Below the pieces are notes generated by a model, which saw only the letters and a program-made list of their open reading frames with translations, made no database searches and was not told the origin of the DNA. A stretch of DNA of 64,000 bases from Owenia fusiformis (taxonomy: Eukaryota; Annelida; Polychaeta; Sabellida; Oweniidae). Positions 1-64,000 of the stretch are shown here, piece by piece. Each line of letters starts with the position of its first letter. Position 1 is the stretch's first letter. Where the stretch lies: positions 7,767,525 to 7,831,524 of the forward strand of contig CAIIXF020000004.1 of the NCBI GenBank assembly GCA_903813345.2, read 5' to 3'. The translations under genes and the position numbers were made by a program.

Positions 1-41
1 GGTATCCAATTAATTTATTCACATGCTATTCTTTGTTTCAG

Positions 42-146
42 TTACAAGCCTGGTTCAGAGGAGTCATGGTGAGGCGAGGCCTGGGACCTTACAGCAAAAA
101 GAAAAAGAAGAAGGGCAAGAAAGGAAAGAAGGGGAAAAAGAAATAG
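42..146 (+). CDS. IQCG: Terminal exon of IQCG (dynein regulatory complex subunit 9), upstream copy
   Basis: A clear acceptor (ctttgtttcag, AG at 40-41) opens a 34-codon final exon ending in TAG at 144-146. It reads LQAWFRGVMVRRGLG, then a lysine/glycine-rich tail of KKGKK type. This is the IQ motif (pattern IQxxxRGxxxR) and basic tail that end IQCG/DRC9, a calmodulin-binding subunit of the nexin-dynein regulatory complex of motile cilia. All upstream exons lie outside the window. A second, damaged copy of the last three exons lies at 12591-15455, so this gene end has been duplicated. The longer open frame starting at 23 is out of register with the exon and is not real. Confidence 0.82.
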   Translation, partial: LQAWFRGVMVRRGLGPYSKKKKKKGKKGKKGKKK

Positions 147-381
147 AAAGGCTGTTTATTAGGACAATCATTATTATCTGTTGTACTTTAATTTGCATGT
201 TTATAAAACATGAATATGAAATTTGTTGTTAATAATACCTGGACTGGAGTCAAAAACTTCACATTTTATTGCAGTATAGAGGAACTCAAAATAGAAAAAA
301 ATAACACAGATCCGTATATTGTTAATTCTACGATAGTGACAGGGTAGTGTGTGATATGTGGTCTTTACTTTCTTCATTACT

Positions 382-881
382 GATCAAATCTTAACTATAA
401 TTTTTTTCATTGTTACTCATGGTTTGAATTCCTCCACAGATTATTTACTGAGCAATAATCCAATTTATAACTAACCAAATAGATCAAATCTTAACTATAA
501 TTTTTTTCATTGTTACTCATGGTTTGAATTCCTCCACAGATTATTAACTGAGCAATTATCCAATTTATAACTAACCAAATAGATCAAATCTTAACTATAA
601 TTTTTTTCATTGTTACTCATGGTTTGAATTCCTCCACAGATTATTAACTGAGCAATTATCCAATTTATAACTAACCAAATAGATCAAATCTTAACTATAA
701 TTTTTTTCATTGTTACTCATGGTTTGAATTCCTCCACAGATTATTGACTGAGCAATTATCCAATTTATAACTAACCAAATAGATCAAATCTTAACTATAA
801 TATTTTTCATTGTTACTCCGGGTTTGAATTCCTCCACAGATTATTGACCGTCCAATTATCCACATTCTGACACAGCATCTT
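382..881. repeat. 100-bp tandem repeat, five copies
   Basis: Copies starting with GATCAAATCTTAACTATAA occur at 382, 482, 582, 682 and 782, exactly 100 bp apart. The first four are nearly identical and the last diverges at its 3' end. No coding potential was seen. Confidence 0.95.
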
Positions 882-1202
882 TTTGTTTCACCTGAATCTC
901 AGGGCTGAGAAGAAATGAGATGTCATGGTTTATCATGATGATTATCCAAGGGATTGTGATAACACATAAAGTACAGTGAAACCTGTATATACGAACACCT
1001 CTCAATATGAACACTTTTTCTTGAACCCAATATTATTATTGATCTACATGTTATACAAATATTGAAAATTGCACACAACCTTACCCAATTTCCCTATTAA
1101 GGTAGTCCCACACTCAGAAAAATATGAAGAAAAATTAATGTCATATTAACATTCCAATTTCAAATACCCACATAAACATGTGAAAAAACACTTATCAAGA
1201 AC

Positions 1203-1325
1203 ACATGTACTTATAACGTTTAACCCTAATGTCTGCAACATTTTTTTATAACATGTCCGACTCGTTATATAGTTTATATTTTGAGTTCCTCAGTCTAGAA
1301 GGTTAAACGTTACAAGTACATATGT
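1203..1325. repeat. Foldback element
   Basis: Arms at 1203-1225 and 1301-1325 (ACATGTACTT...GTTTAACC) are inverted copies with a few mismatches. Probably a small MITE; target duplications were not resolved. Confidence 0.6.
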
Positions 1326-1403
1326 ACATGTCTTCAGATTTCGGTTGAAATCGGAGTTGAAAAACAAAGGATTCGTCACCTCAACTATATAAAACGTGCC
1401 CCC

Positions 1404-1495
1404 TATAATGGTTGATTCTGTATATCGTGTTTATACTCTAGTGAATATATCATATACTCACGAGAGTATAGCGATATACAGAATCAACCATTATA
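1404..1495. repeat. Hairpin element with perfect 24-bp arms
   Basis: 1404-1427 and 1472-1495 are exact reverse complements (TATAATGGTTGATTCTG...). The loop has a further short inverted repeat (TATACTCT/AGAGTATA), so nearly the whole 92 bp can fold. Confidence 0.85.
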
Positions 1496-1503
1496 TGATC
1501 TTA

Positions 1504-1681
1504 TTATCCCACCTTAAGTGCTTTATAAAAAGTCGAAGAGTTGTATACGCTGTCTGGGAGTTGTATACGCTATCCAGGAGTTGTTTATCGTTTTCAAGAG
1601 TTGTATACGATGGGTGTTGGTTTTATATTGCAGTTATACAATGCTATTATACAATCATATAAAGCACTTAGGGTGGGATAA
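1504..1681. mobile_element. MITE-like foldback element
   Basis: Inverted arms at 1504-1527 and 1658-1681 (TTATCCCACCTTAAGTGC...) differ at one base. Between them are three or four degenerate copies of AGTTGTATACGCT. It directly adjoins the 1404-1495 hairpin. Confidence 0.75.
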
Positions 1682-2775
1682 AAGATGGTATCAAGTAAGG
1701 AAGATCAAGTCAGTGCATATCTGAAAATCATACATTGTTGTGTGCAAAATCATCATTTATAAGACCTAAAATGTGAAAATATGATAACAAATATAGGGTA
1801 TAGAGCGAGGTAACGGTAAGGTACAGCACAAGGAATTTGATTTTGCGTTATACCATAGGCGTGGCCAGGGGGTGCGATGGGTGCCCCTCCCACATAACCA
1901 ATACAAATGAACTCATGATGAAGAAGAAGAAAAGAGCTTTAAAATGCTTTTTATTCGAAGCTTATAGCTCAATTTTGAAGGAAGTTGCGTCAATTTTTGT
2001 AAAATTTAAAATAAATCCTATTTTTGACTTGTTTATGCCACAATCGCACCCCCTCCCCCCTCCTGACTGAAAACCAAAGTTTTTTGGCGATCGCACCCCC
2101 TGACTAAGCTGCGCGTTATACCGTATACTACAGTCGGAGCTCGTGTAGGTTTAACTATGAAATTCACGGTCAAGTTCACTCTCTTACATAAAAAAATATC
2201 TAGAAACTAGGCTAGATCTTTCTGAAACGATGAAGACATCAGTTTGCTCAATTTCCATACTTTATTCATGGCTATGTGTTGACTTTGTAGTTACAGCCCA
2301 TTTTATTCTTTTATTGCGTCAATAAAAAAATATTTAGAAACTAGACTAGATCTGGCATCAATTTGTTCAATTTCCATCACCTTCCTGTTGTACCTTTACC
2401 CGGCGCGTTCAACTGTCACCATTAATGTGGTATTGTGATATTGCAATAGGACTACTGTGAACTTATACTTACTCATGAAGGTATAATTATTAGGAGGTAT
2501 TTGCCAAGGTATTTTGGCAAAATACTATTGGACTAGAATGATAAACACACATATGGATAACTGTTTATCCGTTTATTCAATAAATTGAAGCAATTGTATA
2601 ACATTTATATAAATTCGTATTATCGAGCCAACTGTCACCATCAATTTGGTACAGTGGCCAAAACAGTACAATTCACCTAAACTCAAAAGTATGATATTAC
2701 CAAAAGTGGATAGTTGGAGTTGACAAGGACATTGCTAAATTGAAATGAACATTTGATTCAATATGATTAACAGTC

Positions 2776-3390
2776 ATGGTAGAATCATTATTTACATTAG
2801 GATTAAATAATATTCGTTTGAGGAGATCGTTAATCTTGGAATGGGCCAAACTTGAGTCTAGGAAGGACTCGATGAATAATGACGTTTTAAAAGTACTGAT
2901 TGACAAAAAAGGTGGGGGGATCAATGCAGTTGATCAATTTGGTGATAATGCACTAATGTATGCCGTACGTAATAATGCAACAAAATGTGCGAAGTTGTTA
3001 CTTGACCATGGTGCTAATGTAAATGCTGTTAACAATAATGGTAATACAGCATTAATGTATGCAGCATCAGTTAACAGTACAGTAGACTGCGTCAAGTTGC
3101 TCATTGCATATGGTGCTGATATCAATGCTAAGAATAATGACGGGACGACAGCTTTAATACACGCGAAACCTGAATGTATGTGCATATTAGTTGATAAGGG
3201 GGCGGATGTAAACGCCATCAATAGAATAGGACTTACAGCTCTCATGCGGGCGTCAAGATTCAAAAATACAGCGCCCATGGAAGCGTTATTGCGTTTTTTT
3301 AAGCGTTTTTTTAAGGAACCACGCCCCGCCATAAATCATCATACCGTGAGCAAAGCTCTTATGATATCACGTCCCCTTAAGAAAAGATGA
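2776..3390 (+). CDS. Ankyrin-repeat protein, copy A (internally deleted)
   Basis: Intronless 204-residue ORF starting MVESLFTLGLNN. It matches copy B (9744-10940) almost residue for residue through MEALL at about residue 164. There roughly 0.6 kb of copy B sequence is missing, replaced by two short direct repeats of GCGTTTTTTTAA type. The frame then runs into what is copy B's last 60-70 bases, read in a different frame, giving a basic tail ending LKKR. About four ankyrin repeats remain (GDNALMYAV, GNTALMYAA, GTTALIHAK, GLTALMRAS, with GADVNA-type loops) and the whole C-terminal domain is lost. ANK repeats are protein-binding scaffolds; the partner is unknown. It may be expressed as a short protein or be a pseudogene. 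Confidence 0.6.
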   Translation: MVESLFTLGLNNIRLRRSLILEWAKLESRKDSMNNDVLKVLIDKKGGGINAVDQFGDNALMYAVRNNATKCAKLLLDHGANVNAVNNNGNTALMYAASVNSTVDCVKLLIAYGADINAKNNDGTTALIHAKPECMCILVDKGADVNAINRIGLTALMRASRFKNTAPMEALLRFFKRFFKEPRPAINHHTVSKALMISRPLKKR

Positions 3391-3826
3391 ACGATTTGTT
3401 TTCTGTAATGACAATCTTTACTTTGTTCTTTATACTTTATTCATGGCTATGTATTGACTTGATAGCTAGGCAAAATATATCGAATTCCAATCGTTCATAA
3501 CGACAGTATTTCAAATTAATAGGCATACTATATTTTACAATATTGCCACAAGGAGGGTAGATCCACAGTGGTATGCAATAATGTTACATTTTACCACCAG
3601 CTTATTAATCAGAGCATGTCAAGAAGTATCTGGCGTTATCAATTGTTGGCGACATGTAAGCGATTGTACATGTAGTTAGTGGAATAGTTCCAAAACCTAA
3701 GTTATCTGAAATCTGTATCCGTTTAGAAGCCATGCAAAATCCAGCAGAGTTAAATTACTGGGTTCACCATACGAATCAAATCAGTTGAACAACGAGAAAA
3801 ATCTGAGTTCATATCGATGTCATTAT

Positions 3827-3974
3827 TAATGCCGAAGTCTTTATTTGCTCCGATTTTTACTGTGGCGCCTGGCCGATTGAGTATTTTGTTTACAAAATTG
3901 CCACAATTGTTTACAAAATACACATCGGCCAGGCGCCAGTGCTGAAAATCGGAGCAAATGTGCCCACGGCATTA
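3827..3974. repeat. Foldback element downstream of ankyrin copy A
   Basis: Arms containing GGCGCCTGGCCGAT and its complement surround TTGTTTACAAAA copies, with outer arms TAATGCCG/CGGCATTA. The same element is in copy B (about 11486-11805), so it predates the duplication; B's version also carries an insertion. Confidence 0.7.
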
Positions 3975-4490
3975 AAGTGAACAATTTGAGGCGATTCCGA
4001 GTAGAGGCTAATAAAATAACAACATTTAAAAGAATTTTTCACACAACTATTTTTTGTCGAGTTGTTTTCCAATGCTGTCTTTTTTAACTTAGCCATTTCT
4101 TAATCGTTCTTAATACTAGTCTTTTTCTTTCTTAATACCGTGTCATTTTCTTTCTTAATACTGGGTCATTTTCTTTCTTAGAGAAAAAATGTTTTCATTT
4201 TTTAAAGTTTAGAAAATTATATACTGTAATTTTTGCATTTTCAAAACACCCCGAATCAAATCGTCATGTAAAACAGATCAAACAAGATAAACATCTGGTC
4301 ATGAAGATAGAAGTGGTAGGACTACTGTGAACTTATACTGACTCATGAAGGTATAATTATTAAGAGGTATTTGCCAAGGTATTGTGACAAAATACTATTG
4401 GACTAGAATGATAAACACACATATGGATAACCATTTATCCGTTTATTCAATAAATTGAAGCAATTGTATATACACGTCGCACGAAACTGG

Positions 4491-7400
4491 CAGTAGGACG
4501 ACACATTGCCTTAACCCATCAGTTTTATGACGTGCACATCCGCATGGTACTATATCTTTACAGCGGGGATTTCAAGTTTTTGTCAGTGCAGACATAGAAA
4601 GTTGCGGTTCTCATACGCGCGCGTTTTTTAATATTTTCATTTGAAACTTGCAGGAACGGTGCTTTGAATCTAGCTCTCTACTCTTTGAAAACGTCATGTA
4701 TAATCAATACAGTTGAACTATTTATTTTTTGTCGTGAAAATATTATTTTTTTAGTTTATTTTTATTTTACAACTTTTTGGGAAAAAATGTAACAAATTTT
4801 TATTTCTTGACATATTTATCGGATATTTTGTCATCATGAAATTCGAGATTCTTTTTAATGATGGTGCAAATTTCATAACAATTGATGAATTTTTATTATC
4901 AGTGTTATGTTTTCCAAAAACGGTGTACCACTGTGCTTGTTTCTTTAATTGACGGCACATTTGCCTTTAATTGGGCGAACGTACAGGTCCCGACGCAATA
5001 AGCTTTATTTGATTTAATACACTCAAAAATAAAGTTTGCTATCAAATCGGAATATTCATAAAACATAAACCTTGCCTTTGTTTTCCCAATTCTAAAAGCA
5101 AGCCAAATAAACTATGATAATCGTTTGACTCTCGAGAAAACAGAACTTGAACTTGAACATACTAAAATCGAAGTTACCTATAGTTACGCTCGTAAAGTTA
5201 ATTACATGTTTAACGGCCTGCTGAGTGAATGTATCTAATCAAATTTGTGACATACCCATAAGATCGTAAATCACAATTCTAAGTTAAAAATGTAATTTGG
5301 ATTCGTAAGAAGTATTTCTGTTTTAAACTTACCTTTGCTGTCTGAAAAAGATCAATATTCATAGACGGGGATGTTGAAACCTATATTTCCTTTGAATGAC
5401 CTGCATTTGTACTACGAAATGATCCTGTGGAGAAAAGTTGATGAATTCCAAACAGCTAGTTCTAGCAAATCTACTGGTATAAGCTTACTTTCTAAAAGTA
5501 TTTCAATGTTAAAAATATCTATTCAAATGTTTCACTTTTAAAATGATATTGGCTTCCCTTAACTTAAATATGTGACTAATGAAGAATGCTTTTTACCACA
5601 TCAAACTTAAGACGTGAACTTGACAATTACTCGATACATGATATAACGCGATTTTCTTTCATTTTCTACAAAAATGGTATGTTTTCAAACGGTCACTTAT
5701 GTTAATCTATGACCGTGGTATGATTGAAAATGAAAGAACTGAACCAAGTATTGTCGACTTGTTTGAATTATAAGATTTATTTTGATTGATTTAATCTCTT
5801 CTTGAATTTTAAAACGTTTGTCCGAATTACATCTGCTATGGAATTAAAGTTCAAATATACCTCAGAATTGCTTATTGAATTAACCTAGCAATTAATTTGA
5901 AAATAATTCTGTACATAGGTTATATATCATAGATCATAGATATGTAAAAAATGAAAATGTGTTTTGAAAGATGAATTGATAACAAACGTTTTCGCACACG
6001 TGCCATTTCCACTTTCAGCCCACTTAAAGCACGAAATCCCGTATGACGTAATATAACGAAAATGCGCAGATAATTGATATTTTTTATTTTAATTCAACTC
6101 ACATTGACCGTTCAGTTATGAACGTGTTTAAAGTTATCATGTTAAAATAAATAAATATGTATGTGGAAAGGCAATGGTTTAAAGCTTATGAAAATGTCAA
6201 AATCATAATTCAGTTTTTAAAATAAGATATTGACTTGCATTCACGCACATGTGACATTATCTCTTTTTGTGCGATTCAAACATAAAAATCTCATTACAGT
6301 TGTACATAAGAACCAATCTTAGCCATGCCTTTCTGAGTAATAAAAGGAACTAAATTTGAATCAAAAAATAATTCTGTGTAAAGATGATTCCCCATAGATA
6401 TAATAAATGTAAAAAATTTTATCAAAAATTAAATACTCACACACGCTTTTAAGCACACATGACCTTTTCCAGTTTTGCTCATTTAATTTACCTTGAAAAC
6501 CAAGGAGACCGAACGCAATTTCTAAATACAACCTTGATACGTGTACCAGGTCTATAATTGCAATTTCTCATGGAAGGAACTAAGCAAAAATTATAAAAAT
6601 AATTCTGCGTAGAGGTGATGCTTCACAAATAATATTAATGTCAAAAAATTAATTCATTTCTTCAAAATTAAATACTGACACGCATTCACGCACACATGAC
6701 CTTTTCCAGTTTTGCTTATTTCATCTACCTTGAAAACCAATGAGACTGGACGCAATTGCCAAATACTTCTTTGATACGCGTGCCAGGTCTATAATTGCAT
6801 TTTCTCATGGAAAGAATCAAGCAAAAATTATAAAAATAATTCTATGTTAAGGTGATGCTTCACAAATAATATTAATGTCAAAAAATTAATTCAATTCTTC
6901 AAAATTAAATACTGACACGCATTTACGCACACATGACCTTTTCCAGTTTTGCTTATTTCATTTACCTTGAAAACCAATGAGACTGGACGCAATTGCCAAA
7001 TACTTCTTTGATACGCGCGCCAGGTCTATAATTGCATTTTCTCATGGAAGGAATCAAGCAAAAATTATAAAAATAATTCTATGTGAAGGTGATGCTTCAC
7101 AAATAATATTAATGTCAAAACTTTAATTCATTTCTTCAAATCCAAATACTGACACGCTTTTACGCACACGTGACCTTTTCTTCTTTTGCTCATTTTATTT
7201 ATCCTAAAAATCAGTGGGCCTAAATACATTGTCCGATACTTCTTTAATACATGTCAGGTCTAAAATTGCAGTTTATCATGAAAGAAATCGAACAATTATC
7301 ATAAAAATAATTCTGTGTAAAGGTGATGTTCTTCAGATTATATAAACATCAAAATTGTAATTCATTTATTGAAAGTTAAATATCCACATGCTTTTGGGCA

Positions 7401-8163
7401 CACATAACCTTTTCCCTTTCGTTCATTTTATCTATCTTTAAAATCAGTGAGCCTGAACTCATTGCTAAATACTTTTTGATACGAGTCAGCTCCAGGTCTA
7501 AAATTGCATTTCATCATGGAACAAATCGAGCAATCGTTATGAAAATAATTCTGTGTAAAGGTGATGTTCCAAAGACAATATATATGTCAATTTGATAATT
7601 CAGTTACTCAAAATGAAATATCCACATGATTTTACGCACACATGATAATTTCCTGAATGACGCTACTTTTTGGATTCAACCATGCATATAACGTCGTAAA
7701 ATACACATTTCTACCGAAATTATGCCCAGCCGTTTTCGAAGAAAATGTAACAAATGAAGGCATTTTATCGGAACTGGTTGATATTTGGTACTTATAGAAT
7801 ATCGATTTACTTTAACTTTTTAGCGATTCAGACATTTAAAAAAATTATGTTTAATCAATGTTAATTTCGCACGAATATAGGGTACAAAATGAGTGAAAGT
7901 ATCACGTGTTTGATTGCATTTTACCCCCATTAATGTGCATTTTTCTAATATTAAAATGAGATAGTTGGAAAGAAGAGATCAGTAGAATTCTATCCGTCAC
8001 TTTCATTTTCAAATGTTTAAATGTTTCCCGTTTCATTGGACCTCATAAAGATGGTAGCCAACGGACCAAAAACAAGTAGTGCGATGACGTCATATATCGC
8101 TACACCACTTTGATATAAAGTTTGGTAAACAACAATGGGTTTTTTCAATGTGTCGTCCTACTG
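4491..8163. mobile_element. Inner non-autonomous DNA transposon, 3.67 kb
   Basis: Starts CAGTAGGACGACACATTG (4491-4508) and ends with the exact reverse complement (8146-8163); further inward the arms stay similar (AACCCAT). TGG flanks both ends (4488-4490, 8164-8166), a 3-bp target duplication, and removing the element restores the left inverted repeat of the outer transposon. No ORF over about 70 codons and no transposase were found. Its middle is a long satellite array (listed separately). A 3-bp target with CA...TG ends is compatible with CACTA-like elements, but the family is not established. Confidence 0.82.
5860..7660. repeat. Satellite of about 237-bp units inside the inner transposon
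   Basis: Seven or eight diverged units recur about every 237 bp. Landmarks are AAATACTGACACGC at about 6669, 6908 and 7144, related AAATATCCACATG at about 7378 and 7617, and CGCACACATGACCTTTTCC-like segments. Outer units are more diverged than central ones. No coding potential. Confidence 0.85.
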
Positions 8164-8385
8164 TGGGGACAATTGATGATTTGCGATCACCGAATGGATT
8201 CTGTCTTTTAGTGACGTCACAATTAGGTCACACAGCTTTAGATGCTTGATTTTGAGAGATTATCTTCTATATTTCGTGCTTTATTGATTTATTTTTCACG
8301 AAAGCGTTCTATTTGACTAGATCAACATTCATGCTAAGCACATACCAAGTCTAAGGTCTTACTGACATGATTTAGATAGCGGTTT

Positions 8386-8420
8386 AGCGCCCCCCGATTT
8401 TGACAAAAACGGGGGGCGCT
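8386..8420. repeat. GC-rich hairpin
   Basis: AGCGCCCCCCG (8386-8396) pairs perfectly with CGGGGGGCGCT (8410-8420) over a 13-base loop, in otherwise AT-rich outer-transposon sequence. Confidence 0.85.
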
Positions 8421-9743
8421 TATAGGCATCGATGTTTAGTATGAATTTCACCCAAACTTCGCATATATATAGACATACTCATGATCTAGTCAAATAGGCA
8501 TACCTGGTAAATATCCGACCCATGGTTTTTATATAAGAAACGACAATATTTTTAGCTCAAAACTGCCACGTGTCCGCCATTTCGTGATTCCATCATGTCT
8601 AATATCATTTCTATATGACGTCATACCAATAAGACGAAATACGTGACAACAGTATCCATAAACAAAATTCCTGAATTCTGATCGCAAAAGGTCAATTAGC
8701 GTAACATTATGGCGTCAAAAAAACAAAACAAAACAATGAGCAGTATAGGGCGCAAACAGCCTTACAACGTCAAAAACGACAAGCGTCACATTTTTTACAA
8801 GTTTAGTCAACCTAAAAATAAAATACTTTATCCTTATCTAATCATTACAAAATTTACAGGGTAGCTAGATCTCGAGGACAATATTTCTAAAATGTTTTTG
8901 AATTTTGAAAAACGGTCAAGAAATCCACTTGGGGCGTTAGTAAAAATTGATATGTATGGAATTTGTGGTAAAAAATCGATGCGTCACATTTTTTCAAGTC
9001 TCGAAAACCAGCTCTTATTTTGATATTATTTGCAAAATAAACAAACCGGTTATTGTTTTGTTAATTTCGCCATGACAATATTGTGCAGTTAAATTTTCTT
9101 TCAAATCAGACCTAAATTAGAAGGTTAAATGAAGGTATACTTATTGCTCGTCCCATTCGCCTTCAAAACCTTACACAATTTTGAAAATTTTAAAAGCGTT
9201 CGTATAAGATAATTTGAAATGTAGCCGTTAAGCAATTGTGACGTCATGAATGCAAATGTTCCATTGAATAAATTGTGAAATTTAAGTGGGATTTTGATCA
9301 TTATTTCAAAAGTTATCTCAATTTCAACGAGCCCTGTAAGCGTAACGTGTTACGTCTTACAGCGTATTTGACGATGTCGGAGTATATTTAACTTTAAAAA
9401 TGTGTTGGATCCCATCAACATTTTGAAGGAAAAATAATTTCATTGAAATGCGAATAAAAAATACTTCAAAATGATATGTAAAACACATAGTTGGCTTTTT
9501 AAATAAGGCAGAGATTAACGTTCAAAGCTGAGATAAGCCCGCATTTCCCGAATTGTCCCCAGGTCCGTGCACGTCATAATAACATTTATATATATTCGTA
9601 TTATCGAGCCAATATTTAACAATGGCCAAAACAGTACAATTCACGTAAACTCAAAAGTATGATATTGCCAAAAGTGGATAGTAAGAGGTGACAAGGACAT
9701 TACTAAATTGAAATAAACATTTGATTAAATATGATTAATAGTC

Positions 9744-10940
9744 ATGGTGGAATCATTATTTACATTGGGATTAAATAATATTAGATTGAGGAGATCCTTA
9801 ATGCTGGAATGGGCCAAACTTGAGTCTAGGAAGGACTCAATGAATAATGACGTTTTAAAAGTACTGATTGACAAAAAAGGAGAGGGAATCAATGCAGTTG
9901 ATCAATATGGTGATAACGCGCTAATGTATGCCGTACGTAATAATGCAACAAAGTGTGCTAAGTTGTTACTTGATCATGGTGCTAATGTAAATGCTGTTAA
10001 CAATCATGGTAATACTGCATTAATGTATGCAACATCAGTTAACAGTACAGTAGACTGCGTCAACTTGCTCATTGCATATGGTGCTGATATCAATGCTAAG
10101 AATAATGACGGAACGACAGCTTTAATACACGCGAAACCTGAATGTATGTGCACATTAGTTGATAAGGGGGCGGATGTAAACGCCACCAACAGAATAGGAC
10201 TCACAGCTCTCATGCGGGCGTCAAGATTCAAAAGCACAGCGCCCATGGAAGCGTTATTGGACAAAGGTGCTGACGTAAATGCGAATAGCAATGCTGGAAT
10301 GGACGCACTTTTCTTCGCTGTGTGTCACGACAAACCTGACTTAGTACGTTTGCTTATCAAGAAAGGTGCCGATGTTAATAGTTCAGGTCCGTATAATGAA
10401 ACGGCATTGATGCGTTCTGTATGTAGTCAAAATCAAGCCTGTCTTGTACAGCTGCTAGCAAATGGTGCAGATATTAATAGGCTTGACCATGGAGGGAAAA
10501 ATGCTTTGTCGATTGCATTTGAGTATGCAACATTTGGATTAGAAACATACAAAGACATCTGCATACTTGCCTTGTATGGAGCCCCATTTGATTCTGAACA
10601 GTTAATCGCTTTTAAGAAGCTCATATGTAAGAGTAGATATTCAAAACTTGCAGTGACACTGGAAGATTTTAAACAAATGGACCTCCAACAACAAGTGAGA
10701 CTCCGTATGTATCAACACACCACGCGTGTCTGTCGGAACTCACACGCTGAAACAATCGATGCTCTCATTAAAGGAGGTAAACTCCCAGAGAGATTTAGGG
10801 CATTTATGTTGTTTGAAGATGATATTAAAGATATATTAAGTGTTGAGATAGCCGAGGAGAAAATTCAAGGGTTAGGAACCACGCCCCGCCATAAATCATC
10901 ATACCACGAGCAAAGCTCTGATGATAACACGTCCCCTTAA
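9744..10940 (+). CDS. Ankyrin-repeat protein, copy B (full length)
   Basis: Intronless 398-residue ORF, start ATG in AGTCATGG, stop TAA. After an N-terminal segment of about 50 residues there are about seven ankyrin repeats (residues about 50-285), each with a G-x-T/N-A-L core and a GADVNA-like loop: GDNALMYAV, GNTALMYAT, GTTALIHAK, GLTALMRAS, GMDALFFAV, NETALMRSV, GKNALSIAF. A C-terminal region of about 110 residues (containing LEDFKQMDLQQQVRLRMYQ) is not one I recognise. No signal peptide or membrane segment. ANK proteins are cytoplasmic or nuclear binding scaffolds; the partner cannot be inferred. The 5.1 kb transposon nest lies only about 165 bp upstream of the start and may have replaced the promoter. 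Lack of introns suggests a retrocopy or a lineage-specific family. Confidence 0.78.
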   Translation: MVESLFTLGLNNIRLRRSLMLEWAKLESRKDSMNNDVLKVLIDKKGEGINAVDQYGDNALMYAVRNNATKCAKLLLDHGANVNAVNNHGNTALMYATSVNSTVDCVNLLIAYGADINAKNNDGTTALIHAKPECMCTLVDKGADVNATNRIGLTALMRASRFKSTAPMEALLDKGADVNANSNAGMDALFFAVCHDKPDLVRLLIKKGADVNSSGPYNETALMRSVCSQNQACLVQLLANGADINRLDHGGKNALSIAFEYATFGLETYKDICILALYGAPFDSEQLIAFKKLICKSRYSKLAVTLEDFKQMDLQQQVRLRMYQHTTRVCRNSHAETIDALIKGGKLPERFRAFMLFEDDIKDILSVEIAEEKIQGLGTTPRHKSSYHEQSSDDNTSP

Positions 10941-11132
10941 AGAAAAGATGAACAATTTGTTTTCTGCAATGACAATCTTTACTTTGTCTTTTATGCTTTA
11001 TTCATGGCTATGTATTGCCTTGATAGCTAGGCAAAATATATCGAATTCCAACCATTCATAACGACAGTATTTCAAATAATAGGCATACTATATTCAACAA
11101 TATTGCCACAAGGAGGGTAGGTCCACAGTGGT

Positions 11133-11244
11133 CAGTGGCGGATCCAGGGGGGCCATGGGGCCCACCCCCACCCACCCCCCTAAGTTGGGCCCAGAAAAAA
11201 TTGGGCCCAAAGAAAGGCCCACTTGCTTCCCAGATCCGCCCCTG
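11133..11244. mobile_element. Small MITE in unit B with 5-bp target duplication
   Basis: Unit A reads CCACAGTGGTATGC without interruption; unit B has GTGGT duplicated (11128-11132 and 11245-11249) around a 112-bp insert. Ends are CAGTGGCGGATCCAGG and the complement of CAGGGGCGGATCTGGG. Small ORFs here on both strands are by-products of this repeat. Confidence 0.88.
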
Positions 11245-11600
11245 GTGGTATGCAATAATGTTACATTACACCACATGCTTAATCAGAGCATGTCAAGTTT
11301 CTGGCGTTAACAATTGTTGGCGATATGTAAGCGATTGTAGCTCGTGGAATAGTTCCAAAACCAAAGTTATCTGCTATCTGTTTCTTTAGAAGCCACGCAA
11401 AATCCAGCAGTGTTAAATTACTAAGTTCATCACACAAATCAAATTAGTTGAACAACTGCAGGATAAATCTGAGTTCAAATTTATGGCATTATTACTGCCG
11501 TGGGCACATTTTCTCCGATATTTACTATGGCGCTTGGCCAATTGAGTATTTTGTTCAAACTTGTATTCAATTTTGAACAAAATACTCATCGGCCAGGCGC

Positions 11601-11771
11601 CGGTGTAAAAGGGTAGGTGGTCCTATGAAATTTTGGTCCTACTCTCTATTGATTTATATGGTGACCTAATTACAACTATTTTCCTTATTATTCATACACA
11701 GTCAGGGCCAGTAAGGGCCGCTAGGATAGGGGACCATAATCCCCAGTGGACCATAATTTCTTTCACACCTG
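11601..11771. mobile_element. Second small insertion in unit B
   Basis: About 170 bp absent from unit A (compare about 3938-3942). Ends are loosely inverted (GGTGTAAAAGGG... and CTTTCACACC) with internal GGTCC/GGACC copies. The exact boundary, perhaps a TA target, is uncertain. Confidence 0.6.
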
Positions 11772-12909
11772 TACTGAAAATCGCAGCAAATGTGCCCACG
11801 GCATCACTTTAGAGTGAACAATTTGAGGCGATCCCGAGTCTAATAAAACAGCAACTTTAAAAAGAATTTTTCACACAACTATTTTTTGTCGAGTTGTTTT
11901 CCAATGCTGTCTTTTTTAAGTTAGCCATTTCTTAATCTTTCTTAATACGAGTCATTTTCTTTCTCAATACCGTGTTATTTTCTTTCTTAATACTGGGTCA
12001 TTTTCTTTCTTAGAGAAAAAATATTTTCATTTTTAAGTTTAGAAAATTATATACTGTAATTTTTGCATTTTCAAAACACCCCGAATCAAATCGTCATGAA
12101 AAACAGATCAAACAAGATAAACATCTGGTCATGAAGATAGAAGTGGTAGGACTACTGTGAACTTATACTTACTTATGAAGGTATGATTATTAGGAGGTAT
12201 TTTGACATTGTTTACATTTCAATTACAGGGACAACGTACATTGGAGATGACAACGTACATTTTTGATTTTTTAAATTATACCAAATACATGAATATTTAT
12301 AAAACCTTCAACCATCTTAAATTGTGTAGTTTAGAGAAACATATTCTCATAAAAATATTCAGCACTCTTAGACGACAGGGGAGAAAATGATCAAAACACA
12401 TTTTTCCAACCGACAAATTGCATGGGTAGATTAAAAACGAAAAAATCGAGCAGTGCTCGAAAATGTTTTAACGTGATTAGAAAGGTTAATGTCTTCCAAA
12501 TCGAATAAACACGAAATCAAACATGAAATCTTTGATGTACTCCTCAAATTAATCCATCAAACATACATCATAGTTTTTGCTTCAAATCAGTTAAAACTCG
12601 ACTATTGGATGGGAAAATACGACGAAGATATGGAAAAGAAACAAAAAGAACTTGATATTCTAAAAGCAAATAAAGCAAAAGATTTAGAGAGACTGCAAGA
12701 CCTAACAAAACAGGTATGATCTAAATGACTAAATTTAGAGGCTGACGGTAATTCCGGTTATACGGTTTCGGTACGGAATTGAGCATTTACCGGGATTGAA
12801 ATTATTAACCGGTTAACCGACGATAATCCCCGGGGAAATAAAAGACACGTCGTTTTTTAATTATTTCGTTTAATTTCCACTTTCACGATGCGTACATTTA
12901 CATAGACAT

Positions 12910-13284
12910 TTAGATGTCCATGTTTGGCAGTTCAGGTGTGATGTTCATGTTTGGCAGTTCGGGTGTAGTAGCTTCATGCTCAGGCTCAGATTTGGTTGTA
13001 GTTATGTTTGGCAGTTCCTCTGTAGTTGTAGTGTCAACGTCAGATCCAGAAACTGAATTATATTTGTAATAGTCATTTACGAACAGCAAGGCATTGACAA
13101 CCTCAGGTTGAAGTCGTGCCCGTTTGGAAGTGATGGTGCCAGCTGCACTGAATTGGCGTTCACTTGACACGGATGATGCAGGAATAGCATTTCGTATTAT
13201 ATTTGTAACTTTAATATTGTGTGATAGTATCTGAGCTTTTAATTGTGAACAACATAAAGTACAAGCTCTCTGCTGTTTTAGCAA
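12910..13284 (-). pseudogene. hAT transposase C-terminal fragment
   Basis: A minus-strand frame of about 124 codons includes IPASSVSSERQFSAAG, then TSKRARLQPEVVNALLFV. This is the signature of the hAT C-terminal dimerisation domain (PxSSxxSERxFSxxG followed by KRxRLxPxxxxxLLF). After it come repeated ELPN(M/I) segments and the stop. The N-terminal BED finger and the catalytic region are missing, so the element cannot mobilise itself. The ATG at its 5' end is only the first methionine of the surviving fragment. Confidence 0.88.
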
Positions 13285-13573
13285 ACAAATAAATAAAAGA
13301 ATCTGAACTCCCGTGCCTTTCGTAAGTTTTAATTTTTAAATTTAAATATAAACGAAATATATATTAACATACGTTGGCCATTAGAGTCGTTATCATCTTT
13401 TTGTAAGTCGGATGTAGGAGGGTTGCTATAACGTATGCATATAGACTTGAGAAGCTACGGAGAGAGTTAGGAACAAATTGGGGGGTGGCAGCGCATTGGC
13501 ATTTTATCTTACATATTTCTACCGGTATTTCGGTAACGGTACGGTTATTAGCGTGAAGGTTACCGGTACTGGT

Positions 13574-14932
13574 CAGTGGCGTATGAACAATGTACGCCAA
13601 AACGCCAGTGCGTAGTGTTGAAAAGTGAGAATAAAAAAGACTTTTTAACTTTCCTATGTTCTTTAGTCATATTTTCTCATTGTTTAAATTGTAAAAGTAA
13701 TCTCGAGCACACTAGCTTAAAGAAATGTTTTGTTGATACCATATCATTATTGGTCTGTCTGGCAAATATCATTTAACAGATTGAATTCCCTTACCAACAT
13801 GCTTTATTTCATGAAAATCGAGCCACTATTGACTGTCTTATAAATACAATTTCGCCAAATATTCGTGAATCGCGTTCTCTTCACGAATTTGAGAGGAAAG
13901 CTGTTTTTTTTCAAAAACTACTTGATGAATACCTTTGACATTTTTTCTGCATTTTCCGTAATGCTTATGCTTACTATGGTATCATATAATTATAATGATG
14001 AACCTCTTTAAATTTAGATGTATATTTTTTTTATTCTCCCCTGCCCCAATTTTTCAATTTCACTATCGATTTATATTCCGTTGCTATGCAAAATCATAGA
14101 CACGAAATTATAGTTAAGTCAACAATTATCTATTTTCTTATTAAATCACTATTTGTTATTGGTAGTACTTTTTGAAATATGGATGTTAAAGACAAAAACA
14201 ACTTGAAAATGCTGATTATTCAATTACACGTTCCATTGATTTCAGTTCTAGAAAAGCGATAACCTAGTTTTTTTTCATTTGACAAATAATAGATTCTTGT
14301 TTTATAACATTTTTTGGCATCCCCTAAGTCACGTTGACCTCGATTTGACCTTTGTGGTGGGTGTATTTATTTGTTTCATTGATCACGAATGCGTTTCTTT
14401 ATATCAATTGATCAAACTAGTTTCTTTAATCTGTACGTATTGTATCGCACGGTACACGATGGAATCCGACAATGCTATATATCTTCAGATCTTAATTCAA
14501 TTATTCGAAAATGATTAAAAAATCTATAATTGTTTTTTGGAAATTGGTCGTCTCAATCGTTCGAGATATTAGCAAAGTGAGAATGGTTTGTGTCGAGATT
14601 TAAAAGATAGGCTTTCCAAGGTGATTTTAAATGATGAAAATCATTCGAACATTTTAAAGCACATTAAAAAGGTATCGGGGATTTAAAGCTTGCATATGAA
14701 ATCGAAACGCCAACCTATACGTATGACCAATCGCCCATACAAATGCATCGCTTAAGTATTTCCGTTCACATTTAGGTTGTGAATATTGCAAGCTTGAAAT
14801 CTCTGTTACCATAAAATGACGTTTTACGAGCATAATATAGGCGTTTTGATATAGAATATTGAGACAATTGTTTCATATTTTTTTGGCGGGATTTTTGGCG
14901 TAGTGTTGAATTTACACCTTCCTACGCCCCTG
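13574..14932. mobile_element. Second element nested inside the hAT element
   Basis: Starts CAGTGGCGTATG and ends, on the complement, CAGGGGCGTAGG; both ends then contain a GTAGTGTTG/CAACACTAC motif. CTGGT is repeated on both sides (13569-13573 and 14933-14937), a 5-bp target duplication. No transposase was seen. Terminal sequence and 5-bp target match the small MITE at 11133-11244, suggesting one transposase family. Confidence 0.85.
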
Positions 14933-15962
14933 CTGGTTTTCAGTACCGTTGCGACCTCTAACTAAATTTCATCATTTAAGGCATTATTTCAATGGAGTAT
15001 TGAGACAATAATCATACCCAATATATTTTTCTTTTCCAGTACGCAGAATATGAAAAAATTGTTGTAGAGGATCGGTTGGAGAAAGAAAAGGGAAGAAGGA
15101 AAGCAGAGCAAGAAGCAGAGGAGCTAAGAGCTGCCATAAAAGTAAGGAAATATTTAAATTAGATGTCGTCAGAAATCATTAGGTAACAGTATTTGAATTT
15201 TTGACAGTTCTATACCATATAAAAAGTTTCTTTTTGTTTGCAGACCATTGCAGGGATTTTCAAAACTATGATTATTTACATGGTATTCTTTGATTTCAGT
15301 TGCAAGCCTAGTTCAGGGGAGTCATGGTGAGAAGAGGCCTGGGGCCTTATAGCAAAAGAAAAAGAAGGCAAAGAAAACAAAGAATAAGAAGAAAACAAAA
15401 AGGCCTGGCGGTTAACTTTTTGAGAATTCTGTTGATTTTAGATTTAACTATTTGACATTCTAGACAGCATTTTACCAACCCTGGTATTTAATTACTGTAG
15501 TCAGGTGTGTAGCTAGGAGCTAAAAATAAGCTAGGGAAATTGGCGAGGAAAAATTGAGTAAACCGAGGAAATACCATCTACATAATTCAAAAGACATCCG
15601 GCAATTCAAAGAAGGACTGAATTGATATTTCCTGTAAAATTTTGGCGATATTAAATTTGTTGAAAATTGATAGCTGCAAAATTTCAAAATCGCAAAAAAA
15701 CATGAAATACATGATGCATAATAGCGTCAAATATTAGGTTGGTATTTTTTTGTCTTGCCCTGTACCTATGTAAAGTCAAATTAACAATAGAGGCTGTGCT
15801 ACATAGCTTAGGAATCTTGAAGTTACTGGTTCTTATTAGAGAAAACTGGATGAGGCATTCATAAGTACAATGTGGGAGGGGGGGGGGGCTATTTAAACTT
15901 TTGAATAGTTTGCATTCATAATAACGCTTTTCAATGTCCCACTATTGACTGGTGAATCTTAG

Positions 15963-16148
15963 CTTGTATTCACGAATGCAACTAACGGCTGTCGGCTACC
16001 GAATTAACCACAATTTACTATTTTATGGGTAACTCATTTAAATATGAATATTACCTGCCACAATTCCATTCATATTTAAATGAGTTGGCCATAAAATAGT
16101 AGGTTAATCTGGTAGCCAGCAAGCATTAGTTGCATTCGCGAATACAAG
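15963..16148. repeat. Foldback MITE, about 85-bp arms
   Basis: Arms starting CTTGTATTCACGAATGCAAC and its near complement flank a short centre, with inner CATTTAAATATGAAT inverted repeats. Lies between the IQCG copy and the 3' end of EIF4E2. Confidence 0.85.
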
Positions 16149-16444
16149 GTTAGATCTACAGTAGAAGAATTACCGATAAAACCTATATTAGGCCTATATC
16201 CTGTATATTGTATTAAACAGGTATGAAAAAATGAACATTGCATATTATGTTATACCAATAAACACAAGTTTGTTGTTTTTACAATTTTTATTTATTTTTT
16301 ACATTTCTGTACAGTTATGTACACCTTACTAAACAAGAGGAAAACGTTTACAGCTTTACAAACAAAAATTTACAGAAAAGAGATAATGCTGAATAAAATC
16401 TGAGAAAAGTGTAATAGTAATTCGTTAGTGCTCCAGTCTGTATA

Positions 16445-16547
16445 CAGGGTGACCCCAAACAGGTCATGCCTTGATGAAAAACAGGATTTTCTTAATTTTA
16501 ACACAATTATTCCACAATAAGAGGGTCATATGTTTGGGACCACCCTG
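16445..16547. mobile_element. Mariner-type MITE
   Basis: Ends CAGGGTGACCCCAAAC and the complement of GTTTGGGACCACCCTG, with TA on both sides (16443-16444, 16548-16549), typical of Tc1/mariner derivatives. The nearby AATAAA complement at 16287-16296 is a candidate poly(A) signal for the minus-strand gene EIF4E2. Confidence 0.85.
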
Positions 16548-16821
16548 TATGTAAAACTGATCTCAAGCCAGGATTATAAAACACACGAATCATGTTGAAA
16601 AAAAACTAAAAAGGAACCGGAGTCAGTTTTTAAAAAAATATTGAAAAATCCACTATTTGCATCATATTTATTCCAGGAAAAGTCTATCCATTTCACCAGT
16701 CTAATATGAGATGTGGTAAACTTGAGAGGAAATTCCACATGTGGGACATATCCTTATAGGATTGAAGGTCCCAGAGATGAGCAACTACAATCTTGATTTT
16801 CTAATGTTCCTGTATATCCAT

Positions 16822-19800
16822 CTATCGCATGAAGATATCTGTATTACGGAAACTAGAATTATCCCTGAAAATATAACAACATTCAAATTAACGTCAATCA
16901 ATCTACAATCCAGGAATATTTCATATAAGAATAAATTTTGAGATAGGCTCAGTATAGTGAAATCAATAGCCAATCAACTTGAGTCCGCAGCTTAACAAAA
17001 TCAATTATAGAAAATCTACAATGTACTGCTTATCCCTATATTTTTTGCAGCATATTTCTCTTGATTTTAGGAAGTTACAGCCACTCTACTGTTGCCGTAG
17101 ATTAAAAATGACGGAGGTTTAAATCTGATGTAATAGCCATACAAATTACTTGTTACTGTAAGAGATCAATACATGTAGGTATTCCTAAAGAGAATATTTT
17201 GTAAAGTGCTCCCAAAATTACAATTAAATTAAATAAATTATTTTAGTTTGTCATTAAATGCTGTCTATCTAAAGGCACTGGTGGAACGAAAACATTTTTG
17301 AAAAAATTGCTATACCTGTACACGTTATTTACTGGTACAAAATTAAGTATGAAAGCAGGTATAGCAATTTTCAAAAATATTTTCCTTCCATCGGTACCTT
17401 AACGTGAGATTTTCCACTTACTTTAAACTGTCAGTGTGCGTCTTGTATTCCATGATAGTGTTTGGAGGGAGGTTCAGTACTCGTTTCAATGTGTCCCTAA
17501 TACGTGATGTTGTATGGATATCACTGGCTGTTCTGTTCCAAAGTGATAGAATGTCCTCCTATAAAATAATGAGAAGACAATTAAGAGAATGTGTCCCTAA
17601 TACGTGATGTTGTATGGATATCACTGGCTGTTCTGTTCCAAAGTGATAGAATGTCCTCCTATAAAATAATGAGAAGAGAATATTCTCAAGAAAATTATTA
17701 GAGGTAAATGTAAGTTATAACTTGGTAGTGTTTAAACATAACATTCTTTTTAACCTGTAATAGCCTATTAATAATCATATTGAGTCGTTATTCATTGAGA
17801 AAATCATATTCTATAAACAAAATGTCAGTACTTTTGACTTCAAACGATAAACCCCTATGACAAAGAATGCCGAATGCTGAACACCAACCGCCATCCACAA
17901 AAAAAACAATATGTCTCCGCTAGTGATGGTGACATAAAAACCATTGGCTACTCTGCAACCATGGCCTGCCTAATCAAATCATCCCAATTAGTCATACATA
18001 CCTGATATCTTATAGAAATAACAGCTCCACATATCTCCTCTCCAACCATAAATTGCTCTCCAACCATGGCCATTATCAAATTCTCCCAACTCCTGGATGC
18101 AATTCCCTTCTTTAACCTGATGATCCATTTGCCACCATGTTTATTAGCTTCATCCTGAAATATATGAGGTACATTTGAGGTAAGGACTGAAATATATGAG
18201 GTACATTTGAGAAATGTGCATTTTGTGACTTACATTTGAAATATGCATTTTATGGGCCGAAATAAATGAGGTGTATTTGAAAAAAGTGCATTTTTGTGAG
18301 GGCTGAAAATATGAGGTAAACATAAGCAGCACTTTCCATAAGGGCAGAAATATTAAATGGTACATTTGAAGTACATTTCTCTGTGCGTGTTTACAACTTA
18401 CTTCCCACATTGGCCTTATTCCCTCTTTGAAGATGTGATAGTCGCTGTGTCCTGATAGATCACATGGTCGCACCATGTGACTGTACGCATGATGAAACTG
18501 CTCCACCTGGTGGCAAAATAGAGAACTTCTAATAACAATTTATTAATCATTGCAAATTGTACAACAAGGCATTAACATGACAAAATGTCACCACCTAGTT
18601 GCTCACAATATTGTTACAGACACTGATCACCAACTGCCGTCACAAAAAAAACGGAGGCCATAACAATATGTCACCACTTTTTGGTGGTGACATAAAGATC
18701 AAAAAGACTAAACAGCAACATCAAGTGAAAGAAGATGCATAGACATAAAGTTTCAGGATGATCCTTCCGATTTGCAATTCTGTTTTCAGTTAATAAAATA
18801 AGGCTTGAAGAATTGATTGGCATGAATTAGAAAATATTGTATCAAACATTTTACACTCTCTTATTTCTTATTCCTTCAAATCATGATTATATATTTTCAG
18901 ACTATGTTCTTCAATAACAGGAATACAAACTAAAAAGAGATTCTCACTGAGGCACACGTAATGACGTGTTTGAGATTCTGGTCATAACTGGACCAGCTTT
19001 GTTTTCCAGGAGTCCTTCTTGAGAACCAAAATGCATAGTTGAATTGTAAAGGATGTTCACCAGGTCCTACTTTCACGACCTGAAATCAAACAAAAACATG
19101 AAATGGGTGTATGACAAATGAAGAAAATGACAATGATATTGAAAACATGATAATTGACATTTATGTGCGTTTGAGCACAGCGATATAAGCTCATAAATGA
19201 TTTCTTTAGGCGTCGTGTCAATGGAACAGGTGTTCGAGTTGGCGTTGAGTTGTTTTGCATGAGTGTATGTTGGAACGGAGTGTAACTTCATTCTGAGCTT
19301 TGCCACACGTAACACGAGACAGTTCATTTTAATTAATTAAATCAAGATTTTGAACATTTACATGTCTTGATTGATCGCGTACCTTTACGCATTAATTTGA
19401 GGTTCTTAATGGCCGGGATCAATCAATTTCGATAAATGTAAAGGATGTGTCCGGGTATATGCCCTTTTGGTCCCTCAGTCAAATGTATGTTAAATATGTT
19501 TTTTATTACTGTCCTAGTTATATTTGATAAGTATATTTACTTTTTTACGAGTTTTGATGCATAATTAACCCCCTGCTGAGAGTCAGAATAAGTATCTTAA
19601 CAAAAAAAAAATAGTCATTATCATAGAATAAAAACATCAATGGCAACATGTATGACTTGCAAAGAAGAAATAACTTAAGACCCATGAAGAATTTAAAAGA
19701 AAATCATATTTTTGAAATATATTTAAGGATTAAATTTTTTTTCAAATTTTTGAATTTCCCGCCAGTTTAATTTGAAGGGGGAAAAACAAGATGGCTGCCA

Positions 19801-21834
19801 TTTGATGTAAGAAATATCAGAAAAAAAGTTGCTTCACTTTTAGTTTTCACAATGAGCACAGTTTTCCGGTTTAGGTTTTTTGACTGATTCTGACTCTTCA
19901 TCACCAGGGTCATGTATAGAGATTATAAAATTGAAACCGGAATGTTGTGCTCAGCATGAATTTGACTGAAATATGTGTAACTTCACCAACACAATTGAAG
20001 TCTCAAAACTGGATGCTCAGTAACTTTGAGTGACTATAATCCCTTGATTACCCAGATAAACACCAATTCACTTATCCAGAAATGCCATTCAATGTCTATA
20101 CAAAGAAAGTAAGAAATGTTTTGGAGGATATGATTCAAACCGTTTGTATAAATAATTCATTTAATATTTGCCATTGATTTTTTTTCAATTCTGACAAGGT
20201 GATATGCACTGTCTTTGATGCCAATATTCTTCATTAATTGTGATACAAATTGATATTTTTGTACTCTCAGAAGAAGGATAAGATATTGAACTTTAATAAT
20301 ATGTGTGATTGAGTTGGTTTTTCAGACATTACAATTTTCAATATTTTCTAAGTCGATACCCAGACTCATTCCCAGACTCATCCTTTAGCTGATTCGTCAA
20401 GTCTTAACGATTTCATTCAACGCTATTTCATGCTATTAAGTGAATCATGTAATAGGGCTACGTTTAGATCTTCAGTATCGTTACCTGCGCTTTTACTTAA
20501 TGTGACTTGTATTTTCCATGTTCATAATACCATGCTGTACTTTTTGCAATAAACGAAAGTGGCAAGCTCACTTCCTTATAATTTGATATCGTTGTTCTGT
20601 TGCATCGAGCAAAGCAAAGAATGTCAAGTAGAAGTTGTCAAAGTTGTCACCATTTTGTTAAAGTATTTTTAGAAATAAAAGTACCGAACAGTTTTTTAAA
20701 AAGACACATATGCTGTATTGGACTTTGTTTATGTGTGCAGTAATTTTAACAGCTATTCTAGGTTAGAGTTGATCTCCGTACTTATCACATGAGCGTATCT
20801 TTACAGAGTAAAACAATCAAACGTCATTGCCATGGAACTTTGGAAAAGTATAATGTCACTATTAATTATTAACATCATTGCATCATTCATAAGACCGCAA
20901 TGTTGACACAAAGACTCGATCAAAAGTCATTGTAGTGGAACTTTGGAAAAGTATAATGTCACTGTTGATTATTAACATCACTGCATCACGAGTTGCCACA
21001 AAGACACAATCAAAATCTGAACAAAATAGATAATATGTCTTTCACTTTCAAGGGGTGCAAATAGATTTACAGATGGGTCACAAATTTTCAAAATCTCAGT
21101 TGCAGTGTACTTTTTTAGATTTTTGATGGTACAAGAATGAGATCGATGATGTCCTTACTTTTTTCGATGAATCTTCATTTTGTTTGTCACCATTACTTTC
21201 TCCTTCCTCACCAGAGTCACTGTTTTCATTAGTCAGTCTGAAGCAAATAAACGGGAAAGTTAAAACCATGGCAGGAGTTTCGTTACCTGCATGCAATTTC
21301 CACTTAGTTATTTTCACCATATATGGACTTTTGCTTTCCAGAGATGTAATTGCCAAATGTATTTTGATGCTTTTCTGAATTTGACTGTATTGGGGATAAC
21401 TCTTTATATTATAACGTCCATGTCATTTTGTTTTTGCTTGGGGTAACTTCAATGTATGAGGTAACTTCAACACCTTGTTGTTTATTTTATCTAATTTCCA
21501 CTCTATAGGAGGAAGCTATGTCTTATTCTTATCGAGATCTCACAAGATTGTTTTTCAAAATCGAATATGGCATAAAACAGTAAAGAATCAGTCAATCTGC
21601 TAGTGAAAAGCCTAGGAAATCGATTATAAGCTAGAATAAGCTTATTTTCCATAGGCCAATGGAAAAAGGCTGTGTTTATGTGAGTTTTCATGATTTTTTG
21701 AATTTTTCAGAGTAAAAAATTCCAAATTTTACGAAGTTCAATATTTACAATTTACGCAATCAAGATACCACACGGATATCCAAAGGTCTAAAGAATGTAT
21801 AAAAGTATACTTACGCATCAAATTTATTATTCAT
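16822..21834 (-). CDS. EIF4E2: Eukaryotic translation initiation factor 4E type 2 (4EHP), complete
   Basis: Seven coding exons on the minus strand: 21834-21815, 21237-21159, 19079-18948, 18506-18402, 18154-18002, 17558-17422 and 16864-16822. All junctions are GT-AG and in phase, giving 222 residues. The start MNNKFDAL, the core (EHPLQFNYAFWFSRRTPG, HMVRPCDL, KEGIRPMWE, GEQFMVGEEICGAV, RIRDTLKRVLNLPPNTIMEY) and the tail KDNSSFRNT match animal 4EHP. This cap-binding repressor competes with eIF4E and works with GIGYF-type partners in mRNA silencing. Cap-contact residues are kept: Y in SYDQN and W in PMWE. Odd: the conserved VEQFW motif reads VEQFHHAY, so the dorsal tryptophan is histidine. Part of exon 6 is duplicated in the intron just upstream. 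The gene is head-to-head with PQBP1. Confidence 0.96.
17271..17400. repeat. Foldback MITE in EIF4E2 intron 6
   Basis: Arms of about 45 bp (inner part GAAAAAATTGCTATACCTG and its near complement) flank a short centre. Ends resemble AAGGYACYGRTGG on both sides. Confidence 0.8.
17488..17677 (-). repeat. Partial tandem duplication of EIF4E2 exon 6 with its splice acceptor
   Basis: 17488-17577 and 17588-17677 are near-identical and 100 bp apart. The second copy holds an intact acceptor and the first 72 or so bases of exon 6 (EDILSLWNRTASD through IRDT), but has no donor. It runs directly into the intron end and acceptor of the full exon. Reading through it gives IRDTFS then a stop. Confidence 0.92.
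17868..17938 (-). repeat. Truncated copy of the GTCACC dispersed repeat
   Basis: On the minus strand it matches the left part of the repeat at 35634 (TTATGTCACC... ending in a GGTTGGTGTTCAG-like segment). Lies in EIF4E2 intron 5. Confidence 0.6.
18584..18694 (-). repeat. Full copy of the GTCACC dispersed repeat
   Basis: On the minus strand: TTATGTCACCACC, hairpin partner AAGTGGTGACATATTGTTA, a central segment including GTTGGTGATCAGTGTCTGTA, then GGTGGTGACATTTTG. Same layout as 35634-35766. In EIF4E2 intron 3. Confidence 0.8.
19080..21158. other. EIF4E2 intron 2
   Basis: About 2.1 kb without a recognisable exon on either strand. The only structure noted is a direct duplication near its 5' side (20811-21010). 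Open frames at 19057-19327 overlap the antisense or other frames of exon 3 and are not separate genes. Confidence 0.6.
20811..21010. repeat. Imperfect direct duplication, about 113-bp period
   Basis: GGAACTTTGGAAAAGTATAA followed by TGTCACT and TTAACATCA occurs at about 20833 and about 20938, with similar flanks (ATCAAA-CGTCATTG and ATCAAAAGTCATTG). Confidence 0.75.
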
Positions 21835-21990
21835 TATCGTCTAGAATTAGTAAAATAATAGTAAAATATGTGTGAAATTATTCGGAAATTTCAAACCGGA
21901 AGTTTTTTAATTGCTACTGGATTACGTTTCGTCGTCAGCGCCATCTACTACAACAAGTGCTTTGAAAATCTGAAATAATTGTTTTTCAGA
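21835..21990. promoter_or_regulatory. Shared divergent promoter of EIF4E2 and PQBP1
   Basis: Only 156 bp separate the two start codons, which point away from each other, so both promoters must lie in or near this interval. I see no clear TATA box. TTTTTCAG just before the PQBP1 ATG could be a 5'UTR intron acceptor, in which case its transcription start is further upstream, within EIF4E2's first exon or intron. Confidence 0.75.
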
Positions 21991-24314
21991 ATGCCTCTCC
22001 CAGCGGGTTTATTAGCAAGATTGAAGAAACGAGGTCTAGTCAAAGTAGATGACAATACGCCAGACGAAGGTGAGGAAGTGTTTGCGGAAGATTATGACGA
22101 CGATGAAAGACCAAAACCGATACCTGAAGAAGAACCTATTGAAAAAGAACAGGAGACAGAATTTGATGAAAACAGAGAGCTTGTCCATGAAGTGTCTGCA
22201 TGTCCCAATATCATGAATATGTACCACTCTTGTACAAAATTCTGCGAAGAAAGGTAAACAAATCTAGCCAAACTATATAAACCTTGCGGTTTGTGTAAAA
22301 AAACGGGTAGCCGGGTGACTGGGTACCTAACCATGGGCTCTACCATAGAGCCCATGGTTATAAAATGAATGATGATAGAGCCCATGACCTAACTAAAGAC
22401 AGCGCTTTCAATGGTAATCATTTTATGCCTCAAAACGTCCAACTGACATCCCAATCAACGTACCATTGACACAACCAATCAAGCAAACAACCAAACAAGC
22501 AACAAAATTTATTTACCAATAAATCAACCGGCAAAACGACAAACAAAATTAATATAATGTCAATCAGTGAGGTAGATTTCTTTAATATCTAGAAGAAATC
22601 GCCATCATGGAAAACAATCATCGATATCCTGTCAATCACTCAGACAATAAATCAAGCAACTAATGTCATCTGTGCGTGTAAACTGTGTAAATAACTACCT
22701 AGGACTTCCGAAATTCAGTCTCTTACATGTTCTTGGTAAAATGATAACGTAAAAATATTGAAGGGTAGTCTACAAATGTGCAACTTTGAAAGTTGGTAAC
22801 CCTGCAAGGAACGTTAAGTACCCGGTTACCCAGCCACCTGGCTACCCGGTCACCCAGTTTTTTACACAAACCCCAAAGGCAAGCAGTTGAACCTGAAAAA
22901 TAAGATATCTATAGACCATTTTGATTATGCCATAATATATAGAAAAATATATTTATATTGCACACGAATGACATTTGTATATTTCAGATTATTTAATGTT
23001 TAGTGCAATAATCCTGTGCCCTCTTGTAATTTGAGGTCTGTCCGCCATGTTATTTTTTTTGAGAATTAACATGGTAGAGAAGCATCTAAATATAAGAGGT
23101 TACCGAGTTTATGAGCCAATTTACAAGCAATCCAACATACAAATGTAATTCGTGTGCAATGTGAATATATTTTTCTATATATAATTGCACAATATTATTT
23201 AGATTCCTTATATTTCAGGTTTAGCTGCTTGCCTTTGAAGCAGTGTATCAGACTGTATATGATCCTTACATACCAATATGATGAAAAAAGTTACTTTCAT
23301 ACCAAATTAAAAGTGATTTCCTGGTCAAACTTGCAAAAACTGGTCCAAATTCTCACTTGATCCATCCACTCTTTCAAAATCATGCAGTTTTCACCATTCT
23401 GAGCACTTTTTAAGTGTTTTTGGACCAAAATTGTCAACTCCTCTTCTTGCATCCTCCGAACACAGGCCTCAAGAACTTGTACCTCCTTCTTCCAGAAGAA
23501 GGAAGGAACTAAGTGGATGATGTCTGGAACCCTGCGTTTGGAGGATGCCCTTCTTGGAAAATCCTGGCTACAGGCCTGCATGTATTGTATACATAATATC
23601 CTTATCAGAAATTAAGGAGATGTTGATGTCTTTTATTGATGTCTATTTCAACACTCCTGTTTTTGTATGAAAAGCAACGCATGTAATGAACGTCATATTT
23701 GTTGTTGCAGATGGGGCAAGAAGGAATTCTCACCATCTGAGGCAATGATTCGTAGACGCGACAGAACCCTGACTGCACACCCACTCCCAGAAAAATGGCG
23801 TGAAGTTGCTGACACTGACACAAATCGCTACTATTATTGGAATGTCCACACTGATGAGGTATCTTGGCTACCCCCGACACATCCACGTGCCAAGGTCACC
23901 TTTCCCGCAGAGAAACTGAAAAACTTACTAGAGGGTAAAGAAAATGTTGATAATGAACCCGAGGAAGATGAGCAACCAGTTATGCCATCTATAGACGATT
24001 CTGATTTTGAGGCTTTAGAAAATCAAATCCGTCGGAAAGCACGGGAAAAGGAACAAGAGCAAAAGCGAGAAAAACAGAAGAAGGAACGCCGTGGAGAAAA
24101 ACGTAAGAAAGCAGACGAAGATACATTAGACCCAATGGACCCTGCATCTTATTCTGATATTGCTAGGGGATCCTGGTCAACGGGACTGGAACGGGGAGGA
24201 GATGCAAAAACAGGGGTGGATTCTACAGCTTCTGGTCCTTTGTTCCAACAACGGCCTTACCCATCACCTGGCGCCATCTTAAGGGCAAATAGAAAACTAG
24301 AGGAGCAGGAATAA
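21991..24314 (+). CDS. PQBP1: Polyglutamine-binding protein 1 (PQBP1), complete
   Basis: Two coding exons: 21991-22253 (donor AAG/gtaaac) and 23711-24314 (acceptor TTGTTGCAG); the split arginine codon restores the frame and gives 288 residues. Start MPLPAGLLARLKKRGLVK and acidic AEDYDDDE match the family. A cysteine segment CPNIMNMYHSCTKFCEERWG follows; it is absent from human PQBP1 as I recall it and I believe it is common in non-vertebrate orthologues. Then comes one WW domain (LPEKWREV...RYYYWNVHTDEVSW...PP), a charged K/R/E region, and the C-terminal signature DPMDPASYSDIARGSWSTGL with GPLFQQRPYPSPGAILRAN, which in human PQBP1 binds the spliceosomal protein U5-15kD. Role: nuclear splicing and transcription cofactor. 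The lone intron carries two MITEs. The 5' ATG is chosen by family; upstream in-frame codons are TTG TTT TTC AGA. Confidence 0.97.
22282..22883. mobile_element. 0.6 kb non-autonomous element in the PQBP1 intron
   Basis: Left end CCTTGCGGTTTGTGTAAAAA then ACGGGTAGCCGGGTGACTGG; the complement of the right end is CTTGCCTTTGGGGTTTGTGT, AAAAAACTGGGTGACCGGG and so on. The arms are about 50-60 bp and pyrimidine/GGGTA rich. No ORF. Contains a perfect hairpin at 22328-22360. Confidence 0.82.
22328..22360. repeat. Perfect hairpin, 15-bp stem and 3-base loop
   Basis: TAACCATGGGCTCTA, CCA, TAGAGCCCATGGTTA. Part of the stem recurs at about 22375 (ATAGAGCCCATGACC). Confidence 0.92.
22934..23182. repeat. 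Foldback MITE in the PQBP1 intron
   Basis: Arms of about 45 bp (including TGCACACGAATGACATTTGT and its near complement) and AT-rich ends with TATATAGAAAAATATAT. No ORF. Confidence 0.85.
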
Positions 24315-24737
24315 TCTGCAAATTACTCAATAGATGGCATTGAATTTTTAAAAAGTGCTTTCCAAGACACTAGCGCCATCTTAGGGCAGAAGAACAGGAA
24401 GTGAAACTTTTAAACAAATTACTCAATAGATAGTAAAACTGTCTAAAGGGTATCTTCAATGACAATTGATGACAATATTTTAAGTAAACTGGGCTAAAAT
24501 ATTAAACAGCAAAGTTGTGAATATTTCTTCAACAATCTCAAAATATATCATTTATATACACGTACATGGTATATGTTATTTTAAGTTATTTGAATTTTCT
24601 GTGAGAACAAAAAATTGCTGAAGTGGCTCTGAAAAATATAAATGACTAAATATTGCAGTTCAACTAATTTCTGGTATGAATCTGAAGATTTTAATTCCAT
24701 GTGATTTCAAGTTTCTTTTTGAAGTGTCCCTGATTTT

Positions 24738-24743
24738 AATAAA
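24738..24743 (+). terminator. Candidate PQBP1 poly(A) signal
   Basis: AATAAA about 425 bp after the PQBP1 stop codon; no closer canonical signal was noticed. Confidence 0.55.
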
Positions 24744-24763
24744 GTAGAATTAACAATACATGC

Positions 24764-24897
24764 AAAATGTCACCACTTGCAATTTGTTATGGACGCCATT
24801 TGTTTTAGGCCATGTTACTAACGCAGAGCGCCATCTTAAGAAAAAAAGTTGGAGACTAGGATTATAACAATATGTCACCAATTTGGCTGGTGACATA
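24764..24897 (-). repeat. Copy of the GTCACC dispersed repeat between PQBP1 and DUSP12
   Basis: AAAATGTCACCACTTGC at the left and ATATGTCACCA...TGGTGACATAA hairpin at the right, same orientation as 18584-18694. The middle is diverged (CGCCATTTG, CGCCATCTTAAG). Confidence 0.72.
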
Positions 24898-25009
24898 ATA
24901 ACCATACCACTGTATTTACTGTATACATGCATCTTTTGCCGAGAATGCTAGGCAGATAAAGTAAAAAAAAAAGTAATATCGAATTCGATTCAATTTTCTT
25001 TAATGAGTT

Positions 25010-25015
25010 TTTATT
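25010..25015 (-). terminator. Candidate DUSP12 poly(A) signal
   Basis: TTTATT on the plus strand (AATAAA on the minus) about 1.1 kb past the DUSP12 stop. PQBP1 and DUSP12 are tail-to-tail and this leaves their transcripts about 260 bp apart. Another A/T-rich candidate could serve. Confidence 0.35.
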
Positions 25016-26103
25016 TCAGATAGCAGCATTACAATTACAGTAGATACAAGTGCAATTTCTAGTAAACAACATTGTACGAGGGTTGATCACCAATTCCTGA
25101 ACCCTTTCCTCTGTTTTTGCCATTTTTATCCTTTCTTAGTGATTTTTTCACACAATATAACCCAAATATAAAGGATCACATTCTAAAGATTTTATTGTTG
25201 TATGACATCATAATCCTATTATTTTTGTTACCATGGTAACCGGTGATGCAACCACGTGAAAAATCAACGGTAATTTTATAAGATGTTTGGACATTCATTG
25301 CAGAATATTTGACATACTGTAATAGGTTGTATTATTTCATTAAGTATATTCATTAATGTTCAAAGTGTGTCATTATTCTTCCATAAATTGTTGTCCATAA
25401 TCTTTACAACAGTCACCGTAATGTATACATAACTCATCACAGTGGCAGTAAAAGATCGTCGCATTTTCCATTGTTACTTTATCACTGCATCACTCTCGAC
25501 AAGATCTTTTTGTATCATTACAATTAAAACCTATCTCAAAGCAGGGAAATAAACATCAGATTTCGTTTTGCGTGAAAATAACGTTTTGCGTTCTCCGGAA
25601 TTATTTTCCAAAATGTTGAGCTCTGTGTCATCCCTAGAAGTTGTTCTGCTCTGAGTTTTACTGTTGATTTTGTAGCTGTAGTTTTGATTTTGTCTTTTTC
25701 AGAAAAAATTCAGATAGAAGCTCAGGATTGATCTAAAGTGACATTGCAAACCAAACTTATTTACTTTAGTCATTCGAATTAATATCAAATTAACTGCAAG
25801 TAAAGAGGTTTTTAGTGAAGATCTTTAAATAAAGAGGGCATACCAATCAATCTGTGTTTATTTAGGATATATGTTGCCATCCCCGAGGTACTATCAGTAT
25901 TTACAGTAAATAAAAAATATCACTTGTGAGATTTCATTTTATTGTAGATGTTAAACTTAAACTGCAATTTTGTGACACTGTAATGTCGATCACTATCTGA
26001 AGTCCCTGATTGCATTACTGTACAAGTAAAACATTGCCTGTGGGTCTAAGCATATACTGTCTTTGAAGGAGCAACACTGTGGACATTTATATGGAGGGCT
26101 GGG

Positions 26104-29100
26104 TCACCTAGCAACTGGTTTAGGACGAGGTACTGCTCTGTCAACTTTTCCTGCGTTTATATGAAATGCTGGAGTTACCCAAGTCCCACATGGACATCGT
26201 TCACCTGAAAAAATCACAATATTAAACCAACAAACCATTTTTCTTTTATCACAATCTTAAAATAAAATTTAACTTTTTGAAAAACTTTTGGAAATGGTGT
26301 AGTAATCATATAAAATAATCTTAAACATGAATCATCCAGGTGTAGTTGAAATATAATATCAAATCCTATACTAAGGGATGTCAAAAAGTCTTGAATTTGG
26401 TGTTTTCAAAATGTTATTGAGGGCCTCCCTATACATACACCCCCAAAATGCAATCTGATTTTCGACGCTGTTTCGGTGCCAAATTTCGGGGCCGTTTCGC
26501 CACCAAATGGACTGACTAGTCGGTGGAAAATTTTGGTGTTGAAAGGTTTCTCTCAACAATTACAAATACAAAGTCTATGTAACGTGTAAATAGACTTCCC
26601 GGAAACCCTGCATACAGCATTTCTTTCAATGTTTAGTGCAGGATTTAATTATTATGGACTCTCAACTATTTACGTTAACAGTTTTTCATTGGATGTTGTA
26701 TGCTTCATGGTCTGTGGAGAAAGTTCACTTCTTACCCATCCATTTGAAGGATCCTAGTTTAGCGCTGCATTTGGGGCACATTATCTGAAATATAACACAA
26801 ATCAATGTAACATTGCACTTTGGGGCACACACAATCCACAAAAAGATAAAGACTTTAACAATATGTCACCACTTCTGGTGGTGACATAATAATTTAAAAA
26901 AAATGAAATAAAGAATATACTGTTGAAAATATATTTTTAAAAAAAGATAGGTTTTAAGAATACATAAAGTCCAAGACAAAACATTTTCAAAACCATCTCC
27001 ATAAGGTCTAGAACTTGAAAGCCTCATCACAAGAATATTTTTCTCCTCATCTAACACAGGGGTTTAATTAGCAGCAGGCAACAAGCGATTTTCACCAGTT
27101 GTTTTCACAAAATCGCCTGTTGTTTTTAAGGACTTTTCAACTTTTCCATGTTAAATGTATGATTTCTATTAATTTTGCTTGTTGTTTTTGTTTATTAAGC
27201 CTGTTGTGAGTAATTCTAGAGAAACCCTTAACATTTACGACATATAATCTTAAGACATACCTTTCCCTCTATTTCTGAGATTTCATTTTCCATCCATTTG
27301 ATTGGTTCAATGAATAAGCTCCTAGTACATGGCATGGGTGTGGTTGCTGTACATGTATCACCAACACGAGTGTCAATTTTGGAAGTGTCCTTTATCACAT
27401 TTTTAATATTTGCATTGTTTTTCTCATCTGGTTGAGATACAGACATGTCCACATCAGAAGTGTCAAGTTTTGAAATAGCACTACTTAGTGTGTCATCACT
27501 ATTGGAAGTGTCCACTTTGGAAGTGTCTGTGTCATCAAAAGAAGTGTCATTGATAGTTTGTGGAGTCTTCCAGTTGAGAAATGCGATCTGACCTTTGCCT
27601 TCATAGTGTGTCAGTAGAGCACTTCCTTTAAACAAAGGCCTCCTAAAATACAGTAACATCAGAAGTCACTAAATCATAGACGAAATATTTTTGCTAGTCA
27701 TGCTTTGGGCACTTCTTATAGATAGAGTGGGGATTATTAAATACAATATATCAAAATGTAATTTGTCAGGAAATATTTCAATAGACCCACAAAACACAAG
27801 CTTTTAATGTATGCAAAATCTGGTTGTTTATTTGTTATTTTCAATGTATGAAAAACGAGAAAATTCAGTGAAAAAAAATTCTGAAAATTTTCTGAATTTT
27901 TTCACTGAATTTTCTTGGTTTTTATACATTTTATCAAAACATTCTTCTTTACATTCTTTTCTTGGTACATTAGTGCACTCGTTGTGCAATTTGAGGGTTG
28001 CAGCAATTTTCGGACATGCACCCTCACCCTAATCAATGAATTATCTCTAATTTAAAGAGTTACACAAAGTAATCGGAAGATTAATTATGAATGTAACTCA
28101 CCTGCATTTTCTGCATTTGTAGAAACATTTAGAGTTAGCAGATCCTGACAGAAGAGGGTCGTCTCCCAGTGAACAGCCATCCATAGTATCACCATGGCTA
28201 CCTGAAATATAAGTTATGTGGTAATATATGGTTTTGAATGTTAACTGGTGCAAAGAACAAATATTTCTTTTCATATCTTTATTGTTTTTCTTGCATCTTT
28301 ATGCAATTATAGACTACATGCCTGTTTACTTTATTTCTTGCTGGTTTCACTCATTTCTCTCTAAAATTTGAATGAACTGTCTCATTTTCTTGCATTTCTA
28401 TACAATTTAGAATGTTGACTACATGCCTGTTTACTTTACTTCTTGCTGATTTCTCCCTTTTCTCTCTAAACTTTGAATAAACTGTCTTATTTTCTTAGAT
28501 TTCTTTATAATTTAAAGTGTTGTCTATGTGACTGTTTTCTTTATCCTTAACATACACCACTCTATCTTACTGTATTATGCATTTTAAAACATGACCATAT
28601 ATGGACATTTGTTGTACCTCTCTGCATCTTCAATGCCAGGTTCTCCAGCCTGTACTGTTTGTATTGCTCATGTTGGGTGTCTATCTTTCTATCCATTAAC
28701 TCAAACAGCTGTAGTTGTGAGATGAAACCATCATTTGGCCTGGAAAGAAATTTACAGTGAAAAATAAAATCAGTATGTTCACTGGTACTGACCTAGTTAC
28801 GCTGACGATACAACAGCGTAACAAGATGGAAGAACTTCCGGGCTTCGTTTTCGGAAAGATATGTGACAATATTCCTGAAGATCGTCAACATAACAAAAGC
28901 GAGGGACTAAATATGTAATTGCGTCTTTGTTAATATACCAAACATAGAATCACCTGCATATTCTCAAACTAGACTATCTTCCTTAACTTTGAGCCAAATT
29001 ATTGTCCACAACTTGACTTATAAGTGGTAGAATCGAGAAATAAAAATATCTTACCGAAAACGAAGCCCGGAAGTTCTTCTATCTTGTTACGCTGACGTAT

Positions 29101-31116
29101 CGTCAGCGTAACTAGGTGAGTACCAGTGATGTTATCAAATTGAAGCTGCACATATGTTTAAGTTTAAAATTAGGCCATATTACTAACTGATATACAGGGT
29201 GTCCAAAGAAAAACAGGACCGTAAGAAAGTTGAATAACTCGGTCAATTTTGCATATTTTGCCTTGAAATTTCAGAATTATTTAGTTCATTCAATGTGAAT
29301 TTTGTTGTGAAAGTTTGATAATAATCTACCAATTGAGACAAAAACTACAGCTCCTTACAAAACATGCCCCAAATGTGCAAATCTCATCTCTATGCACAAT
29401 TCAATCCGGTGAACAAAGCTGTTGATGATCCTCCTACACACATGTCTTTCCGAATGGACAAGTTTGTTCCAAGAACAATTGCTACTGGGGCTTACATCCT
29501 CCTGATGAAGTGTTAAAGCATCCATTGCATTCTGAACAATGCACTCCCTGGGTGGCAATGAGGAAACATGGAATCATCAGTCCCTTTTGGTTCGAAGGTG
29601 ACTGGGGACTTGCTATCACCATGAACAAGGACCAGTAAGTTCTCACCAAGTTTTGGAGGTCTCTAAGCACCAGAAGGGACATCTAAAGAAATAATTAAGC
29701 AGTGGTTTCAACAAGCCAATACCACCCTAACACTGCAAATGATATGCTGAAATGGTGTAGGCAATGCTTTGGTGGTCAGCTCATCAGTTCATCAGTTGCA
29801 GAACGCAAACCATATGGGCAGCTCATTCGCCAGATCTAAATCCCCCAAATTTTTATCTTTGAGGATTTCTCAGAGCCAATGTGTATACTGACAGGCCCCT
29901 AACAATCTTAAGAGGGCAATAACTACCCCAATATTTACCATCCACATTAATGTGTTTAGGTAAGGGTCATTGACAACTTTGTTCACAGGATTCGTTTGTG
30001 CATAGAGAGGAGAAGTGCCCACTTTGAGCATGTTTTGTAAAGGACTGTAGTTTTTGACACAATAAACAGATTATTATCAAACTTTCAGAACAAAATTCAC
30101 ATTGAATGAACTAAATAATTCTTAAATTTCAAGGCAAAATATGCAAAATTGACTGAGTTATTCAACTTTCTTACAGACCTGTTTTTTTGGACACCCTGTA
30201 TATATGATTTGTGAGACGATAATGAGTCCATTTATCATGGACTTTAGTATTTTCAGCAAAATAGACCTAATTTTCTAAAATGTGTATTGATATGTTATGA
30301 ATTTTTGACTTGTCTAATTACAACCTTATTCCAAAACCTTGAGTAACTTTAACACTTGCTTCAATGCAAGAGAGATCACTGCTTATATACAGGCCCTATT
30401 TTCAAACAACTTACCTTATTTTCCTATGCTTTTTTATTAGCCCCACAGCCTCTCTAAGAGACAGGCCTTGTTTGTGCATTATGTACCCAAGCACAATTGT
30501 AGCACTTCTCGAAGAACCAGCAAAACTGGAAAAGATAAAGAAGTTTAAGTTATATTTGATTAATGACCAAAAACCATTTAAAGCTGATGTTCATTCTGGC
30601 AATTAAGTTTTTGAGCTTATCAGAACAATACATGCAGTAAAAATTATTGCACTTGAAATTCTAAATTGTCTCCCTGTTATTTCCGCAGCGTACTGAAAAC
30701 TTTGACCAGATTTTGTCTCAGTCTGGTCATATTCAATTGTATGTGTTTTTATTAGAAATTTCAACAAAAATACATACATGATACATCCATGTTTATGCTA
30801 ATTTAACGAATTTTACTGTGTATTAATTCAGATACCAAATAGGAATATGTATTGAATCTTACCAATGGACTAACACGCCACCTATTCCTAAGCCCTCCTC
30901 AATAAAATCAAAACACTCCTGGAAGTAACCGAGAAGATCTTGATCGTCCATATCCCTTGCATACACAAACTTGTATGCATAATTGCATGCATGGTCCTTA
31001 GTTATTGGAGTCATCTCAATTGTAAGGATGTGTGTAATTTTGTTGGTTTTGAGAAAATCATCATCATAGGCATCCCGTTGATCACCAATGTATAAACCTT
31101 GGAGTATCTCAGACAT
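26104..31116 (-). CDS. DUSP12: Dual-specificity phosphatase 12, complete
   Basis: Seven minus-strand exons: 31116-30863, 30525-30415, 28739-28618, 28201-28102, 27642-27261, 26784-26736 and 26204-26104. All are GT-AG and in frame, 372 residues. Residues about 1-130 form the phosphatase domain, starting MSEILQGLYIGDQRDA. The active-site signature HCFAGSSRS spans exons 1 and 2 (the catalytic cysteine codon is split), with general-acid region ARDMDDQD. The C-terminal half holds the DUSP12 zinc-binding domain: CFYKCRKCRRPLFKGS, SLFIEPIKWME, CPKCSAKLGSFKW and CPCGTWVTPAFHI. Known roles are dephosphorylation of Ser/Thr/Tyr substrates and ribosome biogenesis. Exon 5 carries an acidic DTSK/DTSD-type low-complexity insert of about 60 residues absent from human DUSP12 (340 residues). 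Head-to-head with LAMP, 1.2 kb between starts. Confidence 0.96.
26861..26888. repeat. Hairpin end of the GTCACC dispersed repeat
   Basis: ATATGTCACCACTTC and TGGTGGTGACATAA form a near-perfect hairpin in DUSP12 intron 5; the rest of the repeat is not recognisable here. Confidence 0.6.
27844..27929. repeat. Long near-perfect hairpin in DUSP12 intron 4
   Basis: ATGTATGAAAAACGAGAAAA then TTCAGTGAAAAAAAATTCTG pairs with the following TTTTCTGAATTTTTTCACTG then AATTTTCTTGGTTTTTATAC, a stem of about 38-40 bp with a very small loop and only a few mismatches. Precursor-microRNA-like in size, but equally a short MITE. The ORF drawn through it (27811-28032) is an artefact of the fold. Confidence 0.6.
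28270..28560. repeat. Dispersed repeat, three tandem units in DUSP12 intron 3
   Basis: Units of roughly 100 bp contain CTTGCAT-TT...CAATTTAGA, then ACATGCCTGTTTACTTTA, CTTCTTGCTG and CTCTCTAAA-TTTGAAT. Related single units lie at about 48245-48355, 55395-55510 and 59330-59440. Confidence 0.65.
28780..29129. mobile_element. Foldback MITE in DUSP12 intron 2
   Basis: Arms of about 70 bp (CACTGGTACTGACCTAGTTA, then CGCTGACGATAC..., AACTTCCGGGCTTCGTTTTC) are inverted at both ends, with about 200 bp of unique centre. Confidence 0.88.
29195..30198 (+). mobile_element. Decayed Tc1/mariner transposon in DUSP12 intron 2
   Basis: Ends CAGGGTGTCCAAAGAAAAAC and its near complement, inverted similarity extending roughly 200 bp, flanked by TA (29193-29194, 30199-30200). 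Plus-strand transposase remnants are readable: PFWFEGDWGLAITMNKDQ near 29580-29634, and SPDLNPPNFYL, stop, GFLR near 29827-29873. The latter equals the mariner motif SPDLNPxDFFLWG with its tryptophan codon now TGA. Several stops and shifts make it inactive. Minus-strand ORFs over it are shadows. Confidence 0.85.
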
Positions 31117-32300
31117 CCCTGTGTTATGTTTCTTGCCAAATGCTTGTTCTGAAAATAGTTAAGCAGGGCAATAGAATATTAAGAAATTCTCCATCTAAAA
31201 TGTCACTCGACTTTTTGGCAATTAAAAGTCCCTGCCTGCATTTAGTAGTCATATATTGGCATGTGCATAATTTTGAAACCATATCCTAATTATTTCACAA
31301 ACCCTTTGTTGATTCTGCCATAGTTTCCAATTTGTAAACAGCATTTAGCCTTTTTAATTGGGAACTTTTTTGAAATTTCCAAAATGGCTGCCATGTGATT
31401 CCAGAATTAACATGAGTGTGACGTGACATCACAGTTGCTCGTTCCTAGGTAACAACAAGATCACAATTGCTCGTTTCTAGATAGCAACAAGATTTTTGAT
31501 AAAATGGCACAGAATTACCCTGATTAACACCCTAAAATCCGATTTTCAAAGAATATATTTGGAGAAACAATAAAAGGTAAGTGGAATAAATTAGAAGATG
31601 GTTTCAAGTTACCACAGAAGTCAATTTGAAACTCAAGAATGCTTTCTTTGACTCATACTATATCACAAAAAAGTCGAGTGACATTTAAGATGGAGAATTT
31701 CTTATATAAATATATTATTTCTCTTTGTCTTTGGATACATTAATACAAAATTGCTGTACATGCCCATGTTTGTCTACATGTACTTTTACATGGGATGGGA
31801 GAATTCACAACTCAATTTTTTTTCACTGCAGTTTTGCAATATATAAATCTAGTAGAACTCAAAGACTGTTAGAATCATCTTAAACGATAGTAAACATACT
31901 AAACTTAAGCAGATTAAAATTTCGTCGACCATTTAACATATACTGATTTGCTATTTGCAACAAAAAGAACTAGATCTAACAGGATTGAGATTTCTCACCA
32001 CCATCTGTGGGCGATAATAGGGAACTTCCGGGCAACAAATGCCGGTCACATGACAGTCATATGACTTCACATCACGTTTTTTGATATACATTGAGTTAAT
32101 AACCTTATTTACAAAAGAGACTTTTACATACATTCTCACTATTTAAAAATACAATTACATCAAAACGGTTATTTGGAAAACATTTATAAAGTTATTAACT
32201 GTTTTAAATTGGAGGAAATCTCATTTCATTTTGGATCTTCGAGGGAGTAATTTATTAAAAAGAACAGCCATTTTACCTGAAGTTGAAAAGATCTGCCAAA
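31117..32300. promoter_or_regulatory. Divergent intergenic region between DUSP12 and LAMP
   Basis: Start codons 1.18 kb apart and facing away. Nearly half of the gap is one MITE (31180-31704), so the original shared upstream region may have been about 0.65 kb. No TATA box or other definite element was recognised. Confidence 0.5.
31180..31704. mobile_element. 0.53 kb foldback element upstream of DUSP12
   Basis: TAAGAAATTCTCCATCTAAA then ATGTCACTCGACTTTTT at the left, with near-exact complement at 31668-31704. No ORF. It starts only about 60 bp from the DUSP12 ATG. Confidence 0.87.
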
Positions 32301-35300
32301 ATGAAACTTTTATGTGCAATTTTCTTGTTTTCTGCGATCGTTATCGGTAAGTACAAACATTACTTTATTGATGTAATATTCAGTTTTATTGATGCCAAGA
32401 TTAGTTGTAAATTAAGACTGATTCAGGGTAGAAATTCCAAATCAAAGTTCGAAATTGTTATGAAATTTTTTTTTTGATTTTTTTCACTTCAGAAAATGAT
32501 GAAAAATGTAATTTTTTATCCAAAGACAAAACACTTCGCTCAAAGATGCTATAGACTGCACGATTTTCATTTTAACTTGAATGTTGTACAAGTGTCATTT
32601 GATTGTATCTTTTCATTTTGTTCTGTCTCGACTCATTTTGTGAGGTATGAAAAAGACGGACAAGTCTCTCCACAGTCGGGTACACGTGGTTGGCTGTCGG
32701 TCTTACATGATGATGAAAAGCTGAAAAATAAGTAGAGGAAACTAAAAAACTAGGAATCCAATGACTTTTACAAGGTCGTGATTAGAATGTGTTAAGCATG
32801 AAGAAAAACGCACCTGAAAAACGTAACATCGCCGTGGTCTGTAATGTAATACTTCTGGTAGTCACTTTGAATCATGATGATTTAACGCACGTAACATTAC
32901 ATTATGTTCAGTGTGAAAATAACAAGAAAACACACTTAACATTGCCAGTCTTGTAATCTCATTGTCAGCTTTTTAAAGATTAATACGCAATGTTTGATTT
33001 CTCAGTTGTTAAAAATCAATCTGGTAAAAAGTACATTTGATCTGACAAAAATAGCCTCCCAGTGGTTAGTTAGTGGTTAGCCTTATTAGTTAGTGGTTAG
33101 CCTTATTTCTTATCTGACAGATATTGTGGCCCACCCTAGGTTTAACGTCCATGCCTATTCTGCCCTTAATGCAAAAAATTAATGATGGCCTATAGCAGCG
33201 CATGGAATTCCATGCGCGTTTAAGTAATAACTGATTGTGAGAATTTGCTACCAACGAAAGCTAAACCCAATCACGGCAACAAGAACATTCAGATTAATAA
33301 ATGAAAGCTGTGGTATTGGGTTTAACCTGTTGAACTACCCAGTCAGTGGTGTGTTAAATAATGGTAAGTCACTCTTGATTCTGACAAGGGAACACACGGT
33401 GTTCAGTAATCAGTATGACAATAACAAATGATAACAATTTTTTTCTATTACAAATATGTAATTTTCATTTAAATATATGAGTTCATCTCGACTGTATCAA
33501 CAATATTGATATTTTTTTGTGATCACAGTTTCATGATTTCTGAAAAGGAGACCCATTGCTATTTGTTTCAACAAAATAATCAAAAATCTCACTTGTTATA
33601 TAATAATAATAATATATTAGTGTTTCAGTTTAAATAAAATTATTATTCTCACTAATATTTTTTGGAATAATATAAGTAAGTTAGTCAAAAAGATCTTAGT
33701 TTCTATATTGGATTGGCGCTACACATCTTAATGTTAAATATAAAGTAAATAGGAGTTGATAAAAGTTCAAACCCATAAATCATTTAATCTAATTTCAGAA
33801 ATCTAAAATAAACATTTATGTAATTCTTTTAGCATATTTTTTGAAGAAAATGATAGATTGAAAAACCAGGGTCACTTTTTGCAATTAAAATTCAGTTAAT
33901 AGTTATTCTACTTTCATAAATACACAACTGTTGAGTACCTGCGTCATGACTAAGAAAGGTTTCAGGATTAATGATAAAAATTAAGATTGTGTACTTAAAG
34001 CAAAGATGAATTATTGACATGAAGTCCTTGGTACTTATGAACTTATCAAACTTGGCTGATAATTAGTTGTACTCGTACATCTGATGCTATAGTGTAAATG
34101 AAAAATTTATTAGTTAGAATTTATTTATTAGTATTTGGATATCGTCCCTCATCTTTTTAAAATCAAAGTTAAAGGGACAACCAAGCTAGCACAAATAAAA
34201 TATTTATTAGTAAATATAATGGATATCGTCCCTCATCTTTTTGAAATCAAAGTTAAAGGGATAACCAAGCTGGCGTAAATGAAATATTTATAAGTACATA
34301 TATAATGGATATCATCCCTCATCTTTTTGAAATCAAAGTTAAAGGGATATCCAAGCTAGCGCAAATAAATTATTTGTTAGTACATATATAATAGATATCA
34401 TCCCTCATCTTTTTAAAATCAAACTTAAAGAGATAACCAAGCTAGCGCAAATAAATTATTTGTTAGTACATATATAATAGATATCATCCCTCATCTTTTT
34501 AAAATCAAACTTAAAGAGATAACCAAGCTAGCGCAAATAAAATATTTATTAGTACATATATAATGGATATCGTCCCTCGTCTTTTTAAAATCAAAGTTAA
34601 AGGGATAACCAAGCTAGCGCAAATGAAATATTTATAAGTACATATATAATGGATATCGTCCCTCATCTTTTTAAAATCAAACTTGAAGGGATATCCAAGC
34701 TTGCGCAAATAAAATATTTATAAGTGCATATATAATGGATATCGTCCCTCATCTTTTTGAAATCAGACTTGAAGGGATAAGCAAGCTAGCGCAAATGAAA
34801 TATTTATAAGTACATATATAATAGATATCGTCCCTCATCTTTTTTAAATCAGACTTGAAGGGATAAGCAAGCTAGCGCAAATGAAATATTTATAAGTACA
34901 TATATAATGGATATCGTCCCTCATCTTTTTAAAATCAAAGTTAAAGACTAAAAATTCTCATTAATTTGCAATTTTTGCCCATAACATTCTGTGCCATGTG
35001 CCTATTACTAACAGTTGTGACTTTATTTCATAAATGCTGTAATTCTTTATCTGTACATTTCAATACCTTCAATTCCCAATCATTAATCATATTAATAAAT
35101 AATTAATCATAATTGGCCAGATATTTCAATTTAGGTTTTAATAAGTTATATTGCAAAACTTTTTCAGATTTTATATTAAATGGACAAAAACATGCATATG
35201 CTATTTAGGCCTATAGGGCATTTTGCTGGACAGAGATATACATCCTTGGTCTAAGGGTAGTCCAATTCATATGACTTTGCAAAGTGAATGTCTGATCTTT

Positions 35301-38300
35301 AAGGATGAAAGACATAAGCCCCATACACAAAATTAAAGTACACATCATGTCGTGCTGAACATAGAAATTGATTCCTCCAGCCTAATTATTTTACATGTAT
35401 ACAATGAGATGAAAATCACATGACTTAATTTTGTTGACGTTTAAAATTGATGGTTCATTTGCTTTCATATTTGTCTGATTAAAAAGCTGGTGGAACTTTT
35501 ATAATTAGTTTTATTTATATTAGTGACACACTAATCGCTTGGAAGAACATGTGATACTTGTGAAACAAAATATACTGGGTTGGTGTGAGGAATTGCTTTG
35601 TTGGATTTAAAAGGTCCAAATACCTCCATGTTTTTATGTCACCAACAGAAGTGGTGACATTGTAATAGTCTCTTACATTTTTGTGGAAAGTGTTTGGTGG
35701 TCGAAGTTCAGTGGTTGGTGTTCGGTGGTTGGTGTTTGTAACAAATGGCAGGTGGTGACATTTTGCATGTTTATGCCTTGTGTCTTTTTGACAGTCTTAG
35801 CAGGATTTTTACAGAGTTAGCACCCTAAACCGGCACTAATGTGTCAACAATAGAAAATCACTGAGTATCTATATTCCTCATTCAAACAAGGAAAGTGGAT
35901 GGATTGAAATGCATATTGTGAATATAATATATTATAAATCCATCCAAGATGTTTAAGGAAAATTGAATTAGCAATTGGTAAGGTAAAATTAAATTAACAC
36001 ATAGGTAAAAATTGAGTAACTTGAGCATCCATTATTTAAGTGCATACATTACATGTTAAACTTAGTCACGAGTAATTATTTGGGAAATATTGATACTTCC
36101 TACTTTCAGGAGGAAATTTTCTAATTTTGCACATTGTAAATAATATACTGTACTGAATACAGTCTAGCTCACAAGTGTTTCAAACCTTATCATTTTGATA
36201 AATGCCGGTAAGATGGGAGTTTGTTTGATGCATAGAAATGCAATCAACCTAGTGATTTAAAGGAATATTCCTTGCCAGACCCTTTCTCTCTTGATATGGT
36301 AGCTATAATCATATATATAGTTTCCATATTTAGCAAAACATGGGAAAATGTTTAAATATGGTCAATATTGATCATTTAAAAATCTAGTGCTTATTTCCAG
36401 TGAGCTGCCATCTTTTAAGATTTCTTGCAGGAAGTGATGTCATCAACTCTCAACTTCTATAACCTTGCCCATAACAGTATAGGAAAGTAGCACAAAATCA
36501 CTTCTAGACAAGTGATCATTACTTTCTGTACAAAAATATTTTCAGGGCTTGTCAACTTAGAATAAAAGAAGAGATTTTCAGAAGGATTAAATAAGATACA
36601 AAGTTGAAAAAGAATATTAAGCTGGTTTTGTAATTCTTAATAGCTCCTCACCTAATGCTATATGCAAAGTTGAGAGTCGATGACATCACTTCCTGTGTGA
36701 AATTTTAAAAGATGGCAGCTTACTGGAATTGAGCATCACATTTCTAAGTGATCAAATTTGACCATATCAAAACATTTTCGCGTGTTTTGCTAAACATGGC
36801 AAGCATATATATGGTTATAGCTACCATATTAGGAGAGAGATGGTTTGGCAAGGAATATTCCTTTAAGTAGAGGTTTCACAAGTGACCTTAGACATGCAAT
36901 GTTACGCCTTTCTTCACACATACTGACACTGATACTACAATTAGTATAGTAGGAACAAGGGGTTCCCATGCACCCATAAGGTGTGAATAAGTTACATACA
37001 TTTTTGTAATCACTAGGGTGTCTATTTAATGAATTCATTTGTTAACATTGCCAACTAATGTCCCATAGTACTTTTATGGCGGCATTCAGTTACCATGGTT
37101 ACGCATCTTTAGACATCTTACCTTGGTATCTTAAATCATTTGTAGCTCTGTCATTATTTGGTCTATAGAAATGATATTGGTACCAAATTAAACCTCGTTA
37201 AATTTCCAATAAATTTCTGATATTCAATTATGCAAATTATCTAATTTGCATAAATTATGACGTCATCAATCTATTTTTGGTTCAGAATTTCCAACTATAG
37301 CAACGTATCTATTAGAACTGAGGCCGTATGGCAAAATTTCTTAAAGGTTTTGTCCTTTATTCTAATAGTAGAAGGTATAAGCAACATAAAAGTGAAAACA
37401 GATTCAAAATTGAATCAGTATTACGAAAGTTATGTAACTTTCGAGGCAGCTATCGTGAATGTCATTATTTGACAATAATATACATACATCTTACCTTGGA
37501 GTCTTGAATCAATGTAGCTTCGCCATTATTTGGTCTTTAGAGATGATATTGGTATCTGATTAAACCTCATTAAATTTACTATATGGTTACAATATTCAGT
37601 TATGCTACATTGATTCAAGACTCCAAGGTAAGACGTATGTATATTATTGTCAAATAATGACATTCACGATAGCTGCCCCGAAAGTTACATAACTTTCGTA
37701 ATACTGATTCAATTTTGAATCTGTTTTCACTTTTATGTTGCTTATACCTTCTACTAATAGAATAAAGGACAAAACCTTTCAGAAATTTTGCCATACGGCC
37801 TCAGTTCTAATAGATACGTTGCTATAGTTGGAAATTCTGAACCAAAAATAGATTGATGACGTCATAATTTATGCAAATTAGATAATTGAATATCAGAAAT
37901 TTATTAGAAATTTATTGGAAATTTAACGAGGTTTAATTTGGTACCAATATCATTTCTATAGACCAAATAATGACAGAGCTACAAATGATTTAAGATACCA
38001 AGGTAAGATGTCTAAAGATGCGTAACCATGGTAACTGAATGCCGCCATAAAAGTACTATGGGACATTAGTTGGCAATGTTAACAAATGAATTCATTAAAT
38101 AGACACCCTAGGGATTACAAAAATGTATGTAACTTATTCACACCTTATGGGTGCATGGGAACACCTTGTTCCTACTATACTAAATGTATATACAGTGGTC
38201 AAAATATCATGATCACTAAGCGCATCAATTTGTGAGCACACATGTATTTTAGAAAATCAGTTTTATCAATTTATTAGGCTTTTTCTGTCTTTTAAAATTG

Positions 38301-41300
38301 AAATTGAAATGATACTGATTCTGAGTCATACGACTATACTACAGTAGCGGAAAGGCTTTCATCAGATACTTCATCTTGCAGTGAATTTGATTATCTTGAA
38401 TCACTAATTTCTGAACCCCTACTGCCTCTTCTTACACAGCAGGCTCAACCCCAACAATCACAGGCTCAAACCCAACAGTCACATGCTCAAGAACAAAAGT
38501 CACAAATGACACATCAGACTCAACCTCAAAAGTTACAGGTTCAACCCCACCAGTCAGATGCATGCTGAACCCCAAGAGTCATTTGTACAACCCCAACAGT
38601 CACATGCTGAACCCCAACAGTCACTCACTCAACCCCAACAGTCACAAATGACACTGCAGGCTCAACCCTATCAGTCACATGATGAACCCCAACAGTCACA
38701 TGTACAACCCAAACAGTCACATGCTGAACCCCAACAGTCACATGTACAACCCCAACAGTGACAAATGACAATGCAGTTTCAACCTCATCAGTCACATGTA
38801 CAACCCCAACAGTCACATGTACAACCCAAACAGTCACATGCTGAACCCCAACAGTCACATGTACAACCCCAACAGTGACAAATGACAATGCAGGCTCAAC
38901 CTCATCAGTCACATGTACAACCCCAACAGTCACATGTACAACCCAAACAGTAATGCTGAACCCCAACAGTCACATGTACAACCCCAACAGTGACAAATGA
39001 CAATGCAGGCTCAACCTCATCAGTCACATGTACAACCCCAACAGTCACATGTACAACCCCAACAGTGACAAATGACAATGCAGGTTCAACCTCATCAGTC
39101 ACATGTACAACCCCAACAGTCACATGTACAACCCAAACAGTCATGCTGAACCCCAACAGTCACATGTACAACCCCAACAGTGACAAATGACAATGCAGGC
39201 TCAACCTCATCAGTCACATGTACAACCCCAACAGTCACATGTACAACCCAAACATTCATGCTGAACCCCAACAGTCACATGTACAACCCCAACAGTGACA
39301 AATGACAATGCAGGTTCAACCTCATCAGTCACATGTACAACCCCAACAGTCACATGTACAACCCAAACAGTCACATGCTGAACCCCAACAGTCACATGTA
39401 CAACCCCAACAGTGACAAATGACAATGCAGGTTCAACCTCATCAGTCACATGTACAACCCCAACAGTCACATGTACAACCCAAACAGTCATGCTGAACCC
39501 CAACAGTCACATATACAACCCCAACAGTGACAAATGACAATGCAGGTTCAACCTCATCAGTCACATGTACAACCCCAACAGTCACATGTACAACCCAAAC
39601 AGTCATGCTGAACCCCAACAGTCACATGATGAACCCCAACAGTCACATGTATAACCCAAACAGTCACATGCTGAACCCCATCAGTCAAGTTATAGTGAAA
39701 GTTATAGGAAAATAGAAGTCACGGCACCAATAATTTCAATGACTCCAAATAACAGCCCTCAAAAAGCACCAGCAAAAAGGATTTTGACAGATACAGCTCG
39801 AAAAGGATGAAAGAAATTTAAAGATAACATAATGAGTGTATGTTTTCGACAATATGATTTTGAAGGCAGTCCTACATAATGTTACATTTAAAAAAGTTTA
39901 AATCCCATAATATTCGAATCTACGAAGTTTTACATTTTGTTCAATCATGGTTTGTTCACAATTATTTGACTAATATTGTATCAATAACGTATCTCACTCA
40001 TATTGTACATTTTGTGATATTTTATTTCCAAGCCTCAAGCGGCAACAATTCTTAAATGACATCGTATCAACATTGTCTTTGTGAAAATTGATAACATTTT
40101 TTTTATTTTTAACTTGTAAAACTGCTGATTCAAATTTTAATGTCTTCGTGATAATTGATATATTTTGCTTTTGACTTGTAAAACTGCTCAATCAACTTTA
40201 ATATAACTCATGAAATCATGGATTTACCAAGTTTGCTAAAAGTTTCATAAAAGACATTTTGATAAAACCTCCATTTAAAATTTTTGTAGTATGTCTCTTC
40301 TCAAATGGTGATTCAAATACAAGGTATAAATTCAAAATGTTGAGTACATGTACACTGTATACTTATGTTTAAAAGTTGAATATAACTGATGTATGTATGA
40401 CATAAAAATTTCTATTCAGTACTGTAACTATTAGACCAGAAAAAACCTGGATGATCTCAATGCCATTATGTAACAGAATCACTGAGACTTGACCAAACTC
40501 TATAAGTGACTTAATTTGTGCATGGAGGTCTGCTTACTGAACCAACTGCAGTGATATATGAAAAATAGGATATACCTTGTGAGCTAGACTGAATAGAACA
40601 TTAGGGAGGTTTTGAACAATGTTTTTCCATAACACATTCACCAGTTTTATGCATAGTACTTCAATTAAAACGAGATGCGGTTGCAGATATGTTTTAACTA
40701 TAACCCTTTGTGCTAAACCTCTCTATTATTTTAACATTTATCAATTTACATATATAAACAATCCTCTTGATACAAAAATTTCTGATTTCACAGATCACAT
40801 GTCAAAAATCACAAGTACGAAACATACTGTTGTGTAAATAGATTTGATATTCTTATATTATGACAACCTTTCACAAGACCTCTTCAACAATTCTTGACCT
40901 AAATTCCTATTGGAATATAAGAGTAAGGCACCTATGAATGGTAAATCATGTGTTATTTACATTTACTTACTTAGATAAAACCAGACAATTGGAACTTATA
41001 ATCAGTGCAGAGTTCAACTGATTTTACTTGAACTTTTAAAAAATTTTCGCCAATGTATCTCTCGATCATGCTTTTATCACATGATTTTCAATAAAATCTC
41101 ACAAAATTCCATGTTGTATCGGGAACTTTGAGTATGTAAACTGAATCGTTTTTGTATTTCGTCACATTTTCATGATTTTTTTGATTTATGGATAAATATA
41201 GTGAGAATTGAGAAAATGATTTGTAGGGGGTGTAATCAGAAACATGAAATGATATCTTAGTGTAATATCAGAAGTAATGGGTTTGTGAGATAGAAGCCAA

Positions 41301-44300
41301 GAACAGTAGTCACTTAACTATGTGTGTTATTTTGACTCTGAGGGAGGGGGGGGGGAGGTTGGTAATGGTAGGGGGTGGAGCCTCAAAATAAATTACTTCA
41401 AAATAGCTTCCCTGAATCCAACCCCCTTAAAATTCAATCTAATTTTTGTTTCGTCAACACTTCTACTAATGCCAGGCAAGTCTTAATAAGATTTGTCAAG
41501 TTGTATCTGGCATATACCAAGTGTTATTTTGAAATTATGAGACTTGTTTGTGAAAAAAATGTTTCTGATTGATAATACCTAGTTGTTATTTCAAGGCATC
41601 TTGCAAATGCATTACAGAAAGATGTGATTGCCACTTTAAAAGAAATGATAATTCTTAATGAAGTTTTAGGCAGCCTCCCCCATCTAATGATCTAAATTAC
41701 TGTACCATTTTCTTTAGAAATTATGAAGGTACAGATTCTCATCAGGTCGTTCAGATTCCCAACAGGGCATTCAGATTCTCAGCAGGTCGTTCAGATTCTC
41801 AACAGGTCGTTCAGATTCCCAGCAGGTCTTTCAGATTCTCAGCAGGTCGTTCAGATTCTCAGCAGGTCGTTCAGATTCTTAGCAGGTTATTCAGATTCTT
41901 AGCAGGTTGTTCATATTCGCAGCAGGTCATTCAGATTCCCATCAGGTTGTTCAGATTCCCATCAGGTCATTCGGATTCTTAGCAGGTCATTCTGATTCTC
42001 AGCAGGTCGTTTAGATTCTCAGCAGGTCGTTCAGATTCCCAGCAGGTCTTTCAAATTCTCAGCAGGTCATTCAGATTCTCAGCAGGTCGTTCAGATTCTC
42101 AGCAGGTCATTCATATTCTCAGCAGGGCATTCAGATTCCGAGCAGGTCGTTCAGATTCTTAGCAGGTCATTCATATTCTCAGCAGGGCATTCAGATTCCG
42201 AGCAGGTCTTTCAGATTTTCATCAGGTCATTCAGATTCCCATCAGGTCATTCGGATTCTTAACAGGTCATTCAGACTCCCAGCAGGTGGTTCAGATTCTC
42301 ATCAGGTCGTTCAGATTCTCAGCAGGTCGTTCAGATTCTCAACAGGTCGTTCAGATTCCCAGCAGGTCTTTCAGATTCTCAGCAGGTCGTTCAGATTCTC
42401 AGCAGGTCGTCTTAGCAGGTTATTCAGATTCTTAGCAGGTTGTTCATATTCCCAGCAGGTCGTTCAGATTCTCAGCAGGTTGTTCAGATTCCCAGCAGGT
42501 CTTTCAAATTCTCAGCAGGTCATTCAGATTCTCAGCAGGTCGTTCAGATTCTCAGCAGGTCATTCAGATTCTCAGCAGGGCATTCAGATTCCGAACAGGT
42601 CATTCATATTCTCAGCAGGGCATTCAGATTCTGAGCAGGTCTTTCAGATTTTCATCAGGTCGTTCAGATTCCCATCAGGTCATTCGGATTCTTAACAGGT
42701 CATTCAGACTCCCAGCAGGTGGTTCAGATTCTCATCAGGTCGTTCAGATTCTTAGCAGATTATTCAGATTCTTAGCAGGTCGTTCATATTCCCAGCAGGG
42801 CATTCAGATTCCCAGCAGGTCTTTCAGATTCTCAGCAGGTCGTTCAGATTCTTAGCAGGTCGTTCATATTCCCAGCAGGTCTTTCAGATTCTCAGCAGGT
42901 CGTTCAGATTCTTAGCAGGTCATTCATATTCCCAGCAGGTCATTCAGATTCTCAGCAGGTCATTCAGATTCTCAGCAGGTCATTCAGATTCTCAGCAGGT
43001 TGTTCAGATTCTTAGCAGGTGGTTCATATTCCCAGCAGGTCGTTCAGATTCTCAGCAGGGCATTCAGATTCTGAGCAGGTCTTTCAGATTCTTAGCAGGA
43101 TGTTCAGATTCTTAGCAGGTCGTTCAGATTCCTAGCAGGTCTTTCAGATTCTCAGCAGGATGTTCAGATTCCCAGCAGTTTGTTCAGATTCCTGTCATTC
43201 AGATTCTGAGCAGGTCTTTCAGATTCTTAGCAGGATGTTCAGATTCTTAGCAGGTCGTTCATATTCCCAGCAGATCGTTCAGATTCTCAGCAGGGCATTC
43301 AGATTCCGAGCAGGTCGTTCAGATTCCTAGCAGGTCTTTCAGATTCTCAGCAGGTTGTTCAGATTCCCAGCAGGTTGTTCAGATTCTTAACAGGTCGTTC
43401 ATATTCGCAGCAGGTCATTCAGATTCCTAGCAGGTCCTTCAAAGTCTCAGCAGGTCGTTCAGATTTTGAGCAGGTAGTTCAGACTTAGCAGGTCATTTGG
43501 ATTCTCAGCAGGTCTTTAGATTCTCAGAAGGTCTTTCAGATTCCCAGCAGTCATTCGGATTCTCAGCAGGTCGTTCATATTCTCAGCAGGTCTTTCAGAT
43601 TCTCAGTAGGTCGTTCAGAATCTGAGCAGCTAGTTCAGATTCCCAGCAGGTTATTCGGATTCTCAGTAGGTCAATCAGATTCTCAGCAGGTCGTTCAGAT
43701 TCTCTGCAGGTCTTTCAGATTCTCAGTAGGTCGTTCAGAATCTGAGCAGCTAGTTCAGATTCCCAGCAGGTCATTCGGATTCTCAGCAGGTCATTCAGAT
43801 ACTCACCAGGTCTTTCAGATTCTCAGCAGGCCATGTTTAAGAGAATAAATGTAAAGCAGCTACAATTTTCTATACTGTTCATATATTTTATATGCCTTTA
43901 CAAAGTTTGAATTTTTATTCTACAGCTTGTAATGGCGCGAATGATACGAATACGACAGTCGCACCTACTACAACAACCAAGGTCACCACAGCCACACCTA
44001 CTTCAACAACCGTGGTCACCACAGCCACACCTACTTCAACAACCGTGGTCACCACAGCCGCACCTACTTCAACACCCAAGGTTACCACCCAAAAACCCTC
44101 AACTGCTAAGCCCACTACCCAGAAGCCCACAACCCCAAAACCTACTACCCAGAAGCCTACAACAGTGAAGCCCACTACCCAGAAGCCCACAACAGTCAAA
44201 CCCACTACCCAGAAGCCCACAACAGTCAAACCCACGACCCAGAAACCCACGACAGTCAAACCCACTTCCCAGAAGCCCACAACAGTCAAGCCCACTACCC

Positions 44301-47300
44301 AGAATGCCACAACAGAGAATCCAACCACAGAGCCAATGACTACAATGCCACAGACAACTGTTGCGGTATGTTTTTTCTATCAATAGATTTTATTGACCAT
44401 TAGAAACAAAAGGTACAAAAGGTACTGATTGTAATATATGAGAGACCTAATTGTGTCAGACATGAATAAGCGAACCTCGCTGGTATATCATACTTTTTTA
44501 TACAAGTTTTTATACAAGTTTTTTGTTATATATTATTCACATTGTTTTTTCAGAGCCAGTTTTCATTCTCTGAGCAGTTTTGTCCAGTTTAGTCTATCTC
44601 CCTCTATGCAAGCCCTTTTTTCAGTTACTGTATTGATCCAAGTCACCCAGGGGGAAGTTTATAATATATTATAAGTTATTGAATGATTTGAAGTGCAATA
44701 CAGGATATATTCTGCTCGAGAATTCCGTATTGGAACGAGAGGAAGTTGAGTGCCAATACAGTATATCGAGACAGAATATATCCTGTATTGCACTTCAAAT
44801 CATTCAATAACGTTTTTATCATGTGATCCTCTGTATTGCTTCCAAGATTGTCCCCTCCGTACTGATATTTTCTCTATTGCGACGGAGATGATCAACGGGG
44901 ACAATCTCTGTAGCAATACAGGCTGGTACAGCACAAGAACTGACCAATCAGAGGGCTTCATTTTACAGATCATACGATAAAGGGCTGTCTTTTGGTGCTG
45001 TTCTCATTTGTCAACACCTTCCACTCACTCATTGAATCTGTCCCAGATAGGTTTTTTAAATGTTAGTAGACCATTTTGAATGAATTGCTCAGAGATTAGA
45101 AAATAATGTGAATCAGAAATTCTGAAAATTGTCTATAATTTTTTAGCCAAAGAAACATCAACTATAGTTGTATCGAGGAATTTATGTAATTTAAGATGTT
45201 TTCATGTAACAGGTTCTTGTTTTAATCATTTTGCATAATTTATCTATTTAAAGTCCTTGAAGTCGTATGTCTAGACAATTTAATTGGAGTTTTGTCCTAA
45301 TTCATAACTATTGTTTATTTTTTATACTTTATTTGTTAAAAGAGGCTCAACTCCCCAGAGAATACAGCTTCATTTATTTGTGCAATAGTAATCTCATAAC
45401 ACTCTTGGTGGCCTGTATTAGAAACTAAGGGGAGGCATCAAAAGTTCGATGTCGGATAGAAAACTAAATAAATCTAGTTAGGGGGGAGGGGGTTCAAACC
45501 CATTTCAGTTTGCTATACGACAAATTTCAACATTTTAAATTTTGACTCAGAATGCCTTGGAATATTTTAAAAATAAAGATTTTACCTGATGCTTTCTTTG
45601 TCAAGATCATTCCAATGGATTCTATTCTATCAATAGTTGTTAAAAGCTCCAAATTACGATAGGAATTAACAAAAACTAGATCGTGTTTAGCAATAATTTT
45701 TCAAATTCTCAAACCGGAAGTCAGCGATCAACTTTCATGGTATTTAATTTTGGGGGGAGGGGGGGGTCAGAGTCAAACTAGATTTATTTAGTTTCCGATT
45801 CGACATCGAACTTTTGATGCCTCCCCTAAGTCTCACATTTTGTTTTTTAACTCAAATGTTTTGTTATATGAAAGATTTGTGGATAATCTTCACTTCTGTC
45901 TAAAATACAGTAATGCTAAGGGTAAAAGGCTATTAAAAACAGTGCTAGCATTTCATACTCTAAAATGTATGTTTTCCTTTTTAGCTTTTGAATGTCACAT
46001 ATGTTGACTCAATATAATAATATTTACATATGGTGTCATCGTAACTCTGGAAGTTTTAGTGAGACGTACAGTTACAGGGTTCTGTTCATTTTTACAAAAA
46101 TAATATTAGAATATCTTGTCCTCCATGAGGCATTTCCTGCTTTCGGAGATGAGGTTCAAATCAAGGAGGATTGGCAGCCATTATTTAAACTCGATACTCC
46201 ATTGCTCGGCATGGAACAATTTAGTAAAACTGTTTCTATAAAAGTCTTTTTAGACCAAGTATTTGTTAGAAGATGGACATTTCAAATATTATGGTCATAT
46301 ACAAGTTTCCTTGGCAGTTCGTCTCCAAAATATGAGTAATATTGTTACCAAATTGGTCCACGCTGGGCAACAGAGCATCAAGTTTGAATAACGGCTTCCA
46401 GTCCTCCTTGAATTCGAATATGATATTCATACAACTTAAAAAAATTCAACACTATTTTTGAAACATAAATTAATAGGGCCCTTTAGAGTTATATATGATT
46501 TTGTTTTACAGATTAATCCGTTGATGGTTACTGGGTAGTAGGTTTGGTGTTTGAGAGTTTCTGGATAATAGTTATAGTTTTATGATTAGCTGTAGTCTTA
46601 ATGCTTGAGTTTTAAGGGTTTCTGGGTAATAGGTTTATGTGTTATTGATGGTTTCTAGGAAGTAGGTTTATGTACTAATTAGGGTTTCTGAGTAATATGT
46701 TTATGTACTTATTAGGGTTTCTGGGTGATAGGTTTATGTACTGATGAGGGTTTCTGGGTAATAGGTTTATGTACTCACAGGGGTTTCTGGGTAATAGGTT
46801 TATGTGCTAATGAGGGTTTCTGGGTAATAGGTCTATGTACTAATGATGGTTTCTGGGTAATAGGTTTACATACTCATGAGGGGTTCTGGGAAGAAGTTTT
46901 AGTCATCGAGAGTTTCTAGGTGGTTTCTAACTCTTGTTAAAATTGCCTGCCAAATTGGATTCAGTGCATGTAAATTAGGGATGTAGGGTCTCTGGGAAAA
47001 ATGTTTAGTCATTGAGGGTTTCTAAGGAGCTTTCTAACTCTTGTTAAAATTGCCTGCCAAATTGAATTGCATGTAAATTAGGGACGCATCTTTGCAGCCT
47101 ATCATAACAGCTCTCTCTATATAATCTAATGTAAACATTTGTTGACTATTGTTGTATATTTTTAATTGTATTTATTGTGACATCTGTTAAACCAGTGAAA
47201 TTACAATTACTAATCTCAGTGTGTCTTGCACATCTAAATTAGTTATATGCAATTGCATTTTACAAAAATTGCTTCGAATGCTATGTTGTATTATGCTTTT

Positions 47301-50300
47301 GATTAGATGTAGTTATATGTACAGTGCTTGTATATGATGTGTGTGGTGTAGATTATATATAATGAATAAATCTTAAGACCTTTTATATTTAAATTTAAAC
47401 TAATTTAATGGCTTACATGATGTTATAAATTATTGAAGACATCAGTTAGTTAAGTGTTTATTTAAGAAATATAGACCGAAGAGTAGGGGTAATATCGTTG
47501 AATACACCCCGTAGGGCTAGGCACAAACGTTTTCTGTTCGAAAGCTTTCTGTTTCGGTTTGAAAGCTTTTGTGCCTAGCCCTTAGGGGTGTATTCGACAA
47601 TATTACCCCTGCTCTGAACATGAAAACTCACCAAAATGTTTCGAATATTCATCATGGTCCGCCATTACTACGGCTGCCATTATGACGTCACATATTACTC
47701 ATATTACCAGGGGTATTGTTCGCAAATATACCCGGGTGAAATGTTGACTTTGTTTACAGTTTATAGAAGGCGTGAATACAGTCATGTTCGAATATTAGAT
47801 ACATTCATAAGCCATGATTGTCAAATAAATTTCATATTCATACTGTAGTATTTTAAGATCAGAGCCTTTGAAGTATGTTACCCACGCACTCTAGTTTTCT
47901 GGATGAAATTTTGCCTAGAATTTTTCATGAAAAAAATGTAACTATTTTGCTAGATTCTGCAAGTACTCCGCTTGCATATTTTGTGATCGATACCTCTGTA
48001 GATTTTAAGGAGACATCGCTTAGGTATGCTCCGATAGTTTGAAAATCTACAGAAATTACAAATTCCACAATAATTCTACTTAAAAATTATTTCTGCATAT
48101 TTTACGGAATCTGGAAATTTAGCAGATATTTCACAATTTATCATAGAAAAAATTCTATGATGTGTGTTAAAAGTAGTTAATTTTCCTAAATTTGAGGCTC
48201 AGTTTAAAGTGAAATTGTCCTTCAATGTTTGTGATAACTCAATGTGCTTTCTCTATTAGACTTGAATAAACTCCCTGATGTTTTGGCATTTTTTACAATT
48301 TCGAATGTCAAATCAATGTCTGTATACTTCATTCCTTGCTAGTTCTACTCTTCTATTTATCCCAACGAACGAAGTTCGTTAGGGATATAGTGAAGCCCTC
48401 CTCTGTTTTTTTTCAAGATGGCCGCCGCTTTAAAACTGACGGGACTTTTTCGCAAAAATCATAAATTTTTCATTCTAAACCAAAGTAATTAATATTATTG
48501 TTTGAAATTTCGGTAGTGTATTCACAACATTTATCTATTTCACATATATTCCGTGTTTTTCATCCTGACCCCCAGGGGCCATGTATGGGGGGACAGGAAA
48601 ACAGAAATTTTCGTTAATTTTTAGATCTCTCTGAAGTATAGCTTTATTATACTCAAATGAAAGGCAATTAAGAGTAGATTGCAAATATTGTATCTTTTTT
48701 CTGATTCGAGCCTCGTAAAATTCAAAATGGCCGTCTAATGTACGATTTCGCAATAATTTTTCGATCCCTTCAAAGTATGGCTATATTATACTCAAATTGG
48801 AGTAGATCACAATTATGGTATTATTTTTCAGATTTGTACCTCAGAAAATTCAAAATGGCTGCTTTGCAGGAATTCGCAATTCTAAAATCTAATTTTTTCA
48901 TTTTCAACCAAAGTAATGAGTATAATTGATTGGAATTCGGTAATTGATATTTTGTTCGTTGGGATTTGCTACTCCGCGGAGTTGCCATTATTGTTCCTCT
49001 TTGACCAGTGGTGAAGCCAGGAGATTGAAAAAGGCGAGGCAAGTCAAATTTTGGGCTATTTCCACACTTTCAAATTTGTGAGTGAATATCTATTTGTAAA
49101 ATTTTGGTGAGGCTCTTGCCTCACCTTGCCTCATCTGCCTCACCTACTTCACGCCTGGCTACACCTCTGGTGGCTTCTTTTCCAATGGTACTTATTGGTT
49201 ATTTCTTCATATTTCAGCCAACAATGCCTCCCCAACCTGCCACTGGTAACTACAGTTTCCAGGACCCTAAGACAAAGGTAGTCTGCATGTATGCAGAATT
49301 CGGAGCCAGATTCAATGTGACCTATATGATGAAGAATGGCAAGGTGAGTTTTTAAATTGTAAATAAGTTCTGTACAACTACAGGTAAAAATGCGCATAAA
49401 GCAAAAATGGATGAATTGGAAGGGTACAGTTTTTAAACAAATCTTTCAAGAAAGTTCAAATAATTGACTAACTTTAAGATAGTTAAATAACATAATCTCA
49501 GAATGGTAAAATGATTCACAACAATTCAAAAATGGCTCATTTGATCTTCTTCCAAACTAGGACTCATTTTAGGGGGTTCGATGACCTAGGTTGACCAACT
49601 TTTGGGCAACCATCTTGTTTTCTGGCAGCCATTTTAGAAGTTTTTTGACAAACCACTAGTGAGATTTTCTTTAAATTATTGCACTTATGAGAAGAAGTTC
49701 TACAGTTCATTAACCTAGTGATTTTTTGTTTATGTCATGTTCTAGGTTTTATCTCATGTTATTCACCAATTTTGTTTAAATATATTAATAATCGTTTCAT
49801 TTAAATAATTCCAGAATAACTATTCTGTCACGGACCTTCCCACAACAGGCGTAACAACAACAACGTCTGAATGCGGAAATACCACGCAGAAGCTCATAAT
49901 GAAATTCATGGGTTGGACATACCAGCTGTGGTTCGTGAAGAGCGAGGATGGCAATACATACTCTGTGAATACTACCGCTCTTACCTACAAGATTGATGGG
50001 AAAAAATTCCCTAATGCTAACGCAACTGGTTAGTAAAGTTTACATGAGGCCATGAAAAAATTAATTTTTATGTCACCCCAGAAGCGTTCGGCTATTGAGG
50101 TTTGGTGTTCGACAGTCGGTGCAATGTCTGTAACAAATGGCAGGTTGTATTAGCCTACTTGACAACAGGGAGCAATCCAACAGTTGGCCAATCTTGCCCT
50201 GTTTTTTATATATTCACATATTTTTCAGGCACGAATAACACTGTGTTACCCTACTTGTCAACAGGTAGCAGTCCAACAGTTGGCCAATCTTGCCCTGTTT

Positions 50301-53300
50301 TATATTTATTCACATATTTTTCAGGCACGAATAACACTGTGTTAGCCTACTTGTCAACAGGTAGCAGTCCAACAGTTGGCCAATCTTGCCCTGTTTTATA
50401 TTTATTATCCCATCGAACGAAGTTCGGAGGGATATAGGGAACGCCTCCGTCCGTCTGTACGTACGTCCGTCCGGGCAATACCTCAAATACCGTTGGCCCG
50501 ATTTTGTTCATATTTTGTACACATATACCCAATGGGAGTAGAAGTTCTGCTCAGAAACCGATTTTCAAAATGGCCGCTCATTTAAAAATGGCGGCCATTT
50601 TAGTGCCGATTTTACAGTAATTAAGGGACTGCATATAAAACTGTAATAGCAATATGTTTTGAATGTAAAAAAGTTATATAGGACATTGATTAAGCTAGAA
50701 ATGTAAATACAGAAGAAATACATGGCAGCCATCTTGAAAAATGGCCGCCTTTACACATCATTTTACGATTTTTGCTGTAACTTGAAAAGTAGTGGAGCAA
50801 TTTTGTTCAGATTTGGTATGTGAATACTTTAAGCATGGCACAATGTCTAATGACATTTTTGGTAGTAGGCGGCCATTTTGAAAAATGGCCGCCATTTTTA
50901 CATGTGTTATTTAACATTTTTTACTGTAAGTCAGAAAGTAGTGGAGCGATTTTGTTCATATTTGGTATGTGAATACTTTAAGAATGGCCCAATGTCTAAT
51001 GACATTTTGGGTAGTAGGCGGCCATCTTGAAAAATGGCCGCCTTTGCACGTCATTTTACGATTTTTGCTGTAACTTGAAAAGTAGTGGAGCGATTTTGTT
51101 CATATTTAGTATGTGAATACTTTAAGCATGGCCCAATGTCTAATGACATTTTGGGTAGTAGGCGGCCATTTTGAAAAACAGCCGGCATTTTTATGTGTGT
51201 TATTTTACACTTTTTACTATAACTCAAAAAAGCAGTAGAGCGATTTTGTTCATATTTTATATGTGAATACTATAAGCATGGCACCCTGTCTAATGACACT
51301 TTGGGAAGAAGGCAGCCATTTTGAAAGATGGCCACCGTTTTTACGTTTTTTACTGTAACTTGAAAAGTAGTGGAGCGATTTCGAATGGTGGCCTTTCTTA
51401 TGGGTTTTATTTTATGATATTTGCTAGGCTATATATTTTGTTTGTAAAAATGCCAGCCATTTCTGTTCGATGGGATTCGCTACGCATTGGCGTTGCCATT
51501 GTTCTGGTTCACATATTTTTCAGGCACGACCAACACTGTATTAGCCTACTTGTCAACAGGTAGCAGTCCAACAGTTGGCCAATCTTACCCTGTTTTATAT
51601 TTATTCACATATTTTTCAGGCACGAACAACACTGTGTGAGCCTACTTGTCTACAGGTAGAAGTCCAACAGTTGGCCAATCTTGCCCTGTTTTATATTTAT
51701 TCACATATTTTTCAGGCACGAACAAGACTGTATTAGCCTACTTGTCTACAGGTAGAAGTCCAACAGTTGGCCAATCTTGCCCTGTTTTATATTTATTCAC
51801 ATATTTTTCAGGCACGAATAACACTGTGTTAGCCTACTTGTCAACAGGTAGCAGTCCAACAGTTGGCCATCTTGCCCTGTTATATATATATTCACATATT
51901 TTTCAGGTACGAATAACACTGTGTTAGCCTACTTGTCAACAGGGAGCAGTCCAACAGTTGGCCAATCTTGCCCTGTTTTATTTATATTTATTCACATATT
52001 TTCCAGGCACGACCAACACTGTAAGCCTACTTGTCAACAGGTAGCAGTCCAACAGTTGGCCATCTTGCCCTGTTATATATATTCACATATTTTTCAGGCA
52101 CGAATAACACTGTGTTAGCCTACTTGTCAACAGGGAGCAGTCCAACAGTTGGCCAATCTTGCCCTGTTTTATATTTATTCACATATTTTCCAGGCACGAC
52201 CAACACTGTAAGCCTACTTGTCAACAGGTAGCAGTCCAACAGTTGGCCATCTTGCCCTGTTTTATATATATTCACATATTTTTCAGGCACGAATAACACT
52301 GTAATAGCCTACCTGTCAACAGGGAGCAGTCCAACAGTTGGCCAATCTTGCCCTGTTTTATATTTATTCACATATTTTTCAGGCACGAATAACACTGTTA
52401 GCCTACTTGTCAACAGGGAGCAGTCCAACAGTTGGCCAATCTTGCCCTGTTTTATATTTATTCACATATTTTTCAGGCACGACCAACACTACGTTAGGCT
52501 ACCTGTCAACAGGGAGCAGTCCAACAGTTGGCCAATCTTGCCCTGTTTTATATTTATTCACATATTTTTCAGGCACGAACAACACTGTGTTTACCTACTT
52601 GTCAACAGGGAGCAGTCCAACAGTTGGCCAATCTTGCCCTGTTTTATATTTATTCACATATTTTTCAGGCACGACCAACACTACGTTAGGCTACTTCTCT
52701 ACAGGGAGCAATCCAACAGTTACCCAGTCTTACATGTGTAACTCTGAGCAAGATGTCAGCCTAGGAGGAGGTCAAGTTATGTTGAAGACATTCAACTTCA
52801 GGGCTCAGGCATTTAGAACCACAAACACTACTGGCTTCACTGGAGATAGTGAGTAGTTTATCACATGCTATTTTTTAATAGGCATACCACTTTGTAATTT
52901 GAGGTAAGGCTATAAGAATTAAATTCTCTGTTTTGCGTCCTGGCAAAATCCAAATCATGCAAGGGTACAAGGAAAACAAACACAAACTCAAGAAAAAACA
53001 CAAACTTGTTTGCTGAGAAATGTATACATTTTATGGGCATTAAAAGGGATGACATACCAATTTGCAGTGATACAAACACAGATCTGTACATTTTATACAA
53101 TATATTTAAATATAGATGTTATTCAATGGTAAAAATAAGAAAATACACAATGTATGCCAACGTAATCAATAACACTGTCAATTTTGACGCTCATCAATTT
53201 ATCCTCCATTTTGTCTGATTCTGATTGAATAAAATGCGATGTTACTTTCGGACCCTTTTGGCTGCTATTTGGATGTGTTTGTTTTTTCTGATTTATTCAA

Positions 53301-54619
53301 AATCGTGCAAGCAAGGGGACGCAAAACAAAGAATCTAATTCTTACGGCCTAATGAGCATTTGGATATATATATGATTTGAGGTAAATCTATAAATATATG
53401 TAGCACTCATGTTTTTGTCGTTTTATCTAATTACTCCCTCATATTGGGTACGATGAGCAATTTCCTAACAGCCTTTTATATTTCATGACCATCAGATTGA
53501 TAGTTACAATGTTACAGCACTTTAACCTTTACCATGCTGCCTTATTTCAGCAAATATATCCCACGCAACTGGCTTATTTTTCAAAGAGTGCAAAAAATGA
53601 TATGCCTGGACTAAATAATTAATATCTCAATAACTACTGAATGAATCTGGATAAAATTTTCACAAAGGGAAGATACAGTGGCCTGGCTCATGAAAAAAAT
53701 GTTCTCATGAATTTATTCGTACATTAACATGTACACCATTTTGTACGATTCGTTAACTAAAAACGACTAAAACACTGTTTAAATTGTTGAATTGAGAATT
53801 ATTTTTCGAAATATCGCCATTTCTAGGTCAACAGGAAGTCATGTTAGGCACTGAATAAATCGGGCAATCTAATTGGACAATACGAATGGCGCGAAAAAGT
53901 AAAGTTTTTAAAAGTTTGAAATCGGGCGTACGGGTCCGCCGGCAGTTGTGAGAGACATTTTAGTCTCGGCGGACTCGTCCGCTGGCAGCACGCTAAAGGT
54001 TAAACAACATTCTCTAGTGGCCACTATTGCGCTGTAGCAAACCTGCAAATGTCATCGAAAATGTCCATACCTGTGAGGATATTCCAAAGATATGAGTGTA
54101 CAAGAATACCTTAGGACAACTGCAGACCTCAAAAGGGAGATCATCCGTGTCATTCAGGCCATACCTGCTAATGAATGCATTCGGGTCATTAACAACTTGT
54201 ACAGGTTTCCCCACAGCGCAATAATGGCCACACCCTGAGCATGTTGTTCTAAGTGCTTTTACATTGTGACTACCTGTCAGATGGTCATGAAATATGGTAG
54301 GCTGGTAGGAAATCTAATGATGTACAAATGTGTAAAATATCTGGGAGTAATTTCCTAAACTGACCAAGATTTGAGGAAGTGCAGTGTTGCCATTTTTTGA
54401 CCACCCTGTATGTGATTTGAGTTAATTCTGTGATTTGAGGTTAAGTCCCTAAAGGGTGCATTGTTACCAATTTCAGCTGTTGATTGCGCCGCAGATGACT
54501 CAACAGGAAACATTGTTCCCATCGCAGTAGGAGCTGCCCTTGCTGGTCTCGTGATTATCGTACTTATCGCTTATCTGATTGGTCGACGAAAGAGCCGCAA
54601 GGGATACGAATCAGTGTAA
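32301..54619 (+). CDS. LAMP/CD68-like lysosome-associated membrane glycoprotein, complete
   Basis: Six exons: 32301-32346, 43926-44365, 49218-49343, 49815-50028, 52669-52848 and 54477-54619. All are GT-AG and in frame, 382 residues. The signal peptide MKLLCAIFLFSAIVIA is split by intron 1. Residues about 17-160 are a Thr/Pro mucin-like stalk with repeated KPTTQKPTTV. One LAMP luminal domain follows, with four cysteines (VVCMYAEF, SECGNTT, YMCNSEQ, VDCAADD) and many N-x-T/S sites. Then come a transmembrane helix (IVPIAVGAALAGLVIIVLIA) and the short tail ending KGYESV, a GYxxV lysosomal sorting signal like LAMP1's GYQTI. One domain plus mucin stalk resembles CD68 more than two-domain LAMP1. Role: heavily glycosylated lysosomal membrane protein. 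Odd: introns total about 21 kb and include repeat arrays, one made of exon 5's own start. ATG at 32301 was chosen for the signal peptide. Confidence 0.92.
33198..33217. repeat. Perfect 20-bp palindrome
   Basis: GCGCATGGAATTCCATGCGC equals its own reverse complement. Confidence 0.95.
34125..34945. repeat. Tandem array of about 86-bp units, ten copies
   Basis: GGATATCGTCCCTCATCTTT recurs at about 34139, 34222, 34308, 34395, 34481, 34567, 34653, 34739, 34828 and 34910, each followed by AAATCAAA-TTAAAGGGATA and CCAAGCTAGCGCAAAT. The minus-strand ORF over it is repeat-derived. Confidence 0.93.
35634..35766 (+). repeat. Full copy of the GTCACC dispersed repeat
   Basis: TTATGTCACCAACAG, AAGTGGTGACATTGTAATAG, a centre with GGTTGGTGTTCGGTGG, then GGCAGGTGGTGACATTTTGC. 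Best reference copy of the family also seen at 17868, 18584, 24764, 26861 and 50068. Confidence 0.82.
36258..36865. mobile_element. 0.6 kb foldback element with about 200-bp arms
   Basis: TAAAGGAATATTCCTTGCCA at the left and its complement at the right; arms stay recognisable inward through TATGGTAGCTATAA, TTTGCTAAACATGG, AGATGGCAGC and GATGTCATC. No ORF. Confidence 0.88.
36941..38183. repeat. 1.24 kb near-perfect palindrome (foldback element)
   Basis: Left arm 36941-37518 and right arm 37604-38183 are reverse complements with only a handful of differences, around an 85-bp centre. Outer ends are TTAGTATAGTAGGAACAAGG and its complement. The centre itself resembles an inner segment of the arms (TTATTTGGTCT...GATATTGGTA...TTAAACCTC). 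Open frames in the arms are not supported as genes. Confidence 0.95.
38308..39810 (+). pseudogene. Decayed Q/P/H-rich repeat-protein ORF in LAMP intron 1
   Basis: Before the array, an open frame from 38308 reads DTDSESYDYTTVAERLSSDT, then SSCSEFDYLESLISEPLLPL and TQQAQPQQSQAQTQQ, with protein-like acidic/serine composition. After the array, in the same repeat frame, it reads HQSSYSESYRKIEVTAPIIS, then MTPNNSPQKAPAKRILTD up to a stop at 39808-39810. Between them, units encoding QPQQSHVQPQQSHAEP carry repeated TGA codons (TCA changed to TGA in CAGTGACAAATGAC) and small frame-shifting deletions (CAGTCATGCTGA for CAGTCACATGCTGA). No family recognised and no start codon or exon limits established; TTCTTACACAG at about 38432 could be an acceptor. 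I infer a repeat-bearing exon or gene fragment that has degenerated. Confidence 0.5.
38440..39690 (+). repeat. 21-bp minisatellite in about 123-bp higher-order units
   Basis: Basic unit CAACCCCAACAGTCACATGT(A). Higher-order units repeat the string TGACAAATGACAATGCAGG then CTCAACCTCATCAGTCACAT about nine times. It spans the ORF remnant above. Confidence 0.93.
41731..43830. repeat. 2.1 kb minisatellite with 20-bp unit, about 100 copies
   Basis: Consensus TTCAGATTCTCAGCAGGTCG, with alternating variants (CCC/CTT for CTC; CATATT for CAGATT) and longer block duplications (for example about 41990-42200 resembles 42440-42640). As 20 is not a multiple of three, the ORFs across it are chance. Confidence 0.96.
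44675..44811. repeat. Foldback MITE with perfect arms of about 40 bp
   Basis: GTTATTGAATGATTTGAAGT then GCAATACAGGATATATTCTG and exact complement at 44771-44811. In LAMP intron 2. Confidence 0.92.
44832..44920. repeat. Foldback element next to the previous one
   Basis: TGTATTGCTTCCAAGATTGT then CCCC pairs with GGGGACAATCTCTGTAGCAATACA-type sequence ending 44920, with few mismatches. Confidence 0.8.
45429..45826. mobile_element. Harbinger-like MITE, TAA target duplication
   Basis: GGGGAGGCATCAAAAGTTCG and its complement at the ends, arms about 50 bp, TAA on both sides (45426-45428, 45827-45829). A 3-bp TAA target fits PIF/Harbinger. Confidence 0.85.
46157..46416. repeat. Foldback element in LAMP intron 2
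   Basis: TCAAATCAAGGAGGATTGGC then AGCCATTATTTAAAC at the left and its diverged complement at the right. The 115-codon ORF at 45992-46339 runs across it and is not supported as a gene. Confidence 0.75.
46540..46920. repeat. Tandem repeat of about 33 bp
   Basis: GGGTTTCTGGGTAATAGGTT then TATGTACTAATGA, about ten copies, outer ones degenerate. An ORF with GFWVIGLC repeats follows only from the 33-bp period. Confidence 0.9.
47481..47614. repeat. Foldback MITE
   Basis: GAGTAGGGGTAATAT...GAATACACCCC...AGGGCTAGGCACAAA and complementary arm; inner GAAAGCTTTC copies. Confidence 0.85.
48359..48996 (+). mobile_element. Helitron-like element, copy 1
   Basis: Begins ATCCCAACGAACGAAGTTCG and ends with a hairpin ACTCCGCGGAGT followed by TGCCATTATTGTTC, very like copy 2 at 50407-51509. 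Inside are degenerate repeats containing AAAATGGC, ATCAT and CTATATTATACTCAA. No ORF for a Rep/helicase. Confidence 0.65.
49005..49170. repeat. Short inverted-repeat element before LAMP exon 3
   Basis: CCAGTGGTGAAGCCAGG at the left and complement of CCAGAGGTGTAGCCAGGCG at the right, with several GAGGCAAG/TTGCCTC copies inside. It ends about 47 bp before exon 3, so it lies against the acceptor region. Confidence 0.7.
50068..50147 (+). repeat. Truncated copy of the GTCACC dispersed repeat
   Basis: TTATGTCACCCCAGAAGCG...GTTCGACAGTCGGTG...GTAACAAATGGCAGGT, cut off exactly where the exon-5-derived array begins. Confidence 0.72.
50150..52668 (+). repeat. 96-bp array built from the LAMP exon 5 start and its splice acceptor
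   Basis: Each unit is GCACGAATAACACTGTGTTA, a segment encoding AYLSTGSSPTVGQ, then TTTATTCACATATTTTTCAG. The TTCAG/GC acceptor recurs at 50228, 50324, 51523, 51619, 51715, 51811, 51906, 52006, 52097, 52193, 52286, 52382, 52476, 52572 and 52668; most spacings are exactly 96 bp, a few are 91-100. The last acceptor belongs to the unique exon 5. A 96-bp unit is 32 codons, so units can be read through in frame. A Helitron-like element interrupts one unit. Confidence 0.96.
50407..51509 (+). mobile_element. Helitron-like element, copy 2, inserted in the LAMP array
   Basis: Array unit TTTATT/CACAT is broken here and TT occurs at both junctions. The element begins ATCCCATCGAACGAAGTTCG and ends with hairpin ACGC-ATTG-GCGT, ten bases, then CTGG, fitting the Helitron 3' rule (hairpin near CTRR). 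Inside are about five tandem units with AACTTGAAAAGTAGTGGAGC, GATTTTGTTCATAT, CAATGTCTAATGACATTTTG and GGCGGCCATTTTGAAAAATG. No Rep/helicase ORF, so non-autonomous. Confidence 0.75.
52908..53349. mobile_element. Harbinger-like MITE in LAMP intron 5
   Basis: GGCTATAAGAATTAAATTCT at the left and complement of GGCCGTAAGAATTAGATTCT at the right, followed by TTTTGCGTCC in both arms, with TAA flanking both ends (52905-52907, 53350-53352). Confidence 0.85.
54104..54408 (+). pseudogene. 3' remnant of a mariner transposase
   Basis: An open stretch EYLRTTADLKREIIRVIQAI then PANECIRVINNLYRFPHSAI ends at TGA 54236-54238. The pattern RVIQAIPxxxxxRVINNLYR is the transposase C-terminus of mariner-like elements. 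A terminal GACCACCCTG at 54399-54408 matches the CAGGGTG ends at 16445 and 29195. The 5' end is missing. Confidence 0.75.
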
Positions 54620-54879
54620 TTTTAATTTAAATCCATTTAGCAGACTATTAGAAATTTCAAAATGATAAATAAGGAGCATCACTGGTGTGTATTGTGTGAT
54701 AGGTGAGATTGAAATATTTGCGTTTTATTGAAACAAAACTGATGCTGAATTTACATGGGAAAATAATATTTTATTTTTCACGATTATGTATGTCAACATC
54801 CAATTTCAAGTACAACACCTTTTATGCAAATTCTATTCTAATCGCAGGTATTTCAATCGTCACAAGAATGAGAACAAAA

Positions 54880-54947
54880 AATAAATGATTATTTTTGTAA
54901 GTCAAACTATGTCGTATGTTTGGAACTGCTAATTAAAGTGAAATAAA
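54880..54947 (+). terminator. Candidate LAMP poly(A) signals
   Basis: AATAAA at 54880-54885 and 54942-54947, 260-330 bp after the LAMP stop codon. Confidence 0.6.
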
Positions 54948-55693
54948 GCAAATGCTTGAGACACCTTAGAAAGGCCTTGGAGTACACCAAGGTCATGTGA
55001 TGTTCCCATAGCAACCAACACACAGGAAACATTTAAGAACATTCCAGAATTTGTAAACCTTCACATATGTTATTATTAAAGACTTACTTTTTATCTGTAA
55101 AGAATTTAAAATTAAATATGATACAAAGGAGTGTAAATAGAAGAATGCCCAAACACATTCACATGTACAATTGAACATCTACTTCATGAGGAAAAAATAA
55201 ACTTTTTTTGTTTGTCATTGATAAAATATTTGATTCCTCAGCCTTTGTTTTTTTGAACTAGTTAATTTAATCAATAAGTTAATCAAGTTTAAACTGTGAA
55301 TTCATTTGTAAATTTTTAGATGTTGTAATAATCATAATATTTTACTTACCGTACAGTACATAGAATACTGTCTCTGATTTGGTGTCCGGTTCATTTCATT
55401 AATTTCTTTGTAAATACTTAATGAATTTAATTGATTTTCTTGCATTTATTTACAATTTAGAGTGTTAACTGTACTTATTTACTTTATTCTTTGCTAAATT
55501 CATTCTTTTCCACATCATTTTACAAATTAAAACATGTAGTTAGAAATAACAGGGTCCAGAGTCACATATTCTTCTGCACATTTTGAGTTTCAGTAACTCA
55601 GGAGTCTCCTTAATGTCCAAGTTGGTTAGCTTAATCTTATATTTGATAATCTAGTTTTCAATTTGATAATGTAATTTTCCACTTGAAAATATA

Positions 55694-55793
55694 CAGTAAA
55701 ACCTGTTCATATGAACACCTTTCAAACCCGAACACTTCTCTATGAGAACCTATTTATGGTTCCACTTAAGTTTATTTTAGACAGGTTTTACTG
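55694..55793. mobile_element. 100-bp MITE with TA target
   Basis: Perfect ends CAGTAAAACCTGT and complement, TA on both sides (55692-55693, 55794-55795). Internal TGAACACC/CGAACACTT words are shared with 977-1012 and 56494-56650. Confidence 0.92.
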
Positions 55794-56493
55794 TAGTTGC
55801 CCATTTGATGTACTTTAACCCATTTGATAATGTATTTTTCCATTTGATAATGTTGTTTTTCATTTGATAATGTAGATTTGAAATTTTTATTCTATGCATA
55901 GCAGTCATATTGAGAATGTGAGAGAATTATTATTTTCTGATTTTGGCGATTTTCCTTGAAAAAATGAAGAAAACAAAATGCCTTTTTCTTGGAAAATCGG
56001 GAGGTGTTGTTTAATTTGAGATTGCCAAAAGTGTTATATATGTAAATATTAGTAGAAAAATATAATGATTTCAAAATAGAAATATATTTGTTTTCATATG
56101 TATGTAAAAAGTCTACTTTCAAAAATCATCAAAAACATGTACCTGTAATTTATTTTGCTACGGTTTGAACATAATTATTAGATTAAGAAAACCTTTTATG
56201 AAAGAAATGTATGAAAACTTTAGTTTGATAGAAATAGGAAAACATGTACATTTAATTGTTAATCATTATGTTATGACTGAAATAGAATGTATCAGAAGTT
56301 TGGTGTTGCTCAAATCATGTACTCATCTGATGCTCTAATGAATATAAACTACGCTGTACAGAAACACGTGAAAAGCCATTTCATTAATCATAAAACACAA
56401 TCTAATACAATAGCTGGATTTCTTTTTTCGCTTAATTTTGGATATTTCTTTTCAAACTTTAAGAAAGAATATCTAAATATATTGCATAATATA

Positions 56494-56650
56494 GAGAAAC
56501 CTGTAAAGTGGAACACCTCTAGAACACTTCCCATAGTCCCCTGAAGACCAACTGACTTAATGTTAAACGAACCTCTTTGAAGTTGTACACCTCCCAAGTG
56601 GAACACTTTTTAGAGGTACCAAAGGTGTTCCAGTTAGACAGGTTTTACCA
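56494..56650. mobile_element. Related MITE, 157 bp
   Basis: GAGAAACCTGTAAAGTGGAA then CACCT at the left; complement of TGGTAAAACCTGTCTAACTG then GAACACC at the right; TA flanks at 56492-56493 and 56651-56652. Confidence 0.85.
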
Positions 56651-57059
56651 TACCAGATACAGAGAACATTGCTTGAATGTAACTACTTTCCCATTACAGT
56701 TCTGACAAGATATTCACATCTTGAAATGGCTTTATAAATTCAATGTACATATCATTAATTTTTTACATGTAATTAAAAACAGCACATTTAATTCTGTAAA
56801 GAGGCCATGTGGTATAGAACATGAATTGAAATTTTCTTTATTTTGTCTTCATATTTTTATTGTAATTGTTAATGGGTCTTTATAGTCGTTTTAGATGCAC
56901 AAGAGCATGGCCACATTTAGTGTGTAACATTATCATTAATAAATCATTGAAATAGACTAATAAAAAACAAATTAAATATATTATTTTGCTTTTATTTTAT
57001 ACAATGATATAATCTGATGTGTAGAGGTATTTACAATGTTCTTGGTTGAGCCAACCATA

Positions 57060-57290
57060 ATATAATAAGTGGCACCAATATGAATTGCATTGGTGGTACC
57101 AATTATTTTAGGTGGGGTGTCACCAACTTGTATTGGTGGTATCAATTATAATAGATGGTACCAACTTGTATTGTATTGGTGGTACCTATCATTATGGGTG
57201 GTACCGACTTCTATTGATGGTACCAATGCATATTGTATTGGTGGTGTCAATTATAATAGGTGGTACCAACTTGAATTGTTGGTACCAGCC
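57060..57290. repeat. GGTACC-rich degenerate tandem repeat
   Basis: Words TTGGTGGTACCAA, TTGTATTGGTGG and ATAATAGGTGGTACCAA recur every 20-40 bp, many self-complementary around GGTACC. ORFs at 57090-57353 come from this repeat. Confidence 0.85.
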
Positions 57291-58297
57291 AAGTTAATAA
57301 ATAATAGTATGATTTATGCAAGTATAATCCAAAACTCCTTTTCTAGAATCTGATTGGTTTACTGGAGGTAGACAATCCAACTGTTTACCTATGGACTGTT
57401 AAACATTTTTCTTTAGATAATGAAGCACTAGTTAGATAGTTTAACAAGTTTAACAATGATATGTACTTCAGAGAGGGAGTTTATTCAACAATATATGTAA
57501 TAAAACCCCCTCAAACATAGGGTGTAAGGGCTTCTAGAACATGAGGACCTGGATGGAACTCGCCCTCCCCAACAGAAAACGAAAGTTAAATTGAACATGT
57601 GCATTTTTGATACTCTTCCTTTAGATAAAATGTGCCATCTATCTTCAGATTTAATGATGAGATCATACTTTGTGGCATCCTTGACTTCCAAGGTGTTAAA
57701 ACACACCCTGTATGATGATGCCTTGGCTGCAAATGCTTATTTTTCTGTCCTGTTACTCTGTGGTGTGTCATGCCCATGAAAATCTTCCCCAAACCAATCA
57801 AAAGTGTCCAAATATTTGTTTCACCAGCAGTCACACTTAATTCTCATTTTTTCACAAAAATCTTAAAAATGATAATTTGAATGAAACAAAGGAATTTAGT
57901 GTAGATGTTGATGACCAGTGAGATGCAAAAGACAATTTCAAATTTCATTATATGAGGGACGTGAAGGGGGAGGGGGTGGTAAACCCAGTTGAAATTCACT
58001 CTGTACCTTCACAGCTGTTGATGCTTGTATAGTTTTAACAAATGATTATAATGAATTGTAGACTTGAAAATGTTGTTGGGAGGATGGGCTGGAGTGTCTT
58101 GTGTTCAAATCCCCAACTCCATGCTTCCTAATATACAAAGATTGTGACGTTTTCCTGACTGCTATATACAATTGTAAATGTATTTGATAAAGATAAATAG
58201 AATCATGTGGGAGACAATGGACCTCTTGCCCCATGCTCCCATATATACACTGTTAATACTTCATTGTGATTGACATGGCCTTGGTCGTGATTTTTTG

Positions 58298-58744
58298 TCA
58301 CTTTGGCTTCACTGAACCTTTTTGAAGTGGTCCCTTCCACCCTGGTGCATTAGTTGTCCATTTAGCCTTCAACCAATACCATTTGGCCATGCTATGTTTC
58401 GGTGGCTTAACATTCATTTCCATATTTAACGCATACCCTAGTTCACTGCTTGAGTTGCTGCCCATCAAAGTCACACTATCTTTTTTAGTGGAATTAAAAT
58501 TTTCAACAATACTGTCTTCTTCCTCGTATGAGATGTCCATCCGGCCATAATCACCCGTGCCTCGTTTTTTGACACTCATTCTCGACGCTTGTGTTGATAA
58601 TTTTGACATTCGACCCTGTTTGGTTGGTTTGGGAGTTGGTTTTGGTGGAGTATCTTCTTGGGGAATTTCATCTTCTTCGTCATATTCATTTTCAAGCCTA
58701 GAACTATTTCTTGGACTTGCTGGACTACTTTCTTTATTTCCCAT
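58298..58744 (-). CDS. Unrecognised small protein, probably N-myristoylated
   Basis: A 148-residue single-exon ORF with start in context TTCAACATGGG. It begins MGNKESS, which fits the N-myristoylation rule (G2, S/T6). Residues about 8-60 are S/P/E-rich and disordered (DEEDEIPQEDTPPKPTPKPT), followed by a basic stretch (KKRGTGDYGR). An acidic EEEDS segment follows, then a more ordered-looking C-terminus (PPKHSMAKWYWLKAKWTTNA, then PGWKGPLQK) rich in W and K. No transmembrane helix. The flanks lack clear exons; further 5' untranslated exons are possible. Codon use and composition look coding, but I do not recognise the family, so function is unassigned. A membrane-anchored adaptor is only a guess from the N-terminus. 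Confidence 0.6.
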   Translation of the reverse strand: MGNKESSPASPRNSSRLENEYDEEDEIPQEDTPPKPTPKPTKQGRMSKLSTQASRMSVKKRGTGDYGRMDISYEEEDSIVENFNSTKKDSVTLMGSNSSSELGYALNMEMNVKPPKHSMAKWYWLKAKWTTNAPGWKGPLQKGSVKPK

Positions 58745-61700
58745 GTTGAACTGTTCGATTTTCTGTTACGCTCAGTAACAGTAATGTCAGTGTCAGTAAG
58801 GTGATACTTGTATATATTTATTAGTTGAAATATTGTCAACCTTCAGTTTGAATCGATAAATCGACCTATGGCACAGTGGCATCAATCCACTTCTAACCCT
58901 AAAAAATAAGATAAAAGTAAATGAAATTTTTCATTATTTACTGTTTTCCATCTTATGAATAAATTAGGTGCTATAAACAAACGAGCTCGGCATGACTATT
59001 AAAGTAACAAAAATTCAAATCCACTGAGCTTTAGTCAAATTATACATGCTAAATATGTATAACAAAAATTACTCAAGACAAAATAAGAATAAAATCATAC
59101 CTTTTAATGGTTCAACATCAAAGATACAGAAGTGTCTGTTGTTTGAAAATTTGATCCAGGTCTGACTGTTGCGCTGTTAAGTCTTGTTATTTCAAAATAT
59201 TAACGGAAATCTGAAGAAAATCCACCATTGTTCTCTGTTGTTCTTTAATTCAACCATTGTGCATTATACCAGATTAGTTGCCGATTGCCCTTAAATAAAA
59301 TATTTATGATCATGTTGATTTCATCTTTTGTCTATAAATCTTGAATGAAATGCTTGATTTCCTTTCATTGCATTTCTCTATAATTTAGAATGTGTAGCTC
59401 AAGCTTGTTTACTTTTTTCCTTGCTTTTTCATTCTTTTGAACTTATTTTAGATTTCAGTCTTAGATCATTTTGACTTCATATAAAGGGATTTTCTTATTG
59501 GCGAAATATCATAATAGAGTCATCTATACCCTTCTTGGAAACATATTGATGAAAATGAGTATGTTTATTTTTGGGATCATAATCAAAATTATAAATACAC
59601 TTGGAAACTTAAAGTCAAATTTTTTATCATCTCGATCATTGACTGAGTTTAAAAGATAGTTGAATATTCTAAAATATCCAGAACTCAGAATTGTACCTTT
59701 ATGCATCCCAAAAATAAATGAATATCAAGTATGGCTTTTTCCTTGCCAAAACCGAGAAAAGAGTGGAATCAGCATTAATTTAACAGACAAGTAGGTCACT
59801 TTACCATGTGATGTATAGAAACACTAAAATATGTGGTTGCTTCTGGAGTTTTTTGAAATAACATTTGAAAATTTGAATTATTTTATACCAGGGCTATATT
59901 CTAGTACTGTTATATAAAAGGCTTGGAGGTTATTGAATTTGAAGCCAAGATTCTATAGAATTAGGCTGTAATCTGATTTGCCATGCAATTGATCGTTATT
60001 CAATGTATATTTCATAAGGGACCATCCATGCCTAGTATTTCACTTATTATCAAATAATGGGAAAGTATTTCCCCTATAAATTGAAAGTATTTCACAGTCT
60101 CTACTCATACAATCACAAATGTAGATAACAAAGGACTGTGCAAAGTCATTATAGTACCCATAATGTCAGTATTTCACCCACAATGTCGAAGTATTTCACC
60201 CATAATGTCAAAGTATAACACCCATAATTTCCAAGTATTTCACAAATAATATCAAAGTATTACACCCATTATGTCGAAGCATTTCACCCATAATGTCAAA
60301 GTATAACACCCATAATGTCAAAGTTTTTCACCCATAATGTCAGAGTATTTCACTCTACTGTCAAAGTATTTCTCCCATAATGTCAAAGTATCACACACAT
60401 AATTCACAGTATTACATGAATGATGTCAATGTATAAGTATTACACCGATATTACCAAAGTATTACATCCATAATGTCAAAGTATTACACCCGAAATGTTG
60501 AACTATTACACCCATAATACCAAACTATTACTTCCATAATGTCAAAGTATTACACCCAAATGTTAGGGTATTACACCCATAATTCAAAGTATTACATCCA
60601 TAATGTCACAGTATTTCACCCTGTCGAAGTATTACACCCATAATACCAAGTATTACACCCATAATGTCAAAGTATTACACCCAAAATGTTGAACTATTAC
60701 ACCCATAATACCAAAGTATTACATCCATAATGTCAAAGTATCACACCCATAATGTCGAAGTATTACATCCATAATGTCGAAGTATTACACCCATAATGTC
60801 AAAGTATTACGCCCAAAATGTGTAGGCAAACATCTCAAATGGCAACATTGAGAATGCAAATACACAGAAGAATTAATAACTTTACTGTCATGGAGTGAAC
60901 AATGAGTAAAATCAATACATTGAATCTAAATAGAACTTTAATGTAAAAGTCATTTCAACATGCCAAAGTGAAAATGTCATTTTTACCCAAATTGTAATTA
61001 GCGTCTAGGACATATCAAAGAGATGTGGAATAATATAATAATGACATATTACATAATTATTTTTATTGAGTAATGTAAATGTCACAACGACCCATGATTG
61101 ATTGGAAAATAAATATACCAGGATAATTGGATTTTAACAGTTTTACTGCAGCCATTGCTATGTGAGGTATTTCAGTTATTGGCCAATGATTTTTTAGTTT
61201 ACCAGTCAGTGTGATACCCTGCACGCAGAGTCTAGTTATAAACTACCCTCTCCCTAGTATAGACTATATTACAGTTTAGCAGCCCCGCCCCCATGATAGC
61301 TGGGGTCATAAATCAATTCAAACCTACCACGCTGACCATTTCTCAACCAATCGGCGAGCTGGAAGGAACACATGCTGAAAGTTTACACAATATCAGAGAA
61401 AGTGACCATATATAGAAAGTCGTCCTTATTTCGACGATGAACTCTGATTATCTTGGTGAGTTCAGAGATATCAAAAACTGAAAGAGTGAAAACAAAGCTC
61501 TCTTTTCTCAAAATACAACTGCCTCTTCTGTGGTAATTAGGCTGGCTTTCAAGTGTTAAAGCTTGGGCAGATTTTGCTGTATCATTTAAATATGCAGTAA
61601 AACCTCTGATTGTTGAGATCTTTCAAAACATTCTAGATTTGAAGATATTTGGAAAGTCTTTTTCTTTTGTTGTATATATTTCATTTAACAGATTGTCATA

Positions 61701-61808
61701 TTTCAAAGTGACAAAATGTCAAAGGCAGTGCCCTTTCTAACTAGTTCAATATTTTGAACCAATCAATCAAAACATCACAATGCGCATGCGTATTTTAACA
61801 TTTCCAAT
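58745..61808. other. Intergenic region between the 58.3 kb gene and the LRCH-like gene
   Basis: Holds one dispersed-repeat unit at about 59330-59440 and the 60.13-60.83 kb minisatellite. The last 600 bp is less AT-rich and is the likely LRCH promoter; no definite element was recognised in it. Confidence 0.55.
60130..60830. repeat. Minisatellite of about 22-23 bp, about 30 copies
   Basis: Consensus ACACCCATAATGTCAAAGTA(TT) with many variants (CGAAG for CAAAG, TTTCACCC for TTACACCC, ATCC for ACCC). Strongly AT-rich; no coding potential. Confidence 0.94.
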
Positions 61809-61977
61809 ATGGCGACCGTGTCTCACGGAAGCCAGTCTCCAACTTCTTTGACAAGAACGTTAGAAAAGATCTTTGATGACGCTCAAAATACTGGAAGAAT
61901 ACCCTTAAGTGGGAGAAAATTGAAGGAGTATCCTAGGATCGCGAGAAAATTTGATTTAATCGACACTAGCTCGACAG
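61809..61977 (+). CDS. First exon of an LRCH-like leucine-rich-repeat gene (partial)
   Basis: ATG in the context AATATGGCGACCG opens 56 codons plus one base, ending at donor ACAG/gtaagc. The sequence LTRTLEKIFDDAQNTGRIPL then SGRKLKEYPR resembles the N-terminus of LRCH proteins (ALEEAANSGGLNLSARKLKEFPR as I recall it), just before their LRR domain. LRCH proteins have N-terminal LRRs and a C-terminal calponin-homology domain and act as cytoskeletal/Rho-pathway regulators. The remaining exons lie beyond the window, so LRRs and CH domain cannot be checked. Other LRR families share the motif, hence no symbol. Confidence 0.72.
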
Positions 61978-64000
61978 GTAAGCTTTCAAACGCACTTCCT
62001 ATTTTTTATTTTGAATTTTTTTTGACAAAGAATATTTGACAAGTTGGGTTTACGAATGTTAGTTGAAAACACATATGTAGAACATATCACAATTTTCCAT
62101 ATATACATTAAAGTTACAAGTAGATCCACACATACGTTAGTTATTGATCGTGGGATATTTTCATTCTAAGTTCTGTCAGAACATCTGATATCTGACAGTC
62201 TGTCAAGAAGAATTTTCAATTGATATTGATCTGTTCAAATCTTAGGTGTGTTGGGGGGAGGGGGATATTATACTTTTTGGTATTTCGTTCCTAGTTGGTA
62301 CCCTTCACAGTGATTATTAAATAGCCATTCCGTGATAAACACAGTACATGTCCGTAAATGCGCTAAAATCTGGTAGTCCCTTTTCACTTATATTGTTAGC
62401 AGTAAGGCTAGAGTAAATAATTTATCTCTTGTGTGTTTCTCATGGAACAGAGACAGTGAATTAATCTTAGAATATATTATAAAATCTTTGTTTTGACTCC
62501 ATAATTTTTTTATGAGTAATGATATGCCAGGGGGTGTCATATCCTTCATATATTAAAATTACAAATATATGCTTAGCCAAGCTTTTATTATTTTGCTAGC
62601 TTATGATTTCAATGACTCTATAATTTGAATATTGTAAATATTGAATTATGAATATAAAGAGGCTAAAGTAGCTACATGGATGTCGAGCAGTCTAATAAGT
62701 GTAATTATACAGGAGACTCATTGGAATAATCAATAGGCTATGTCAATGTGACTTTTCTTCATTCTGCTTTACTAACACTGGAAAACAGACGTTAGTATTT
62801 TCTATGTTGAACAGATAACAGGCGTCAGATTTTCTATGTTAAACAAATAACAGACAACATCATTCCCCATGTTAAAAAGAGTCAGATAGCAGATGTCAGC
62901 TTAATATTATACTATAATAAGCTCTATAGTCTATAATAATCTCTATCTCGAGCTTAAGTACACAAAGGAACTGTATGATTAGGAAGGGGGAGGGGGGGGG
63001 GGTTGTCAGGTGCTACAAAATACTGCAGCTGTAGTTAGTTGATAAGTGCCCTAGTAAAACCAAAATTTTGGAATATCATGAAAACTAAAATTTCAAGACC
63101 AACTTCATGCAAATCTTGAATCTGGTGTTCTTTTATCATCCCTTAAAGCTTAGGAACTTTGCTCCATTTTGAGAAAACGCTTATTTAGGATACTGAATAT
63201 GGCTTGATAGACTTGTATTCATTTCTTATCTTTGATAGTTTTGATAGATATGTCTGAATCACTGGAATGAAAGATATTTGAGAAATATGAACTGAACATC
63301 ATGGGGCTTGTAAGTGAATTAAGCCATGGTAGTTTATCATAAACAAGCAGATACTCTACAGAAAAATCAATGAGGAAAGTCTTGTTAAATGAGTGAATAT
63401 GTTCATTCCTGATAAGATCAGGCCAGTAGCCAGGATTTGCCAAAAGGGGGGGGTCACTTTTTGGAAAATTCCAGGGGGGTTCACTTTTATAATTTTGTTC
63501 CAAAAATGGCCAAAATCAATATGGTGAAAAACTGCATGATTTTGAAAAACTTTGAGGCCGAACTCATCGAACCCCTCTGGCTATGGGCCTGTAAGATCCT
63601 TGTTAGATGATGAAACAATGTATTGATTATATAATATTGGCATGTGGATCATCATAAGTAGTCTCACATCGAGATTCGAGCCCCTGTATTTTTGGCCTCC
63701 CTGTCACAGCCTTTAATGGTATATTGGTATACAGATTGACAGAATGAATTTATGACTTGGAAACATAATTGCATCAAACCCCAAAGTTTCAGAGAGAGAT
63801 TTATAAGAAGATAGGGAGGGGTAGGTGAACAGAGACTTTAAAACATAAGTCAACTTCCTAAAGTTGTTCAAAATGCAGATACCAATTAACAGATCAAATA
63901 TTGTTTTATGTTATACTCATGTATGTTCCTCAATTGGCTCTATGCCCAGTAGATCATTAGCTTTAACAGTTTTTACAAAATCTATCAAAATGTCATTTTC
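61978..64000. other. Start of intron 1 of the LRCH-like gene
   Basis: About 2 kb to the window edge without a second exon. One MITE (63419-63591) and a G-rich run near 62980-63003 are the only structures noted. Confidence 0.6.
63419..63591. mobile_element. MITE with perfect 6-bp target duplication
   Basis: Ends CAGGCCAGTAGCCAGGATTT and complement of CAGGCCCATAGCCAGAGGGG. TAAGAT flanks both sides (63413-63418, 63592-63597). CAG termini and a short target duplication put it near the hAT-like elements elsewhere in the window. The minus-strand ORF at 63219-63503 partly overlaps it and is spurious. Confidence 0.88.

What the first reader, a model, noticed from the sequence alone, without database searches (positions are those of the whole stretch)
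50150..52668. LAMP exon 5 acceptor and exon start amplified into an in-frame 96-bp array with 15 splice acceptors
The array unit is the end of intron 4 plus the start of exon 5, including the polypyrimidine tract and AG. Every acceptor is in the same phase as the real one, and most units are exactly 32 codons with no stop, so reading from an upstream acceptor through later units adds whole 32-residue blocks. From the acceptors at 52572 and 52476 the frame stays open into the true exon (+32 or +64 residues); a 94-bp unit then breaks it. This offers a natural test of how the spliceosome chooses among near-identical acceptors and a plausible route to protein length variation.
Basis: partly seen in the sequence, partly recalled or inferred. 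Interest (0 to 1): 0.78.

Follow-up and report, generated by a model that had tools for sequence, protein, structure and literature searches.

The report
Tandem array of decoy splice acceptors
In the lysosomal-membrane gene LAMP of an animal that is almost certainly the marine worm Owenia fusiformis, the start of one exon and the splice signal before it have been copied 14 times into the neighbouring intron; this is a known kind of repeat first described in lancelets, it recurs in other genes of this worm, and it offers natural tests of how cells pick the right splice site.

Summary
Intron 4 of a LAMP gene holds 14 decoy copies (plus a 5' partial one) of the intron's last ~31-36 bases and exon 5's first ~60-65: with the true site, 15 near-identical acceptors. 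Only the two decoys nearest the exon read openly through exon 5 (+32, +64 residues); the other 12 meet stops. The array is not kept in frame: 7 of 13 uninterrupted units are 96 bases and stop-free. It is a "mirage", a minisatellite of an intron/exon boundary, known from amphioxus (PMC3087553, passages). Three of four published Owenia fusiformis primer strings match this genome exactly once, including the convergent syt1 pair, so this is an annelid. Surveys found eleven more: 4 in 70 kinase loci, 5 at 49 CCT exon hits, 1 in 19 ABC loci, 1 in the window's 4EHP gene; these are lower bounds. Unit length is divisible by 3 in 5 of 12; CCT arrays touch exon edges about as often as random placement predicts (5 versus 3.5). 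Most likely these are neutral tandem duplications whose decoys are ignored because the acceptor joined to the exon body is chosen. Splice use was not tested: no RNA was available.

The parts
49815..50028 (+). LAMP exon 4; donor CTG|GTTAGT follows
   Evidence: joins exon 3 and exon 5 in phase; PF01299 match 67 bits for the joined protein
50146..50228 (+). Partial first unit of the array, without its own acceptor
   Evidence: row u00, 87-92% identical to the other units
50229..50406 (+). Decoy unit 1 and left part of decoy unit 2 (decoy acceptors after 50228 and 50324; donor-like CAG|GTAGCA at 50264/50265 and 50360/50361)
50407..51507 (.). 1.1-kb interspersed element inside unit 2: ATCCCATCGAAC...GTTCGATGGGAT inverted ends, 144-bp core repeats, apparent TT target; Helentron-like by recalled features only
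   Evidence: the first 152 bases gave 40 matches, all of them the scored ones of 1034 candidates
51508..52668 (+). Right end of unit 2 and decoy units 3-14 (decoy acceptors after 51523, 51619, 51715, 51811, 51906, 52006, 52097, 52193, 52286, 52382, 52476, 52572), then the true acceptor tract ending at 52668
52669..52848 (+). True LAMP exon 5; its first ~60-65 bases are homologous to the exonic part of the unit
54477..54619 (+). LAMP exon 6: transmembrane segment and GYESV tail
   Evidence: PF21222, 64.3 bits
17488..17681 (-). Second boundary array in the window: 100-bp unit x 1.9, acceptor side of a 4EHP (EIF4E2) exon (exon about 17422-17558; decoy copy begins at 17658)
   Evidence: PDB match to eIF4E type 2, E = 3e-21

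Best explanation
The array is a mirage: a minisatellite made by repeated tandem duplication across the intron 4 / exon 5 boundary, probably homogenised by unequal exchange or conversion, and later split by a transposon. SHOWN from sequence: the copying, the loss of frame in many units, the transposon split, the higher-order pattern, the recurrence in other genes. STRONGLY SUPPORTED: the animal is Owenia fusiformis (3 of 4 primer strings). INFERRED: intron 4 (50029-52668) is removed as one intron, because acceptor 52668 is the one joined to the exon body and nearest the exon-5 donor at 52848/52849 (exon definition); the 14 decoys are ignored or used too rarely to matter, and the 32-codon unit is a coincidence of length.
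For: Unit lengths from 91 to 100, with frameshifts and an in-frame stop. 12 of 14 decoys lead to a stop before the end of exon 5, so the gene can work only if they are mostly skipped. Decoy splice dinucleotides are mostly intact: 14 of 14 in LAMP; by my hand reading, 42 of 47 pattern-matched decoys over 12 arrays. The same structure recurs: kinase loci L038, L041, L048, L074 (4 of 70), CCT loci L077, L079, L081, L083 twice (5 boundaries at 49 exon hits), ABC locus L090 (1 of 19), 4EHP. Placement fits a random null: 5 of 14 CCT arrays touch exon edges, 3.5 expected, P = 0.23; with period 40 or more, 4 of 11 against 3.2, P = 0.40. Unit length divisible by 3 in 5 of 12. Amphioxus mirages were reported not to disturb normal mRNA (PMC3087553 and PMC3902484, passages).
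Against: No RNA was examined, so which acceptor is used is unknown. Intact decoys prove little: at the mean divergence of 3.4% all 14 LAMP AGs would stay intact by chance with P = 0.38. Substitutions are clustered in the unit: 16 of 20 variable columns fall in one 41-column stretch of the exonic part (P = 0.005 by permutation, but the width was chosen after seeing the data; the exon/intron split alone gives P = 0.10); constraint on the rest of the unit, signals included, would also give this. The two frame-open decoys are exactly the two next to the exon. The exon 4/5 junction falls where the PDB LAMP1 alignment has gaps, a place that might tolerate extra residues.
Confidence: 0.78

Rival explanations
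1. One reading: acceptors 52572 and 52476 are used in some transcripts and give LAMP isoforms longer by 32 or 64 residues.
For: Both frames are open through exon 5; these two acceptors have the same 20-base core as the true one; the junction lies in a gapped, probably looped part of the LAMP domain alignment; unit 14 adds an N-N-T glycosylation motif (motif recalled).
Against: Each of the two units also adds a cysteine and intron-derived residues ending YLFTYFS to a domain with disulfides (disulfides recalled); frame is not kept in the rest of the array; chance that the last two units are both 96 bp and stop-free is about 0.3 at 7 of 13; unit lengths elsewhere show no clear preference for multiples of 3.
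Confidence: 0.09
2. New exon and intron birth: in units with CAG|GTAG(C/A)A the spliceosome takes the unit's acceptor and this donor, making 36-nt microexons (12 codons, in frame) separated by introns of about 60 nt, so LAMP length varies in steps of 12 residues.
For: 8 of 14 decoy units have the donor-like site; in units 1, 2, 3, 5 and 6 the microexon is 36 nt and stop-free. The layout, donor in the exonic part of one copy and acceptor in the intronic part of the next, is that of the RNA-supported potato RdRp intron gain (PMC4974935, section 5).
Against: Donor is weak: it lacks A at +4, G at +5 and T at +6 (consensus recalled), unlike this gene's own donors GTATGT, GTGAGT, GTTAGT, GTGAGT. Unit 4 has a stop, units 8 and 10 are 34 nt. 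60-nt introns and 36-nt exons are near the small limit (recalled).
Confidence: 0.06
3. Poison-acceptor control: upstream decoys compete for the donor and make transcripts with early stops, lowering or tuning LAMP output.
For: 12 of 14 decoys give stops; the first decoy is only 200 bases from the donor, a distance suited to intron definition (recalled).
Against: Nothing shows regulation; similar arrays in unrelated genes fit random placement.
Confidence: 0.04
4. Assembly artefact: false tandem copies.
For: Short tandem copies are a known weak point of assemblies (recalled); copy number may be off.
Against: Units carry private variants, a two-unit alternation (units 7-10) and a foreign 1.1-kb insertion; twelve boundary arrays in unrelated genes with periods from 21 to 154 bp.
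Confidence: 0.03

Closest known systems
Amphioxus 'mirages' (Adh3, globin BflGb6/BflGb9, TnC, PGBD5; PMC3087553 and PMC3902484 seen as passages; the original Adh paper, NAR 2002, PMC117041, is not held and was not read)
   Same: Minisatellite-like tandem duplication of an intron/exon boundary, with copied splice signals, at acceptor or donor side; most homogeneous inside the cluster, most diverged at its edges.
   Different: Annelid instead of cephalochordate; 14 decoys plus a partial unit against 6 and 3 repeat units reported for the two BflGb6 haplotypes; donor-like sites inside 8 units; split by a transposon.
[quoted passage not shown] PMC4974935, abstract and section 5)
   Same: Duplication spans 3' intron end and exon start; a GT in the exonic part of one copy faces the acceptor of the next.
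   Different: Many copies instead of two; potato has RNA and phylogenetic support for the new intron, here there is none.
Variable internal tandem repeats at exon-intron boundaries in human segmental duplications (PMC2812944, passages)
   Same: Minisatellite expansion at a gene's exon-intron boundary that can change splicing.
   Different: There RNA support exists for nearly all loci; here none was available, and the unit is longer than their 30-bp average.
Experimentally duplicated splice sites in globin constructs used to test scanning versus proximity (1980s work, recalled, not read)
   Same: Near-identical acceptors in tandem, so that choice depends on position.
   Different: Natural, with 15 copies, and recurring in other genes.

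Membership tests
Mirage (boundary minisatellite) | Tandem repeat unit spans an intron/exon boundary | tested here: met
   Unit = intron end + AG + exon 5 start
Mirage (boundary minisatellite) | Minisatellite-size unit (10-160 bp reported) in several copies | tested here: met
   96 bp, 14 decoys plus a partial unit
Mirage (boundary minisatellite) | Copies carry splice signals | tested here: met
   14 of 14 decoys keep the tract and AG
Mirage (boundary minisatellite) | Concerted evolution inside the cluster, edges excluded | tested here: met
   Units u01-u14 are 90-100% identical to each other; edge unit u00 is 87-92% and exon 5 is 76-87% identical to the units
Mirage (boundary minisatellite) | Normal mRNA splicing is not disturbed | not testable with these tools
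   No RNA data held
Mirage (boundary minisatellite) | Length instability between haplotypes or in soma | not testable with these tools
   One assembly only; the unit query matched at no other place in it (with that tool's caveats)
[quoted passage not shown]
   8 of 14 decoy units, 57-60 nt apart in 7 of them; in unit 2 they are 1163 nt apart because of the inserted element
[quoted passage not shown]
   No RNA data held
LAMP gene | LAMP luminal domain, transmembrane segment and short tail with GY..hydrophobic | tested here: met
   PF01299 67 bits, PF21222 64.3 bits, PDB 8fy5 E = 5.1e-26; tail GYESV

The most novel reading that the evidence does not exclude
Owenia carries thousands of mirages: a genome-wide natural library in which near-identical acceptors and donors are repeated 2 to 15 times beside their true exon, nearly all decoys are ignored by an exon-body rule, and in a few (such as the LAMP units with internal donors) new microexons and introns are now being born.
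Probability: 0.3. Interest if true: 0.75.

Novelty: new member of a known kind. Interest (0 to 1): 0.55.

Why it matters
Which of several equal splice sites is chosen, and why, has to my knowledge mostly been studied with made constructs. Here evolution has repeated the same acceptor 15 times with almost no local difference, so position and exon context must decide. In my gene samples such arrays turned up at 10 of 138 sampled loci or exon hits (4 of 70 kinase loci, 5 of 49 CCT exon hits, 1 of 19 ABC loci; not a random sample), in an annelid far from the lancelets where they were described, so the trait is not a cephalochordate oddity. That decoy splice sites persist intact fits the idea that they cost little and that local splice-site sequence alone does not define an exon. 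The layout also matches a documented route to new introns.

Tried and rejected
In-frame design of the array: rejected on unit lengths and stops. Special RNA structure of the unit: three units and the exon 5 head fold no better than shuffles (z from -1.17 to 0.46) and a 318-base stretch gives z = -1.77, so not pursued. Enrichment of arrays at exon edges: not seen. Amphioxus as source: rejected on the Owenia primer matches and 12 large contigs, although the elav1 forward primer did not match exactly. GFP family and COX1 as lineage markers: no hit, uninformative. A second LAMP gene: only a weak hit on C12 (E = 0.43), not followed. Searches for print on boundary arrays outside amphioxus, annelids included: I saw none for annelids in the listings; an earthworm metallothionein paper has minisatellites in introns (PMC12783039, passages), which from those passages is not the same thing. 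This covers only the open-licence library, and capped listings of it. Not counted as boundary arrays: a TAACA-type repeat inside the intron before an exon in L084, a 20-bp array with TTTCAG units in L031 whose exon I could not place, and an intron-only array in L086 that ends just before an acceptor.
Full report
WHAT IS THERE. The window lies at C4:7767525-7831524 of a 498,259,871-base genome. Exons at 49218-49343, 49815-50028, 52669-52848 and 54477-54619 join in phase into a LAMP protein (Pfam PF01299 67 bits and PF21222 64.3 bits; PDB LAMP1 E = 5.1e-26). Between exons 4 and 5 lies an array with a 96-base unit, split by a 1.1-kb element at 50407-51507. Fifteen acceptors match one pattern, 14 decoys and the true 52668; shuffled sequence gives 0.04 on average. 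In a whole-genome search all 15 matches of the unit were at this one place (that tool skips very common words).

FRAME. From each decoy I read on into exon 5. Only 52572 and 52476 stay open (+32, +64 residues). The other 12 reach stops. Unit lengths are 96, (unit 2 interrupted), 96, 96, 96, 95, 100, 91, 96, 93, 96, 94, 96, 96. Of 13 uninterrupted units, 7 are 96 bases and stop-free; unit 4 has a TGA. So 'in frame into the exon' holds only for the last two units.

HOW THE UNITS EVOLVE. Units u01-u14 are 90-100% identical to one another; exon 5 is 76-87% identical to the units and the partial first unit 87-92%. Units 7-10 show a two-unit alternation. The transposon sits inside unit 2, so the array is older than that insertion. 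Of 20 variable columns, counted over u01-u14 without the partial unit and without insertions, 16 fall in one 41-column stretch in the exonic part (P = 0.005, width chosen after seeing the data; exon/intron split P = 0.10). I cannot explain this; it could reflect exchange with the true exon, or constraint on the rest.

WHAT ANIMAL. Passages of PMC9977687 give Owenia fusiformis 505.8 Mb and 12 chromosome-scale scaffolds; here C1-C12 are 31.9 to 62.2 Mb. A passage of PMC8111721 prints primers for two Owenia genes. Of the four strings, three match exactly once: the syt1 pair faces each other 32 kb apart on C11, and the elav1 reverse string lies on C1; the elav1 forward string does not match. This is Owenia fusiformis or something very close to it.

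IS IT ALONE? No. I fetched loci of three gene families and ran Tandem Repeats Finder. Protein kinases: at least 4 of 70 loci have a boundary array. L074 is donor side, 80 bp, at least 8 decoys (the array runs off the piece). L038 is acceptor side, 86 bp, at least 3 decoys, with the true exon beyond the piece. L041 is acceptor side, 98 bp, 2 decoys. L048 is donor side, 54 bp, at least 6 decoys. Chaperonin CCT genes: 5 boundaries at 49 exon hits. These are L077 donor 154 bp, L079 acceptor 83 bp, L081 acceptor 86 bp, L083 donor 48 bp and degenerate, and L083 acceptor 30 bp. ABC transporters: 1 of 19 loci, L090, acceptor side, 21 bp, 2 decoys; this short, low-scoring one (score 73) I had first passed over and read only on a second look. 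In the window, a 4EHP exon has a 100-bp acceptor-side array. With LAMP that makes 12. In each array where the true exon could be seen the decoys lie on the intron side, as they must if the exon is to stay intact. Unit length is a multiple of 3 in 5 of 12 (96, 54, 48, 30, 21), close to chance. In the 68,308 bases of CCT loci arrays of period 25 or more cover 6,797 bases; 5 of 14 touch an exon edge against 3.5 expected under uniform placement, P = 0.23; with period 40 or more it is 4 of 11 against 3.2, P = 0.40. So this genome is rich in minisatellites, and in this small sample they fall on exon edges about as often as elsewhere.

MECHANISM. Best supported: tandem duplication across the boundary, then unequal exchange. 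The extra acceptors stay in the intron because the acceptor joined to the exon body, close to the exon 5 donor, is chosen. The first part follows from sequence. The choice of acceptor is inferred from the need to avoid 12 stop-bearing products, from mostly intact decoy signals (42 of 47 by my hand reading, counting pattern-matched copies only; the losses are 3 in L048 and 2 in L083), and from reports that amphioxus mirages leave mRNA normal (PMC3087553, PMC3902484, passages). Intact decoys do not by themselves prove neglect: at 3.4% divergence all 14 LAMP sites would survive by chance with P = 0.38.

A DETAIL WORTH TESTING. Eight decoy units hold CAG|GTAG(C/A)A. With the unit's own acceptor this makes a 36-nt segment in six units (five stop-free) and a 34-nt one in two; in the seven units not split by the element the next acceptor is 57-60 nt further on. 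This is the layout of the potato RdRp intron gain (PMC4974935, abstract and section 5). The donor is weak, so use is unlikely but not excluded.

COMPARISON. It meets the four features of a mirage that I could test; splicing neutrality and length instability were not testable. New here, as far as the listings of searches in one open library show: the annelid, the frequency in gene samples, the copy number and the internal donors. The first paper on mirages was not held and was not read.

VERDICT. A real structure, a new member of a known kind, in a lineage where I found no earlier report. The claim of protein-length variation is not supported by the sequence, though not excluded for the last two units; the claim that it is a natural test of acceptor choice is supported, and it extends to other genes.

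Noticed in passing
17422-17681 (-): A 4EHP (EIF4E2) exon has its acceptor and first ~70 bases duplicated once upstream (100-bp unit, decoy exon start 17658).
   Followed up: yes
50407-51507: 1.1-kb interspersed element with short inverted ends and 144-bp core repeats; 40 matches to its first 152 bases among the 40 scored of 1034 candidates. Helentron-like by recalled features, not tested.
   Followed up: partly
382-862 (+): 100-bp x 4.8 array whose unit contains CCTCCACAG, acceptor-like; no coding evidence seen in translations, so not counted as a boundary array.
   Followed up: partly
43955-44315 (+): The mucin-like LAMP exon upstream (exon 2 in my numbering) is itself a 30/33-bp coding minisatellite (TTQKPTTVKP-type repeats).
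   Followed up: no
window, all: Tandem arrays (period 25 or more, score 100 or more) cover 7,228 of 64,000 bases in 15 merged blocks.
   Followed up: no
50146-52668: Variable columns of the array unit cluster in the exonic part (16 of 20 within 41 columns); cause unknown.
   Followed up: partly
L048: A donor-side array in a kinase gene (MAP2K-like by recall) is itself interrupted by repeated inserts of roughly 100-140 bases with inverted-repeat-like arms.
   Followed up: no
L090:677-738: An ABC-transporter exon has a 21-bp acceptor-side array with 2 decoy AGs, showing that very short units occur too.
   Followed up: yes
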